DNA of 50,796 bases from an uncultured Clostridia bacterium (GTDB lineage Bacteria; Bacillota; Clostridia; Christensenellales; Borkfalkiaceae). How positions within the stretch are numbered: position 1 is the stretch's first letter; each line of letters begins with the position of its first letter. The stretch is from contig CALVUC010000009.1 of assembly GCA_944363395.1 (NCBI GenBank), positions 1-50,796 on the forward strand, in the 5' to 3' direction. The position numbers were made by a program, and so were the translations under genes. The notes under the pieces were generated by a model that saw only the letters and a list, made by a program, of their open reading frames with translations, had not been told where the DNA came from and searched no databases. Shown here one piece after another: positions 1-50,796 of the stretch.

Positions 1-1
1 G

Positions 2-109
2 ACCCATGGGACCGTGACCGCGGCAAGATCACAGGGCGGAAATGCGCGTTTTAGAGCCGAGAAAGACAAGGCGCGCGAGGAAAACCCGAAGGAGTTTACT
101 ATAGTGTAA
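2..109 (+). other. Partial open frame at the window edge, unrecognised
   Basis: A plus-strand frame is open from the window edge to a TAA at 107-109 (35 codons seen). Its end is rich in charged residues (FRAEKDKAREENPKEF). No domain is recognisable and the start lies outside the window. It converges on queA. It could be the 3' end of a small gene or noncoding sequence. Confidence 0.2.
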
Positions 110-150
110 ATGACTGAGGGTTGCCGCAGCGCAACGCCGTATTTCGACGG

Positions 151-1176
151 CTATAAGACGAGCATCGCGTCACCGAAGGAAAAGAACCGATACCCCTCCC
201 CCACCGCCACGCGGTACGCTTCGAGCATCTCCTCGCGCGAGCAGAGCGCGGAGACGAGCATGAGAAGGGTGCTTTCGGGCAGGTGGAAATTGGTGATGAG
301 CGCATCCACGCACTTGAAGCGGTAGGGCGGATAGATGAAGATCTCGGTATTGCCCTTGCAGGGGTGCAGAAAGCCGCGCTCGTCGGCGACCGTCTCGACC
401 GTGCGCACGGACGTCGTCCCGACGCAGATGACGCGCCGCCCCTCCCGCTTTGCGCGGTTGACGATATCCGCCGCCTCCTCGCTCACTTCGTAGTATTCGG
501 AGTGCATCTTATGATCGAGGACGTTCTCCTCCTTGACGGGGCGGAACGTCCCCAGCCCGACGTGCAGGAGCACCTCGGCGATCTCCACGCCCTTTTCACG
601 GATGCGCCCCAAAAGCTCCGGCGTGAAATGCAGCCCCGCGGTGGGCGCGGCGGCAGAGCCGTTCTCCCTCGCATAGACCGTCTGATAGCGCTCGGGATCT
701 GCCAGCTTTTCATGGATATAGGGCGGGAGCGGCACCGTCCCGACGCGCGAAAGGACGTCCTCAAACGTTCCCTCGTACGCAAATTTTACGATACGTTCCC
801 CCGAATCGGTGACCGAAAGCACCTCCAGGGAAAGTTCCTCGTTGATGACGAGCCGTACGCCCGGACGGCACTTTTTGCCGGGACGCACGAGCACCTCCCA
901 GGTATCGAGGGAGAGGCGCTTCAAAAGCAGTACCTCGACCGCGCCGCCGTGCAACGTATGCGCATACAGCCGCGCGGGCAGCACGCGCGTGCGGTTGACG
1001 ACGAGCACGTCCCCCGCCTTTAAGTAATCGATGACGTCCCTGAAAATTTTATGTTCGATGGTCTTTGTATCCCTGTGATAGACCAAAAGCCGCGACGAAT
1101 CGCGCGGCTCGGCGGGCGTCTGCGCGATGCGTTCTTCGGGCAGATCGTACCAAAAATCGCTCTTTTTGAGTTCCAT
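151..1176 (-). CDS. queA: S-adenosylmethionine:tRNA ribosyltransferase-isomerase QueA
   Basis: Cytoplasmic enzyme that transfers and isomerises the ribosyl part of SAM onto 7-aminomethyl-7-deazaguanine in tRNA, giving epoxyqueuosine. The 341 residues match the usual full length. Family hallmarks are the N-terminal [12 protein letters not shown], the central [18 protein letters not shown] and GTTSVRTVE. The ATG lies 6 nt after the ruvB stop, with an AAGG in the end of ruvB as its Shine-Dalgarno. It is the last visible gene of ruvC-ruvA-ruvB-queA; coupling of queA to ruvAB is common in Firmicutes. No tgt is seen before the window ends. Confidence 0.97.
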
Positions 1177-1182
1177 ACCTTG

Positions 1183-2226
1183 CTATTCCTCGTCAAAGAC
1201 GGACATCTGCGCGCCGCCCGAGGCGGGCATTTTCAGACCCATGTGTTCATAGCCCGCCTTCAGGCACACCCTGCCGCGCGGCGTGCGCGCGATAAAGCCG
1301 AGCTGCATGAGATAGGGTTCGTAGACGTCCTCGATGGTCGCGGCGTCCTCGTTAATGGTCGCCGCGAGCGTCTCCAGCCCCGCCGGTCCGCCGTTGAACT
1401 TGTGGATGAGCGCGCGCAGGAGGTTCCTGTCCGTCTCGTCCAGTCCGAGCTCGTCGATCTCCATGCGGGAAAGGGCGCGGCGGGCGTCCTCCTTTGTGAC
1501 GACGGCGCTGCCCGCGACGGCGGCGAAGTCCCTGACGCGCTTGAGCAGGCGGTTGGCGATGCGGGGCGTCCCGCGGGAACGGCGGGCGATCTCGTACGCG
1601 CCGTCCTCCTCGATGCCGATGCCCAGCGTGCGCGCCGACCGTGCGACGATGCGCCTGAGTTCTTCGGGCGTGTACATATCGAGACGGCACATGATGCCGA
1701 AGCGGTCGCGCAGGGGCGAGGAGAGCATCCCCGCGCGCGTCGTAGCGCCGATGAGCGTGAAGCGCTTTAAGGAAAAGCGGATGTTGCGCGCCGAAGGCCC
1801 CTTGCCGACGATGATGTCGAGGGCGTAGTCCTCCATCGCCGAGTACAAGATCTCTTCCACCGTGTGATTGAGGCGGTGGATCTCGTCGATGAACAGCACG
1901 TCCCCCTCGTTGAGGTTGGTGAGGATGGCGGCAAGATCGCCCTGCCGCTCGATGGCGGGTCCGCTGGTGAGTTTGATCTGCGTCCCCATCGTGTTGGCAA
2001 TGATATGCGCGAGCGTCGTCTTGCCCAGCCCGGGCGGTCCGTACAGGAGGACGTGATCGAGCGCCTCGCCGCGCGTCCGCGCCGCTTCCATATAGACGGT
2101 CAGGTTTTGTTTGACCTTTTCCTGCCCGACGTATTCCGCAAGCGTCTTGGGGCGCAGGATGTTCTCCTCCGCGTCCATCTCGTTTTTCGTGCTTGACAGC
2201 AGCCTGTCTTCGCCGTATTCTTCCAT
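1183..2226 (-). CDS. ruvB: Holliday junction branch-migration helicase RuvB
   Basis: Hexameric AAA+ motor that, loaded by RuvA, drives branch migration of Holliday junctions during recombinational repair. The 347 residues are full length: Walker [13 protein letters not shown] near residue 60, Walker B FIDEIHRL near 112, sensor 1 IGATTRAG near 155, then the winged-helix C-terminal domain that reads the junction. The ATG follows the ruvA stop by 1 nt, and an AGGGG inside the ruvA end serves as Shine-Dalgarno, so translation is probably coupled. Confidence 0.98.
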
Positions 2227-2227
2227 A

Positions 2228-2827
2228 TCACATTCCCCTCAGCGCGGCGGCGATAATCTCCTCGACGGAGACCGCGCCCGACGCCTTGGCGCGCTCGACG
2301 GCGCGCGCGCTCTCCTGGCGGGTGAAGCCGAGGTTCATGAGCGCCGCGATGGCGTCCTCGTCCTCCGCAGAGACGGGCTGCGCGGCGGGACGGGCGCTCT
2401 CCCCGCCCAGAAGTTCATCCGCAGAGATCTTGCCGTGCAGCTCCAGGATGATGCGCTCCGCCGTCTTTTTGCCCAACCCCTTGACCGAGGTGAGCCGCCC
2501 GACGTCCGCCGTATAGATCGCCTCCGAGAGGTCGGCGGGACGGAGCGCGGAGAGCGCCGAGATGGCAAGTTTCGCGCCCACGCCCTGCACGCTCGTCAGA
2601 CGGAGGAAGAGTTCCTTCTCCTTCTGATCGGCAAAGCCGAAGAGAAAGACGCCCTGCTCCGACACCTGCAGATAGGTGTAGACCTCGCCGTCTTCGCCCT
2701 TCTTCACGCCCGAGAGGCGGGCAAATGCCGCGCCCGAACATATGACTTCGTACCCCACGCCGCCCACGTCCAGAAGGACGCCTTCGGGCGAGAGATGACG
2801 CACTTTTCCGCGCAGATATCCTATCAT
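2228..2827 (-). CDS. ruvA: Holliday junction DNA-binding subunit RuvA
   Basis: Tetrameric protein that clamps four-way junctions and recruits RuvB. The 199 residues show the N-terminal OB fold ([12 protein letters not shown]...), two helix-hairpin-helix motifs ([12 protein letters not shown] and [12 protein letters not shown]) and a C-terminal RuvB-binding domain ([17 protein letters not shown]). Its ATG shares one base with the ruvC stop (TAATG), which implies translational coupling. Confidence 0.97.
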
Positions 2828-3324
2828 TATTTGACTCCGAACAAAATGCCGAAACGGCTCGTAAAAGCATGGCAGAGCGCCACGCCGAGGGCGTCCGCCG
2901 CATCGTCGGGACGGGGCGGGCGGGGAAGGCGCAGGTGCGCCGCGACGACGCGCTGCATCTGCCCCTTGTCCGCAGCCCCGTAGCCCGTGAGCGCCTGCTT
3001 GATCTGGTTGGGGGTATACTCAAAGATGCGTCCGCAGCGCTTGTTGCTGGTGAGCAGGATGACGCCGCGCGCCTGCGCGACGGCGATGCCCGTGGTAATG
3101 TTCTTGGAGAAGAACAGCTCCTCGAGCGCCGTTTCCTCGGGATGAAATTTGTCGAACAGGGCGTTGACGCCCTCTTCGAGGATGCACAGCCGCACGGCGA
3201 GATTTTCGTTGGGCGGCGTTTTGACGACGCCGTAATCGACGGCGGCGCAGTTGCCGCGCGCATCCTTTTCGATGACGCCGTAGCCCATCGTCCCGATGCC
3301 GGGATCGAGCCCTAAGATGATCAT
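2827..3324 (-). CDS. ruvC: Holliday junction resolvase RuvC
   Basis: Dimeric endonuclease that cuts Holliday junctions symmetrically after RuvAB migration. The start is placed at MIILGLDPGIG because the first catalytic aspartate (D7) sits directly after it. A reading open further upstream to 3516 has no family similarity and runs through the promoter. The 165 residues match the family. The acidic residues are visible in LGLDPG, TALEELFF and PDDAADALG. There is no Shine-Dalgarno, and the promoter is placed so that the transcript should begin at the ATG. It is the first gene of ruvC-ruvA-ruvB-queA. Confidence 0.96.
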   Translation of the reverse strand: MIILGLDPGIGTMGYGVIEKDARGNCAAVDYGVVKTPPNENLAVRLCILEEGVNALFDKFHPEETALEELFFSKNITTGIAVAQARGVILLTSNKRCGRIFEYTPNQIKQALTGYGAADKGQMQRVVAAHLRLPRPPRPDDAADALGVALCHAFTSRFGILFGVK

Positions 3325-3330
3325 AGGGCT

Positions 3331-3359
3331 ATTGTACCCCAAAGGGCGGCGGCTGTCAA
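3331..3359 (-). promoter_or_regulatory. ruvC promoter, predicted leaderless
   Basis: TTGACA (3359-3354), 17-bp spacer, TACAAT (3336-3331). Only six bases (AGCCCT on the coding strand) separate the -10 hexamer from the ruvC ATG. The usual start point, seven bases past the hexamer, is the A of the ATG itself. Confidence 0.85.
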
Positions 3360-3398
3360 GAATTTTGCGCGCCGCGGGCGCGTTTCCCCCGAAAGCGC

Positions 3399-3427
3399 TT
3401 GCATTCGGATGGGAAATATTGTACAAT
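3399..3427 (+). promoter_or_regulatory. argH promoter
   Basis: TTGCAT (3399-3404), 17-bp spacer, TACAAT (3422-3427). It sits 40 bp from the divergent ruvC -35. The leader is about 28 nt and carries AAGGAG at 3451-3456. No ARG-box palindrome was recognised. Confidence 0.8.
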
Positions 3428-3461
3428 AGGCATGCGCGGCACGCCGCGGCAAGGAGACCGT

Positions 3462-4835
3462 ATGAAACTTTGGGAAGGAAGATTTGACGCGCCCACCGCG
3501 GCAGACGCGGACGCATTCAACGAGTCGCTCTCGTTCGACAAAAAGCTCTGGCGCGCGGACATCACCGCGTCCGTCGCCCACGCCACCATGCTCGGCAAGT
3601 GCGGCATCATCACAAACGAGGAATCGGACGCTATCTGCGCGGGGCTCAAAGCCATCTGCGCGGACATCGAGGCGGGAACGCTCGCCGTCGAAGGGCAGGA
3701 GGACATCCACTCCTTCGTGGAGAACGAGCTCGTCTCCCGCATCGGGCAGACGGGCAAAAAGCTGCACACGGCGCGCTCGCGCAACGACCAGGTCGCGACC
3801 GATTTCCGCCTGTATGCGCGCGGCGCAGCAGACCGCGCCGTCGACGCCCTGAAGGCGCTCGTCACCGTGCTCCTTGCCCGCGCCAAAGAGACGTCCAAAT
3901 ACATCATGCCCGGCTTCACCCATCTTAGGAAGGCGCAGCCGATCAACTGCGGGCAGTACTTCAACGCGTACTCCGAAATGTTCCTGCGCGACATCGACCG
4001 CTTTCACAGCCTGCGGGCGCGCATGAACGTCATGCCGCTCGGGAGCGCGGCGCTCGCGGGGACGTCCTACCCCATCGACCGCGAAATGACGCGCGCGCTC
4101 CTGGGCTTTGACAGCGTCTCGCAGAACTCCCTCGACGCCGTCTCCGACCGGGACTTCGTCGCGGAATACCTCTTCTGCGCCTCGCTCGCGATGGCGCACC
4201 TCTCGCGCCTGTGCGAGGACACCATCCTCTATACTTCGGACGAATTCGGCTATTGGGTCATCCCCGACGCTTACTCGACGGGCTCGTCCATCATGCCGCA
4301 GAAGAAAAACCCCGATATCCCCGAGCTCGTGCGCGGCAAGACGGGACGCGTCTACGGGCATCTCATGGGCATCCTGACGACCATCAAGGGGCTGCCGCTC
4401 GCCTACAACAAGGACCTGCAGGAGGACAAGGAGCCCTTCTTCGACGCGGAGACGACGCTCGAGAACTGCCTTGCCATCTATACGGCGCTCGTAAAAGAGC
4501 TCGCCTTCAACGTCAACGCGATGTTCGAGGCGGCGGGCGAGGGCCATTCGACCGCGACGGACGTTGCGGACTACCTCGCAAAGCGCGGCGTCCCCTTCCG
4601 CGACGCCCACGCCGCGACGGGCAGGCTCGTGCGCTACTGCATCGAGCACAACAAGACGCTGCCCTCGCTCACGCTGGAGGAATTCCGCCTTGCAAGCCCC
4701 GTCTTTGAGGAGGACATCCTCTCCGCCGTGACGACGCGCGCCTCCGCCGAGGGGAGGACTTCGGTCGGCGGCTCCGCACGGCAGGCGGTGATGGACGGCA
4801 TCGTTTCCCTGCGCAAACGGCTGAGACAATACTGA
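3462..4835 (+). CDS. argH: Argininosuccinate lyase ArgH
   Basis: Cytoplasmic homotetramer that splits argininosuccinate into arginine and fumarate, the last step of arginine synthesis. The ATG at 3462 follows AAGGAG and gives the typical N-terminus MKLWEGRF; an in-frame ATG at 3399 lies in the -35 box and is rejected. The 457 residues are full length. The fumarase/aspartase superfamily signature GSSIMPQKKNPD lies near residues 273-284, with TARSRNDQ and GFTHLRKAQP upstream. It stands alone, without argG, between its own promoter and a terminator. Confidence 0.98.
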   Translation: MKLWEGRFDAPTAADADAFNESLSFDKKLWRADITASVAHATMLGKCGIITNEESDAICAGLKAICADIEAGTLAVEGQEDIHSFVENELVSRIGQTGKKLHTARSRNDQVATDFRLYARGAADRAVDALKALVTVLLARAKETSKYIMPGFTHLRKAQPINCGQYFNAYSEMFLRDIDRFHSLRARMNVMPLGSAALAGTSYPIDREMTRALLGFDSVSQNSLDAVSDRDFVAEYLFCASLAMAHLSRLCEDTILYTSDEFGYWVIPDAYSTGSSIMPQKKNPDIPELVRGKTGRVYGHLMGILTTIKGLPLAYNKDLQEDKEPFFDAETTLENCLAIYTALVKELAFNVNAMFEAAGEGHSTATDVADYLAKRGVPFRDAHAATGRLVRYCIEHNKTLPSLTLEEFRLASPVFEEDILSAVTTRASAEGRTSVGGSARQAVMDGIVSLRKRLRQY

Positions 4836-4838
4836 TAT

Positions 4839-4874
4839 GCGGCGCGCCTGCGGGCGCGCCGCTTCTCATTTTTA
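4839..4874 (+). terminator. argH terminator
   Basis: A 10-bp perfect stem (GCGGCGCGCC, 4839-4848, with 4853-4862) and 4-nt loop directly after the argH stop, followed by a T-rich run (TTCTCATTTTTAT). Confidence 0.75.
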
Positions 4875-4927
4875 TAATTTCGTTTACAGCAATGCAAGAA
4901 AGGAATATGCAATCTTTCCAAGACCCC

Positions 4928-4956
4928 TTGACAAACTCCCCTTTCTCAAATATAAT
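4928..4956 (+). promoter_or_regulatory. ilvB consensus promoter
   Basis: TTGACA (4928-4933), exactly 17 bp, TATAAT (4951-4956): a full match to the sigma-A consensus. The leader to the ilvB ATG is about 44 nt with AGGGGG at 4998-5002. That is too short for a T-box or leader-peptide attenuator, so control is not by a long leader. Confidence 0.9.
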
Positions 4957-5006
4957 GGAAGGAAGCATACTCATCGGGAGAAAGCGATTCTCTCAAAGGG
5001 GGACTT

Positions 5007-6664
<1,658 letters not shown>

Positions 6665-6668
<4 letters not shown>

Positions 6669-7180
6669 ACAAGTACACGATCAGCGCACTCGTCTCCAAC
6701 AAATCGGGCGTCCTGACGCGCGTCGCCGCGCTCTTCGCGCGCCGCGGCTACAACATCGAATCGCTCTCCGTCTGCAAGACGGAAAACGAGGCGCTCTCGC
6801 GCATGACCATCGTCCTGAACGGCGACGACTATATCCTCGGGCAGATGATGAAGCAGATGGACAAGCTCATCGACGTCAAGAAAATAAAGCGCGTCGAGGA
6901 CGACGCCGTCAGCCGCGAGCTCATCCTCATCAAGGTCAGAACGGACGCGGCGACCCGCTCGCAGATCCTGGAGATCAGCCAGATCTTCCGCGCGAAGGTC
7001 GTGGACGTCTCGCCCGAAGCGACCATCCTGGAACTGACGGGCAAGCCCATGAAGCTGGACGGGTTCGTGACCATGCTCATGCCCTACGGCGTGATGGAAC
7101 TCGCGCGCACGGGCGTGACGAGCATCTCCCGCGGCAAGCAGACCATCCAGGACGAGACCGACTACAAGGAAAAAATATAA
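6665..7180 (+). CDS. ilvN: Acetolactate synthase, small regulatory subunit
   Basis: Regulatory partner of IlvB that stimulates activity and confers valine feedback inhibition. The 171 residues carry an N-terminal ACT domain (about 4-75; VSNKSGVLTRVAALFARRGYN is the ligand-binding turn) and the C-terminal ALS_ss_C domain that activates the catalytic subunit. It overlaps ilvB by ATGA, which implies balanced coupled translation. The family is usually 160-170 residues. Confidence 0.96.
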
Positions 7181-7273
7181 GACATCCGCGCCGCGGTCAT
7201 GCCCGCGGCGCATTCTTCGGATATTCGCGGCGCAGCCCTCTTTCTGCGGAAGGAACTGCGCGAGGAGGTCATT

Positions 7274-8941
7274 ATGAGCAACACGTTTACAAACGGCAGC
7301 AATATGGCGGCGCAGAGATCGCTTTTAAGGGCGCTCGGCTGGACGGACTCCGAGATGCGCAAGCCCATCGTGGGCATCATCTGCGCGCAGAGCGACATCA
7401 TCCCGGGACATATGCACCTTTCGGAGATCGCGCGCGCGGTCTCGGACGGCGTTCTGGCAGCGGGCGGAAAGCCCGTCGTCGTCCCCTGCATCGGCGTCTG
7501 CGACGGCATCGCGATGGGACATAAGGGGATGCGCTATTCCCTGCCCTCCCGCGAAGTCATCGCCGACAGCGCGGAGATCCTCATCCACGCGCACGCCTTT
7601 GACGCCTGCGTCTTTGTGGGCAACTGCGACAAGATCATCCCGGGGATGCTGATGGGCGCCGTGCGCGCCAACGTCCCTGCCGTATTCTGCTCGGGCGGGC
7701 CCATGCTCGCAGGACGCAAGGACGGCAAAAAACTCTCCCTCTCCTCGATGTTCGAGGCGGTGGGCGCGTATACCTCGGGCAAGATCGACGAAGCGGAGCT
7801 GACGAGCTACGAATGCTCCGCCTGCCCTTCGTGCGGGTCGTGTTCGGGGATGTTCACGGCAAATTCGATGAACTGCCTTCTGGAAGCGCTCGGCATGGCG
7901 CTCCCCGGCAACGGCACCATCCCCGCCGTGTACGCAAGGCGTCTCGTGCTCGCCAAGCAGACGGGCGAGGCGGTGATGTGGCTGTATGAAAACGGCGTCC
8001 GTCCCCGCGATATCCTGACGCCGACGGCGCTCAAAAACGCCGAACGCGTGGACATGGCGATCGGCGCGTCGTCCAACTCGGTGCTGCACCTTTTGGCGCT
8101 GGCGAGCGAGCTGGGCTTCTCCAAAGAGCAGATCTCCGTGGACACGATGAACGAGATCTCCATGCACACCCCCAACCTGTGCCGCCTTGCCCCTGCGGGC
8201 GAGCACTATATCGACGAGCTCGGGGAGGCGGGCGGCATCTCCGCCGTCATCCGCACGCTGATCGACGCGGGAATGTTCGACGGCAACGCGATGACCGTGG
8301 CGGGCGTCACCCAAAACGAACTGACGAGCAGCGCGCGCGTGCGCGACGAGGAGATCATCCGTCCCGTTGACAGACCGTATTCCCCCTACGGCGGGCTTGC
8401 CATCTTGAAGGGCAACCTCGCAAGAGAGGGCGCGGTCGTCAAAAAGAGCGCGGTCGATCCCAAAATGTACCGCCACTCCGGTCCCGCGCGGGTATTCGAC
8501 TCCGAAGAGGAGGCGATGGCCGCCATCTCGGGCAACAAGATCCACGCGGGCGACGTGGTCGTCATCCGCTATGAAGGTCCCAAGGGCGGACCGGGGATGC
8601 GGGAGATGCTCTCCCCCACCTCGTCCATCGTCGGCGCGGGGCTGGGCGATACCGTCGCGCTCATCACCGACGGCAGGTTCTCGGGCGCGACGCGCGGCGC
8701 GGCGATCGGACACGTCTGTCCCGAAGCGGCGGCGGGCGGCGTCATCGGCGTCGTGCGGGAGGGCGATATCATCGATATCGACATCGAAAAGGGCACCATC
8801 GACCTGCGCGTACCCGAGGAGGAGATCGCGGCGCGCCTTGCGTCCTTCACGCCCCTCGAAAAGCCCGTCGAAGGGTATCTAAAGCGCTACCGCGCCATGG
8901 TCACCTCCGCTTCCGACGGCGCAGTGTTCAAAAAGTTCTGA
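7274..8941 (+). CDS. ilvD: Dihydroxy-acid dehydratase IlvD
   Basis: Iron-sulfur dehydratase that converts dihydroxyvalerates to the 2-keto acids of valine and isoleucine. The ATG at 7274 (MSNTFTNGS) follows GAGGAGG at 7262-7268; an in-frame ATG at 7199 lacks a site and family similarity. The 555 residues match the family. Cluster-ligand motifs are GNCDKI near residue 115 and CPSCGSCSGMFTANS near 184-198; GRFSGATRG lies near the C-terminus. It lies 93 nt after ilvN. The reductoisomerase ilvC is absent here and must be elsewhere. Confidence 0.97.
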   Translation: MSNTFTNGSNMAAQRSLLRALGWTDSEMRKPIVGIICAQSDIIPGHMHLSEIARAVSDGVLAAGGKPVVVPCIGVCDGIAMGHKGMRYSLPSREVIADSAEILIHAHAFDACVFVGNCDKIIPGMLMGAVRANVPAVFCSGGPMLAGRKDGKKLSLSSMFEAVGAYTSGKIDEAELTSYECSACPSCGSCSGMFTANSMNCLLEALGMALPGNGTIPAVYARRLVLAKQTGEAVMWLYENGVRPRDILTPTALKNAERVDMAIGASSNSVLHLLALASELGFSKEQISVDTMNEISMHTPNLCRLAPAGEHYIDELGEAGGISAVIRTLIDAGMFDGNAMTVAGVTQNELTSSARVRDEEIIRPVDRPYSPYGGLAILKGNLAREGAVVKKSAVDPKMYRHSGPARVFDSEEEAMAAISGNKIHAGDVVVIRYEGPKGGPGMREMLSPTSSIVGAGLGDTVALITDGRFSGATRGAAIGHVCPEAAAGGVIGVVREGDIIDIDIEKGTIDLRVPEEEIAARLASFTPLEKPVEGYLKRYRAMVTSASDGAVFKKF

Positions 8942-8962
8942 TCCGCTTGCGGCGGACGTTGG

Positions 8963-8990
8963 GAGACAGGCGTTTGCCTGTCTCTTTTTT
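8963..8990 (+). terminator. ilvBND operon terminator
   Basis: GAGACAGGC (8963-8971), loop GTTT, GCCTGTCTC (8976-8984), then six T residues: a canonical intrinsic terminator 20 nt after ilvD. Confidence 0.93.
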
Positions 8991-9020
8991 CGCGCAGACA
9001 TCCGCAGCCGCGCGCACGAT

Positions 9021-9060
9021 AAAACAGCTGCCGCCCGACGCAAATGCGTCGGGCGGCAGC
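9021..9060 (-). terminator. Terminator of the LysR-type gene
   Basis: A 16-bp perfect stem (9027-9042 with 9045-9060) with a 2-nt loop, followed on the minus strand by TGTTTTATC. A second GC-only 13-bp perfect hairpin (9085-9112) lies between it and the gene's stop. Confidence 0.8.
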
Positions 9061-9118
9061 ACATATCCTATCCCCTGCCGTGTGCGCGGCGGCGCAGATG
9101 CGCCGCCGCGCCGGTATT

Positions 9119-9961
9119 TCAGACCACGTCCTGATCGGGCGCAAAGCAGAGCGCTTTGTCCTCCTTGCGGCAGACGCAGTAGCTCGGGATCTGCATCCGC
9201 GTGAAATCAAGGGGTACGATCTCGGCAAATTTCCCGCTCGAAAGCTCCTCCTTGACGATACCGCGCGGCAAAAAGGCATAGCCGAGCCCCGCGTTCAGGA
9301 AGTCCTTGACCTTGTTGGAGTTGTCCACTTCGAAGGGGAAAACGTGTCCCGCGGGGAAGAGTTCGCGCAGATAAGAGCCGATCTCCTGCAATGAGAAGTT
9401 GCACATCGCGCAGGGAACGCCCGCGAGCTGCTCCTGACGGATGCCGTCCGGGAAACCGTTTTTGTCGGCGCGGGCAAGAAAGACGAGTTCATCGCGCGAA
9501 AAGGGCATACAAAGATACCCCGCCCTGCGCACGTCCTGATAGATATAGGCGACGTCCAGCAGCCCGTCCCAGAGCATCTCCAAAATACCCGCCGTATGCC
9601 CGATGGTCACGCGGTAGGACTTCCCTTCCGCAATGCCGCGAAAGACGCGGTCCTTGACGACGCCCTCGTAGACGGCGTTGGTCGCGCCCAGACGGATCTG
9701 CCGCATCCCGCCGCGCACGGCGCCGATGCAGGCGTCCTCCATTTCCACGATGCGGCGCGCATAGTCGCTGAACGTCTTGCCCTCCTCGGTGAGGGCGACG
9801 TTGCGCGTGTCCCTGCGCAGAAGGCGCACGTCCGTCTCTCGCTCGAGTTCGGCAATGCGGTTTGTGACGGTGGACTGCGCCACAAAGAGCTGTTCCGCGA
9901 CGCGGGTAAAGTTTTTCAATTTGACCAGCAGCAAAAATGTGCGAAGATTCTCGGTATTCAC
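9119..9961 (-). CDS. LysR-type transcriptional regulator, probable leu operon control
   Basis: The 280 residues have the family layout: N-terminal winged helix-turn-helix (about 1-60: LRTFLLLVKLKNFTRVAEQLFVAQSTVTNRI spans the reader helix, described here as residues 5-35), then the two-lobed effector domain. The start is GTG at 9961, giving MNTENL; the nearest strong Shine-Dalgarno-like AGGAG (9984-9980) is 18 nt away, so initiation looks weak. It is divergent from leuC and shares a 22-bp palindrome with it. Control of leuCDB, sensing an isopropylmalate-pathway compound, is inferred from position only. Confidence 0.88.
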   Translation of the reverse strand: MNTENLRTFLLLVKLKNFTRVAEQLFVAQSTVTNRIAELERETDVRLLRRDTRNVALTEEGKTFSDYARRIVEMEDACIGAVRGGMRQIRLGATNAVYEGVVKDRVFRGIAEGKSYRVTIGHTAGILEMLWDGLLDVAYIYQDVRRAGYLCMPFSRDELVFLARADKNGFPDGIRQEQLAGVPCAMCNFSLQEIGSYLRELFPAGHVFPFEVDNSNKVKDFLNAGLGYAFLPRGIVKEELSSGKFAEIVPLDFTRMQIPSYCVCRKEDKALCFAPDQDVV

Positions 9962-10009
9962 GATTTATTTTTCCGATAACTCCTATTTGATCATTCATTT
10001 TTCAAATGA

Positions 10010-10047
10010 TTGACGGCAGTATACCATATATGGTATACTCTTGTCAA
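10010..10047. promoter_or_regulatory. Overlapping divergent promoters of leuC and the LysR-type gene
   Basis: Plus strand (leuC): TTGACG 10010-10015, 18-bp spacer, TATACT 10034-10039. Minus strand (regulator): TTGACA 10047-10042, 18-bp spacer, TATACT 10023-10018. The two promoters lie on top of each other, so RNA polymerase should occupy only one at a time. The shared spacer is the palindrome at 10018-10039. Confidence 0.75.
10018..10039. promoter_or_regulatory. 22-bp perfect palindrome, candidate operator
   Basis: Perfect inverted repeat with half-site AGTATACCATA and no central spacer. It contains both -10 hexamers. Even symmetry (T-N12-A) differs slightly from the classic LysR T-N11-A box. 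Binding by the adjacent LysR-type protein is inferred. Confidence 0.7.
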
Positions 10048-10076
10048 CGATATTGCAAAAAAAGGAGCTTTTTTTC

Positions 10077-11330
10077 ATGATGACCATGACGCAAAAGATC
10101 CTTGCCGCACACGCGGGGCTCCCCTCGGTGACGGAAGGGCAGCTCATCGAAGCGGAGCTGGACATGGTGCTCGCCAACGATATCACCGCGCCCGTCGCCA
10201 TCCGCGAAATGGAGCGGGTCGGCGGTCACGTCAGATACAGGGACAGGGTCGCGCTGGTCATGGACCACTTTACGCCCAACAAGGACATCAAGGCGGCGTG
10301 CCAGGTCAAATATACGCGCGAATTTGCCGCCCGCGAACAGGTCGAACACTTCTTCGACGTCGGGCAGATGGGCATCGAGCACGCGCTGCTGCCCGAACAG
10401 GGACTGGTCGGCGCGGGCGACTGCGTCATCGGCGCGGACTCCCACACCTGTACCTACGGCGCGCTGGGCGCCTTTTCAACGGGCGTCGGCTCCACCGACC
10501 TCGCCGCGGGCATGATGACCGCGAAATGCTGGTTCAAAGTGCCTGCCGCCCTGCGCTTTGTGTTAAAGGGCGCCCTTCCCCCCTTTGTGACGGGCAAAGA
10601 CCTCATCCTGCACATCATCGGCATGATCGGCGTGGACGGCGCGCTCTACAAGAGCATGGAATTTACGGGCGAGGGCGTCGCTTCCCTCTCGATGGACGAC
10701 CGCTTCACCGTGTGCAACATGGCGATCGAAGCGGGCGCGAAGAACGGCATCTTCCCCGTCGATGAACGGGCGCTCGCCTATATGAAGGACCGCTTTTCCC
10801 GCCCCGTCAGGATCTTTGAGGCGGACGCGGACGCAAAGTATGAGGCGACGTACGAGATCGACCTCTCCAAGCTGCAGCCCACCGTCGCCTTCCCCCACCT
10901 GCCCGAGAACACCAGAACGGCGTGGGAGGACATCCCCGTCGATCAGGCGGTCATCGGCTCCTGCACCAACGGGCGCATCTCCGATCTGCGGCAGGCGGCA
11001 GAGGTCCTGAAGGGCCGCAAGGTCGCGAAAAACGTGCGTTGCATCGTCATCCCCGCGACGCAGGAAGTCTACCTGCAGGCGATGCGCGAGGGGCTTTTGG
11101 AGATCTTTGTGCGCGCGGGCGCCGTGGTCTCCACGCCGACGTGCGGACCCTGCCTGGGCGGACACATGGGCATCCTTGCCGAACACGAGCGGTGCGTCTC
11201 GACGACCAACCGCAACTTTGTGGGACGCATGGGACACACGACGAGCGAGGTCTACCTCGCCTCCCCCTATACGGCGGCGGCGAGCGCGGTCCTCGGCAGA
11301 CTTGCCACGGCGGCGGAGGTCATGAAATGA
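10077..11330 (+). CDS. leuC: 3-isopropylmalate dehydratase, large subunit LeuC
   Basis: Aconitase-family [4Fe-4S] enzyme that isomerises 2- to 3-isopropylmalate in leucine synthesis. The start is put at 10077, nine nt after AAGGAG (10062-10067); the next codon is also ATG and a third lies at 10086. The 417 residues match the short bacterial/archaeal LeuC type. Cluster cysteines are in IGSCTNGR and [10 protein letters not shown]; the substrate motif [13 protein letters not shown] is present. It overlaps leuD by ATGA. The first pathway enzyme, leuA, is not in the window. Confidence 0.96.
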
Positions 11331-11809
11331 TCGTAAAAGGAAAGGTCCACAGGTATGCGAGCGACGTCGATACCGACGTCATCATCCCCGCGCGCTATCT
11401 GAATACTTCGAGCGCCGAAGAACTCGCCGCCCACTGCATGGAGGACATCGATCCCGATTTTGTAAAGAAGGTGCAGAAGGGAGACATCATCGTTGCCGAG
11501 GACAACTTCGGCTGCGGCTCCTCGCGCGAGCACGCGCCCCTCGCCATCAAGGCGAGCGGCGTCTCGCTGGTCATCGCCAACACCTTCGCGCGCATCTTCT
11601 ACCGCAACGCCATCAACATCGGGCTGCCCATCCTCGAATGCCCCGCGGCGGTCAGGGCGATCAAGGCGGGGGACGTCGTCTCCTGCGATCTTGCAAAGGG
11701 CGTCATCCGCAACGAGACGACGGGCGAGACCTTCACGGCGCAGCCCTTCCCGCCCTTCATCCAAAACATCATCGACGCGGGCGGTCTGCTCGCCTCGCTG
11801 CAAAAATGA
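11327..11809 (+). CDS. leuD: 3-isopropylmalate dehydratase, small subunit LeuD
   Basis: Swivelling-domain partner of LeuC. The 160 residues include [13 protein letters not shown] near the N-terminus and the signature [10 protein letters not shown] near residue 65. The start comes from the 4-nt ATGA overlap with leuC; a longer in-frame reading from 10922 lies inside leuC and is spurious. It also overlaps the next gene by ATGA. Confidence 0.96.
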
Positions 11810-12378
11810 AGCGCTTCCCCCTGCTCGCCGTCATCGAAGCGGTGCTCGCCGCCGCCTGTCTCGTCAGCATTGCGTTCGCCATCCGGACGCCCTCGGAGGG
11901 CGTGCGCATCGGGCTTGCCTTTACGGCGGTCGTTGCGGGCGGCGCCGCGCTCGTTTTTTTGTTCGTACGGCGCTCGCACTTCGCGAAGGAAGTGTCGCGC
12001 AAAGAACAAAAGCGCTCCGCAATGCTCAGGCACCTCCTCTTCTCGGAGGAGATCGGGACCGTCCTGCTCGTCTACACGGGCAGCAAAAAACGCATTTGCG
12101 ATCCCCTGCCCAAGGACAAGTTCTTTGTGCAGATGTACCGCACAAAGGATGCGGACGCCGTACTCACGCACGAGGCGCGGGAGAACACCGCGGACGAGGA
12201 GCACCTTGCCTTTGAGAAGGCGTACGTCGTCCCCGATCTGTACGCCGCGGCGCTCGACGAGCTCACGGCGCTGACGGGCAAGACCATCCTCATGGACCAA
12301 GAACTCTATGAAGCCGCCGCCGCGCCCCGCTACGCCCGCCTTACGGAACGCAACACCGTGCTTGCGCTCGGCGGCTGA
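11806..12378 (+). CDS. Two-helix membrane protein inside the leu operon, function unknown
   Basis: Not a recognised family. The 190 residues hold two predicted membrane helices (about 5-26 and 35-55), a basic stretch ([16 protein letters not shown]) and a soluble C-terminal part (about 75-190) that by the positive-inside rule should face the cytoplasm. It overlaps leuD by ATGA and precedes leuB by 60 nt, so it is co-expressed with leucine enzymes. It could be an unrelated passenger or a small-molecule/membrane partner; nothing in the sequence decides. Confidence 0.8.
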
Positions 12379-12438
12379 GCCGCCCCGTCCCTATCAAAGG
12401 GCACCCGCTCCAACGGGCGCGGCGGGAAAGGAGATACC

Positions 12439-13527
12439 ATGCAAAAACACATCGTCATTTTACCCGGGGACGGCATCGGACCCGAGATCACCGACGGCGC
12501 GGTCGCCGTTTTGAAGACCGTTGCCCAAAAATTTGACCACACCTTCGATTTTACCTACCTCCCCATCGGGCTGAGCGCGCTGGACGCGGCGGGCGATCCG
12601 CTGCCGCAGTCCACCGTCGACGGCTGTCTTGCCGCCGATTCCGTGCTGCTGGGCGCGGTGGGCGGCGCGGTGAACGACCCCAAATACAACGCCCTTCCCT
12701 CCGAAAAACGTCCCGAGACGGGACTGTTGAAGATCCGCAAGGCGATGGGCGTCTACTCCAATATCCGTCCCGCCAAACTGTGGCGCGCGCTCGCGGACGC
12801 CTCTCCCCTCAAGCGGGAACTCGTGGCGGACGGCATCGAGATCGTCGTCGTAAGGGAGTTGACGGGCGGCATCTACTTCGGCGAGCGCGGAAGGTATGAG
12901 GACGCGGCGCTCGGCGAGACGGCGTGGGACACCGAAAAATACGCCGTCAAAGAGATCGAACGCATCACGCGCATCGCCTGCGAACTCGCCATGAAGCGCA
13001 AAAAACGCATCATCTCGGTGGATAAGGCGAACGTGCTCGAATCTTCCCGCCTGTGGCGAGAGACGGTACACGCCTACGCGGCGGCGCACTATCCCGAAGT
13101 CACCGTCACCGATATGCTCGTCGACAACGCGGCGATGCAGATCGTCAAAGATCCCGCGCAGTTCGATATCCTCCTGACTTCCAATATGTTCGGGGACATC
13201 CTCTCGGACGAGGCGGCGCAGGTGACGGGCTCCATCGGGATGCTCGCCTCCTCCTCTCTCGGCGACACGGCGTGCGGATTGTACGAGCCCATCCACGGCT
13301 CCGCGCCCGACATCGCGGGGCAGGACGTCGCCAACCCCATCGCGACCATTCTTGCGGCAGCGATGATGCTGCGCGATTCCTTCGGCATGGACCAGGAGTG
13401 CGCCGCGGTCGAAAACGCCGTGGGCGCGGTGCTGGACGAGGGATACCGCACGGCGGATATCTACTCGGAGGGCTGCAAAAAGGTGGGCTGCAGGGAGATG
13501 GCGCGCCTCATTGCGGCGCACATCTGA
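12439..13527 (+). CDS. leuB: 3-isopropylmalate dehydrogenase LeuB
   Basis: NAD-dependent oxidative decarboxylase that makes 2-oxoisocaproate, the keto acid of leucine. The 362 residues are full length, with GDGIGPEI at the N-terminus, RELTGGIYFGERG near 138 and the substrate/metal site VDNAAMQIV...NMFGDILSDEAAQ followed by GSAPDIAGQDVANP. The ATG follows GGAAAGGAG at 12426-12434. It is the last leu gene before a strong terminator. Confidence 0.97.
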   Translation: MQKHIVILPGDGIGPEITDGAVAVLKTVAQKFDHTFDFTYLPIGLSALDAAGDPLPQSTVDGCLAADSVLLGAVGGAVNDPKYNALPSEKRPETGLLKIRKAMGVYSNIRPAKLWRALADASPLKRELVADGIEIVVVRELTGGIYFGERGRYEDAALGETAWDTEKYAVKEIERITRIACELAMKRKKRIISVDKANVLESSRLWRETVHAYAAAHYPEVTVTDMLVDNAAMQIVKDPAQFDILLTSNMFGDILSDEAAQVTGSIGMLASSSLGDTACGLYEPIHGSAPDIAGQDVANPIATILAAAMMLRDSFGMDQECAAVENAVGAVLDEGYRTADIYSEGCKKVGCREMARLIAAHI

Positions 13528-13532
13528 CGATG

Positions 13533-13563
13533 AAAAGCGCGGGCGGCTGCCCGTGCTTTTTGT
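13533..13563 (+). terminator. leu operon terminator
   Basis: A 12-bp stem (13533-13544 with 13549-13560, one G-U pair), loop GGCT and a TTTTTGTTTT tail, beginning 6 nt after the leuB stop. Confidence 0.92.
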
Positions 13564-13568
13564 TTTGA

Positions 13569-13597
13569 TTGACAGCGCGCCGCAAACGGGGTATAAT
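13569..13597 (+). promoter_or_regulatory. Consensus promoter of the YggS-type gene
   Basis: TTGACA 13569-13574, 17 bp, TATAAT 13592-13597. The predicted transcript starts near 13604, only about 12 nt before the ATG at 13616. The leader is therefore very short: AAGGA at 13609-13613 sits 2 nt from the ATG, and GGAG at 13603-13606 is 9 nt away. Confidence 0.88.
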
Positions 13598-13615
13598 ACA
13601 GGCGGAGCAAAGGAC

Positions 13616-14290
13616 ATGAGCATTTCCGAAAACGTAACGACTTATTTACAGGAGCTGTCGGCGGGCAACTGCTTTCATGAAGCGGTCACGCTCGTCGCTG
13701 CGACAAAGACGCGCACCGCGGAGGAGATCAACGAGGCGATCCGGGCGGGCATTACGGACATCGGCGAGAACAAGGTACAGGAATTCCGCGACAAATACGA
13801 CCTTGTCGAGGGCGCGAACCGCCACTTTATCGGTCACTTACAGACCAACAAAGTGAAATACCTCATCGGCAGGACCTGCCTCATCCACTCGCTCGACCGG
13901 GACGAACTCGCCGCGGAGATCTCGCGGCGTTCGCAGCGGGCGGGACTGACGACCGACGTCCTGATCGAAGTCAACATCGGCAGCGAGCTCTCCAAGAGCG
14001 GCTACTCGCTTGCCGAAGCGGACGCGGCATACGCGCGCCTCAGAGAGGTACCCGGCATCCGCATCCGCGGCTTTATGGCGATGCTGCCCAACGCGCGGGA
14101 CGAGGCGCTGCTCTCCTCTCTTGCGGACGAGATGCGCGCCCTCTACGACCGCACCAGAGAGAAGGACGAAAACATCGTCCATCTTTCCATGGGCATGAGC
14201 GGCGACTGGCGGCTGTGCGTCGCACACGGCTCCAACATGGTCCGCATCGGCACGGCGCTGTTCGGCGAACGGCACTACCCCGCGCCGTAA
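13616..14290 (+). CDS. yggS: YggS/YlmE-type pyridoxal phosphate homeostasis protein
   Basis: Fold-type III PLP-binding protein that buffers vitamin B6 and affects amino/keto acid balance; it has no confirmed catalytic reaction. The 224 residues include the PLP lysine in LVAATKTR near residue 25, IGENKVQEFRDK, HFIGHLQTNKVKYLIG, GFMAMLP and LSMGMSGDW near the C-terminus. The start at 13616 fits the promoter and family length. It lies 11 nt before the phospholipase-like gene, probably in one operon. Confidence 0.94.
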   Translation: MSISENVTTYLQELSAGNCFHEAVTLVAATKTRTAEEINEAIRAGITDIGENKVQEFRDKYDLVEGANRHFIGHLQTNKVKYLIGRTCLIHSLDRDELAAEISRRSQRAGLTTDVLIEVNIGSELSKSGYSLAEADAAYARLREVPGIRIRGFMAMLPNARDEALLSSLADEMRALYDRTREKDENIVHLSMGMSGDWRLCVAHGSNMVRIGTALFGERHYPAP

Positions 14291-14300
14291 AGGAGAAACG

Positions 14301-15179
14301 ATGCCTTCATCCATCACACATTGGCTCATCGCACGGGAGGCGCAAAAGCAACTCCCCGCGGAGGTCGCGTCCGTGCTCTCCGCCGCGCCCGAGACCTTCT
14401 TTCTGGGCGCGCAGGGCGGGGATATGTTCTTCTTCGCCAAGAGTTCAAACCGCGCGGAGGGAAACCTCGGCAAATACCTGCACCGCAACAAGGTCTATGA
14501 ACTCTTTTGTTCCTTCGTTGAGAGCGTGCGCGCCCTTCCCGAAGGACAGAGAGCGCACGCCCTCGCCTATTGTCTCGGCTATGCGGCGCACTACTGCACG
14601 GACGTCGCCTTTCACCCCTTTGTCTACCGCTATCTGGAGCAGAACAACAAGGCGAAGCGGGTGCATCAACGGCTGGAAAACGACTGGGACGTCTACTTCG
14701 CGCGCAAGATCGAGGGGCGGGAAGCGGAGCGCTATCCCTTCCCCGACCTGAAGGTCTGCGACGAGGAAGCGCTGCTCGCGGTGTGGCGGCACGCCACGCG
14801 GGCGCTCTCCCGCACGGAAATGACGCGCGCCGTCCTGCACGGCGGCATCCGCAATTTTGCCGCCTATCTCGCCTTTTTCCACGGCGGCTGTTATGCCGCG
14901 CAAAAGGGCTGGGCGGGGTTTGACAAGCTCTTTCATGCACATCTCCTGTCCTGCCTCTATCCGCGCTCCGAGCCCGATCCCGACGTCATTTCGGGCGAAG
15001 TCTTTGAACGGGCGGCGAACGCGGGCGGCGAACGCGCCGCAAGCGCGGACGACCTGTTCGCGCGCGCCGTGGACGAGAGCGCAGAACATATCGGGCTCTT
15101 ATACGACGCGGTACAGGGCGCGCCGCTCAAAAAAGAGCTGTTCGACCGGCACCTTCTCACGGGCGAACACATCGCCTGA
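14301..15179 (+). CDS. Zinc-dependent phospholipase C-like protein
   Basis: The 292 residues resemble the zinc-dependent PLC/S1-P1 family found in Firmicutes. Potential zinc ligands are H7 in SSITHWLIA, the LGAQGGD loop, H in KYLHRNKVY, and H/D in YAAHYCTDVAFHPFVY near residues 95-112. No signal peptide is visible, so unlike secreted toxins it is probably cytoplasmic; the true substrate is unknown. The ATG follows AAAGGAG. Identification is at family level only. Confidence 0.8.
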   Translation: MPSSITHWLIAREAQKQLPAEVASVLSAAPETFFLGAQGGDMFFFAKSSNRAEGNLGKYLHRNKVYELFCSFVESVRALPEGQRAHALAYCLGYAAHYCTDVAFHPFVYRYLEQNNKAKRVHQRLENDWDVYFARKIEGREAERYPFPDLKVCDEEALLAVWRHATRALSRTEMTRAVLHGGIRNFAAYLAFFHGGCYAAQKGWAGFDKLFHAHLLSCLYPRSEPDPDVISGEVFERAANAGGERAASADDLFARAVDESAEHIGLLYDAVQGAPLKKELFDRHLLTGEHIA

Positions 15180-15186
15180 GAATGCG

Positions 15187-15216
15187 AAAAAACAGACCGC
15201 GTGGTCTGTTTTTTTT
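15187..15216 (+). terminator. Terminator after the phospholipase-like gene
   Basis: AAAAAACAGACC, loop GCGT, GGTCTGTTTTTTTT. The A and T arms also make it usable from the minus strand. Confidence 0.92.
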
Positions 15217-15308
15217 CATAGCGTATCCGATTTTTCGTACCAAATGCCCGCAAAGAAGAAAACCGAATGCAGAGCCGCAGTCTCGCCGCGGCGGCGTTTT
15301 CTCTCAAC

Positions 15309-15349
15309 TCACGGAATTTTTACGAGCCTTTGCTCGCAAAAATTCGTGA
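15309..15349. repeat. Imperfect 18-bp hairpin after the ferritin-like gene
   Basis: TCACG-AATTTTT-CGAGC pairs with GCTCG-AAAAATT-CGTGA with two mismatches and a CTTT loop. It stands in the 230-bp convergent gap and may end transcription of the minus-strand gene. Nothing else was recognised between 15217 and 15409. Confidence 0.5.
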
Positions 15350-15409
15350 ACCTTTCCCTCACGACTTTTTCTTTCGTCAGTTCGCGGAAAAAAGTGTGAA
15401 CAAGCTATT

Positions 15410-16657
15410 TCACGCCCCCTTCACCCTTCCCGTATCGGTGTTGTCGCGGCGGCGGTCGGCAAGGGCGCGGACAGGGTGTTCCTTGTCCTGCAAGCGGTAA
15501 TCCTGCCCGAGATGCGCGATCGCCTTTTCGATGACGGTATGCGAACCTGCCGCCTCGATGCTGCCGTGGATGCGCGCATTGTAGGCAAAGTAACGGAAGC
15601 TGTCGGGCAGTTTGTCCAGCTCCTCGAACCCCTCTTCGACGCCCGTCAGCCGCACCGACTTCAATACCCCGCGGATATACTCCTTCTGCGAACGGAACCG
15701 GAGCAATTCGGGGAACTCGCCCCCTTCGGGCAGTACCTGCTGCCATACCTTGCCGCCGTAGGTACGCAGAAGTTCCGCCGCCTCGTGCAGATGCGCGACC
15801 TCTTCCTCAAAGTGCATCTCCCAGATCTTTTTGATGCGCGCGTCCGTCTCGTCCTCATAGCAGGAATAGTAGAGATAGCATTCGGTGTACTCGTTCATGA
15901 GAAGGCGCTCCCAATCGGTCATGCAGGGGTCTTTGAGACAGCCGTATCCCGTGACGTGCTGCTCTTCGATCATGGCGATCTCGTTATAGAGCTGTCTTCC
16001 GAGGGGCGAAACGTAGAGATTGGCGACGTTCATATAGAAGTTCATCGTCTGCTGTTCCGCCGCCGTGATGATGTTGACGGCAAGCTTGGTCTTGAGGTCG
16101 TTCAGGTACCCGTTGAGATAAAAGTTGACGTCGTCGTAGGGGTGACGGTATTCGGCGACGGTGGGACGTCCGGGCATGATCTCGGTATAGTCGCCGACGA
16201 GGCGGGCGGGATCGCCGTTCTTTTCCAGTTCCATGAGATCGGCATAGCGGTAGAGATGGTCGAAGTCCTCCAAAAGGGCGAAATCGAGCTGCTGTTTGAC
16301 GTAGGAATTTTTCTCGGCGGCGGCGAGGTTTGCCGTGAGGTCGACGGCAAGCTGCTCGTAACCGATGGTGTGTTCCAGAATGGTCTCGTCCGCAGGCTTT
16401 AATGAGGCGACGCGCTTTTGCTGGAGCTGCTCGCCGCGGCGCAGCCAGGCAAGACGGCGGCGCACATCGTTGTTGGGGCATTGCCGCGTGACGGCGTGTC
16501 CGCAGCGCACCGATTCAAATTCGGTGCCGGACATCAGGATAACGCGCAGCCGCGTATAGGGATCGACGCTCTGCTTGTCATAGGGTTTGACGAGCACCTT
16601 CTTCCAGTCTGTAAAAATCTTGTCCGCTTTCTGCGGCTTCAGATCAAACGGGTTCAT
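15410..16657 (-). CDS. Large ferritin-like diiron protein, uncharacterised
   Basis: The 415 residues are mostly helical. Carboxylate/histidine pairs in ferritin-like spacing are visible: LEDFDHLYRYADL near 130, MIEEQHVTGYG near 228, ECYLYYSCYEDE near 255-270 and EEEVAHLHEAAELL near 283. This suggests a diiron four-helix bundle between N- and C-terminal extensions. No signal or membrane helix is seen. The ATG follows AAGGAGGAAGAT. It is monocistronic and divergent from mtnN. Function (oxidase, peroxide defence or iron storage) is not decided by the sequence. Confidence 0.75.
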   Translation of the reverse strand: MNPFDLKPQKADKIFTDWKKVLVKPYDKQSVDPYTRLRVILMSGTEFESVRCGHAVTRQCPNNDVRRRLAWLRRGEQLQQKRVASLKPADETILEHTIGYEQLAVDLTANLAAAEKNSYVKQQLDFALLEDFDHLYRYADLMELEKNGDPARLVGDYTEIMPGRPTVAEYRHPYDDVNFYLNGYLNDLKTKLAVNIITAAEQQTMNFYMNVANLYVSPLGRQLYNEIAMIEEQHVTGYGCLKDPCMTDWERLLMNEYTECYLYYSCYEDETDARIKKIWEMHFEEEVAHLHEAAELLRTYGGKVWQQVLPEGGEFPELLRFRSQKEYIRGVLKSVRLTGVEEGFEELDKLPDSFRYFAYNARIHGSIEAAGSHTVIEKAIAHLGQDYRLQDKEHPVRALADRRRDNTDTGRVKGA

Positions 16658-16712
16658 ATCTTCCTCCTTGCGGCTTTTTATTGCCGAACGGCGAAAAAAG
16701 CATACGATACCA

Positions 16713-16741
16713 TTGCAAAACGGGGAAAAAATTGTTATAAT
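16713..16741 (+). promoter_or_regulatory. mtnN-luxS operon promoter
   Basis: TTGCAA 16713-16718, 17 bp, TATAAT 16736-16741, then AAGGAGC before the ATG at 16771. Confidence 0.83.
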
Positions 16742-16770
16742 TGATGCAGAACACCAAAAAGGAGCAAGCT

Positions 16771-17427
16771 ATGATCGGAGCAGTCATTGCGCTGGATTCG
16801 GAGGCGAACGCCCTCCTCGACCAAATGGAAGTGGAAAACATCTCGACCTTCTGCGGCAAACCCGTGTATATGGGAAAGGCATTCCAAAAGGACGTCCTGC
16901 TGTGCGTATGCGGCGTGGGAAAGGTAAACGCGGCGGCGGGAACGTGCGCCGTCCTCGCCAAGGGCGCGGACATCGTCCTCAACTTCGGCGTGGCGGGCGG
17001 ACTGTGCGACAAGACGCAGCTCACCGAAGTCTATCTCATCGATAAAGCCGTGCAGTACGACTTTGACATCACCCAGCTCGAAGGCGGCGAGATCGGCACG
17101 CTGGACGGCGAGACGGAGAACTTCCTTCCCCTCCTTCTCCCCGCCGCGCTCGACTTCCCCCGCCGCGCGCTCGGCACGGGCGACCGCTTCAACGACTCTC
17201 CCGCCGATCACGATCTTCTCCTCCGCCTCGGCGCGCACATCCGCGACATGGAGGGCGGCGCGATCGCCGAAGTGTGCAAGTACGCGGGCGTCCCCTGCGT
17301 CTCCGTCAAGGCGATCTCCGACGTCTATGGCGCGGGCAGCACGACCGAACAGTTTGAAAAAAACCTTGCGCGCGCCGCACTCAACCTGAAGGCGTATATG
17401 GGCGAGATCGTCGCCGCGCTCGGATGA
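16771..17427 (+). CDS. mtnN: 5'-methylthioadenosine/S-adenosylhomocysteine nucleosidase
   Basis: Hydrolyses SAH to S-ribosylhomocysteine and adenine, and MTA to methylthioribose; the first step of SAM recycling. The start is the ATG at 16771 after AAGGAGC; an in-frame ATG at 16741 lies in the -10 box. The 218 residues show MIGAVIALDSE, the GVGKVNAAAGT loop, NFGVAGGL, and DMEGGAIAEV near 175 with the substrate glutamate, plus the catalytic aspartate in AISDVYG. It overlaps luxS by ATGA, and its product is the LuxS substrate. Confidence 0.96.
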   Translation: MIGAVIALDSEANALLDQMEVENISTFCGKPVYMGKAFQKDVLLCVCGVGKVNAAAGTCAVLAKGADIVLNFGVAGGLCDKTQLTEVYLIDKAVQYDFDITQLEGGEIGTLDGETENFLPLLLPAALDFPRRALGTGDRFNDSPADHDLLLRLGAHIRDMEGGAIAEVCKYAGVPCVSVKAISDVYGAGSTTEQFEKNLARAALNLKAYMGEIVAALG

Positions 17428-17867
17428 CGGAGAAGGGCATGGAAAAGATCGCTTCCTTTTTGAAAGATCATGACGCGCTCGCCGTCGGACTGCACGCGCA
17501 GACGGACGCAAACCGCATCACGACCTTCGATCTGCGCATGAAAAAGCCCAACGCGGGCGACTATATCACGCCCAAAGCGCTGCACACGATCGAGCATCTG
17601 ATGGCGACCGTGCTGCGCAACAGCCGCGAAAAGGACAACATCGTCTACTTCGGTCCGATGGGCTGCCGCACGGGGTTCTATCTCCTGACGCTGCGCCTTA
17701 CTTACGAAGAAGTCCTCGCGCTCCTCAAAGAGTGCATCCCCGCGGCGCTCGCCCTTGACGAGATCCCCGGCTCCGGGCGCAGGGAATGCGGCAACTATCT
17801 CGAACACGATCTTTCCGGCGCGAAGCAAGAGCTCGCGGCATATCTTGCCGTTCTGGAGGCGCTATGA
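17424..17867 (+). CDS. luxS: S-ribosylhomocysteine lyase LuxS
   Basis: Splits S-ribosylhomocysteine into homocysteine and DPD, the precursor of autoinducer-2. The 147 residues contain the metal ligands H54 and H58 in HTIEHL and C122 in ECGNY, and the catalytic C81 in MGCRTGF; FDLRMKKPN is also conserved. The N-terminus is slightly shorter than in Bacillus. The ATGA overlaps on both sides (mtnN, ung) show a tight operon. Whether AI-2 is a signal here or only a by-product is unknown. Confidence 0.95.
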   Translation: MTEKGMEKIASFLKDHDALAVGLHAQTDANRITTFDLRMKKPNAGDYITPKALHTIEHLMATVLRNSREKDNIVYFGPMGCRTGFYLLTLRLTYEEVLALLKECIPAALALDEIPGSGRRECGNYLEHDLSGAKQELAAYLAVLEAL

Positions 17868-18532
17868 TCGATCTGGGCGACTGGAAGACGCCGCTCGCCC
17901 CCCTCTTTTCGGACGAGCGCTACAAACATATCCGCGCCTTCCTCATCGAGGAATACCGCAGCCATGTGGTCTACCCCGATATGTACGACATCTACAACTG
18001 CTTCCGCTATACCCCCTTCGCAAACGTCAAGGCGGTCCTGTTGGGGCAGGATCCCTATCACAACGAAGGGCAGGCGAACGGACTGTGCTTTTCGGTCAGG
18101 GAGGGCATCCCCAAACCGCCCTCGCTCGAGAATATGTTCAAGGAGCTGCAAGCCGACCTCGGCTTCCCGCCGCCCGCGTCGGGCGATCTCACCAAATGGG
18201 CAAAAGAGGGCGTACTGCTCCTCAACACCGCGCTCACGGTACGCGCCCATCAGGCGAATTCGCACGCGGGCTGCGGCTGGAGCTGGTTCACCGATGCCGT
18301 CATCTCCATCCTGAGCGAGCAGAAGGAGCACCTCGTGTTTCTCCTGTGGGGCGGCAACGCGCGCAGGAAGAAGGCGCTCATCGATGCGAGCAAACACTGC
18401 ATCCTGGAGTGCGCGCACCCCTCCCCGCTCTCGGCGTACAACGGCTTTTTCGGCTGCCGCCACTTCTCCAAGACCAACGCCTATCTCACGGCGCACGGCA
18501 TCGCTCCCATCGACTGGGACCTGAATGATTGA
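17864..18532 (+). CDS. ung: Uracil-DNA glycosylase
   Basis: Base-excision repair enzyme that removes uracil from DNA. The 222 residues carry the water-activating motif GQDPYHNEGQANGLCFS near 60, TVRAHQANSH near 127 and the DNA-inserting loop HPSPLSAYNGF near 186. The start is the ATG at 17864 within ATGA overlapping luxS; longer readings into luxS are spurious. Its place directly behind luxS has no obvious metabolic reason. Confidence 0.96.
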   Translation: MIDLGDWKTPLAPLFSDERYKHIRAFLIEEYRSHVVYPDMYDIYNCFRYTPFANVKAVLLGQDPYHNEGQANGLCFSVREGIPKPPSLENMFKELQADLGFPPPASGDLTKWAKEGVLLLNTALTVRAHQANSHAGCGWSWFTDAVISILSEQKEHLVFLLWGGNARRKKALIDASKHCILECAHPSPLSAYNGFFGCRHFSKTNAYLTAHGIAPIDWDLND

Positions 18533-18541
18533 GGCAAGATC

Positions 18542-19747
18542 ATGAAATACGTTGTCATTTTGGGCGACGGCATGGCGGGCTATCCGCTGCCCGATCGCGA
18601 TCACAAGACCTGTATGCAGCTGGCGCGCACGCCCTTCTGGGACGCGCTCGCCAAAAAGAGCGTCGTCGGACTCATGCGCACCGTCCCCACGGGCTTTGCG
18701 CCCGGGAGCGACGTCGCCAATCTCTCCGTCCTCGGCTACGATCCCGTGCGCTCGTATACGGGACGCTCGCCCCTCGAGGCGGCGTCCATCGGCATCCCCC
18801 TGAGGGACACCGACGTGACGCTCCGCTGCAACCTCGTCACGCTCTCCGAGGACGAGCCCTTTGCCGCAAAGACCATGCTCGACTATTCTGCGGGGGAGAT
18901 CTCCACCGCCGAGGCAAAGGAACTCATAGAGGCGCTCAAAGCGCAGTTTGACAGACCTCCCTTCCGGCTGTATGCGGGCATTTCCTACCGCCACTGCCTT
19001 GTGGAGGACGGCGGAAGGACGGGCCGCACGCTCACCCCGCCGCACGATATCACGGGCAAACCCATCGCCCCCTATCTGCCCGCGGGCGAAGGGAGCGCGC
19101 CGCTGCTCGCCATGATGGAGCGCTCGTGCGCCATCCTGAAAGACCACCCCGTCAACCAAAGGCGCAGGGCGGCGGGCAAACATCCCGCCAACGCCGTCTG
19201 GTTCTGGGGCGAGGGGACCAAGCCTGCGCTCACTCCCTTTGAGACGCTCTACCACAAGAAGGGCGGCGTCATTTCGGCAGTCGACCTCGTCAAGGGCATC
19301 GGCGTGCTCACGGGGCTCACCGTCATTCCCGTGGAGGGCGCGACGGGCAACTGGGACACCAACTTTGCGGGCAAGGCGGCGGCGTGCGCCGACGCGCTCC
19401 TCTCCGGGCTGGATCTCGTGTACGTCCACATGGAGGCGCCCGACGAGTGCGGGCATCACGGCGATACGGAGAAGAAGATCTACTCCATCGAGCAGGTGAA
19501 CGGCGTTGCTGAGACCGTCTTTACGCGGCTGAAGGCGGCGGGCGAGCCCTTTGCGATGCTCATCTGCCCCGACCATCCGACCCCCATCGCCTTAAAGACG
19601 CACACCGCCGATCCCGTCCCCTTCCTGCTCTACCGCAGCGATGAAGAGCGCTCGAACGGCGCGCAGTCCTACGATGAAGAGCAGGCGGCGAAGACGGGGC
19701 TGTCCGTCCCGCGCGCCTGTGAGATGATGGCAGCATTTTTGCGGTAA
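18542..19747 (+). CDS. apgM: Cofactor-independent phosphoglycerate mutase, archaeal type
   Basis: Alkaline-phosphatase superfamily mutase that interconverts 2- and 3-phosphoglycerate. The 401 residues start with VVILGDGMAG (metal-binding Asp), hold the nucleophile region APGSDVANLSVLGYDP with its serine near residue 58, and end with the second metal site MEAPDECGHHGD and ICPDHPTPI. This family is typical of archaea and many clostridia. The ATG lies 9 nt after ung, so it is probably the last gene of the operon. Confidence 0.92.
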   Translation: MKYVVILGDGMAGYPLPDRDHKTCMQLARTPFWDALAKKSVVGLMRTVPTGFAPGSDVANLSVLGYDPVRSYTGRSPLEAASIGIPLRDTDVTLRCNLVTLSEDEPFAAKTMLDYSAGEISTAEAKELIEALKAQFDRPPFRLYAGISYRHCLVEDGGRTGRTLTPPHDITGKPIAPYLPAGEGSAPLLAMMERSCAILKDHPVNQRRRAAGKHPANAVWFWGEGTKPALTPFETLYHKKGGVISAVDLVKGIGVLTGLTVIPVEGATGNWDTNFAGKAAACADALLSGLDLVYVHMEAPDECGHHGDTEKKIYSIEQVNGVAETVFTRLKAAGEPFAMLICPDHPTPIALKTHTADPVPFLLYRSDEERSNGAQSYDEEQAAKTGLSVPRACEMMAAFLR

Positions 19748-19770
19748 CGTACCCCAAAAATTAAGACAAC

Positions 19771-19803
19771 GCGCCCCGAAAGCCATTGGCTTTCGGGGCG
19801 CGT
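19771..19803. terminator. Shared terminator between apgM and clpC
   Basis: A 14-bp perfect stem (19771-19784 with 19788-19801) and ATT loop in a convergent gap. T-rich runs are short on both sides (GTTCTTC on plus, TTGTCTTAATTTTTG on minus). Confidence 0.75.
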
Positions 19804-19812
19804 TCTTCGGTC

Positions 19813-22293
19813 TCAGACCGTGCGAAACACGAATTCTCCGCCTTCCGCGTCCACGGCGACGGTGCTGCCCTCGCCCACTTTGCCCTGCAGGATCTCTTCG
19901 GACAAGCCGTCCTCGATGCGGCGGCGGACGACGCGCTTCAAGGGGCGCGCGCCGAATTCCTCGCTGTAACCTTCCTCGACGAGCTTTTCCAGCGCCGCGG
20001 GGCGCACGATGAGCGAGACGCCGCGCTGCGCGAGCCGCTTTGCGAGCGAGGCGACGATGCGCTCGCAGATGAGCGCCGCGTCCCCGCGCGAGAGCTTGTG
20101 GAAGATGATGATGTCGTCGAGACGGTTGAGAAACTCCGGCTTGAACTGCCGCTTCAGCGCAGCCTCGATGCGCTCCTTCATCTCCTCGTACGCGCCCTCC
20201 CGCTTTTCCTGCGAGAAGCCGAGGGGGGCGGCGGAACGCACTTCGTGCGCGCCGACGTTGCTCGTTAAAATAATGACGGTGTTCTTGAAGGAGACCACCC
20301 GCCCGCGGCTGTCCGTGAGCCGCCCGTCGTCGAGGATCTGCAGCAGCAGGTGAAAGACGTCGGGATGGGCTTTTTCCACCTCGTCGAAGAGGACGACGGA
20401 ATAGGGCTGGCGGCGGATGCGCTCGGTGAGCTGTCCGCCCGCTTCGTCATAGCCGACGTACCCCGGGGGCGCGCCGATGAGTTTGGAAACGGACGCCTTC
20501 TCCATATATTCGGACATATCCAGGCGCACGAGCATCTTTTCGTCGCCGAACATACTCTCGGCGAGCGCCTTGGAGAGGTCGGTCTTGCCAACCCCCGTGG
20601 GACCGACAAAGATGAAGGAACCGATGGGCCGCCCCGCGTCTTTGAGCCCCGCGCGCGCACGGCGGATGGCTTTTGCGACGGCGGCGACCGCCTCATCCTG
20701 CCCCACGATGCGGCGGTGCAGCTCCTCTTCGAGGTGCAAAAGCCGCTCGCTCTCCGCCTCCGTGAGCTTTGTGACGGGTACGCCCGTCCAGCTGCTGACG
20801 ATGGCGGCGACCTCCTCGGCGCCGATGGCGAGATGCGCCGCGTTGCGCGCGCTCTGCCACTCGCTGCGCGCGCGTTCCATCTGCTGCGTCTGCGCGGCGA
20901 TCTCCCTGTCCAGCCGCGCCGCGCGCGCGGCGTCCTGCCACTTGCCCGCGTTCTCGCGCTCGGCTTTGAGGCGGGCGATCCTGCGCTCCTCCTCGCGGAA
21001 TTCCTCCGGTCCCGTGTAGGCGTCCAGCCGCGCCTTGCTCGCCGCTTCATCGATGAGATCGATCGCCTTATCGGGAAGGAAGCGGTCGGTGATATAGCGG
21101 TCGGACAGGCGCACCGCCGCCTCGATCGCCTCGTCCGTGATGACGACGTTGTGGTGCGCTTCGTACTTATCCTTGATGCCGCGCAGGATGGCGACGGTGT
21201 CCTCGATCCCCGGCTCCGCAACGGTGACGGGCGTGAAGCGGCGCTCGAGCGCGGCGTCCTTTTCGATATATTTACGGTATTCGTCCAGCGTCGTCGCGCC
21301 GACCGTCTGCAACTCGCCGCGCGCGAGCATGGGCTTCAGGATGTTGGAAGCGTCCATGCTCCCGTCCGAAGTGCCGCCCGCGCCGACGATCATGTGGATC
21401 TCGTCGATGAACAGGATGATGTCGCGGTCGTTCCTGACTTCGTCGATGACGCGCTTCAGCCGCTCCTCGAAGTCGCCGCGGTAGCGCGTCCCCGCAAGAA
21501 GCCCCGAAAGATCGAGGGAGAACACCGTCTTGCCGCGCAGCATCTCCGGCACCTTGCCCGCCACGATCGCCTGCGCGAGCCCTTCGACGACGGCGCTCTT
21601 GCCGACGCCCGGCTCGCCGACGAGGACGGGATTGTTCTTGGTACGGCGGGAGAGGATCTGGATGACCTTTTCGATCTCCTTCTCCCTGCCGATGACGGGA
21701 TCGACCTTCCCTTCACGCGCGCGGCGGGTGAGGTCGGCGCCGTACGCCATCAGCCCGTTCTCCTCCTCTTCATCGGCGGGGGCGTCCTCGAACAGCATCT
21801 TGCGCCGTTCCCTGCGTTCCTCGCGCGGCGGCTCCTCCGTCGGCTCCTCCTTTGCAAAAGGCGAGAAGATGAACCGTTCGACGGAAGCGTTGAGCGCCTC
21901 GATATCCACGTCGATGCGCCTGAGGATCAGAAGCCCGATGCCGTCTTTGTCCGTGAGGATGGCGAGCAGCAGATGCTCCGTCCCCACGACGGTATCCCGC
22001 CCGTCGCAGGCGTTGACGGCATATTCCTCCGCCATCTCGAAGGCGCGCTTGGTGCGCGGCGTAAATCCCTGCACGGGGTAGTCGTGGTCGACATTCTCGC
22101 GGAAGATGCTGCGGAAGCGTTCGATGCTCGCGCCCGCGGCGATCAACAGGCGGCTCGCGGTGCTGTCCGTCACGCACATCATGGTGAGCAGCAGATGCTC
22201 CGTCCCGATGTAACTCGTCTGGTAGTGCTGCGCCGCCTCCTTGGAGAGCTTGATCGTCTGCTGTAAGTGTTCGGAATAATGCGAAATATCCAA
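19813..22293 (-). CDS. clpC: AAA+ protease ATPase ClpC
   Basis: Class I Clp unfoldase that feeds ClpP and degrades arginine-phosphorylated and misfolded proteins. The start is TTG at 22293 ([11 protein letters not shown]), 7 nt after AAGGAG; an open frame further upstream lies inside mcsB. The 826 residues hold two N-terminal Clp repeats (about 1-140), Walker [10 protein letters not shown] and B FIDEIHMI in the first AAA+ ring, a UVR/middle coiled region, and GPTGVGKTD with LFDEVEKAH in the second. It is the last gene of the mcsA-mcsB-clpC operon. Confidence 0.97.
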
Positions 22294-22304
22294 AGACTGA
22301 CTCC

Positions 22305-23375
22305 TTATATGAGTTCGAGGCGCATCCCGCGGATGACCTTGCTGACATTTTCGGCGCGGATGACGTCCTCGCCCGCATCCGGCGCGCCCAGCGAACGGAC
22401 GCCCGCGGGACGCATGGCGACGGAAAGTTCGTCGAGCTGCCACATCTTCGTTTCCGTCCAGTCGGAAGGTCGCGTCTCGCACGGTTCGTCGTCGCAGAAA
22501 TATCCGAGCGCAAGCCCCAGCTTGAGATCGGACACATAGCGCATGAACTCGCCCTCCCCCAGCGTGCAGCAATGGGTCAGGATGCCGTATGCGCGGGCGG
22601 CTCTGTCCTTTAAGGGGATGCCGCCCTCCGCGCGCATCCGCGCGCGTTCCAGAAGCTCCATCTCGACGATGGTGGAGATCGCCTGCTCCACGAGGGAGAG
22701 GATCTCCTCCTCCGGCATCCCGAGCGTGCGCTCGTTGCTCACCTGAAAGAGGTCGCCTTCCGCGCCGCTGCCCTCGCCCATCGTCCCGCGGACGGTCAGC
22801 CCCTTGCCCGTAAGGGCGGGAAGGACGCGCTTTGCGAGCACCCCGCGCCGCGAGAGCGCGGGCAGAAAGAGCATGACGGAAGCCCGCATCCCCGTCCCGA
22901 CGTTGGTGGGACAGGCGGTGAGATAACCGAACGTCTCGTCATAGGCGAAGGGGATGCTTTCGCCGATGGCGTCGTCCAGCCCCATAATGCGCTCGTACGC
23001 CTTGGCGAGGTCAAACCCCTGCATGAAATACTGCTCGCGGACGTGATCCTCCTCGTTGAGCATGATGGAGATGATCTTATCGTGCGAAACGAGTGCGGAG
23101 GCGATCGGACGGTGCCGCAGAAGATCGCGCGAGATGAGATTTTGCTCGACGAGGAGCGCCGCACGTTCCTCCGAAAGCCCGCGCATCTTGTACAGCGTAA
23201 ATTCTTCCACTTTGGAGAGCGCCTCCGTGACGAGCCGCTCCATCTCAAGCGCCTGTTCCACGGCGTGCGCGTCCCGCATCAGCCGTCCCGGGAAGGGAAA
23301 ATCGGCAAAGTTGCGCGCAAGACGGATGCGCGTGGAGGACGCGACGCATTCATAGCTTTCCGAGATCGCGCTCAT
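22305..23375 (-). CDS. mcsB: Protein arginine kinase McsB
   Basis: Phosphagen-kinase homologue that phosphorylates arginines on misfolded proteins, marking them for ClpC-ClpP. The 356 residues show SSTRIRLARNF near 13, LVSHDKIISIMLNEEDHVR near 95-115, the catalytic Cys region ACPTNVGTGMRASV near 155 and TVRGTMGEGS near 198. It overlaps mcsA by ATGA and lies 11 nt from clpC. In Bacillus it also inactivates CtsR, which is not encoded here. Confidence 0.96.
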   Translation of the reverse strand: MSAISESYECVASSTRIRLARNFADFPFPGRLMRDAHAVEQALEMERLVTEALSKVEEFTLYKMRGLSEERAALLVEQNLISRDLLRHRPIASALVSHDKIISIMLNEEDHVREQYFMQGFDLAKAYERIMGLDDAIGESIPFAYDETFGYLTACPTNVGTGMRASVMLFLPALSRRGVLAKRVLPALTGKGLTVRGTMGEGSGAEGDLFQVSNERTLGMPEEEILSLVEQAISTIVEMELLERARMRAEGGIPLKDRAARAYGILTHCCTLGEGEFMRYVSDLKLGLALGYFCDDEPCETRPSDWTETKMWQLDELSVAMRPAGVRSLGAPDAGEDVIRAENVSKVIRGMRLELI

Positions 23376-23857
23376 CTCTCCTCCCCGGCGGAAGCCATCG
23401 CCTTGAGCAGGCGGCGGAGTTCCCCCGCGCGCGCATAGTCGTGCTCGCGCATCGCCTGTTCCATCTCCTCGCGGAGCGCGGCGCGCCGCGCCGTATCCGC
23501 CATGAGGCGGTCGTAACGTTCCTCCGCGCCCAGACGCACGGGGCGCTTTCCGCGGTGGAGGATGCTGCCGTGCAGGCTGCGCACCGTCTCGGTGAGAGGC
23601 GCGCGGAACGCCTCGTAACAGCCCGCGCAGCCCAAAAGTCCCGTGCGGCGGAACTCCTTATAGCTCGTGCCGCAGACGGGACAGACCGCATCCACCCCGT
23701 CCGCACCGCCGAGCACGGACAGGAAAAAACTGCTCTCCTTTTCGGGATAGAGTTTCCGATAACACGCGGGACAGAGCAGGACGGTCACTTCCTTCCCGCC
23801 CGCACGGCGCGTATAGGCTTGCGCGGGAGCCTTCCCGCAATTGGTACAAAGCAGCAT
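23372..23857 (-). CDS. mcsA: McsA, zinc-binding activator of McsB
   Basis: Activator and scaffold of the McsB arginine kinase. The 161 residues have four CxxC pairs forming two treble-clef-like zinc sites (CTNCGK at 4, CPACYRK at 28, CPVCGTS near 60, CAGCYEA near 76) and a C-terminal UVR-type coiled coil (EEMEQAMREHDYARAGEL). The ATG at 23857 follows AAGGAGG. It lies 25 nt after the DUF1653 gene. Confidence 0.94.
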   Translation of the reverse strand: MLLCTNCGKAPAQAYTRRAGGKEVTVLLCPACYRKLYPEKESSFFLSVLGGADGVDAVCPVCGTSYKEFRRTGLLGCAGCYEAFRAPLTETVRSLHGSILHRGKRPVRLGAEERYDRLMADTARRAALREEMEQAMREHDYARAGELRRLLKAMASAGEER

Positions 23858-23881
23858 TCGCGCCCTCCTTCGGCTGCGGTG

Positions 23882-24112
23882 CTATTGTGCGATCTCCTCA
23901 AAGCGGTACTTCTGCCCCGCATCGGGATATTTTTCGCGGTCCACTTCGGACAGGAACATGGCGAGCGGACGGATATACCGTTCCCGTCCGCCGTAGAGCG
24001 CGCGGTAGACGACGTACGTCTCCCCCGTCTCGCTGTGCGCCGCAGTCCCCTCCACATAATATAACTTTCCCTTGAAATGGCGGTACACGCCGTGAACGGT
24101 GAGCGTTCTCAT
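23882..24112 (-). CDS. DUF1653 small protein
   Basis: The 76-residue protein matches DUF1653 in the pattern [34 protein letters not shown] and [11 protein letters not shown]. The domain is a small beta-rich fold of unknown function. The start is the ATG at 24112, which overlaps the upstream stop (ATGA); a longer reading to 24142 is less likely. It is placed between a membrane protein and mcsA. Confidence 0.87.
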
Positions 24113-25191
24113 ACCAGCTCCGGATGCATTTGCGCGATCCATTCGTATGCGCCCTCGATGTCGGGCAAGTGGTAGGTGCCGAAGGGACAGACGACGGCAA
24201 GGTAACGCTTTTCGCCCGCCGTCTCATAGCCGACGCTGCAGACGACTTCCCACTTCAAAAAGAGTTTGTCGGCAACGGCGTCGCCGCTCTCCCGCCAGTA
24301 CAGACCCGCCTCGCCCAGCCCGAGCATCCCCTTGGCGCGGACGAACCCCGCAATGCTGCGCGCGAGAAAGACGCCGCCCAGCACGCAGACGATGGCGCCC
24401 ACGAGGGTCGCCTCCTGCCAGAACACGGCGACGAGCGCGCCCGCTGCCATGAGCACGGCGCTGAGCACGATATAGATGAGATTGCGGCGGCGCTTTTTTT
24501 CGTCGGGCAGGAGCAGCTTTGCCGTGAGCGGGAAGCGCGTGTCCGCCTGCTTTGCGCCGCGGGGCGGCCGTTCGCCCTGCAGTCTGAGCCCGCGTTCCTC
24601 CAGAATGCGGTAGAGGCGCTCCTTGCCGTCCGTCTCGATGAACGCTTTGGGCGCGCCGCCGCGCTTTTGGACGTAGTGCGCGGGGACTTCGAGCACGACG
24701 CTCCACTTCCCCTTTTCGCGCGGGGCTTTGCGCGTGCAGACAGAATGGCAAATGACTTCGCGGTACGGGATGCGGATGCGCGCCTTCTTGTACTGTTCCG
24801 ACTCCGAGCGGATAAACAGCTCGCTCCCGCCGAACTGCGCGACCGTGCCGTCGCCCACATAAAAACAGTCCTCGCCGCAAAGCCGCTCCAGATAGTCGAG
24901 TTCCGCTTCCTGCACGCGCTGCGTGAGCACGCCCGTCCCGAACGCCGCCAGCGCAAGGACGACGGCGCCCCCCGCAAAAGCGCCCGTCAGGATATAGAGC
25001 AGCGTGTCGCGGGCGGGATCCCGCTCGCCCGTCTGCGTCAGGATGACAACGACGAGCACGCCGATGAGACAGGCGATGGCGAGAATGGCAAGCACGAACA
25101 TCGCGCCGCCCGTGAATTTGCGGAGCGCGCGCAGCGAGCGCGCCTTCTTTTTGCGTGCCGCATCCTCCTGCGGCAGAGCGATCTCCTTCAT
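24109..25191 (-). CDS. Four-helix membrane protein with PH-like soluble segments, unknown function
   Basis: The 360 residues have four predicted membrane helices in two pairs (about 25-50, 62-85, 240-260, 266-290). Between the pairs lies a soluble beta-rich segment ([20 protein letters not shown]...), and a similar one follows the second pair ([25 protein letters not shown]). Both resemble bacterial PH/YcxB-like folds, so an internal duplication is possible. The start is the ATG at 25191 after GGAGGG. It is co-transcribed with the XRE regulator and mcsA-mcsB-clpC, which suggests a role in envelope stress; this is inference. Confidence 0.8.
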
Positions 25192-25238
25192 AAATCCCTC
25201 CGTGAACAACGCGCGTGCCGCAAAGGACACGCGCCGGT

Positions 25239-25868
25239 TCAGTCCCTGTGGAAGAGGCGCAGCCTCTTCCAGGGAAAATAAAAGATGAGCGATAAAATTT
25301 GCAGCGGAACGCCGATGAGATAGATATAGTTGAGAGGCACCGCTTCAAGATCCAGCCCGCAGACGAGCGCCGTCAGATGGATGCAGGCGAGCACCGTCCA
25401 TACGAGCACGGTGATGGCGGCGATACGCACCCACGGATAGTGCCAGACGCAGGAAAAGACGAGCACGACGATGGCGGAAGCCGGCACCGCGTACAAAAAC
25501 GCCAGCCACATCCCGTGGAAGTGTCCCAGCCCGATGCCGCCGAACACGAACGCGGCGACGGCGACCAGCCAGCACAATCCGACGGAGAGCAGCATGACGA
25601 TGATGCGGCGCAAGAGCCGCGTCCGCTTGGGCATGACTGGCGCGTCGTCGTGCTCGCGCACGAGATCGTCCACGCTGACGTTGAACAAGTCCGCGAGACG
25701 GATGAGGATGCGCACGTCGGGGATCCCGTTGCCCTGCTCCCACTTGGAGACCGACTTATCGGAGTAGTTGATCTTTTCGGCGAGCTCGAGCTGCGTCATA
25801 TTCGCCATGCGCCTGAGGCGCATGATGTTTTTTCCGATGGTAACGGCAAGAAGGTCCTGATCTTCCAT
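25239..25868 (-). CDS. XRE-family regulator with C-terminal membrane helices
   Basis: The 209 residues start with an XRE helix-turn-helix (about 12-68; MTQLELAEKINYSDKSVSKWE is the DNA-reading region, residues 23-43). A short basic linker and four predicted membrane helices (about 85-200) follow. A membrane-tethered transcription factor is therefore likely. The start is the ATG at 25868: there is no Shine-Dalgarno and the consensus promoter ends 6 nt before it. It heads the operon that carries mcsA, mcsB and clpC, in the place where Bacillus has ctsR. Confidence 0.9.
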   Translation of the reverse strand: MEDQDLLAVTIGKNIMRLRRMANMTQLELAEKINYSDKSVSKWEQGNGIPDVRILIRLADLFNVSVDDLVREHDDAPVMPKRTRLLRRIIVMLLSVGLCWLVAVAAFVFGGIGLGHFHGMWLAFLYAVPASAIVVLVFSCVWHYPWVRIAAITVLVWTVLACIHLTALVCGLDLEAVPLNYIYLIGVPLQILSLIFYFPWKRLRLFHRD

Positions 25869-25874
25869 GGCTGT

Positions 25875-25903
25875 ATTATACCCGATTTTTCGGGAGATGT
25901 CAA
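25875..25903 (-). promoter_or_regulatory. Consensus promoter of the XRE-mcsAB-clpC operon, predicted leaderless
   Basis: TTGACA (25903-25898), 17 bp, TATAAT (25880-25875): full consensus. Six bases (ACAGCC) separate the -10 from the ATG, so +1 should be the A of the start codon. No CtsR heptad repeat was recognised at the -35/-10 region. Confidence 0.88.
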
Positions 25904-25918
25904 TCGCAATCCATGATT

Positions 25919-25995
25919 CTACTGTGAGTAGAGCGTGAATTTCGCACTCTACTGCCAAAGAAAGTGGGGATAGAGTGCGTTTTTCAAAGAGTAGG
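25919..25995. promoter_or_regulatory. Cluster of TAGAG-type repeats between divergent promoters
   Basis: Repeats in a 77-bp gap: palindrome CTACT-gtg-AGTAG (25919-25931), GTAGAGCGTG following it, CGCACTCTACT (inverted), TAGAGTGCG (direct, near 25971-25979) and AGAGTAG (near 25989). Their position upstream of both the XRE operon and the RNA promoter suggests operators, possibly for the XRE protein. Confidence 0.5.
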
Positions 25996-26024
25996 TTGCA
26001 TTTTGCGCGCCGCGCGCATATAAT
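25996..26024 (+). promoter_or_regulatory. Promoter of the intergenic structured RNA
   Basis: TTGCAT 25996-26001, 17 bp, TATAAT 26019-26024. No open reading frame of any length with a ribosome site follows, only the structured RNA. Confidence 0.85.
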
Positions 26025-26030
26025 AAAAGA

Positions 26031-26194
26031 GCAACGGGGGAAACCGTTACGGGCGGCATCCGCCGCGATAAGGGGGCGGAAGGACCGAAGCGTCCTTCGC
26101 CGTATTTTGCCAAATACAGGTCAGATCCCAACTGAGCTGTAACTACTCTCCAATATTTTGCAAAAGCCTGCGGTCTCTGACCGCAGGCTTTTGC
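26031..26194 (+). ncRNA. Structured intergenic RNA, possibly raiA-like
   Basis: About 164 nt from the predicted start to the end of a terminator stem. Helices seen: AACGG/CCGTT (26033-26048), GGCGG/CCGCC (26052-26064), GGCG-AAGGAC/GTCCTT-CGCC (26075-26101), GTATTT/AAATAC (26102-26117) and CAGGTCAG/CTGAGCTG (26117-26139), plus possible closing of GCAA with TTGC. Unpaired stretches such as ATCCCAA and TAACTACTC look like conserved loops. The CCGTTACGGG and CTGAGCTGTAACTA segments resemble what I remember of the raiA RNA motif of Firmicutes; this is recall, not a search. It is not upstream of a plus-strand gene, so a riboswitch is unlikely. Confidence 0.7.
26160..26194. terminator. Convergent terminator of the structured RNA and the GH42 gene
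   Basis: A 16-bp perfect stem, GCAAAAGCCTGCGGTC, loop TCT, and its complement; A/T runs are inside the stem arms, so it can work in both directions. The GH42 stop is 19 nt away on the minus strand. Confidence 0.9.
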
Positions 26195-26212
26195 ATCGGG
26201 CACAGACGCCCG

Positions 26213-28150
26213 TCACTTTTTCAGAACGAGCACTTCGTAGGGCTTCAGGGCGACGGTCCCCGTGCAGGCTCTCTTCCCGAGGAGTTCGGTATACATCCCG
26301 TGCAGCGTGAGAATGCCCTCCTTGCCCTCCGTCTCGACGGCAATGATGCCGTTTTCCGCTCCCGAGCGCGCGACGAGCGCGACATTGTCCGAGGCGTCCG
26401 CGACCGCCTCCTTGCCGATGAGGCGCAGGAGCGCTTCGGGCGAGGGAACGCTGCCGAGCACGATGACGCGCCCCTTACCGACGCGGTTGCAGGTGACGGC
26501 GGGCAGTCCTTTGAACTCGCCGTTCGCATATACGGCGAGCGCCTCCGCCCCGCGCAGTTCGTACGCGGCGTAGCATACGGAAAGCCCGAATTCGCCGCCG
26601 TCCGCCCATTGCGCGCGGTATACGTCGTTGCCGACGGGCAGGTCGTAGAGTTCGTACACGCCCGCCAGCTCCTCCAAAAAGGAGTGCGGCGCCTCCTTGT
26701 ACTTGCTCGCACAGTCGGTCATGATGTCCGTCATGGGTCCGACGATCCAGGTACCGCCCTGCTCCACCCATGCGCGGACGCGCGCGGGCAGACCGTGCTC
26801 GTCCGCCGTGTAGAGGAAGGGCGAGATGAGGACGTCAAAGCCGTCGAGGGAGTGCGCCGTGTCGATGACGTCCACGTTGTGGCGGCGCAGCGGCGTGTGG
26901 AAGGCGTCGATGAGCGTCCTGCGATAGTCAAAGTTTTTGAGAAGGGGCGCGCTCTGCGTCTCGAGAACGGTCGTCGCGGAATAGTGCAGCGCGATCTTCG
27001 CCTCCACGCTGGAATTGACGAGGAACTCGCGGCAGCGTTCAAACTCTTTCGCCGCCTTTACGACCTCCTGCGTCACCCTGTACGCCCTGCCCGACGCGTT
27101 GTAGAGCGCGCCGTGTGCGATCTCATGTCCGTTGGGATGGGCGCGGAAGAGCCAGTACTCGACCATCTCGCCGCCCTTGGCAACGGGCAGCCAGGTATTG
27201 GCGTAGCAGGCGCCCTCGGGGCGGTAGCCGAACTCGGCAAAGGTGCTGCCGTTCCAGCCGACCTGCGTCTCCGTCACCCAGAAGGGCTTATCCTTGACGG
27301 TGCGCAGGAAGTCGTAGGCGAAAGCGGTACGGGGCAGCTCGGCGGCGGGCTCGTAGTGGTTGTACTGCACGACGTCCAGCTTCTCGTTCGTGTCATAATA
27401 GGGCAGAAGCCCCGTCGCCATCATGTCCGTTCCGACGGGCGCGTCCGAACAGCGGTGCAGAATGTCCGCCTGCTCGTTGACATAGGAGATGATGTTTTTG
27501 TTGTGGAAGCGTATCCACTCCGTCATCAGCGAGGGATGCTCCCATCTGCCGTGTACGGGCGGAACGATCTCCTCGAAGGACCTGTAGGTAAGCGACCAGC
27601 GCGCCATCCCCCACGCCTTGTTGAGCGCCCCGACCGTGCCGTACTTCTCCTTCAGATAGGCGTGAAAGCCCGCGCGGCAGTTGGGGCAATAACAGCCCTC
27701 GCCGTAGGGGAAGACCTCGTTATCGATCTGCCAGCCGATGACGGCGGAATGGCGCCCGAACGCCTCGCCGAGCTTTTGCGTGATGATGCGGTTTTTCTCG
27801 CGCATGACGGGCGAGGATTTGCAGGGATGGCAACGGGAAAAGATCTCTGTCTGCTCCTTGCTGCCGTAGACGATGCGCGTCTCGGGGTATTTGTCAAACA
27901 GCCACCTGGGCGGCGTGCAGCTCGGCGTACACATGATGACGTCGATCCCCGCCGCATACAGTTTGTCGACGACGTCCTTGAGCCAGCCGAGCGTAAAGAC
28001 GCCCTCCTCCGGCTCCATATCCGCCCATGCAAACTCGCCCACGCGCACACAGTTGACGCCCGCCCGCTGCATCCGCTCGATATCTTTGTCCACCTCCGAA
28101 GGTTCCCATACTTCGGGGTAGTACGCCGCTCCGACATAGATCTTCTTCAT
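26213..28150 (-). CDS. GH42 beta-galactosidase
   Basis: Glycoside hydrolase family 42 enzyme that removes terminal beta-galactose; probably acts on imported oligosaccharides. The 645 residues form an N-terminal TIM barrel (MKKIYVGAAYYPEVW onward), with acid/base Glu in WQIDNEVFPY near residue 143 and nucleophile Glu in WVTETQVGWNG near 294. A trimerisation domain with an amidotransferase-like fold and a C-terminal beta domain follow. A Cys cluster (CHPCKSS, CYCPNC) may bind zinc as in other members. There is no signal peptide. The ATG at 28150 follows AGAGG; upstream reading is not conserved. Confidence 0.95.
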   Translation of the reverse strand: MKKIYVGAAYYPEVWEPSEVDKDIERMQRAGVNCVRVGEFAWADMEPEEGVFTLGWLKDVVDKLYAAGIDVIMCTPSCTPPRWLFDKYPETRIVYGSKEQTEIFSRCHPCKSSPVMREKNRIITQKLGEAFGRHSAVIGWQIDNEVFPYGEGCYCPNCRAGFHAYLKEKYGTVGALNKAWGMARWSLTYRSFEEIVPPVHGRWEHPSLMTEWIRFHNKNIISYVNEQADILHRCSDAPVGTDMMATGLLPYYDTNEKLDVVQYNHYEPAAELPRTAFAYDFLRTVKDKPFWVTETQVGWNGSTFAEFGYRPEGACYANTWLPVAKGGEMVEYWLFRAHPNGHEIAHGALYNASGRAYRVTQEVVKAAKEFERCREFLVNSSVEAKIALHYSATTVLETQSAPLLKNFDYRRTLIDAFHTPLRRHNVDVIDTAHSLDGFDVLISPFLYTADEHGLPARVRAWVEQGGTWIVGPMTDIMTDCASKYKEAPHSFLEELAGVYELYDLPVGNDVYRAQWADGGEFGLSVCYAAYELRGAEALAVYANGEFKGLPAVTCNRVGKGRVIVLGSVPSPEALLRLIGKEAVADASDNVALVARSGAENGIIAVETEGKEGILTLHGMYTELLGKRACTGTVALKPYEVLVLKK

Positions 28151-28192
28151 CGTTACCTCTCTTTGCCGCCGCCGCGGCATTTTTTCCACGAT

Positions 28193-28221
28193 ATTATACC
28201 CGACGCCGAAGAAAATGTCAA
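28193..28221 (-). promoter_or_regulatory. Consensus promoter of the GH42 gene
   Basis: TTGACA (28221-28216), 17 bp, TATAAT (28198-28193), with a leader of about 36 nt. No catabolite (cre) box was recognised. Confidence 0.88.
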
Positions 28222-28231
28222 TACCCGCAGG

Positions 28232-28269
28232 AAAAAAAACGCGCGCCCGCGGCGATGCCGCGGGCGCGC
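28232..28269 (-). terminator. Terminator of the cyclophilin-like lipoprotein gene
   Basis: A 13-bp GC stem (28241-28253 with 28257-28269), followed on the minus strand by eight T residues. A smaller CCGCGGC/GCCGCGG hairpin (about 28299-28317) precedes it, right after the stop codon. Confidence 0.9.
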
Positions 28270-28321
28270 GCCTGTCGCTCCCCCCTGCACACAAAAACCG
28301 CGGCATCGCCGCGGTATGGTG

Positions 28322-29221
28322 TCAATATTTATCGACGGTAACGGACTTGATGACGATGGGCATGGAGACAGGCGTCTCAAAATCGTCGGTGAGCCCCGCC
28401 GTCTGCACGCTGCGGAAATAGTCGTAGCGGTTGAGCGGCATGGCTTCCTGCGCCGTCGTGAAGGTGTCGTCCTCGTCCAGCGTGTCCTCGTACTCGTTGA
28501 TGGCGGCAAGGAGACCGTTGGTCATCTCCTCGTTATAGTTGGTCGCCATACCGATGACGCAGTACGTCGCATCGGCAGAGGCACGAGATTCGCCCATGAA
28601 GGTATAGAAGAGAGAGGTCGTGCTGTTGTAGCCGTAGCCGAGCTCCTGATAGGCGTTGCCGTCGTTGTCTGCGCCGCCGTCCGCACGCTCGACCCAAACC
28701 GTCTCTCTGCCCTCGCCCTTGTCGGTATAGTACATGACGAGCGCGCCCTCTTCGTGGACGTACTCCTTGCCGTTCTCCTGCTCGACGCCGTTCGCCGAGA
28801 ACTCGCCGTAGACGGAATAGAGCGGGATGGTGCGCGCCTCATCCGCCCAGACGGACTGCGTGAAGGTGATGTCCTTCTCCTCTTCGAGGCGCTTGACCTC
28901 TTCGAGATAGTTGACCTCCACAAGTTCTCCGTCCACAAGGCGGTAACCGCCCGCCTTCATCGTGTAATTCTGATAATCGTGTACGACCAGTCCGTCGTAA
29001 AAGCCCGCGTCGGCAAGCTCGATGAAGTGCTGCACCGTCTTGGGCGCGTCCACGCGCGAAAGGACGTAATGCACGGCATAGTCCTCGCCGTTGAAGGAAT
29101 AAGTGATGGTAACTTCGGGATCGTTGGACGTCGTGCAGCCCGTGAACATGGCGGCGGTTCCTGCGGCAAGCAGAGCGGAGACGCCGATCGCAGCGGCACG
29201 GTTGAGAAGTTTCTTTTTCAT
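28322..29221 (-). CDS. Cyclophilin-like lipoprotein
   Basis: The 299 residues begin with a lipoprotein signal (basic N-terminus, hydrophobic core, FTGC lipobox with Cys29). The next part resembles a cyclophilin-type peptidyl-prolyl isomerase: DAPKTVQHFIELADAGFYDGLVVHDY...KAGGY. The catalytic arginine after the histidine (FHR in active enzymes) is replaced by aspartate (VHD), and a long insert splits the fold, so isomerase activity is doubtful. The start is the ATG at 29221 after TGGAGATAT. It is likely an extracytoplasmic folding or binding protein. Confidence 0.78.
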   Translation of the reverse strand: MKKKLLNRAAAIGVSALLAAGTAAMFTGCTTSNDPEVTITYSFNGEDYAVHYVLSRVDAPKTVQHFIELADAGFYDGLVVHDYQNYTMKAGGYRLVDGELVEVNYLEEVKRLEEEKDITFTQSVWADEARTIPLYSVYGEFSANGVEQENGKEYVHEEGALVMYYTDKGEGRETVWVERADGGADNDGNAYQELGYGYNSTTSLFYTFMGESRASADATYCVIGMATNYNEEMTNGLLAAINEYEDTLDEDDTFTTAQEAMPLNRYDYFRSVQTAGLTDDFETPVSMPIVIKSVTVDKY

Positions 29222-29248
29222 AGCGATATCTCCAGATGTTTCCCCTTT

Positions 29249-29277
29249 ATTGTACCTTGAAAAAGCAAATTCGTCAA
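29249..29277 (-). promoter_or_regulatory. Promoter of the cyclophilin-like lipoprotein gene
   Basis: TTGACG (29277-29272), 17 bp, TACAAT (29254-29249), about 27 nt from the ATG. Confidence 0.82.
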
Positions 29278-29443
29278 GTGGTTTCCCCGAATTGTGCATG
29301 AAAATCTTGTGTTTTTGCGCCCGATCGGGCACTTTACAGCCGAAAAAGAGAAGATGCGCCGCGTTTTTCTCCCGTCGCACTCTCATCCGCCCCTCCCCCG
29401 CCGCGGCGGAAAATGTTTTTAAGCATCATTTCGGGAAAACCCA
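29278..29443. other. Intergenic stretch between divergent lipoprotein promoters
   Basis: No gene with a ribosome site was seen on either strand. The stretch separates the promoter of the cyclophilin-like lipoprotein (minus) from that of the small lipoprotein (plus). A CCGATCGG palindrome (inside GCCCGATCGGGC, near 29320-29330) is the only clear symmetric element. Confidence 0.5.
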
Positions 29444-29472
29444 TTGACAATTCCGTTGCCGCGTGCTAATAT
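29444..29472 (+). promoter_or_regulatory. Promoter of the small lipoprotein gene
   Basis: TTGACA 29444-29449, 17 bp, TAATAT 29467-29472. It gives a 5' leader of about 140 nt. Confidence 0.65.
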
Positions 29473-29499
29473 TTTATTGTAAAGGATTGTATATGGAGA

Positions 29500-29524
29500 G
29501 ATCATGCGCAAAACGGGCATGATC
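29500..29524 (+). promoter_or_regulatory. Inverted repeat in the lipoprotein leader
   Basis: GATCATGC and GCATGATC pair perfectly across a 9-nt loop within the predicted leader. In RNA the stem would cover the start of the short frame at 29504. Confidence 0.45.
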
Positions 29525-29563
29525 CTCCGATCAGAGAAGGAGGCGCTTCCGATGGGGATTTGA
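29504..29563 (+). CDS. Possible 19-residue leader peptide
   Basis: ATG at 29504 lies a few nt after GGAGAG, and the frame ends at TGA 29561-29563 (MRKTGMILRSEKEALPMGI). It lies upstream of the lipoprotein gene and its start is inside the stem 29500-29524. No codon run suggests classic attenuation. It may be chance. Confidence 0.3.
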   Translation: MRKTGMILRSEKEALPMGI

Positions 29564-29620
29564 TTTTGCAACAGCAAGCCGATCAAGAATGACCATGATC
29601 TGAAAAAAAGGGGGTATATC

Positions 29621-30109
29621 ATGAAAACACTGACTAAAATTTATGCCTGCATCGCTGCCGCGGCATCGCTGTTTGCGGCGGCGCTCTGCGCGGGGTGTAC
29701 GACGGAAGATTCACTGTTGATTGAATTACACACCTGGGAGAATACTTCCGGTGTTCCCAACAATGTGATCGCAATTTCCTTTGATGACAGAGACGTCAAT
29801 GTAAAGATATCTGCGGCAACAGGTGTTTTTTGGGATAAAAACAGCGGATCGTATGTGAACGAGACAGAAAGAGCAGCAGTTGATTTTGAAATCAGTTGGT
29901 ATTATAGAGGAGCGGAAGAGTTTACGCAAGACTTTGTCCGTATTATGTTATTAAAGAGTGACCTTGCCGTCGGCTGCGCCGTCATCAAGATCGAGCCCAC
30001 AAAATCGTGGTACTCTGCCGCTGTATGTGAAAAAATTCTTTATAGACAGCCTGTTCCGATACAGCAAGCCGAATCGGAGATCGAACAGATCGTATTAGAA
30101 AATCAATAA
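29621..30109 (+). CDS. Small lipoprotein of unknown function
   Basis: The 162 residues start with an export signal and a lipobox-like CAGC ending at Cys26; the mature part has no family I recognise and seems beta-rich (VNVKISAATGVFWD, VDFEISWYYRGAEEF). Base composition is clearly lower in GC than that of neighbours, which hints at recent acquisition or weak selection. The ATG follows AGGGGG. It is monocistronic and faces the ribosomal protein cluster. Confidence 0.72.
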   Translation: MKTLTKIYACIAAAASLFAAALCAGCTTEDSLLIELHTWENTSGVPNNVIAISFDDRDVNVKISAATGVFWDKNSGSYVNETERAAVDFEISWYYRGAEEFTQDFVRIMLLKSDLAVGCAVIKIEPTKSWYSAAVCEKILYRQPVPIQQAESEIEQIVLENQ

Positions 30110-30181
30110 AAAGGAGTACAAGATCAAAAAATAACATGGATCAAGGCGTCTCCTTTTATGTCCGTATCCGTTTCCATACAT

Positions 30182-30211
30182 AAAAAACAGGCGATCACAA
30201 ACGATCGCCTG
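30182..30211 (-). terminator. Second terminator downstream of rplL
   Basis: CAGGCGATC/GATCGCCTG stem followed on the minus strand by TTTTTTA. It stands 40 nt beyond the rplL terminator and may catch read-through, or end the plus-strand lipoprotein transcript less efficiently. Confidence 0.7.
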
Positions 30212-30250
30212 TGCAAGTCCCCTTCCGATATGAACGCGGCACGCGGGACG

Positions 30251-30280
30251 AAAAAAAGCTCCGCCGAAGCGGAGCTTTTT
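30251..30280. terminator. rplL terminator
   Basis: Stem AGCTCCGC/GCGGAGCT with a CGAA loop, T-run on minus strand (seven T) and on plus (five T): bidirectional. It closes the rplJ-rplL unit; rpoB does not follow. Confidence 0.92.
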
Positions 30281-30290
30281 CGTGATCGGA

Positions 30291-30662
30291 TCACTCGAGG
30301 ACGGCGGTAGCGCCTGCTTCCTTGAGCTTTGCAAGAGCAGCCTCTGCATCTGCCTTCGGCACGCCTTCCTTGAGGACGCCGAGACCTTCGACCGCCTTCT
30401 TCGCCTCTGCAAGGCCGAGACCCGTGAATTCGCGGACGACCTTGATGACGCCGATCTTGTTTGCGCCGAAATCCTTGAGGACGATGTTGAACTCGGTCTT
30501 TTCCTCTTCTGCGGGAGCAGCCTCTGCTGCGCCTGCCGCACCTGCAACGGCGACGGGAGCGGCAGCGGAAACGCCGAACTCCTCCTCAAGCGCCTTGACG
30601 AACTCGTTGAGCTCGACAACGGTCATCGCCTTGACTTCTTCGATAAACTTCTGGACATCCAT
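30291..30662 (-). CDS. rplL: Large ribosomal subunit protein bL12 (L7/L12)
   Basis: Stalk protein that recruits GTPase factors to the ribosome, as dimers on L10. The 123 residues show the N-terminal dimerisation helices ([29 protein letters not shown]), here spread over residues 3-31, an Ala-rich hinge (about 33-53) and the C-terminal domain with [18 protein letters not shown]. The start is the ATG at 30662 with GGAG 9 nt upstream; TTG at 30668 is the alternative. Confidence 0.97.
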
Positions 30663-30683
30663 GATCAAATTCTCCTTTTCTTT

Positions 30684-31181
30684 TTAAGATTTCTGACCCG
30701 CGATGGCGTTCATGACATACGCGAGGTTTGCGATGGGCGCCTGCAGGCAGCCGACCATCTTGGCAAGCAGCACCTCTCTCGAAGGGATGGCTGCGAGCTT
30801 CTTCACGCCCTCGGCGTCCACATAGGCGCCTGCGACGTATGCGCTCTTGGGAACAAGTTTCTCTTCGAGCGCGGGGTTCTCTTTGACTGCCTTTGCAATG
30901 ATGGAGCAGCCGCTCGTCTCATCGGGGCAGAACACGAACGCAGTCGCGCCGTTCAGGTCGTTGTCGAACGCCGTAACGCCCAGCTCATCGAATGCCTTGC
31001 GGACAAGGGTGTTCTTGTACACCTTGTACTCGCACTGCGCGTCGCGGAACTTGCCGCGCAGCGCCGTGACTTCGGCAACGGTGAGACGGTCGTATTTGGC
31101 GAGGACGACGGACTTGCTCGCAGAGATCTTTTCCTTGATCTCTTCGACGACTGCCTTCTTCGCTTCAAAATTAGCCGACAT
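30684..31181 (-). CDS. rplJ: Large ribosomal subunit protein uL10
   Basis: Base of the ribosomal stalk: it binds 23S rRNA and anchors L7/L12 dimers by its C-terminal helix. The 165 residues match the family (KKAVVEEIKEKISASKSVVLAKYDRLTVAEVTALRGKFRD...). The ATG at 31181 follows GGAGG. Expression should be controlled by the leader at 31182-31322 through binding of L10(L12)4. Confidence 0.96.
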   Translation of the reverse strand: MSANFEAKKAVVEEIKEKISASKSVVLAKYDRLTVAEVTALRGKFRDAQCEYKVYKNTLVRKAFDELGVTAFDNDLNGATAFVFCPDETSGCSIIAKAVKENPALEEKLVPKSAYVAGAYVDAEGVKKLAAIPSREVLLAKMVGCLQAPIANLAYVMNAIAGQKS

Positions 31182-31322
31182 GATTACCTCCGTAAAACTC
31201 CTTTCGGAGCCGCATTAAAAAACTTCCGCACCGCAGACAGGCACGGAAGTGGAAAATACAGATGTATTTCGTTCCTACCTCGACGGGATATTGAGCCTTG
31301 CGGCACCCGTTGTCTGCGGTAT
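31182..31322 (-). ncRNA. L10-type leader RNA with attenuator
   Basis: A 141-nt leader before rplJ. It contains the GCC..AAGGCTCAATATCCCGTCGAGGTAGG-type core (on the minus strand, near 31275-31305) of the L10 leader that binds the L10-L12 complex. A terminator stem (31222-31228 with 31244-31250, extended by wobble pairs; T-run at 31222-31217) stands near the end. CCGCAGACA at 31319-31311 is complementary to TGTCTGCGG at 31239-31231 inside the terminator, which makes an anti-terminator. Confidence 0.85.
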
Positions 31323-31328
31323 ATGACA

Positions 31329-31357
31329 ATTGTAGCACAGAGCGGAAAAACCGTCAA
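31329..31357 (-). promoter_or_regulatory. rplJ-rplL promoter
   Basis: TTGACG (31357-31352), 17 bp, TACAAT (31334-31329), located between the rplA stop and the L10 leader. Confidence 0.85.
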
Positions 31358-31374
31358 GCGATTTTACGCCCTTT

Positions 31375-32064
31375 TTAACCTCTGTTGAAGGCAACTTTGA
31401 CGCCGGGGCCCATCGTGCTGGTGAGGGTGACGCTCTTGACGTACTGACCCTTGGCTGCGGCGGGCTTTGCGCGGACGATCGCGTCCATCAGCGCGTTGAA
31501 GTTCTCGAGGATCTTCTCGGTGCCGAAGCTCTTCTTGCCGATGGGGCAGTGGATGATCGCCGTCTTATCGAGACGGTACTCGACCTTACCTGCCTTGACT
31601 TCCTGCACCGCGCGCGCGACGTCCATCGTGACCGTACCCGACTTGGGGTTGGGCATCAAGCCCTTGGGGCCGAGGATACGACCGATACGACCGACCATAC
31701 CCATCATGTCGGGCGTGGTGATCATGACGTCGAAGCCGAACCAGTTCTCCGTCTGGATCTTCTGGATCATCTCCTCCGCGCCGACGAAATCTGCGCCCGC
31801 CGCCTGTGCAGCGTCCGCTCTCTCGCCCTTGGCGATGACGAGGACCTTCTTGGTCTTACCGGTACCGTTGGGCAGGACGAGGACGCCTCTGACCTGCTGA
31901 TCCGCCTGACGGGGATCGATACCCAGACGAACGTGAAGCTCCACGGTCTCGTCGAACTTTGCCTTTGCGTTTTCGAGCACGATGCCGACCGCTTCGCCCG
32001 CTTCGTATGCGCGCTGCTTGTCGTACGTTTTGATGCTCTCAGCGTACTTTTTACCGTATTTCAT
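31375..32064 (-). CDS. rplA: Large ribosomal subunit protein uL1
   Basis: L1 stalk protein that binds 23S rRNA helix 76-78 and helps release deacylated tRNA; it also represses its own operon in many bacteria. The 229 residues match the family, with the RNA-binding signature [25 protein letters not shown] described at residues 110-135 and [18 protein letters not shown] behind it. The ATG follows GGGAGG and lies 43 nt after rplK. Confidence 0.97.
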
Positions 32065-32107
32065 CCATAACCTCCCGTGGTTCCTGCGAGGATCGCTCCT
32101 CTCCCAC

Positions 32108-32533
32108 TCACTCCTCGACCGTGACGCCCATGCTGCGCGCCGTACCCTTGATCATGCTCATCGCGCTCTCAAGCGTCGTGCAGTTGAGATCGGGCATCTT
32201 GAGCTTTGCGATCTCTTCGACCTGCGCCTTCGTCAGCTTGCCGACCTTGACCTTGTTGGGGGTCGCGCTCGCCGTCTCCAGCCCCAGCGCCTTCTTGATA
32301 AGGACGGGTGCGGGCGGGGTCTTCAACACGAACGTGAACGAACGATCCTGATAGATCGTCATCACGACGGGAATGATGAGCCCTTCCTGCCCTGCCGTCT
32401 TGGCATTAAACTCCTTCGTGAAGCCGGGGATGTTGATGCCGTGAGGGCCGAGCGTCGAACCGACAGGGGGGCCGGGCGTCGCTTTCCCTGCAGGGAGCTG
32501 CAACTTGACGACTGCCGTAACTTTCTTTGCCAT
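32108..32533 (-). CDS. rplK: Large ribosomal subunit protein uL11
   Basis: Binds the GTPase-associated centre of 23S rRNA. The 141 residues are the usual length: N-terminal [25 protein letters not shown] (residues 1-25 in the family block), then [19 protein letters not shown] and the C-terminal rRNA-binding domain. The ATG at 32533 follows GGAGGAAG; the in-frame ATG at 32563 is rejected because L11 starts with MAKK. Confidence 0.97.
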
Positions 32534-32629
32534 TGTTACTTCCTCCGTTTGTGGTACATACAAGGCGGCAGAAAAGAAGATTTACCGTCTCTCCCACATA
32601 TTCTAAACGCTTTTGCAAGCGGAAGAATC

Positions 32630-33196
32630 TTACGATTCCGATTGTTCGGGCGTTTCGGCGCCCTCGGGGACTTTCTGCATCTGGACGTACTCCACTTCGA
32701 CGTCCTGCTGCCTGCCGAACATGACGATGGAGACCTTGGCGCGCTGCGTCTCGGGATTGATCTCGCGGATGGTGCCGACAAAGCCTTCCAGAGGCCCGTT
32801 GTCGATCGCGACCCTGTCCCCCACCTCGAAATCGGCGTCGGCGACATACTCTTCCAGGCGCAGACGGCGGATCTCCTCCTCCTTCATGGGGATGGGACGA
32901 CCCTGCGGGCCGCAGAAGCCCGTCACGCCGCGCGTGTTCGTCACAAGATACCAGATCTGGTTGGAATAGATCATCTTGATAAAGACGTAGCAGGGAAGGA
33001 GCTTGCGCTCTACGACCTTCTTTTTGCCGTTCGCCTTTTCTTCGATGGTCTGTTCCGTGGGGATCTTGACGTCAACGATACTGTCCTGCAGGTTGTTGTT
33101 TTCGATGAGCCGCAGAAGACTCTCCTTCACCATGGCTTCGTAGCCGGAATAGGTGTGAAGGATATACCACTTCGGTTCGGTGTCTACGTTTGCCAT
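32630..33196 (-). CDS. nusG: Transcription elongation factor NusG
   Basis: Binds RNA polymerase and couples transcription to Rho, pausing and ribosomes. The 188 residues contain the NGN domain (WYILHTYSGYEAMVKESL at 10-27; LLPCYVFIKMIYSNQIWYLV near 66-86) and a C-terminal KOW domain (FEVGDRVAIDNGPLEGFVG near 125-143). The ATG follows GGGAGAAAC. It lies 19 nt after secE. Confidence 0.97.
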   Translation of the reverse strand: MANVDTEPKWYILHTYSGYEAMVKESLLRLIENNNLQDSIVDVKIPTEQTIEEKANGKKKVVERKLLPCYVFIKMIYSNQIWYLVTNTRGVTGFCGPQGRPIPMKEEEIRRLRLEEYVADADFEVGDRVAIDNGPLEGFVGTIREINPETQRAKVSIVMFGRQQDVEVEYVQMQKVPEGAETPEQSES

Positions 33197-33215
33197 ATTG
33201 TTTCTCCCGCAGAAG

Positions 33216-33509
33216 TTATGCGCCGAGACCGATCATGAGCTCCAAAAGCGCCGAGAGCCCGTAGTTGATCGCGGTGACGATGATCGTGAAGATGAGGACG
33301 ATGACCAGGACCACGCCCGTCGCTTTGAGCGCCTTGCCGAACGTGGGCCAGGTGACGCGCTTGAGTTCGGAGAAGGTCTCCTTGATCCTGCGCCCCATGC
33401 GCACGAAGATGTTGGGCTTTTTATTCTTTGCGGGCGCCTTTTTGCGCTCGGCGTCGTTCTTTTTTGCGGGAGCTGCAGCTTCCTGCACCTCGTTAGACTT
33501 CTTTGCCAT
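33216..33509 (-). CDS. secE: Preprotein translocase subunit SecE
   Basis: Single-helix essential subunit of the SecYEG channel. The 97 residues have an Ala/Lys-rich cytoplasmic N-terminus (about 1-33), the conserved amphipathic segment ETFSELKRVTWPTFGKALKA (residues 44-63) and one membrane helix (VVLVIVLIFTIIVTAINYGL, 67-86). The ATG follows AAGGGGAAAG. The long N-terminal tail is more extended than in Bacillus (about 59 residues). Confidence 0.96.
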   Translation of the reverse strand: MAKKSNEVQEAAAPAKKNDAERKKAPAKNKKPNIFVRMGRRIKETFSELKRVTWPTFGKALKATGVVLVIVLIFTIIVTAINYGLSALLELMIGLGA

Positions 33510-33530
33510 ACTCTTTCCCCTTCCGTGGGC

Positions 33531-33695
33531 TTACTTGGACTCTTTGTGTACCGTGTGCTTCTTGCAGGTGGGGCAGTACTTCTTCAGCTCGAGACGGTCG
33601 GGATCGTTGCGCTTATTCTTGAAGCTGTCGTAATTGCGGTTTTTGCACTCCGTACACTCGAAAGTGATCTTCATTCTCGTGGATTTCGTAGCCAT
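33531..33695 (-). CDS. rpmG: Large ribosomal subunit protein bL33
   Basis: A 54-residue ribosomal protein, too short for many gene callers. It reads [19 protein letters not shown]... and ends [17 protein letters not shown]. Two CxxC pairs (CTEC near 14, CPTC near 41) mark the zinc-binding (C+) type. It heads rpmG-secE-nusG-rplK-rplA, the standard clostridial order. A GGAG about 12 nt upstream of the ATG is the likely ribosome site. Confidence 0.95.
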
Positions 33696-33746
33696 GGGTT
33701 GAAAACTCCATACAAAAAAATTACACCCCTTTCGGTGCGTGGTTAT

Positions 33747-33775
33747 AGTTTAGCACAATCGCCGCGGGGTGTCAA
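33747..33775 (-). promoter_or_regulatory. Promoter of rpmG-secE-nusG-rplKA
   Basis: TTGACA (33775-33770), 17 bp, TAAACT (33752-33747). The leader to the rpmG ATG is about 45 nt. Confidence 0.8.
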
Positions 33776-33853
33776 CTTTTTTTCCGACCTTTTTGCGGTT
33801 TTTTGAAATATTTTGCAGTCTGTTCCGCGCACGGCTGCCGCGGATGCGGCGGC

Positions 33854-34204
33854 GTGAAGAGATGCGGCGCACCTGCGGAGAAAAGGGCGCGTCCCGCCCG
33901 CTCTTTGCGCCGCGCCTTCCCCCATCCCGGGACGGAACACGGGCATTCCCGTGCGCATGACACCTGCTGCTGCGGCTTGAAGAGAAGCGGCGCACCTGCG
34001 GAGAAAAGGGCGCGTCCCGCCCGCTCTTTGCGCCGCGACTTCCCCCATCCCGGGACGGAACACGGGCGTTCCCGTGCGCATGACACCTGCTGCCGCGGCG
34101 TGAAGAGAAGCGGCATTCCTGCGGAGAAAATGACGCGTCCTGCCCGCTCTTTGCGCCGCGCCTTCCCCCATCCCGGGACGGAACACGGGCGTTCCCGTGC
34201 GCAC
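33854..34204. repeat. Three tandem 123-bp repeats
   Basis: Copies start at 33854, 33977 and 34100 with exactly 123-bp period; the third ends near 34203. Each unit has GAAGAGA..GCGGC, CTGCGGAGAAAA, CGCCCGCTCTTTGCGCCGCG, CCCCCATCCCGGGACGGAAC and the perfect hairpin CACGGGCGTTCCCGTG (CACGGGCATTCCCGTG in the first copy). 123 is a multiple of 3, so a minus-strand frame stays open through all units, but no ribosome site or known domain supports a protein. Confidence 0.9.
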
Positions 34205-34280
34205 ATTACGCCGGCTGTACCACGAGAGAACACGCTCCGCTCCCGCTATTTTTTCCGCGCAAAAGAGCGGCGCCGAGGCG

Positions 34281-34336
34281 ACGCCGCACGGAAAGAGCAC
34301 CCCGTGATCTTGCCCGGGGGTCTCTTTCCGCGGCGT
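34281..34336. repeat. Long near-perfect hairpin, function unknown
   Basis: The arms ACGCCG-CGGAAAGAG-ACCCC and GGGGT-CTCTTTCCG-CGGCGT pair over about 20 bp with two small bulges around a 13-nt loop. No T-run follows on the plus strand. It lies between the tandem repeats and the terminator of the giant lipoprotein gene. The rest of 33776-34369 has no supported gene. Confidence 0.7.
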
Positions 34337-34369
34337 TCGGCAGAGGGTGCGCGGCACGTTCAGAGCATG

Positions 34370-34399
34370 AAAAAACCTGCCCTTGCGAGCAGGTTTTTT
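34370..34399. terminator. Terminator of the giant lipoprotein gene
   Basis: AAAAAACCTGC (34370-34380), 8-nt loop, GCAGGTTTTTT (34389-34399). It works in both directions and supports the minus-strand reading of the neighbouring gene. Confidence 0.92.
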
Positions 34400-34430
34400 C
34401 TTCATTCAACTTTCGTTGAAATTTCTAAGG

Positions 34431-37400
34431 TTATTCCGCTGCGGGATATGCAACGTTCTGACCGGTGATCGTGACGCCGTCAGCCGTGACCGTAGCACCG
34501 TCCAGCGCGAAGCCGAGCGTGTACATACTGTCTGCCATGCCGCCGATCGTCCAGGTATCCGTACGGGTCGCCTTTCCTTCCGCATCGAGAAGTTCGTACA
34601 CAACGGTCATCGTATCGGTCTCGGTGTCGAGAGTAACGGTGATCCTCGTTGCAGCCGTCTTCTTCGCTGCGGTGAATGCAGGCGCGTCCTCATCGGACAC
34701 AAAGCCGGGAGCAGTCATCGTCGTGGAGCCGTAAGGTGCGTTCCAGACAAGAGCGTTATTTGCATCATAGCTTGCATAGTCGCCCGCGGGACGGACAAAG
34801 TACATCAGCTTGCCGGAAGCAGACTTGATCTGAACGACGATACCGTTCCAGCGATCTGTACCCGCGTCTGCGTAAGTGCCTTCCAGAACGACCTTATTGT
34901 TGCCGACGATCATGACAGGCGTCGTACCGCTTGCCCAAGGGGAAAGCGCGGGCTTGCCTTCAACGCTGTACTCCGCTTCGACCTCCGAATAGGTGCCGCC
35001 GCAGATGGAGCAGACGCCCGTCTCTTCGTCGAAGTCATGTGCGCAAACGACTTCGCAGACAGAGCAAACGCCGTTCACATAGGTATGCGTCGTGTGGTCG
35101 GGATCGACCTTACCGCAGGCAACGCACTTGCCCTGCACATAGACGTGGCGGTCGCTGTCTTCGGTATGCGCGGGATTAAGTTCGCCGCAAGCAATGCACT
35201 GATCGTAAGAAGCCGATGCCTTATCTTCCACATAGACGTGAGGATACTCCTCGGTGCCATGCTTGGGATTGAGAACGCCGCAGCCCTCTGCCGTGCAGTG
35301 ATCGTAAGCGGAGGAAGTCTTATCCGTGCTCCAGGTATGAGCGGAAGGATAATCTGCCTTGACATCCTGATAGTTGCTGTAACGGAGCAGCGCACCCGCC
35401 GCATCAACTGCGCCGACTTCAACGATCGCGAAGTTCGCGCTCGCGACGCCGGAACCTGCGACCGTGACGCCGTTCTTCTCCGCAATGGTAAGGAAGAACT
35501 TCACCATCTCGGGGATGGTCGTCCCGTTCGAGGAAGCGTGCTCGCTCGTGTAGTGGATCTTCAGCGCGCCGTTGACATAGTAGAAGATGCCGTCCTCGGG
35601 ATCGATAACGATCGTCGTGTAGCCGCTTCTCGTTTCCTGATAAGGGGAGACGCCACCTTCGATCTGCGAACCCGCTGCCATACCGGGATACAGGTTGCTG
35701 CCTGCCATCTTCTTGGCAAGTTCGAGCATTTCGCCCTCAAGGCCATCGGTATTGACGTTCCAAGGATCGAACGTACCGCCGCTGACGATGAGGTTGTTGG
35801 TAGCGGTCTTGACGATATGCATCGCCCAGTCGTCCGCACTCGTGATATTGTACTCGTAAGAAACAGTGATGCCCTTTTCGGCTGCGCCTGCAAGAGCGCC
35901 GGTCGTGAAGGCGATCGCAGACTCGGAATAAACCGCGCCGCACTTCGCGCACTGCATCGTGCCGTGCTTGCCTTCGACTTCCTCAAACTGATGCATTGCA
36001 GGGTTGATGGTAAGATCGCCGTAGAACACGACTTTGCCGTCGACCGTAAGCGGACGCCCCGTGACAGACGAAGTGTAGCAATCTTCGCTCTTGACGATGT
36101 CTACGGGTTCGGCGTCGATCGTAACGGGAACGATGCCGTCCTTGGTGACGTGGAGCGCGTTCATCTCGTCCTGCGTGACGCCGTACTCGAAGTAGAAGTC
36201 CGCCGTGTCGGTGATGCCGAGCTTCGCGATATCGATCGACTGAACGATGACGAAGCTGTTGTCGACGTCGTAAGCGTTGTCGGAATCAAGCGTACCGTTG
36301 AAGGTGAACGTCGCGTTGATCGTGCCTGCCGCAGCAAGCTCCGCATCGGTGTAGACGATGAGACCCTCTTCATACTTCGCGCCGATCTCGGTGAACTTGA
36401 GATCCTTGCCGCCCGCGTTGACGTTGACGACCATGTCGCCGATGGTGAGGTCGGTTTCGACAATGTTCTCGGTCGCCTTGACAACGACGAAGCAGAGCTT
36501 GCCGCCGTCCACCGTGAAGTAGCCCTTGTTGCCGCCGACTTCGACGACGGGGCTGCCTTCTGCCGCGACGGGTTCGCCGTAGTAGATATAGGTGAGGTTG
36601 TTCTCGGTCGTACGGAAGTTGACGAGCGCATAAGCATCCCCGCCGATTTCCATAGGACCATACGAAAGCGTGAGTGTGAGCGTCGTGACGCCGTTCGCTT
36701 CTTCGACCTTGGAGGTGTACGCCTCGCCGCCGCGGAATTTGCCCGATGCCTCGAGAGCATCCGTCGCGACAAGCATACCGCTGATATCGGAGACGCCGAC
36801 CTTCGCGCTTGCATAGGTCTCGCTGTCGACGGTGTAGACGACGGTGACCGTCGCGCCCGTGTTCGCAGGGATGGCGGTCAGTTCGCCCGTGTAGCCTTCG
36901 ACCGCGATATCCGTGATCTGGACGGAGTAGATCGGAGCCGTGACCTTGGAGACGTCGATGACGATCTCGGTATCCTGTGCGCCCGTGATGGTCGCGGTGG
37001 TGACGTCGCCGCCCGTCGTGACCTTCACATCGAAGTAATCTTTGTTCGCACCCTCGAGGATCTCGGCAATGCCGCTCGTTGCAGGGGTGCCGAGGTCGGT
37101 ACCATAGACGCGAAGGACGATATAGCCCGTACCCTTGCCCGCATCGGAAGGCGCCGCGACCGCTCTGCCCACAGGCGTGATGACGACCTTGGCGGGGCTT
37201 CCGTTGTCGGAGCCGAACCCGACGTTGCCGAGTGCGGCGCTCTCGCCAGAGCCGTAAACTTCGGTGACGCTGTTCTCGGTGATCGAGCTGATGAAGTCGT
37301 CGTCGCCGAGGGACATTTCGTCGTAAGCGGTGACGCTGCCCGACTTGACCATGATGCGGAAGTCCTTATCGGTCACGAGCAGGCGATCGGTCTCGCCGAG

Positions 37401-38903
37401 CGTGACCCACTCTTCGCCGCGCTTGACCTGCAGCGAGAAGCCTTCGGGATCGACCTGACGGTCGTCGTTCGCATACTTGACCTTGACGTTGCCTTCGAGA
37501 TCTTCGAGGTTGAACGCCTGACCTGCGACATAGTTCTTGATCGCATCGTCGCCGAGGCCGGTAAAGACGACCTCTTCAAGCTTCTGCTGCTCGACGACTT
37601 CCATGCGGTCAAATTTCATTTCGGTATAGTCCGCGTGGACAATGGTATCAAAAGAAGCATCCGCGTATTCATCGGGGATCTTGATGCGCGCGGTGAGCGT
37701 GTCGCCCGCGGCGCCGTCGCTGCCGTTGTAGACGGTGTAGACGAGCTCGATGATGTTGTCGTTGCGGAAGGTGTAGCTCAGGGAGATCTCCTGCACATCG
37801 GTGAACGTACCCGTGGAGAGCGCGGTACCGACGGAGGACGCCGCCCAATCGCCCCACGTGCTCGTGTCTGCGGGAGGATTGAGGGGATCGAAATCGCCCC
37901 ATGCTGCGGGAAGGTTGGTGTTGGAACCGTTGGAGCTGTAGTTACGGGTATCATCGCTGCCGCCGACAAGGCCCGCAAGCATACGGGTGCCGTAACGGGA
38001 AACGCCGTTGTTGCCGATACCGTTCATCAGGACCCAACCGTCCGCACGGACGATGACGGACATACCGCCCTGATAATTCGGGGACGACTTGAAGAGAGAG
38101 GTGGACGCGTCGAAATCGCGCAGCGCGATACCGATGTTGGGATAGTACCAGACGCTTCCATCGGGCAGGTTGTAGTTCTGCGCCGTGCCATAGAGCGTGA
38201 CGGTCATGCCCTTACGGATGGTGCCTGCGGTCATCGTGTTGACGACGGTTTCGTAATCGCCCTGATCGACGGTGCCGAAGGGCGTGAGAAGTTCCAGATC
38301 GCCCTTGGACGTATCGTTGGCGGTGCCGCCGTGGAAGTCACCCTTCGAACCGACAATGACGGACTCATACTCGCCTTCGCCGAGTTCGAACACGGTCTTG
38401 GCAGCGCCGCACTGGCAGCTTGCCGTACCCGTCTCGTCGGGCTCGCCGAACGCGTGGTCGATGCGGATGTTGAGCGAGTTGGTGAGCGCAACGCCCTCTT
38501 CGCCGCAATCGAACTTGTCGGTCGACATGAGCTTTGCCGACGCAAGATAGTTGCCGACGGCGTCCCAATCGACTTTGCTGAAGTCGTAGGTCAAGACGTC
38601 GCCTTTGACGACCTGCACGCGCGACTCACCGGAAACGGTGACCTGCACGTTGAGATCGCCTGCTGCCTCCTGCACCAGCGCGGCACGAGCTGCATCGTCT
38701 GCTGCTGCCGCAACTTCGGCATCGGTCAGCGTGACGGTAGCGGTATCCGACTGGAACCGTACGCTCGTGACCTTGCCTTCCGTCTCGGAAGGAGTTTCCG
38801 GATCTTTATCAGGATCCTTCTGCTCCTCCGGCACGCAGGCAAACAGACACAGCGACATCATGAGCGAAAATAAAATAACCAGAACGGTCTTTAATTTTCT
38901 CAT
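34431..38903 (-). CDS. Giant surface lipoprotein with lectin-like and Cys-rich repeats
   Basis: A 1490-residue exported lipoprotein: basic N-terminus, hydrophobic core and LFAC lipobox (Cys23), then an acidic Asp/Pro/Glu linker. Three segments look like jelly-roll/concanavalin-type domains (about 150-430, 980-1170 and 1310-1490), separated by beta-rich Ig-like stretches (about 430-960). Residues about 1188-1308 hold CxxC repeats of the type HVYVQGKCVACGKVDPDH, common in clostridial surface proteins and perhaps zinc-binding. The ATG follows GGGGGAGG. A carbohydrate-binding or adhesive role outside the membrane is inferred; no catalytic domain was recognised. Confidence 0.85.
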   Translation of the reverse strand: MRKLKTVLVILFSLMMSLCLFACVPEEQKDPDKDPETPSETEGKVTSVRFQSDTATVTLTDAEVAAAADDAARAALVQEAAGDLNVQVTVSGESRVQVVKGDVLTYDFSKVDWDAVGNYLASAKLMSTDKFDCGEEGVALTNSLNIRIDHAFGEPDETGTASCQCGAAKTVFELGEGEYESVIVGSKGDFHGGTANDTSKGDLELLTPFGTVDQGDYETVVNTMTAGTIRKGMTVTLYGTAQNYNLPDGSVWYYPNIGIALRDFDASTSLFKSSPNYQGGMSVIVRADGWVLMNGIGNNGVSRYGTRMLAGLVGGSDDTRNYSSNGSNTNLPAAWGDFDPLNPPADTSTWGDWAASSVGTALSTGTFTDVQEISLSYTFRNDNIIELVYTVYNGSDGAAGDTLTARIKIPDEYADASFDTIVHADYTEMKFDRMEVVEQQKLEEVVFTGLGDDAIKNYVAGQAFNLEDLEGNVKVKYANDDRQVDPEGFSLQVKRGEEWVTLGETDRLLVTDKDFRIMVKSGSVTAYDEMSLGDDDFISSITENSVTEVYGSGESAALGNVGFGSDNGSPAKVVITPVGRAVAAPSDAGKGTGYIVLRVYGTDLGTPATSGIAEILEGANKDYFDVKVTTGGDVTTATITGAQDTEIVIDVSKVTAPIYSVQITDIAVEGYTGELTAIPANTGATVTVVYTVDSETYASAKVGVSDISGMLVATDALEASGKFRGGEAYTSKVEEANGVTTLTLTLSYGPMEIGGDAYALVNFRTTENNLTYIYYGEPVAAEGSPVVEVGGNKGYFTVDGGKLCFVVVKATENIVETDLTIGDMVVNVNAGGKDLKFTEIGAKYEEGLIVYTDAELAAAGTINATFTFNGTLDSDNAYDVDNSFVIVQSIDIAKLGITDTADFYFEYGVTQDEMNALHVTKDGIVPVTIDAEPVDIVKSEDCYTSSVTGRPLTVDGKVVFYGDLTINPAMHQFEEVEGKHGTMQCAKCGAVYSESAIAFTTGALAGAAEKGITVSYEYNITSADDWAMHIVKTATNNLIVSGGTFDPWNVNTDGLEGEMLELAKKMAGSNLYPGMAAGSQIEGGVSPYQETRSGYTTIVIDPEDGIFYYVNGALKIHYTSEHASSNGTTIPEMVKFFLTIAEKNGVTVAGSGVASANFAIVEVGAVDAAGALLRYSNYQDVKADYPSAHTWSTDKTSSAYDHCTAEGCGVLNPKHGTEEYPHVYVEDKASASYDQCIACGELNPAHTEDSDRHVYVQGKCVACGKVDPDHTTHTYVNGVCSVCEVVCAHDFDEETGVCSICGGTYSEVEAEYSVEGKPALSPWASGTTPVMIVGNNKVVLEGTYADAGTDRWNGIVVQIKSASGKLMYFVRPAGDYASYDANNALVWNAPYGSTTMTAPGFVSDEDAPAFTAAKKTAATRITVTLDTETDTMTVVYELLDAEGKATRTDTWTIGGMADSMYTLGFALDGATVTADGVTITGQNVAYPAAE

Positions 38904-38968
38904 AGTCTTGTTTGTCCTCCCCCTTTAATAAAGTTTACATTTTTCGCCATTGAATCAATGGTATCATA

Positions 38969-38997
38969 ATTCTACAACAAATCTTGCATACTGTCAA
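38969..38997 (-). promoter_or_regulatory. Promoter of the giant lipoprotein gene
   Basis: TTGACA (38997-38992), 17 bp, TAGAAT (38974-38969), giving a leader of about 60 nt that is AT-rich. Confidence 0.75.
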
Positions 38998-39095
38998 TAC
39001 ATTTTTGGGAAAATTTTTCGCCAAAATGTGCGGTTTTCCCCTTTTTTTGCCCTATTCAGTTTGCCCGCCGCAGGCAGGATCATGCGCCGCCATAT

Positions 39096-39130
39096 AAAAA
39101 AAACGGGAAACGGCTGCCTGCCGCTTCCCG
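39096..39130 (-). terminator. nad operon terminator
   Basis: CGGGAA-CGGC / GCCG-TTCCCG stem (39104-39114 with 39120-39130) with one mismatch, followed on the minus strand by eight T residues; 10 nt past the nadC stop. Confidence 0.9.
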
Positions 39131-39140
39131 CCGCGCCGCC

Positions 39141-39995
39141 TCATACGGCGGCAAGATGTTTCAAGGAAAGATCGAGGATGGGCGCGCTGTGCGTGAGCGC
39201 CCCCGAAGAGATGTAGTCCACGCCGAGCGAGGCGTAATAGGCGATGTTTTCCGCCGTGACGTTGCCGGAGATCTCCGTCTTTGCCCTGCCCTTGGCGCGG
39301 CGCACCGCCTCTTTGAGGTCGTCCTTCATGTTGTCGAGCATGATGATGTCCGCCCCCGCCGCGAGCGCCTCGTCGAGCTGGGAGAGCGTCTCCACTTCGA
39401 TCTCGACGGCGCGCACGAAGGGCGCATAGGCGCGGGCGCGCTCCACGGCGCGGGCGATGCCGCCCGCCGCGCCGATGTGGTTGTCTTTGAGCAGCACGCC
39501 GTCCGAGAGGTTGAAGCGGTGGTTGCGCCCGCCGCCCACGGTGACGGCGTACTTTTCAAAGGAACGCAGCAGCGGGGTGGTCTTGCGGGTGTCGAGCAGC
39601 ACCGTACCCGTCCCCTCCAGAAGATCCGCCATGCGGCGGGTGTACGTCGCGATCCCGCTCATGCGCTGCAAAAAATTGAGAGCCGTGCGCTCGCCCGACA
39701 AAATGGCGCGCATATTGCCCGAGACCTCGGCGATGAGCGTCCCCTTCTGTACGCGCGCGCCCTCCTCTGCATGAAAGACGACCTCCGCGGTCTCGTCCAG
39801 CAGGGAAAAGACGCGGGCAAAGACGGGCAGCCCCGCGACGACGCCCTCCGCCTTGGCGATGAGGTCGGCTTTGCCGCGCGCGTCCTCCGCCACGACGGCG
39901 TTTGCCGAGACGTCCTCCCACGGGATATCCTCCCGGAGGGCGGCGAGCAGCGTCTCGTCCCAGTGCAGTTTTTCAGTGACCTTGCTCGTGTTCAC
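39141..39995 (-). CDS. nadC: Quinolinate phosphoribosyltransferase NadC
   Basis: Converts quinolinate and PRPP to nicotinate mononucleotide, the third step of de novo NAD synthesis. The 284 residues are full length: LREDIPWEDVSANAV at the N-terminus, ERTALNFLQRMSGIATYTRRM near 100-120, DTRKTTPLLRSFEKYAV near 135-150 and GGGRNHRFNLSDGVLLKDNHI near 153-173 (read as motif blocks). The start is GTG at 39995 with AAGGAGG upstream, overlapping nadB by 23 nt. Confidence 0.96.
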   Translation of the reverse strand: MNTSKVTEKLHWDETLLAALREDIPWEDVSANAVVAEDARGKADLIAKAEGVVAGLPVFARVFSLLDETAEVVFHAEEGARVQKGTLIAEVSGNMRAILSGERTALNFLQRMSGIATYTRRMADLLEGTGTVLLDTRKTTPLLRSFEKYAVTVGGGRNHRFNLSDGVLLKDNHIGAAGGIARAVERARAYAPFVRAVEIEVETLSQLDEALAAGADIIMLDNMKDDLKEAVRRAKGRAKTEISGNVTAENIAYYASLGVDYISSGALTHSAPILDLSLKHLAAV

Positions 39996-41268
39996 GGTCT
40001 ACCTCCTTGCGGACGCGCGCGTGACGCGCGTCCTCTGTTTTCCTGTCGTAAATTTGTTCGGGGATGCACGCCGTACCTTCGGCGGCGCGCCCTTTGGCGA
40101 TGTCCGCCGCCGCGCGGCGGGCGAAGATGAGCGCTTCCAGCAGCGAATTGGATGCGAGGCGGTTCCTGCCGTGTACGCCGTTGCAGCACGTCTCGCCCAC
40201 GGCGTAGAGATGCGGCACGTTGGTCCTGCCCGAAAGATCGCTCTTGACGCCGCCCATAAAATAATGTTGGGCGGGCACGACGGGGATGGGTTCGGAGAGG
40301 ACGTCGTAGCCCTCCTCGCGGCAGCGCTCCACGATGCCGGGGAAGTGATGCAGCAGGGTCTGCGCCCCGCCCGCGACCGTGGTGAGGTCGAGACGGACGA
40401 ACTTGCTGCCCTCCCGCCGCATCTCGCTGCGGATGGCTGCCGTGACGACGTCGCGCGGCAGCAGCTCGTCCACGAACCGTTCGCCCGCGGCGTTCAGCAG
40501 CTGCGCGCCCTCGCCGCGCACCGATTCGGAGATGAGGAAGCGCCTGCCGCGGCGCTCGGTATACAGCGTCGTGGGATGGAACTGCACATAGTCGAGGTGC
40601 TCGGTCGCGACGCCGTGTTCGAGGGCGACGCCCACGCCGTCCCCCGTCAGGATGCGGAAGTTCGTGGAGTGCGGGAACAGCCCGCCCACGCCGCCCGTCG
40701 CGAGCACGGTGTTGCCCGCGCGCACGGCGGTGAGCACGCCCGACTTGTTGTCGCGCAGCACGGCGCCGAGGCATTGCGTCTTTTGTTCGTCGAAGAGAAG
40801 GTCGACCATCGTCGTATACGGCAGCAGGGTGACGTTCGCACACCTGCGCACCGCGCGCAGAAGATGGGAACTGATCTCCTTTCCCGTGCAGTCGGCATGG
40901 AAGAGGATGCGCGGACGGGAATGCGCGCCCTCCCGCGTGTAGACGAGCCCGCCGCCCGCGTCGCGCTCGAAGCGCACGCCGTAGGAGATGAGTTCGTCGA
41001 TGGTCTCGCGCGAGTGGCGGATCATGCAGCGCACGGTTCCGGGATCGTTCTCGTAATGCCCCGCGCGCATGGTGTCCTCGAAATAGCTCTGCTCGTCCCC
41101 TTTGTCGTGCAGGACGCAGATGCCGCCCTGTGCCAGAAAGGAGTCGCTCTCCCGCGGGCCGCCCTTGCAGACGAGCAGCACGCGCTGCGAAGCGGGCAGA
41201 TGCAGGGCGCAGTTCATGCCCGCGACGCCCGCGCCGACGACGAACGTATCGGTATAGATGGTATTCAT
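39973..41268 (-). CDS. nadB: L-aspartate oxidase NadB, short form
   Basis: FAD enzyme that oxidises aspartate to iminoaspartate, the substrate of NadA. The 431 residues show the Rossmann motif VVGAGVAGMNCAL near 10, the SFLAQGGI active-site loop near 41, RFERDAGGG, and GEVC-like YAVGETCCNGVHGRNRLASNS near 345. The C-terminal helical domain of E. coli NadB (about 540 residues) is missing, as in several clostridial homologues. It overlaps nadA by ATGA-type junction. Confidence 0.95.
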   Translation of the reverse strand: MNTIYTDTFVVGAGVAGMNCALHLPASQRVLLVCKGGPRESDSFLAQGGICVLHDKGDEQSYFEDTMRAGHYENDPGTVRCMIRHSRETIDELISYGVRFERDAGGGLVYTREGAHSRPRILFHADCTGKEISSHLLRAVRRCANVTLLPYTTMVDLLFDEQKTQCLGAVLRDNKSGVLTAVRAGNTVLATGGVGGLFPHSTNFRILTGDGVGVALEHGVATEHLDYVQFHPTTLYTERRGRRFLISESVRGEGAQLLNAAGERFVDELLPRDVVTAAIRSEMRREGSKFVRLDLTTVAGGAQTLLHHFPGIVERCREEGYDVLSEPIPVVPAQHYFMGGVKSDLSGRTNVPHLYAVGETCCNGVHGRNRLASNSLLEALIFARRAAADIAKGRAAEGTACIPEQIYDRKTEDARHARVRKEVDREHEQGH

Positions 41269-42149
41269 TGTGCCAGCTCCAGCATCCTATGCAGGGCGCG
41301 CCTTGCCCCTTCGGCGACGGCGGGCGCGACCTCGACGGGCGTCCCCTCCCCCGCAAAGGCGCGGCGGAGCGCCTCCGTCGTGATCTTCTTCATGTCCCCG
41401 CAGACAAAATCGGGGCGCAGAAGGTAGAACTTCTTGTGCGGGCAGCGGCGGGAGAGCTCATAGAGCGTCCCCTCCTCCGTGCCGATGATCAGTTCCTCCG
41501 CGCGGCTGCGTTCGGCAAAGGCGATGATCTCCGCCGTCGAGCCGACGCAGTCCGCCTGCGCGCACACACGGGCGGGACACTCGGGATGCACCAAAAGCTG
41601 CGCCGCGGGATGCGCCGCGCGCGCCGCGCGCACCTCCTCCTCCGTCGCCGCGTCGTGGACGGGGCAGCAGCCGTGTCCGAAGTAGAAATTCTTTTCGGGG
41701 AGCTGCGCCGCGACGTAATGCCCGAGGTTGGGATCGGGGATGAAGTAGATGTTCTTTTCTTTGAGGCGGGAGACGATCTTCACGGCGTTGGAACTGGTGA
41801 CGATGACGTCGGAGAGCGCCTTCAGCCGCGCCGAGGAATTGATATAGGTGACGACGGCGAGATCGGGGACGGTCCCGCGCATATGTACGATCTCCTCTTC
41901 GGTCGCACGGTCCGCCATCGCGCAGTGCGCGTCCGCCACGGGAAGGATGACCTGCTTTTCGGGGCAGAGGATCTTGGCGCTCTCCCCCATGAAGGAGACC
42001 CCGCAGAAGATGATGACGGGCTTGTCGCTCGCGACCGCCTTGCGCGCGAGGGCAAAGCTGTCCCCCACAAAGTCCGCCGCCGCCTGCACCTCGCCCGGGA
42101 CGTAATAGTGTGCGAGGACGAGGGCGTCCTCACGTCCGATCGGTTGCAT
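41265..42149 (-). CDS. nadA: Quinolinate synthase NadA
   Basis: [4Fe-4S] enzyme that condenses iminoaspartate with dihydroxyacetone phosphate to quinolinate. The 294 residues contain LAHYYVPGEVQAAADFVGDS near 12, CGVSFMGESAKIL near 49 (first cluster Cys), DPNLGHYVA, and the second and third cysteines in HPECPARV and PDFVCGDMKKIT. The ATG follows GGGAGG. It is the first gene of nadA-nadB-nadC. Confidence 0.96.
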   Translation of the reverse strand: MQPIGREDALVLAHYYVPGEVQAAADFVGDSFALARKAVASDKPVIIFCGVSFMGESAKILCPEKQVILPVADAHCAMADRATEEEIVHMRGTVPDLAVVTYINSSARLKALSDVIVTSSNAVKIVSRLKEKNIYFIPDPNLGHYVAAQLPEKNFYFGHGCCPVHDAATEEEVRAARAAHPAAQLLVHPECPARVCAQADCVGSTAEIIAFAERSRAEELIIGTEEGTLYELSRRCPHKKFYLLRPDFVCGDMKKITTEALRRAFAGEGTPVEVAPAVAEGARRALHRMLELAQ

Positions 42150-42199
42150 ATTCCGTTTCCTCCCAAATACGGCGGACCCCGTCCCGCCAAATTGTTCTC

Positions 42200-42227
42200 A
42201 GTATAGACATTTTTTGCAAAAAGTCAA
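42200..42227 (-). promoter_or_regulatory. nadABC promoter
   Basis: TTGACT (42227-42222), 16 bp, TATACT (42205-42200). It starts only 2 nt from the recO stop, so it lies directly behind that operon. No recognised NiaR site. Confidence 0.7.
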
Positions 42228-42228
42228 G

Positions 42229-42945
42229 TCATTCGGCAGACATTGCCGCAAGATGCAGGTATTCCGTGAGTGCGGAGAGCCCGACGCCCACCTGACGGGC
42301 AAAGTACGCGCCCAGCAGGCGCAGCGCCCGCACGGCGCCGTCCGCGGGGAAGGCTCCCCCCTCCTGCGCGGCGCGGACGGCAAGGTAGGTGCTCTCCGAC
42401 GCAGGCACGCCCTCCTCCGTACACCCGCCGCAAAAGAAGGCGCCGTCCGCAAAGGAAAAGCGCATCCTGCCCGAGGGGATCTTTCCGCAGACGGGACAAG
42501 CCCCCGCCTCCGGAGGATAGCCCGCGTAGGACAACGCGGACAGCAAAAACCTGACGAGCGCGAGCGGCTCGTCTTTGCACAGCTCTTTGAGGGCGGTGAC
42601 GGCGGCGACGAGCAGTTCGCCCGCCTGCATCCCCTCGAGCGCGAGCCTGTCGCACGCCTCGGTGACGGCGGCGGCGGCATAAAAGCGCCCCACGTCCTCG
42701 CAGACGGCGGGAAAGCCGTCGTAGAGGGAGGCGGAAGTCACCGTGTTGCGCCCCGCGCGCGAGGCGAACACATACTCGGCAAAACAAAAAGGCTGGGCCG
42801 CGAACCGCAGTTTCGCGCCCGCCCTCCTGACGCCCTTGAAGCAAGCGGAGACCTTCCCCCGCTCCGCCGTGAGCAGCGTTGCCATCCTGTCGTTTTCCCC
42901 GTAGTCCGCCGTCCGCAGAAGAAGGGCGTCCGCCTTGAATTCCAT
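42229..42945 (-). CDS. recO: DNA repair protein RecO
   Basis: RecF-pathway mediator that anneals DNA and helps load RecA over SSB. The 238 residues have the N-terminal OB fold (MEFKADALLLRTADYGENDRM, residues 1-21), a helical middle part and a zinc site with CPVCGK near 148 and CGGC near 170. It ends the block yqfC-yqfD-phoH-HD-ybeY-era-yqzL-recO. Confidence 0.95.
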   Translation of the reverse strand: MEFKADALLLRTADYGENDRMATLLTAERGKVSACFKGVRRAGAKLRFAAQPFCFAEYVFASRAGRNTVTSASLYDGFPAVCEDVGRFYAAAAVTEACDRLALEGMQAGELLVAAVTALKELCKDEPLALVRFLLSALSYAGYPPEAGACPVCGKIPSGRMRFSFADGAFFCGGCTEEGVPASESTYLAVRAAQEGGAFPADGAVRALRLLGAYFARQVGVGLSALTEYLHLAAMSAE

Positions 42946-42984
42946 ATCGTATTTCCCGTGTGAGGGGCGCGCCGCGCCCCGCGC

Positions 42985-43083
42985 TCAGAGATGCCTGAGC
43001 CGCTGATAGAGCATATAGTAACTGAGGCTTCCCGTCTGTTCGAACAGCTCCCAGGCGAGCTGCGCCGCATCCTTTTCCCGCAT
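42985..43083 (-). CDS. yqzL: YqzL-like micropeptide between era and recO
   Basis: A 32-residue frame with the pattern W-x-x-F-x-x-TG (LAWELFEQTGSLSYYMLYQRL), as in the YqzL-like family that sits between era and recO in Bacillus, where it is about 47 residues. Position and pattern together support it. There is no Shine-Dalgarno; an element nearly identical to the one in front of yqfC abuts its ATG. Function of the family is unknown. Confidence 0.7.
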   Translation of the reverse strand: MREKDAAQLAWELFEQTGSLSYYMLYQRLRHL

Positions 43084-43098
43084 ACGGACAGTATGTGC
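43081..43098 (-). promoter_or_regulatory. 18-bp start element of yqzL, shared with yqfC
   Basis: GCACATACTGTCCGTATG, ending in the ATG of yqzL. It matches the yqfC element at 15 of 18 positions. CATACTGT resembles a sigma-E -10 (CATACAnT), and GAATA lies 22 nt upstream in -35 position. Confidence 0.5.
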
Positions 43099-43111
43099 GC
43101 AAGACGCGGGG

Positions 43112-43999
43112 CTATTCCTCTTCGCCGTAGCCGAACTCTTTGATGAGCCGCGCGCTGTCCCTCCAGTCCTCGCGCACTTTGACGTACACCGTCAGAAAGA
43201 CCTTCCCGCCCAGGAACTTTTCCATATCCTGCCGCGCGAAGGAAGCGACTTCCTTCAATGCCCGCCCCTGCCTGCCGATGAGGATGGCTTTGTGGTTGGC
43301 TTTTTCGCAGACGATGTCCAGGTTTACCTCGTACGTCCCGTTGTCGCGGCGGGAGAAGGTGTTGACGATGACCGCGACGCCGTGCGGGATCTCCTTGGCG
43401 TATTTCAAAAGGATCTTCTCGCGCATGAGTTCGGCGAGCATGAACTTTTCGCTGCGGTCGGAGACGACGTCGTCCGGAAAGAGCTTGTCTCCCTCGGGCA
43501 GCATGGCTGCGATGCCCTCCTCCAGCTTTTTGAGATTGCGCCCCTTGCGCGCAGAGACGGGGTAGATATCCTCCTCCACTCCCCACTCGGCGAGTTTGCG
43601 CACATGGACGGGGATGTTCTCCGCGGGCATGATGTCCGTCTTGGTAAAGGCGACGATGAGCGGCACGCCGAGGGAGGCGTACTTTTTGATGAGCGCCGCG
43701 TCCTCCTCCGTGACGCCGTCATGCCCGTCAAGGACGTACAGGATGGCGTCCACGTCGCGCGAGACGGTCTCCGTCGTCTTCATCATGACGCTCGTCAGCG
43801 CGTTGCGCTGGCGGTAAAGCCCCGGCGTATCGACAAAGACGATCTGATGCTCCGCGCGCGTCAGGACCCCGAGGATCCTGTCCCGCGTCGTCTGCGGCTT
43901 GGGCGAGACGATGGCGACCTTTTCGCCGACCAAAACATTGATGAGCGTGCTCTTCCCCGCATTGGCGCGCCCGATCACAGCGACCGTTCCGCTTCTCAC
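43112..43999 (-). CDS. era: Ribosome-maturation GTPase Era
   Basis: Essential GTPase that binds the 3' end of 16S rRNA and assists 30S assembly. The 295 residues contain G1 GRANAGKST near 9, G2 region QTTRDRILG, G3 DTPGLY near 58, G4 FTKTD near 121, and a C-terminal KH domain with the RNA-binding loop LIGRQGRALKEV near 242. It overlaps ybeY by ATGA. Confidence 0.97.
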   Translation of the reverse strand: MRSGTVAVIGRANAGKSTLINVLVGEKVAIVSPKPQTTRDRILGVLTRAEHQIVFVDTPGLYRQRNALTSVMMKTTETVSRDVDAILYVLDGHDGVTEEDAALIKKYASLGVPLIVAFTKTDIMPAENIPVHVRKLAEWGVEEDIYPVSARKGRNLKKLEEGIAAMLPEGDKLFPDDVVSDRSEKFMLAELMREKILLKYAKEIPHGVAVIVNTFSRRDNGTYEVNLDIVCEKANHKAILIGRQGRALKEVASFARQDMEKFLGGKVFLTVYVKVREDWRDSARLIKEFGYGEEE

Positions 44000-44469
44000 G
44001 ATTCCCTCCGAAGGTCAAGTTTCTGCATGACCGTTTCCTCTTTTTCGCGCATTTCGCGCTTTTGCTCCTCGGTCTCATGATCGTAGCCGAGGCAATGCAG
44101 CAGCCCGTGTACGGCGAGATACCAGAGCTCGCGCTCGAAGGTATGCCCGTACTCCGCCGCCTGTTCGCGGGCGCGCTTTTCGCAGATGACGATGCTGCCC
44201 AGAAAGACGGTATCCGTCTCGGGATCGAAGCAGTCGACGCGCTCCTTCTTTCGGATCGGCACGCCCTTGACGCCGTCCATCGAAGGAAAACTCAGCACGT
44301 CGGTGACGCGGTCGACCCCCCTCTCGCGGGCGTTGAGCGCGCGGATCTCCTCCTCGGAGACGCAATAAATTTCCGCCGAGAGATCGTCCCCCTCCCACAG
44401 CCCGTCCATCGCCTCCGAAAGGCGGGAGAGCCCCTCTTCGGGCAGGTCGGAATCAAACAGGATCTTCAC
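43996..44469 (-). CDS. ybeY: Endoribonuclease YbeY
   Basis: Zinc-dependent RNase for 16S rRNA 3'-end maturation and rRNA quality control. The 157 residues end with the HGxLHxxGyDH zinc motif (HGLLHCLGYDHETEEQ) near 122-137; TDVLSFP is in the middle. It overlaps the HD-protein gene and era by 4 nt each, so all three are coupled. Confidence 0.96.
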   Translation of the reverse strand: MKILFDSDLPEEGLSRLSEAMDGLWEGDDLSAEIYCVSEEEIRALNARERGVDRVTDVLSFPSMDGVKGVPIRKKERVDCFDPETDTVFLGSIVICEKRAREQAAEYGHTFERELWYLAVHGLLHCLGYDHETEEQKREMREKEETVMQKLDLRRES

Positions 44470-45947
44470 TTCTTGTCCTCCTTGACCGCCTTCCTGTCGC
44501 GGTTGAAGCGGATGGCGGGGTATTCCACACGGTGATGGTGGACGCCCGAGAGCGTCTCGACGAGCGTGCGGCGGATGACGGACAGATCGCGGATGGTGAT
44601 GGCGCAGTCTGCGAACTGGTCGAGATCCATGCGCTCCTCGATGATGGTGCGGATGGTGCGTTCCACCTTTTCGGGCGAGCGGTCCTTGAGGGCGCGCGTC
44701 GCCGCTTCGGACGCATCCGCGATCATGACGATCGCCGCGATGCGCGAGCGGGGCGTGGGACCGAGGTAGGAATAGTCCTTGACGTCCGCCTCGCCGCCCG
44801 AAAGGCGCATCGCCTTGTCGTAGAAGTACTTGATGGGCAGGGTGCCGTGATGCTCGCGCGCGACGTCCGCAATGAGTTTGGGGAAGTGCGCCGCGGTAAG
44901 AAGTTCGTAGCCGTCCCGCGCGTGCGAACGGATGATGTCCGCCGAGAGTTCGGGCATGAGTTCGTCATGAACGTTGTAATCGGTCTGGTTTTCGGTAAAG
45001 CAGTCGGGCTGCTTGAGTTTTCCCACGTCGTGATAGTATGCCGCCGCACGCGCGAGCTCGGCGTTTTCGCCGATGGCGACGGCGCAGGACTCCGCAAGCT
45101 GCGCGACGACGAGCGAATGATTGAAGGTTCCGGGCGCCTCCTGTTTGAGACGCACGAGAAGGGGCGCGTTGGTGCTGGTGAGTTCGCGCAGACGGAACAC
45201 CGTCAGGCGGTTGAAGAGCTTTTCAAAGACGGGAAGCCCCGCGAGCGCGAGGATGCCCGAGACGACGCAGCCGAACACCGCGCAGCCGAGCGAGATGAAG
45301 AAGGGTACGAGTTCGTCGGAGATGGTCGCGACCTGCAGGAGCGTCACGATGATGACGGTCGGGACGGAGATGACGCAGCCCGTCAGCAGCAGCCCGCCGC
45401 GCGTCTTGGCGCCCGCAGCGGCAAAGACGGCGAACGTCCCGCACACAAAGTGCAGCATGAGCGAGTAGTAGACCTGCGTCGTCGCGCCGTCCGCCGAAAA
45501 GTTATTGGTGTAGGTGTCGATGACGAACATGAACACCGAGAAGATGAAGTTGAGAAGGATCGCCTGCCTGCGGTTGAAGAGAAAGACGCACATGAGCGCA
45601 AACAGCGCGCAGGGGCGGGCATAGATGCCGATGAGTTTCCCGAACACATAGTCAAGGATGAGACAGACGAGCATCAGGGAAAAGATGAGCAGGATGTTGC
45701 GCGCCTGTGCGACGAAGGTGCGGTCCTCGAAATAATAGTAGTAATAGACGATGCAGGAGAGCAGCAGCGCGCACACCGCCAGCGTGAGGATATCGGTGTA
45801 ATTTTCAAGAAGGTAGCCCGTCCAGCCCGCGGGATCGTTGACGACGATCATGATAAAGCAGAACAGGCAGAGCACGGCATAACAGCCGACGAGCGCAAAT
45901 GCGCTGCCGACCAGCCCCGAACGCTTTTTTTCCTCTCTCTTTTTCAT
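44466..45947 (-). CDS. 7TM-HD (PgpH/YqfF-type) phosphodiesterase, lacking the extracellular domain
   Basis: Membrane HD hydrolase of the c-di-AMP phosphodiesterase PgpH type. The 493 residues show about seven or eight membrane helices (20-245) followed by the cytoplasmic HD domain (about 270-425) with FNHSLVVAQLAES, AAYYHDVGKL and EHHG, the metal-binding His/Asp set. PgpH proteins are usually about 700 residues, with a large extracellular 7TMR-HDED domain between TM1 and TM2. Here that domain is absent: TM1 and TM2 are joined by a short loop. Activity seems intact, but external sensing would be lost. Confidence 0.9.
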   Translation of the reverse strand: MKKREEKKRSGLVGSAFALVGCYAVLCLFCFIMIVVNDPAGWTGYLLENYTDILTLAVCALLLSCIVYYYYYFEDRTFVAQARNILLIFSLMLVCLILDYVFGKLIGIYARPCALFALMCVFLFNRRQAILLNFIFSVFMFVIDTYTNNFSADGATTQVYYSLMLHFVCGTFAVFAAAGAKTRGGLLLTGCVISVPTVIIVTLLQVATISDELVPFFISLGCAVFGCVVSGILALAGLPVFEKLFNRLTVFRLRELTSTNAPLLVRLKQEAPGTFNHSLVVAQLAESCAVAIGENAELARAAAYYHDVGKLKQPDCFTENQTDYNVHDELMPELSADIIRSHARDGYELLTAAHFPKLIADVAREHHGTLPIKYFYDKAMRLSGGEADVKDYSYLGPTPRSRIAAIVMIADASEAATRALKDRSPEKVERTIRTIIEERMDLDQFADCAITIRDLSVIRRTLVETLSGVHHHRVEYPAIRFNRDRKAVKEDKK

Positions 45948-46909
45948 CGCTTTTCTCCTTTGCGTCTGCGCGCATCCTCCCTGCGCTGCTCGTCCTTTTC
46001 GTAGGCGCGCACGATCGCCGTGACCAGCGGATGCCGCACGACGTCGCGCTCCGTAAGGCGGATGACGGCGATATCGGGGACGTCTTTCAGGACGTTCACC
46101 GCGTGCGCAAGTCCGCTCGACTTGCCGTCGGGAAGGTCGGTCTGCGTGAGATCGCCCGTGACGACCATCTTGCTCCCCTCCCCGAGACGGGTCAGGAACA
46201 TCTTCATCTGCTCGCGCGTGGCGTTCTGCGCCTCGTCGAGGATGACGAACGCCCCGGAAAGCGTCCTGCCGCGCATATAGGCGAGGGGCGCGACCTCGAT
46301 GGCGCCCTTTTCCATGAGTTTTGCGTACGTCTCCATGCCGAACAGCTCCTGCAGCGCGTCATAGAGCGGACGCAGATAGGGATCGACCTTGGTCTGCAGG
46401 TCCCCCGGCAGAAAGCCGAGCTTTTCGCCCGCCTCCACGGCGGGGCGGGTGAGAATGATCTTCTCCACCAGCTTGGACTTGTACGCCGCGACCGCGCAGC
46501 TCACGGCAAGATAGGTCTTGCCCGTACCGGCGGGGCCCGTCCCGAAGGTGACCGTATTTTCGCGCATGGCGGCGACGTATTCCTTCTGCCCCACCGTCTT
46601 GCATTTGACGGGCTTCCCGCGCGACGTGACCGCAACGACGTCCTTCAGAACGCCGCCAAGGTCCTCGCCGCCCTCCCTCGCAAGGGAGATGCAGTACAAC
46701 AGGCTGCTCCTGTCGATGAGCTCGCCCGCGTCCACGACGGAGAGCAGGCTGCGGATGACGGACGCCCCCGTCTGCGCCTCCTCGCCCGTCAGGACGATCC
46801 TGGTCCCGTCGATGCGGGTGGAGAGCGAGAGTTCCCGCGCGATCGTCGTCAGATTTTCATCCAGGACACCGATGACCGTCCGAAGCCTGTCCAGACTGCC
46901 CGTGTCCAC
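45944..46909 (-). CDS. phoH: PhoH family ATPase
   Basis: PhoH/YbeZ-type RNA-linked ATPase, a functional partner of YbeY. The 321 residues carry Walker A FGTGPAGTGKTYLAV near 120 and Walker B AFVILDEAQNATREQMKMFLTR near 218. The GTG at 46909 is the first possible start codon, but the strong Shine-Dalgarno AGGAGGAG (46936-46929) is 19 nt away, and the codons in between would give a family-like N-terminus. Initiation at a non-standard codon near 46922 is possible. Confidence 0.93.
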   Translation of the reverse strand: MDTGSLDRLRTVIGVLDENLTTIARELSLSTRIDGTRIVLTGEEAQTGASVIRSLLSVVDAGELIDRSSLLYCISLAREGGEDLGGVLKDVVAVTSRGKPVKCKTVGQKEYVAAMRENTVTFGTGPAGTGKTYLAVSCAVAAYKSKLVEKIILTRPAVEAGEKLGFLPGDLQTKVDPYLRPLYDALQELFGMETYAKLMEKGAIEVAPLAYMRGRTLSGAFVILDEAQNATREQMKMFLTRLGEGSKMVVTGDLTQTDLPDGKSSGLAHAVNVLKDVPDIAVIRLTERDVVRHPLVTAIVRAYEKDEQRREDARRRKGEKR

Positions 46910-46937
46910 CGTAACCGTGTGTTCCGTGGTCTCCTCC

Positions 46938-47768
46938 TCAGCCGAGGTTGCGTCCCGCCGTCACGCGCGCCCTGCCCGTGACGCGCCAGCCGCCCTCGGT
47001 CTTTTGCGTCTGTATCGAAAATAATTCCCCGTGTTCGAGATACGCCTGCGCAAGCGCCGCGTCCTCGCTGCCCGCATACACCGCGTCCGCCGCATACTCG
47101 ACGGCGACACCCGCGATGACGGGCTGCGTCCCGTTCTCGGCGACGACGTCCCCCTTCGCGACGCGGTCTCCCACGGCAACGCACGCCCTGCCCGCGATCA
47201 CGGTGAGGGAGTACACAACGCCGTCCGCGGGTGCAAGGAGCGGCCCCTCTTCGGGCGGGATCGCCTCCTCTTCCAGCTCGATGCAGACGGTGAGCACGCC
47301 GCCCTCGTGCGAGAGAGAACAAAACCCGACGCGGGGCAGACGCAGCATCTGCGCGACGAAGAGCGCCTCGTTTGCGGGCGGAAGAGAGAAAAATCCCGTC
47401 CCCTGCTCTTTGAGGAGCGCGACCGCCTCCGCGCCGTAGCACGCCCCGCTGCCGACGACTTCGATGCGAAGCACGCGGCTTTCGCAGAAGAGGACGGCTG
47501 CAACGAACAAGGCGGCGCCGGCAATGAGCCCCGCGCTCCGCCGCGCGAGCGCGTACAGCCGCTGCGCGCCGTAAGGGGTACATTTTTTTATATTATAGCA
47601 CGAACCGCGCAAAATTGCAAAAACTTTTTTGCGCTGTTTGGCGTCCACACGCACGCGGACGCCCTTTTTTTGCACCGAAGCGCCGAGAACGGTCACGCCG
47701 CCCTGCACGAGTTTTTCCACCGCCCGCGCCGCGCCGATGCCCTCGATATCCAGTTCACATCCCCGCAT
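46938..47768 (-). CDS. yqfD: Sporulation protein YqfD
   Basis: Mother-cell sporulation membrane protein of unknown molecular role. The 276 residues have an N-terminal cytoplasmic part, one membrane helix near 80-100 (SAGLIAGAALFVAAVLFCES) and an exported C-terminal domain. The start is the ATG at 47768 after GGGAGGG. It is followed directly by the phoH ribosome site. The family is usually about 390 residues, so this copy is short. Confidence 0.88.
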   Translation of the reverse strand: MRGCELDIEGIGAARAVEKLVQGGVTVLGASVQKKGVRVRVDAKQRKKVFAILRGSCYNIKKCTPYGAQRLYALARRSAGLIAGAALFVAAVLFCESRVLRIEVVGSGACYGAEAVALLKEQGTGFFSLPPANEALFVAQMLRLPRVGFCSLSHEGGVLTVCIELEEEAIPPEEGPLLAPADGVVYSLTVIAGRACVAVGDRVAKGDVVAENGTQPVIAGVAVEYAADAVYAGSEDAALAQAYLEHGELFSIQTQKTEGGWRVTGRARVTAGRNLG

Positions 47769-47822
47769 ATGCCCTCCCGCACCCGTGTTCCGCGGCGCGA
47801 CGCAGCAAGCGGACGCGCCGAA

Positions 47823-47852
47823 ATGCGCCGCGCCGCACTTGCGGCGCGGCGC
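47823..47852. repeat. 13-bp perfect hairpin between yqfC and yqfD
   Basis: TGCGCCGCGCCGC and its exact complement around ACTT. No T-run follows on the minus strand, so it is more likely an mRNA-stabilising or processing stem than a terminator. Confidence 0.7.
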
Positions 47853-47854
47853 AT

Positions 47855-48106
47855 TCATCCGCCCCTGCGTTCGATCCGGACGATATCCCCGAAAATGACG
47901 ACGTCGCCCGCGCAGTATTTTCCGAGCGAGAGCGCCTTCCCCGTGACGGCGTAGACTTCCCGCCTGCCGCGCAGCACGACCTCTTCCGCCGAAAAGGAGG
48001 CGATCCTGCGCACGTTTTCAAAGTACGCGCCCCGCCCGCCCACGACGGTGCAGCGGATGCCGAGCGCCTCGCCCAGCGCTGCCGCGATCTCCCGCTTGAA
48101 CTCCAT
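47855..48106 (-). CDS. yqfC: Sporulation protein YqfC
   Basis: YabP/YqfC-family small protein made in the mother cell. The 83 residues have the family pattern RIASFSAEEVVLRGRREVYAVTG and end DVVIFGDIVRIERRGG. The ATG has no Shine-Dalgarno and is fused to the 18-bp element at 48104-48121. It heads the block that runs to recO. In Bacillus yqfC is sigma-E dependent. Confidence 0.9.
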   Translation of the reverse strand: MEFKREIAAALGEALGIRCTVVGGRGAYFENVRRIASFSAEEVVLRGRREVYAVTGKALSLGKYCAGDVVIFGDIVRIERRGG

Positions 48107-48121
48107 ATAGACAGTATATGC
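48104..48121 (-). promoter_or_regulatory. 18-bp start element of yqfC, possible sporulation promoter
   Basis: GCATATACTGTCTATATG, ending in the yqfC ATG. CATATACT resembles a sigma-E -10; an ATA-rich stretch (TCTATAA) lies 22 nt upstream of TATACTGT. Transcription would start at or very near the ATG. Confidence 0.55.
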
Positions 48122-48533
48122 CGATAGCCCCCTTTATAGACGCCGCGGGCAGCTTTGCATCCCGACAGCGGCGGGAAAAAACCCGCGGCGCACGCAAGCC
48201 CCGCATTGACGCCCGAGCCGTGTCCGCCGTTCGGCTTATCGACGACGCCCGTTCCCGTGCGCTTTTGAGTTTCGTTTTTTATTGAGTTGCTTTGTTTGTG
48301 GCGGGTGCTTGAACGGCGAGGCGTAGCCGAGCCGCTCGTTTATTCAAGCACCCGCCATAGTGCCCATTTATCGTTGTTGTGGGGGGGAGTTCCCAAAAGG
48401 CGTGTAAGAGAAAAATTTTTCTTGAAGCAAAGAGGTCTAAACAGGGGAAATTTCGGCAGAGATCGGCTCCTTTTGCGCAGGAGTCCCTTGAATATAACAC
48501 GCGATGTGGAAACTCCCCGTTGTTGTAAAAACG
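48122..48533. other. Gene-free junction between the core block and the AT-rich gene
   Basis: No supported gene on either strand. Contains a GCGGGAAAAAACCCGC hairpin (about 48171-48187), the 57-nt hairpin at 48300-48356, a GGGGAGTTCCC/GGAAACTCCCC inverted pair (48384-48394 and 48508-48518), two copies of CGTTGTTGT (48372 and 48518) and the A/T palindrome AAAAATTTTT (near 48411-48420). Base composition falls across it. Confidence 0.6.
48300..48356. repeat. Large hairpin with 14-bp perfect arms
   Basis: GGCGGGTGCTTGAA (48300-48313) and TTCAAGCACCCGCC (48343-48356) flank a 29-nt GC-rich loop that can fold again (GGC-gta-GCC). No T-run follows. It could be the end of a mobile element, a cruciform or an RNA domain. 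Confidence 0.7.
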
Positions 48534-48562
48534 TTGATTTTCATTTTCAAATATGCTATAAT
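48534..48562 (+). promoter_or_regulatory. Promoter of the DUF262 gene
   Basis: TTGATT 48534-48539, 17 bp, TATAAT 48557-48562, followed by GAGGTGC ahead of the ATG at 48587. Confidence 0.8.
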
Positions 48563-48586
48563 ATATAAAAAATATGAGGTGCCTTT

Positions 48587-50383
48587 ATGTCGCAGAAAAC
48601 TGTGGATAGCAAAGCATATCCATTGAAAGAATTGTTTTTAGATAAATTTGATGTTGACTTTTATCAACGAGAATATGTTTGGCAAAAAAAACAATTAGAA
48701 GATTTGCTTACTGACCTATCGGTTGAGTTCTTAAAAAATTGGACTATTGGCGATACCCCCGACAAGGTGCGTTCATACGACCCATATTTTATGGGCGAAA
48801 TAGTTTTATCATATAAAGACGGAGCACGCAGTTCAATCATAGACGGTCAGCAACGCATCACTACATTTACGTTGTTACTTATTTATTTGTTGAAAACATA
48901 CGGTCATTTACCGCTATTTCCGTGTGCCGATGTAGAAAAGGCCATTTATAGTGATGATTTCGGCACCCCGAGATTTAATTTGGATATTGAACAACGAAAT
49001 AATTGTATGTTGTCATTGTTCAGAAATGGAACATATACGCCTACCGAAACAGATAAACAATATGTACAAAACATTGTAGATAGATATAATGATATAAGTG
49101 AATGCTGGAATGAACAAATAAATGAGAACAATGCCGTTAATTTTGCCTATTGGATAAAAGAAAAAGTGGTTTTTTCAAAAGTGTGGACTAATAATGACGA
49201 ATTTGCATATGTCATTTTTGAAACGATGAACGATAGAGGACTGTCGCTTACGCAAGTAGAAATGTTAAGAAGTTTTTTGCTTGCAAATATTGATAGTGAA
49301 AATAGAAATAATGCTATTCAGCAATTTGACGAAATTGTAAAAAGACTTGTGAATATAAAATTGGCCTCCAAATCAAAAGCCGAATTTGAATTTTTTAAGA
49401 TGTATTTTAGAGGACATTATGCGGAAGATTTTTCGCAGAATAAAGATTCAAATTCTGACTTTATTCGTATTGGTAAGGAATTTCATAGATGGGTACGCGA
49501 TAACGATAAAACATTGCTCGGGTTACGCTATTCGTCTGATTACATAGAGTTTGTGTCCAAAATTGCGTATTTTGCAAAACAATATGAAAAAATCAATTCA
49601 TTGATAAATGAGCGAAACACAAACAAGTATTTATATTTAATTGTAAATAACGATTATGGGTTTACATTACAGCCTGCGTTGATACTGTCAGCAATCAAGT
49701 ATAACGATACCGATGAAATCGTTACCCAAAAAATACAAATCATTTCAAAATATTTAACCAAAGTTTTAACGTGGCGCATTTGGAATCATTGGATGATTTC
49801 TCAAAGTTCAATGGAAAGTCACATTTACACATTATGCAAGCAAATACGTGATATGGATATTGAAACTTTAACTGTAACGTTAAATAACAACCCTATTGAT
49901 TTACCGAGTTTAGATAATGCACCGACATTAAATCAACAAAATAAACAAAAAATTAAAGTATTATTAGCGTTAATAACTGAAATTGTAGCAAAAGAATCAA
50001 AATGCGCAGATTATATGCTTAATAAGCCCGATATAGAAGTTGAACATATTTGGGCTGACCATTACGAACAACACACCGACGAGTTTTCCGATAAAAACAC
50101 ATTTGCAGCAGCAAGAAATAATATCGGTGATTTACTTGTTTTGCCGAAAAGTTTTAATGCTTCATACAATGATTCACCATATAACGTAAAGGTTGAGCAA
50201 TATTTTGAACAAAATATACTTGCACAATCATTAAATCAACGTAAATATATAAATAACCCCGATTTTCTACGCTTTGTTCATAATAGCGGATTGCCGTTTA
50301 AGGCATATACAGACTTCAAACATAGTTCTATAAATGAACGTGCTGAATTATATAAGCAAATACTTTTATGGAATTGGGCTTAA
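48587..50383 (+). CDS. DUF262/DUF1524 (GmrSD-like) protein, probable defence nuclease
   Basis: The 598 residues have the N-terminal ParB-like DUF262 domain: FYQREYVWQKKQLEDLL near 25-41 and the nucleotide-binding DGQQR motif near 84. A helical middle part leads to a C-terminal DUF1524 HNH-like domain (VEHIWADHY near 484, NNIGDLLVLPKSFNASYND near 505-525). This layout is that of GmrSD/type IV restriction enzymes that attack modified phage DNA. The gene is strongly AT-rich compared with the window and stands alone between its own promoter and terminator, as expected for acquired cargo. Full activity is not proven: the HNH region is divergent. Confidence 0.87.
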   Translation: MSQKTVDSKAYPLKELFLDKFDVDFYQREYVWQKKQLEDLLTDLSVEFLKNWTIGDTPDKVRSYDPYFMGEIVLSYKDGARSSIIDGQQRITTFTLLLIYLLKTYGHLPLFPCADVEKAIYSDDFGTPRFNLDIEQRNNCMLSLFRNGTYTPTETDKQYVQNIVDRYNDISECWNEQINENNAVNFAYWIKEKVVFSKVWTNNDEFAYVIFETMNDRGLSLTQVEMLRSFLLANIDSENRNNAIQQFDEIVKRLVNIKLASKSKAEFEFFKMYFRGHYAEDFSQNKDSNSDFIRIGKEFHRWVRDNDKTLLGLRYSSDYIEFVSKIAYFAKQYEKINSLINERNTNKYLYLIVNNDYGFTLQPALILSAIKYNDTDEIVTQKIQIISKYLTKVLTWRIWNHWMISQSSMESHIYTLCKQIRDMDIETLTVTLNNNPIDLPSLDNAPTLNQQNKQKIKVLLALITEIVAKESKCADYMLNKPDIEVEHIWADHYEQHTDEFSDKNTFAAARNNIGDLLVLPKSFNASYNDSPYNVKVEQYFEQNILAQSLNQRKYINNPDFLRFVHNSGLPFKAYTDFKHSSINERAELYKQILLWNWA

Positions 50384-50418
50384 ACAAAATTCGTTTTACG
50401 TTACTACCGCTCCACCAT

Positions 50419-50451
50419 AAAAAATAACGGGCATATTGCCCGTTATTTTTT
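50419..50451. terminator. Terminator of the DUF262 gene
   Basis: AAAAAATAACGGGCA, loop TAT, and its perfect complement ending in six T; bidirectional. Confidence 0.93.
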
Positions 50452-50738
50452 ATGCGTCCGGGGCGCGGGCGAACCTTTCGCCCGAGGAGAGGCGGAGTAA
50501 ATGATCGGACAGCTCGGGCGAGGGGCGCGCGCAGCCACGCCGAGGGGTCCCCTTTAGGGGTGTCGGCGTAGCCCTGTTGTCCCCACCAGCGTCGCCGCAA
50601 GGCGAGTCTTGAAACAGTTTTGGAATACCTCAAACTGTTGCACTTAGTTTAACAATTCACCGCCCTGCCGCGCGCACCGCCCTTTACGCGCGGCGGCGTT
50701 AGCCTTTGTGAAATGGCTATAAATTTTACCACAACATA
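50452..50738. repeat. Palindrome-rich intergenic region near the right edge
   Basis: No gene supported. Stems seen: GGGCGAA/TTCGCCC (near 50467-50483), GGGGTCCCC (near 50545), CGCC-gcaa-GGCG (near 50593), AACAGTTT/AAACTGTT (50613-50620 with 50632-50639) and GCCGCGCG/CGCGCGGC (50667-50674 with 50687-50694). GC is high again directly after the AT-rich gene. Confidence 0.5.
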
Positions 50739-50767
50739 TTGCATTTTTCTTTGAGGCATGCTATACT
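50739..50767 (+). promoter_or_regulatory. Promoter of a gene beyond the right edge
   Basis: TTGCAT 50739-50744, 17 bp, TATACT 50762-50767, followed by a Shine-Dalgarno-like GGCGGAAGGG at the edge. The start codon is outside the window. Confidence 0.65.
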
Positions 50768-50796
50768 TCCGTTACGCAAGAACAAGGCGGAAGGGT

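Follow-up and report, generated by a model that had tools for sequence, protein, structure and literature searches.

A conserved structured RNA of Candidatus Gallimonas, encoded divergently from a gene for an XRE regulator, and its predicted pairing with the leaders of two DegV-family genes

Introduction

The window analysed here is the whole of contig CALVUC010000009.1, a stretch of 50,796 nucleotides (contig C9 of a genome of 1.6 Mb in 60 contigs). Between an XRE-clpC gene row and a GH42 gene it contains a region that an earlier note had described as an independent structured RNA. The locus raises the question whether such an RNA gene exists, to which family it belongs and on which genes it might act. 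The reading favoured here, at a probability of about 0.76, is that the region encodes a trans-acting small RNA that would block the translation of two DegV-family genes, DegV-A and DegV-B, and would be co-regulated with a third, DegV-C, by the XRE regulator encoded next to it. This reading was reached by sequence comparison.

Results

A structured RNA gene with a predicted promoter

The RNA promoter consists of a -35 box TTGCAT (26001 being its last position), a 17-nt spacer and a -10 box TATAAT, and its placement puts the predicted transcription start at about 26031. The -35 box is identical to TTGACA at three of six positions, and the promoter is absent from the consensus-scan list. The features of the gene are as follows.

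25996 to 26024, plus strand: RNA promoter TTGCAT-17-TATAAT (-35 at 25996-26001, -10 at 26019-26024), from the sequence, with similar promoters at the equivalent place in relatives
26031 to 26195, plus strand: small RNA, predicted transcript in its long form, from promoter position, fold z of -6.5 and family matches
26035 to 26046, plus strand: 5' hairpin CGGGGGAAACCG of the long forms, with a G run capable of pairing with the linker
26052 to 26064, plus strand: variable hairpin GGCGGCATCCGCC
26075 to 26101, plus strand: variable hairpin GGCGGAAGGACCGAAGCGTCCTTCGCC
26116 to 26140, plus strand: core hairpin with loop AUCCCAA (consensus YCCCAR), from covariation
26145 to 26159, plus strand: linker ACUCUCCAAUAUUUU, the predicted seed, complementary to the Shine-Dalgarno (SD) region of DegV-A and DegV-B
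26159 to 26195, plus strand: 3' hairpin of 17 bp with a 3-nt loop, terminator-like, from covariation

The segment 26031-26230 folds at -89.4 kcal/mol, compared with -60.8 +/- 4.4 kcal/mol for 200 shuffled sequences (z = -6.5), none of which folded as well. The ORF listing contains no frame of 60 or more amino acids on the plus strand within the RNA, and the only listed ORF covering it is an 84-residue GTG frame on the opposite strand (25949-26203) that has no other support. The note's description of an independent structured RNA, with a promoter of its own and conserved unpaired stretches, is supported by the relatives and the covariation given below.

Conservation and covariation of the RNA

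A first model, R1, was built from an alignment of the window with five other sequences obtained from a DNA search of 101 genomes, 16 of which gave matches. R1 matched 37 of the 103 Candidatus Gallimonas genomes at E<=0.001, once per genome. The best 30 of the 37 matches were examined (L021-L050), and in all 30 the RNA and an XRE gene diverge from each other. The alignment A3 comprises 29 rows, the window (L027) and 28 of these 30 loci; L026 ends at a contig end. The conserved core is made up of a hairpin with the loop YCCCAR, the linker ACUCUCCAAUAUUUU and a GC-rich 3' hairpin. Invariant in A3 are CC.A in the loop and CTCTCCA in the linker, and the A preceding and the ATA following the latter are nearly so. 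The supposedly conserved loops of the earlier note, ATCCCAA (26125-26131) and TAACTACTC, which continues as TCCAATATTTT, do contain the conserved parts. The 5' part ranges across the genus from three hairpins down to almost nothing, the three 5' hairpins not being conserved.

All 14 counted pairs in A3 show two-sided changes, with 94.1% of cells paired, compared with at most 52.1% when the partner was slid by 1-3 columns; as the structure comes from this very alignment, the comparison is biased towards it. In the core hairpin, two-sided changes were found in all four inner pairs (90.5% of cells paired), and in the 3' hairpin in 10 of 10 counted pairs (95.5%). The outer stem below the core hairpin is weaker, with 79.4% of cells paired and two-sided changes in three of six pairs, and slid versions covary nearly as well. 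The covariation check that the note had asked of homologous intergenic regions thus gave a positive answer. At the place of the note's 3' terminator there is a 17-bp hairpin that covaries, but the U run lies within the stem in the window, and in several relatives it precedes the hairpin, with none after it, which makes the structure terminator-like rather than textbook.

The pattern TCCCARN{8,22}ACTCTCCAA occurs in 42 of 103 genomes of the genus and in 9 of 295 others of the family. Since its reversed control was found in 8 of 398 genomes, the pattern is near chance level outside the genus, and chance may account for some few of the 42 as well. The window's own core, searched as an exact pattern in genome and viral contigs, gave no match; it is unusual in its family. 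A broader model, R2, matched 80 of 103 genomes of the genus and 131 of 301 of the family at E<=0.01; these tallies were dropped as family counts because the low-scoring tail resembles GC hairpins in general.

XRE relatives were also collected: a genome-contig scan confirmed at least 427 of them, and the best 80 loci were inspected. A rule framed once the sequences had been seen, requiring a CCC-loop hairpin followed by CTCTCC, was satisfied on the RNA strand in 47 of these 80, on the reverse strand in one of 80 and in 36 of 1600 shuffles made block by block. The other 33 loci fail the rule, and several of them, for example L183, L185 and L189-L192, have a visible RNA variant. On these alignments the predicted RNA gene is a conserved structured one of a previously undescribed family, found in one genus.

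Relation to known RNA families

A scan of the whole window with the Rfam library at gathering score gave a single match, an ordinary ribosomal protein L10 leader (RF00557, 69.9 bits) at 31208-31337 on the minus strand, and none for the RNA. A permissive scan of 25900-26300 gave weak Thr_leader and sraL matches on the opposite strand, below their gathering scores and without raiA, and six relatives yielded six sub-threshold matches (VrrA, sR035, ar7, BSnc120 and twice PrrB_RsmZ), again none of them raiA. No LhrC family match appeared in any of these three whole-library scans. In the covariance search, then, no Rfam family reaches its gathering score for this RNA.

The earlier note had read the RNA as recalling the raiA motif. 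A raiA RNA typically, though not strictly, adjoins raiA; the neighbours here are the XRE-clpC row and GH42. The consulted part of PMC11706538 describes raiA (ModT) RNA, RF03072, as present in more than 2,500 species, with eight paired regions and two pseudoknots. The RNA of the window shares with it that it is a structured non-coding RNA of Bacillota; it differs in having no covariance match and in having been found in one genus, set against the number of species given in that part of the paper. In the own genome RF03072 gave no match, a search that by itself proves little because none of 14 control genomes was matched either. What speaks for a raiA-type RNA is only the sequence resemblance given in the note; against it stand the permissive scan, the weakly controlled own-genome search and the six relatives, all without a match, and we regard this identity as next to impossible.

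RsaE, SprD, RNAIII and FsrA are C-rich small RNAs of Bacillota that pair with SD regions. In the accessible part of PMC4132741, a UCCC motif pairing with SD sequences is given as a feature of small RNAs of this type. The UCCC-type motif and the SD complementarity liken the present RNA to them as far as they are described there; it differs in having no Rfam match and in a linker extended by AAUAUUUU. The same excerpt reports that LhrC of Listeria has CU-rich UCCC motifs both in a hairpin loop and in the single-stranded part that separates hairpins, that it blocks the translation of its targets, and that a two-component system induces it under cell envelope stress (PMC4132741). UCCC-type motifs likewise lie in the loop (YCCCAR) and linker (CUCUCC) here. 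As LhrC is portrayed in that excerpt, however, it has five copies, set against one R1 match per genome, is controlled by LisRK rather than probably by a one-component XRE regulator, and has other targets; nor does the present RNA match Rfam. Features of SD-blocking small RNAs found here are an own promoter (by sequence), the lack of a coding frame and a conserved segment complementary to SDs. The RNA is a new family within a known kind, and the pathway of its predicted targets is new as well.

The neighbouring gene row and the XRE control region

The row that starts on the opposite strand contains the following genes, as well as mcsB; the names mcsB and clpC are provisional ones given from the sequence.

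25239 to 25868, minus strand: XRE regulator, 209 aa, N-terminal HTH (PF01381, 6e-14) followed by hydrophobic segments
24109 to 25191, minus strand: protein of unassigned family, about 360 aa, with hydrophobic segments, following XRE
23882 to 24142, minus strand: DUF1653 protein of the same row (PF07866, 1.6e-23)
23372 to 23857, minus strand: mcsA-like gene (NF053706, 2e-17, 63.6 bits, below the cut-off of 210)
19813 to 22572, minus strand: clpC ORF as listed; the true start is probably further in

The protein at 24109-25191 follows XRE in 69 of the 80 best XRE loci and has no Pfam or NCBIfam match. As to the neighbours named in the note, the XRE-clpC row is present and conserved and GH42 is adjacent in the window, but GH42 is near in only 8 of the 80 best XRE loci and was rejected as a partner. 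In other Bacillota, CtsR heads the mcsA-mcsB-clpC row. CtsR (PF05848) was found in none of 103 genomes of the genus, in a search whose control matched in one of 14 genomes, Lactococcus lactis. Because CtsR was not found in the genus, XRE occupies its place at the head of the row, and it may replace CtsR in Gallimonas. Its hydrophobic segments suggest that XRE is probably membrane-anchored.

Between the two divergent genes lie the following elements.

25875 to 25903, minus strand: XRE promoter TTGACA-17-TATAAT, from a consensus scan, with equal layout in 29 XRE loci
25918 to 25932, no strand: palindrome TCTACTGTGAGTAGA beside the XRE promoter, a putative operator that XRE would bind
25944 to 25953, no strand: half-site-like GCACTCTACT, from the sequence, with similar sites in relatives
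25970 to 25978, no strand: half-site-like ATAGAGTGC, from the sequence, with similar sites in relatives
25988 to 25995, plus strand: box AGAGTAGG abutting the RNA -35

The XRE mRNA looks leaderless because its promoter ends about 6 nt before the ATG (window 25866-25880; 29 relatives alike). The operator-like repeats are located between the XRE promoter and the RNA promoter. Among the best 80 XRE loci, the box A[AG]?T[AG]GGTT tracks the RNA, which is present in 45 of 59 loci with the box and in 2 of 21 without it (Fisher p 9e-8). Two more distant XRE loci, L201 and L204, have a AGTAGGTTG box and promoter-like sequence upstream of XRE, and neither has an RNA core by the rule given above.

The palindrome TCTACTNNNAGTAGA occurs in 83 of 103 genomes of the genus, with a count per genome not above that of the reversed control. 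Its placement is not random, since 28 of the 30 loci examined lie at XRE (14) or at a DegV-C-like gene recognised by N-terminal resemblance (14), and two elsewhere. Upstream of the own DegV-C stands CTCTACCGTGAGTAGAG, which deviates from the palindrome pattern by one base, and its start is preceded by a box AATAGGGTG. In L236, L238, L243, L259 and L262 the operator-like site of DegV-C is situated between DegV-C and a divergent gene that, named from its sequence, resembles a sporulation sigma factor.

Complementarity of the linker to the DegV-A and DegV-B leaders

DegV genes were surveyed in 12 RNA-bearing genomes of the genus, which contain 74 of them (75 rows, one gene being split). A tree and leaders were obtained from 56, and the other 18 were scored separately. 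The complement of the linker lies at the SD of DegV-A in 12 of 12 genomes and at the SD of DegV-B in all 10 genomes where DegV-B was found; the leaders of the two genes are otherwise unlike. In the own genome they read gaaatattggagaaaaagagtATG (DegV-A, L343) and cacaaaatattggagcgatggttATG (DegV-B, L316). The motif AATATTN{0,1}GGAGA is exact in 10 of 12 DegV-A and 8 of 10 DegV-B leaders. In the leaders inspected the paired stretch includes the SD, which stands a few bases ahead of the ATG, and three standard-type DegV-A duplexes that were inspected have 13 to 16 contiguous pairs, the linker being extended by AAUAUUUU.

With the linker of the same genome, the 12 DegV-A leaders gave duplex energies of -15.4 to -24.0 and the 10 DegV-B leaders -13.5 to -23.7, each matched by at most one of 100 dinucleotide shuffles. 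The 34 other DegV genes gave -4.8 to -13.2; the one at -13.2, L307 (DegV-C of G004), also beats all 100 shuffles. The separately scored group consisted of the 18 genes and five badly started ones, of which 22 of 23 were scored, with a free start, at -5.7 to -15.8. The two ranges therefore touch, L269 of this group overlapping that of DegV-A and DegV-B, and none of the 22 has AATATT before its SD. For the window, the best of 37 ORFs reached -12.7, compared with -16.5 for the own DegV-A and -23.7 for DegV-B.

Across the 12 genomes, AATATTN{0,1}GGAGA has 49 matches, against four of the reversed pattern. They comprise 12 RNA genes, 10 DegV-A starts, 8 DegV-B starts and 19 others, six of which have an open frame that starts within 24 nt. 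A/T-rich sequence upstream of an SD is common in general, and AATATT-GGAGA might accordingly be a strong ribosome-binding context that the leaders share with the RNA by chance. We consider this quite improbable: only three of the 19 other matches stand at the usual spacing (L364, L383 and L386, one genome each), DegV groups C, D and E lack AATATT-GGAGA, and the leaders of the G115/G001 clade described below have ACAAAGAAT in its place, matching their own RNA.

Two further candidates were rejected. The target pattern TTGGAGAG-N3-8-ATG gave 93 matches against 21 reversed, and few of the 30 of 93 examined lie at gene starts; plsY as a target was seen in one leader (G013) among those examined at 10 of 11 loci.

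Linker and leader differ together in a divergent clade

A divergent clade has the linker CUCUCCAUUCUUUGU and the DegV-A leader ACAAAGAAUUGGAGA, which are again complementary. In G115 (XRE loci L189 and L263) the linker is CTCTCCATTCTTTGT. Its DegV-A, found in 400 kb sampled, shares 63% identity with that of the own genome and is preceded by the leader ACAAAGAATTGGAGAaaacgatcATG. The two form a duplex of 14 bp with one bulge at -17.3, an energy reached by 23 of 2000 mononucleotide shuffles. The G115 leader with the linkers of G000, G004, G058 and G006 gave -9.9 to -14.6, and the G115 linker with the leaders of those genomes -9.5 to -15.0. The single AAAGAAT.?GGAG in these 400 kb of G115 is the one at DegV-A. 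The related genome G001 (L188) has the linker CTCTCCAATCTTTGT and likewise the DegV-A leader ACAAAGAATTGGAGA, at -19.3 with its own RNA, compared with -9.9 to -14.4 for three others.

The R2 score of L188 is 29.0 bits and that of L189 (G115) 19.7, where the match is confined to linker and 3' hairpin; at the RNA-less locus L140 a hairpin that arose by chance scores 19.3. The RNA of the clade was assigned mainly by position, with the box, the promoter, CTCTCC and the 3' hairpin as additional marks and, for G115, its likeness to L188. L188, L189, L191 and L192 have the 3' hairpin in common and also the linker, apart from a single base in L188. The predicted change of seed and target is one evolutionary event, in one lineage and two genomes. 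For a small RNA of uncultured gut bacteria that is known from genomes alone, it is unusual to have as evidence a predicted contact in which both partners vary between lineages.

G006 lacks AAUAUU in both linker and leader, and its own duplex is at -14.2. Its leader gave -13.9, -18.5 and -18.6 with the linkers of other genomes and -10.7 with that of G115; G006 thus shows no specificity, as the linkers of other genomes pair about as well or better. In the RNA-less G018, DegV-A was not found in the 300 kb sampled.

An RNA with stable helices, in which the loop YCCCAR is about as conserved as the linker and has no target found, could also work chiefly as a scaffold or by way of a protein that binds the YCCCAR hairpin, in which case the linker's match to DegV would be secondary or a coincidence. 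Such a role is unlikely in our view, although the least improbable of the alternatives, because 18 of the 37 non-self matches to the linker complement lie at two DegV paralogs and the leader follows the changed linker in one clade.

DegV proteins as probable fatty-acid carriers and the proposed mechanism

Four DegV proteins of the own genome were scanned; all match the DegV family and also the FakB1 model, the latter below its cut-off. DegV-A matches the solved FakB1 structure 7sg3 (1.5e-27) and DegV-B 6alw (9.2e-25); the top structure matches of both carry only DegV or uncharacterised names. According to the part of PMC10146087 at hand, FakB proteins choose the fatty acids that are phosphorylated for lipid synthesis, with several per cell that differ in selectivity, and the predicted targets here are DegV/FakB-like proteins as in that FakAB system.

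A translational block is the most likely effect, because the predicted targets are FakB-like and the UCCC motif is known to pair with SD sequences, as the available portion of PMC4132741 has it. In the mechanism proposed, the linker would pair with the DegV-A and DegV-B mRNAs at the SD region, which would block ribosome binding and lower DegV-A and DegV-B. The XRE regulator, probably membrane-located, may read the state of the membrane, and would control the RNA, its own gene row and DegV-C through the shared operator-like site, by repression or by activation, either being possible. The net effect would be a switched set of fatty-acid carrier proteins, so that different fatty acids would enter the membrane. 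We would put at even odds the wider proposal that a membrane-embedded one-component regulator at the place of CtsR swaps FakB isoforms, acting on DegV-C through its promoter and turning DegV-A and DegV-B off through the RNA, which is made from the same control region, and so ties the ClpC protein-quality operon to the lipid composition of the membrane.

The comparative data give the contact and not its sign, and the pairing might instead protect the DegV mRNAs, or the mRNAs might titrate the RNA. An SD covered a few bases before the ATG is, in the passages of PMC4132741 consulted, the usual geometry of a translational block, and we rate an opposite sign as slightly less probable still than a protein or scaffold role. 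If the blocking mechanism is true, the choice of membrane fatty acids would be connected with the ClpC gene row and with a regulator that is probably membrane-bound. The RNA would then also be the first small RNA on FakB-type fatty-acid carriers, as far as the partly accessible literature searched shows: publications on FakB, DegV and fatty acid kinase, judged mainly from the starts of their abstracts (including PMC12235713 and PMC7392221), named no small RNA acting on FakB, and in the portion of PMC12235713 consulted fatty acid kinase is named only in the reference list.

Linker accessibility in long and short forms

In the window RNA, five bases of the linker have an unpaired probability of 0.11-0.27 owing to pairing with the 5' G run. 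In the long form, pairing is possible between this G run (26037-26041) and the CUCUC of the linker (26146-26151), and it could mask the seed. Short forms of the RNA are without the 5' G run and carry a 5' UCCC.
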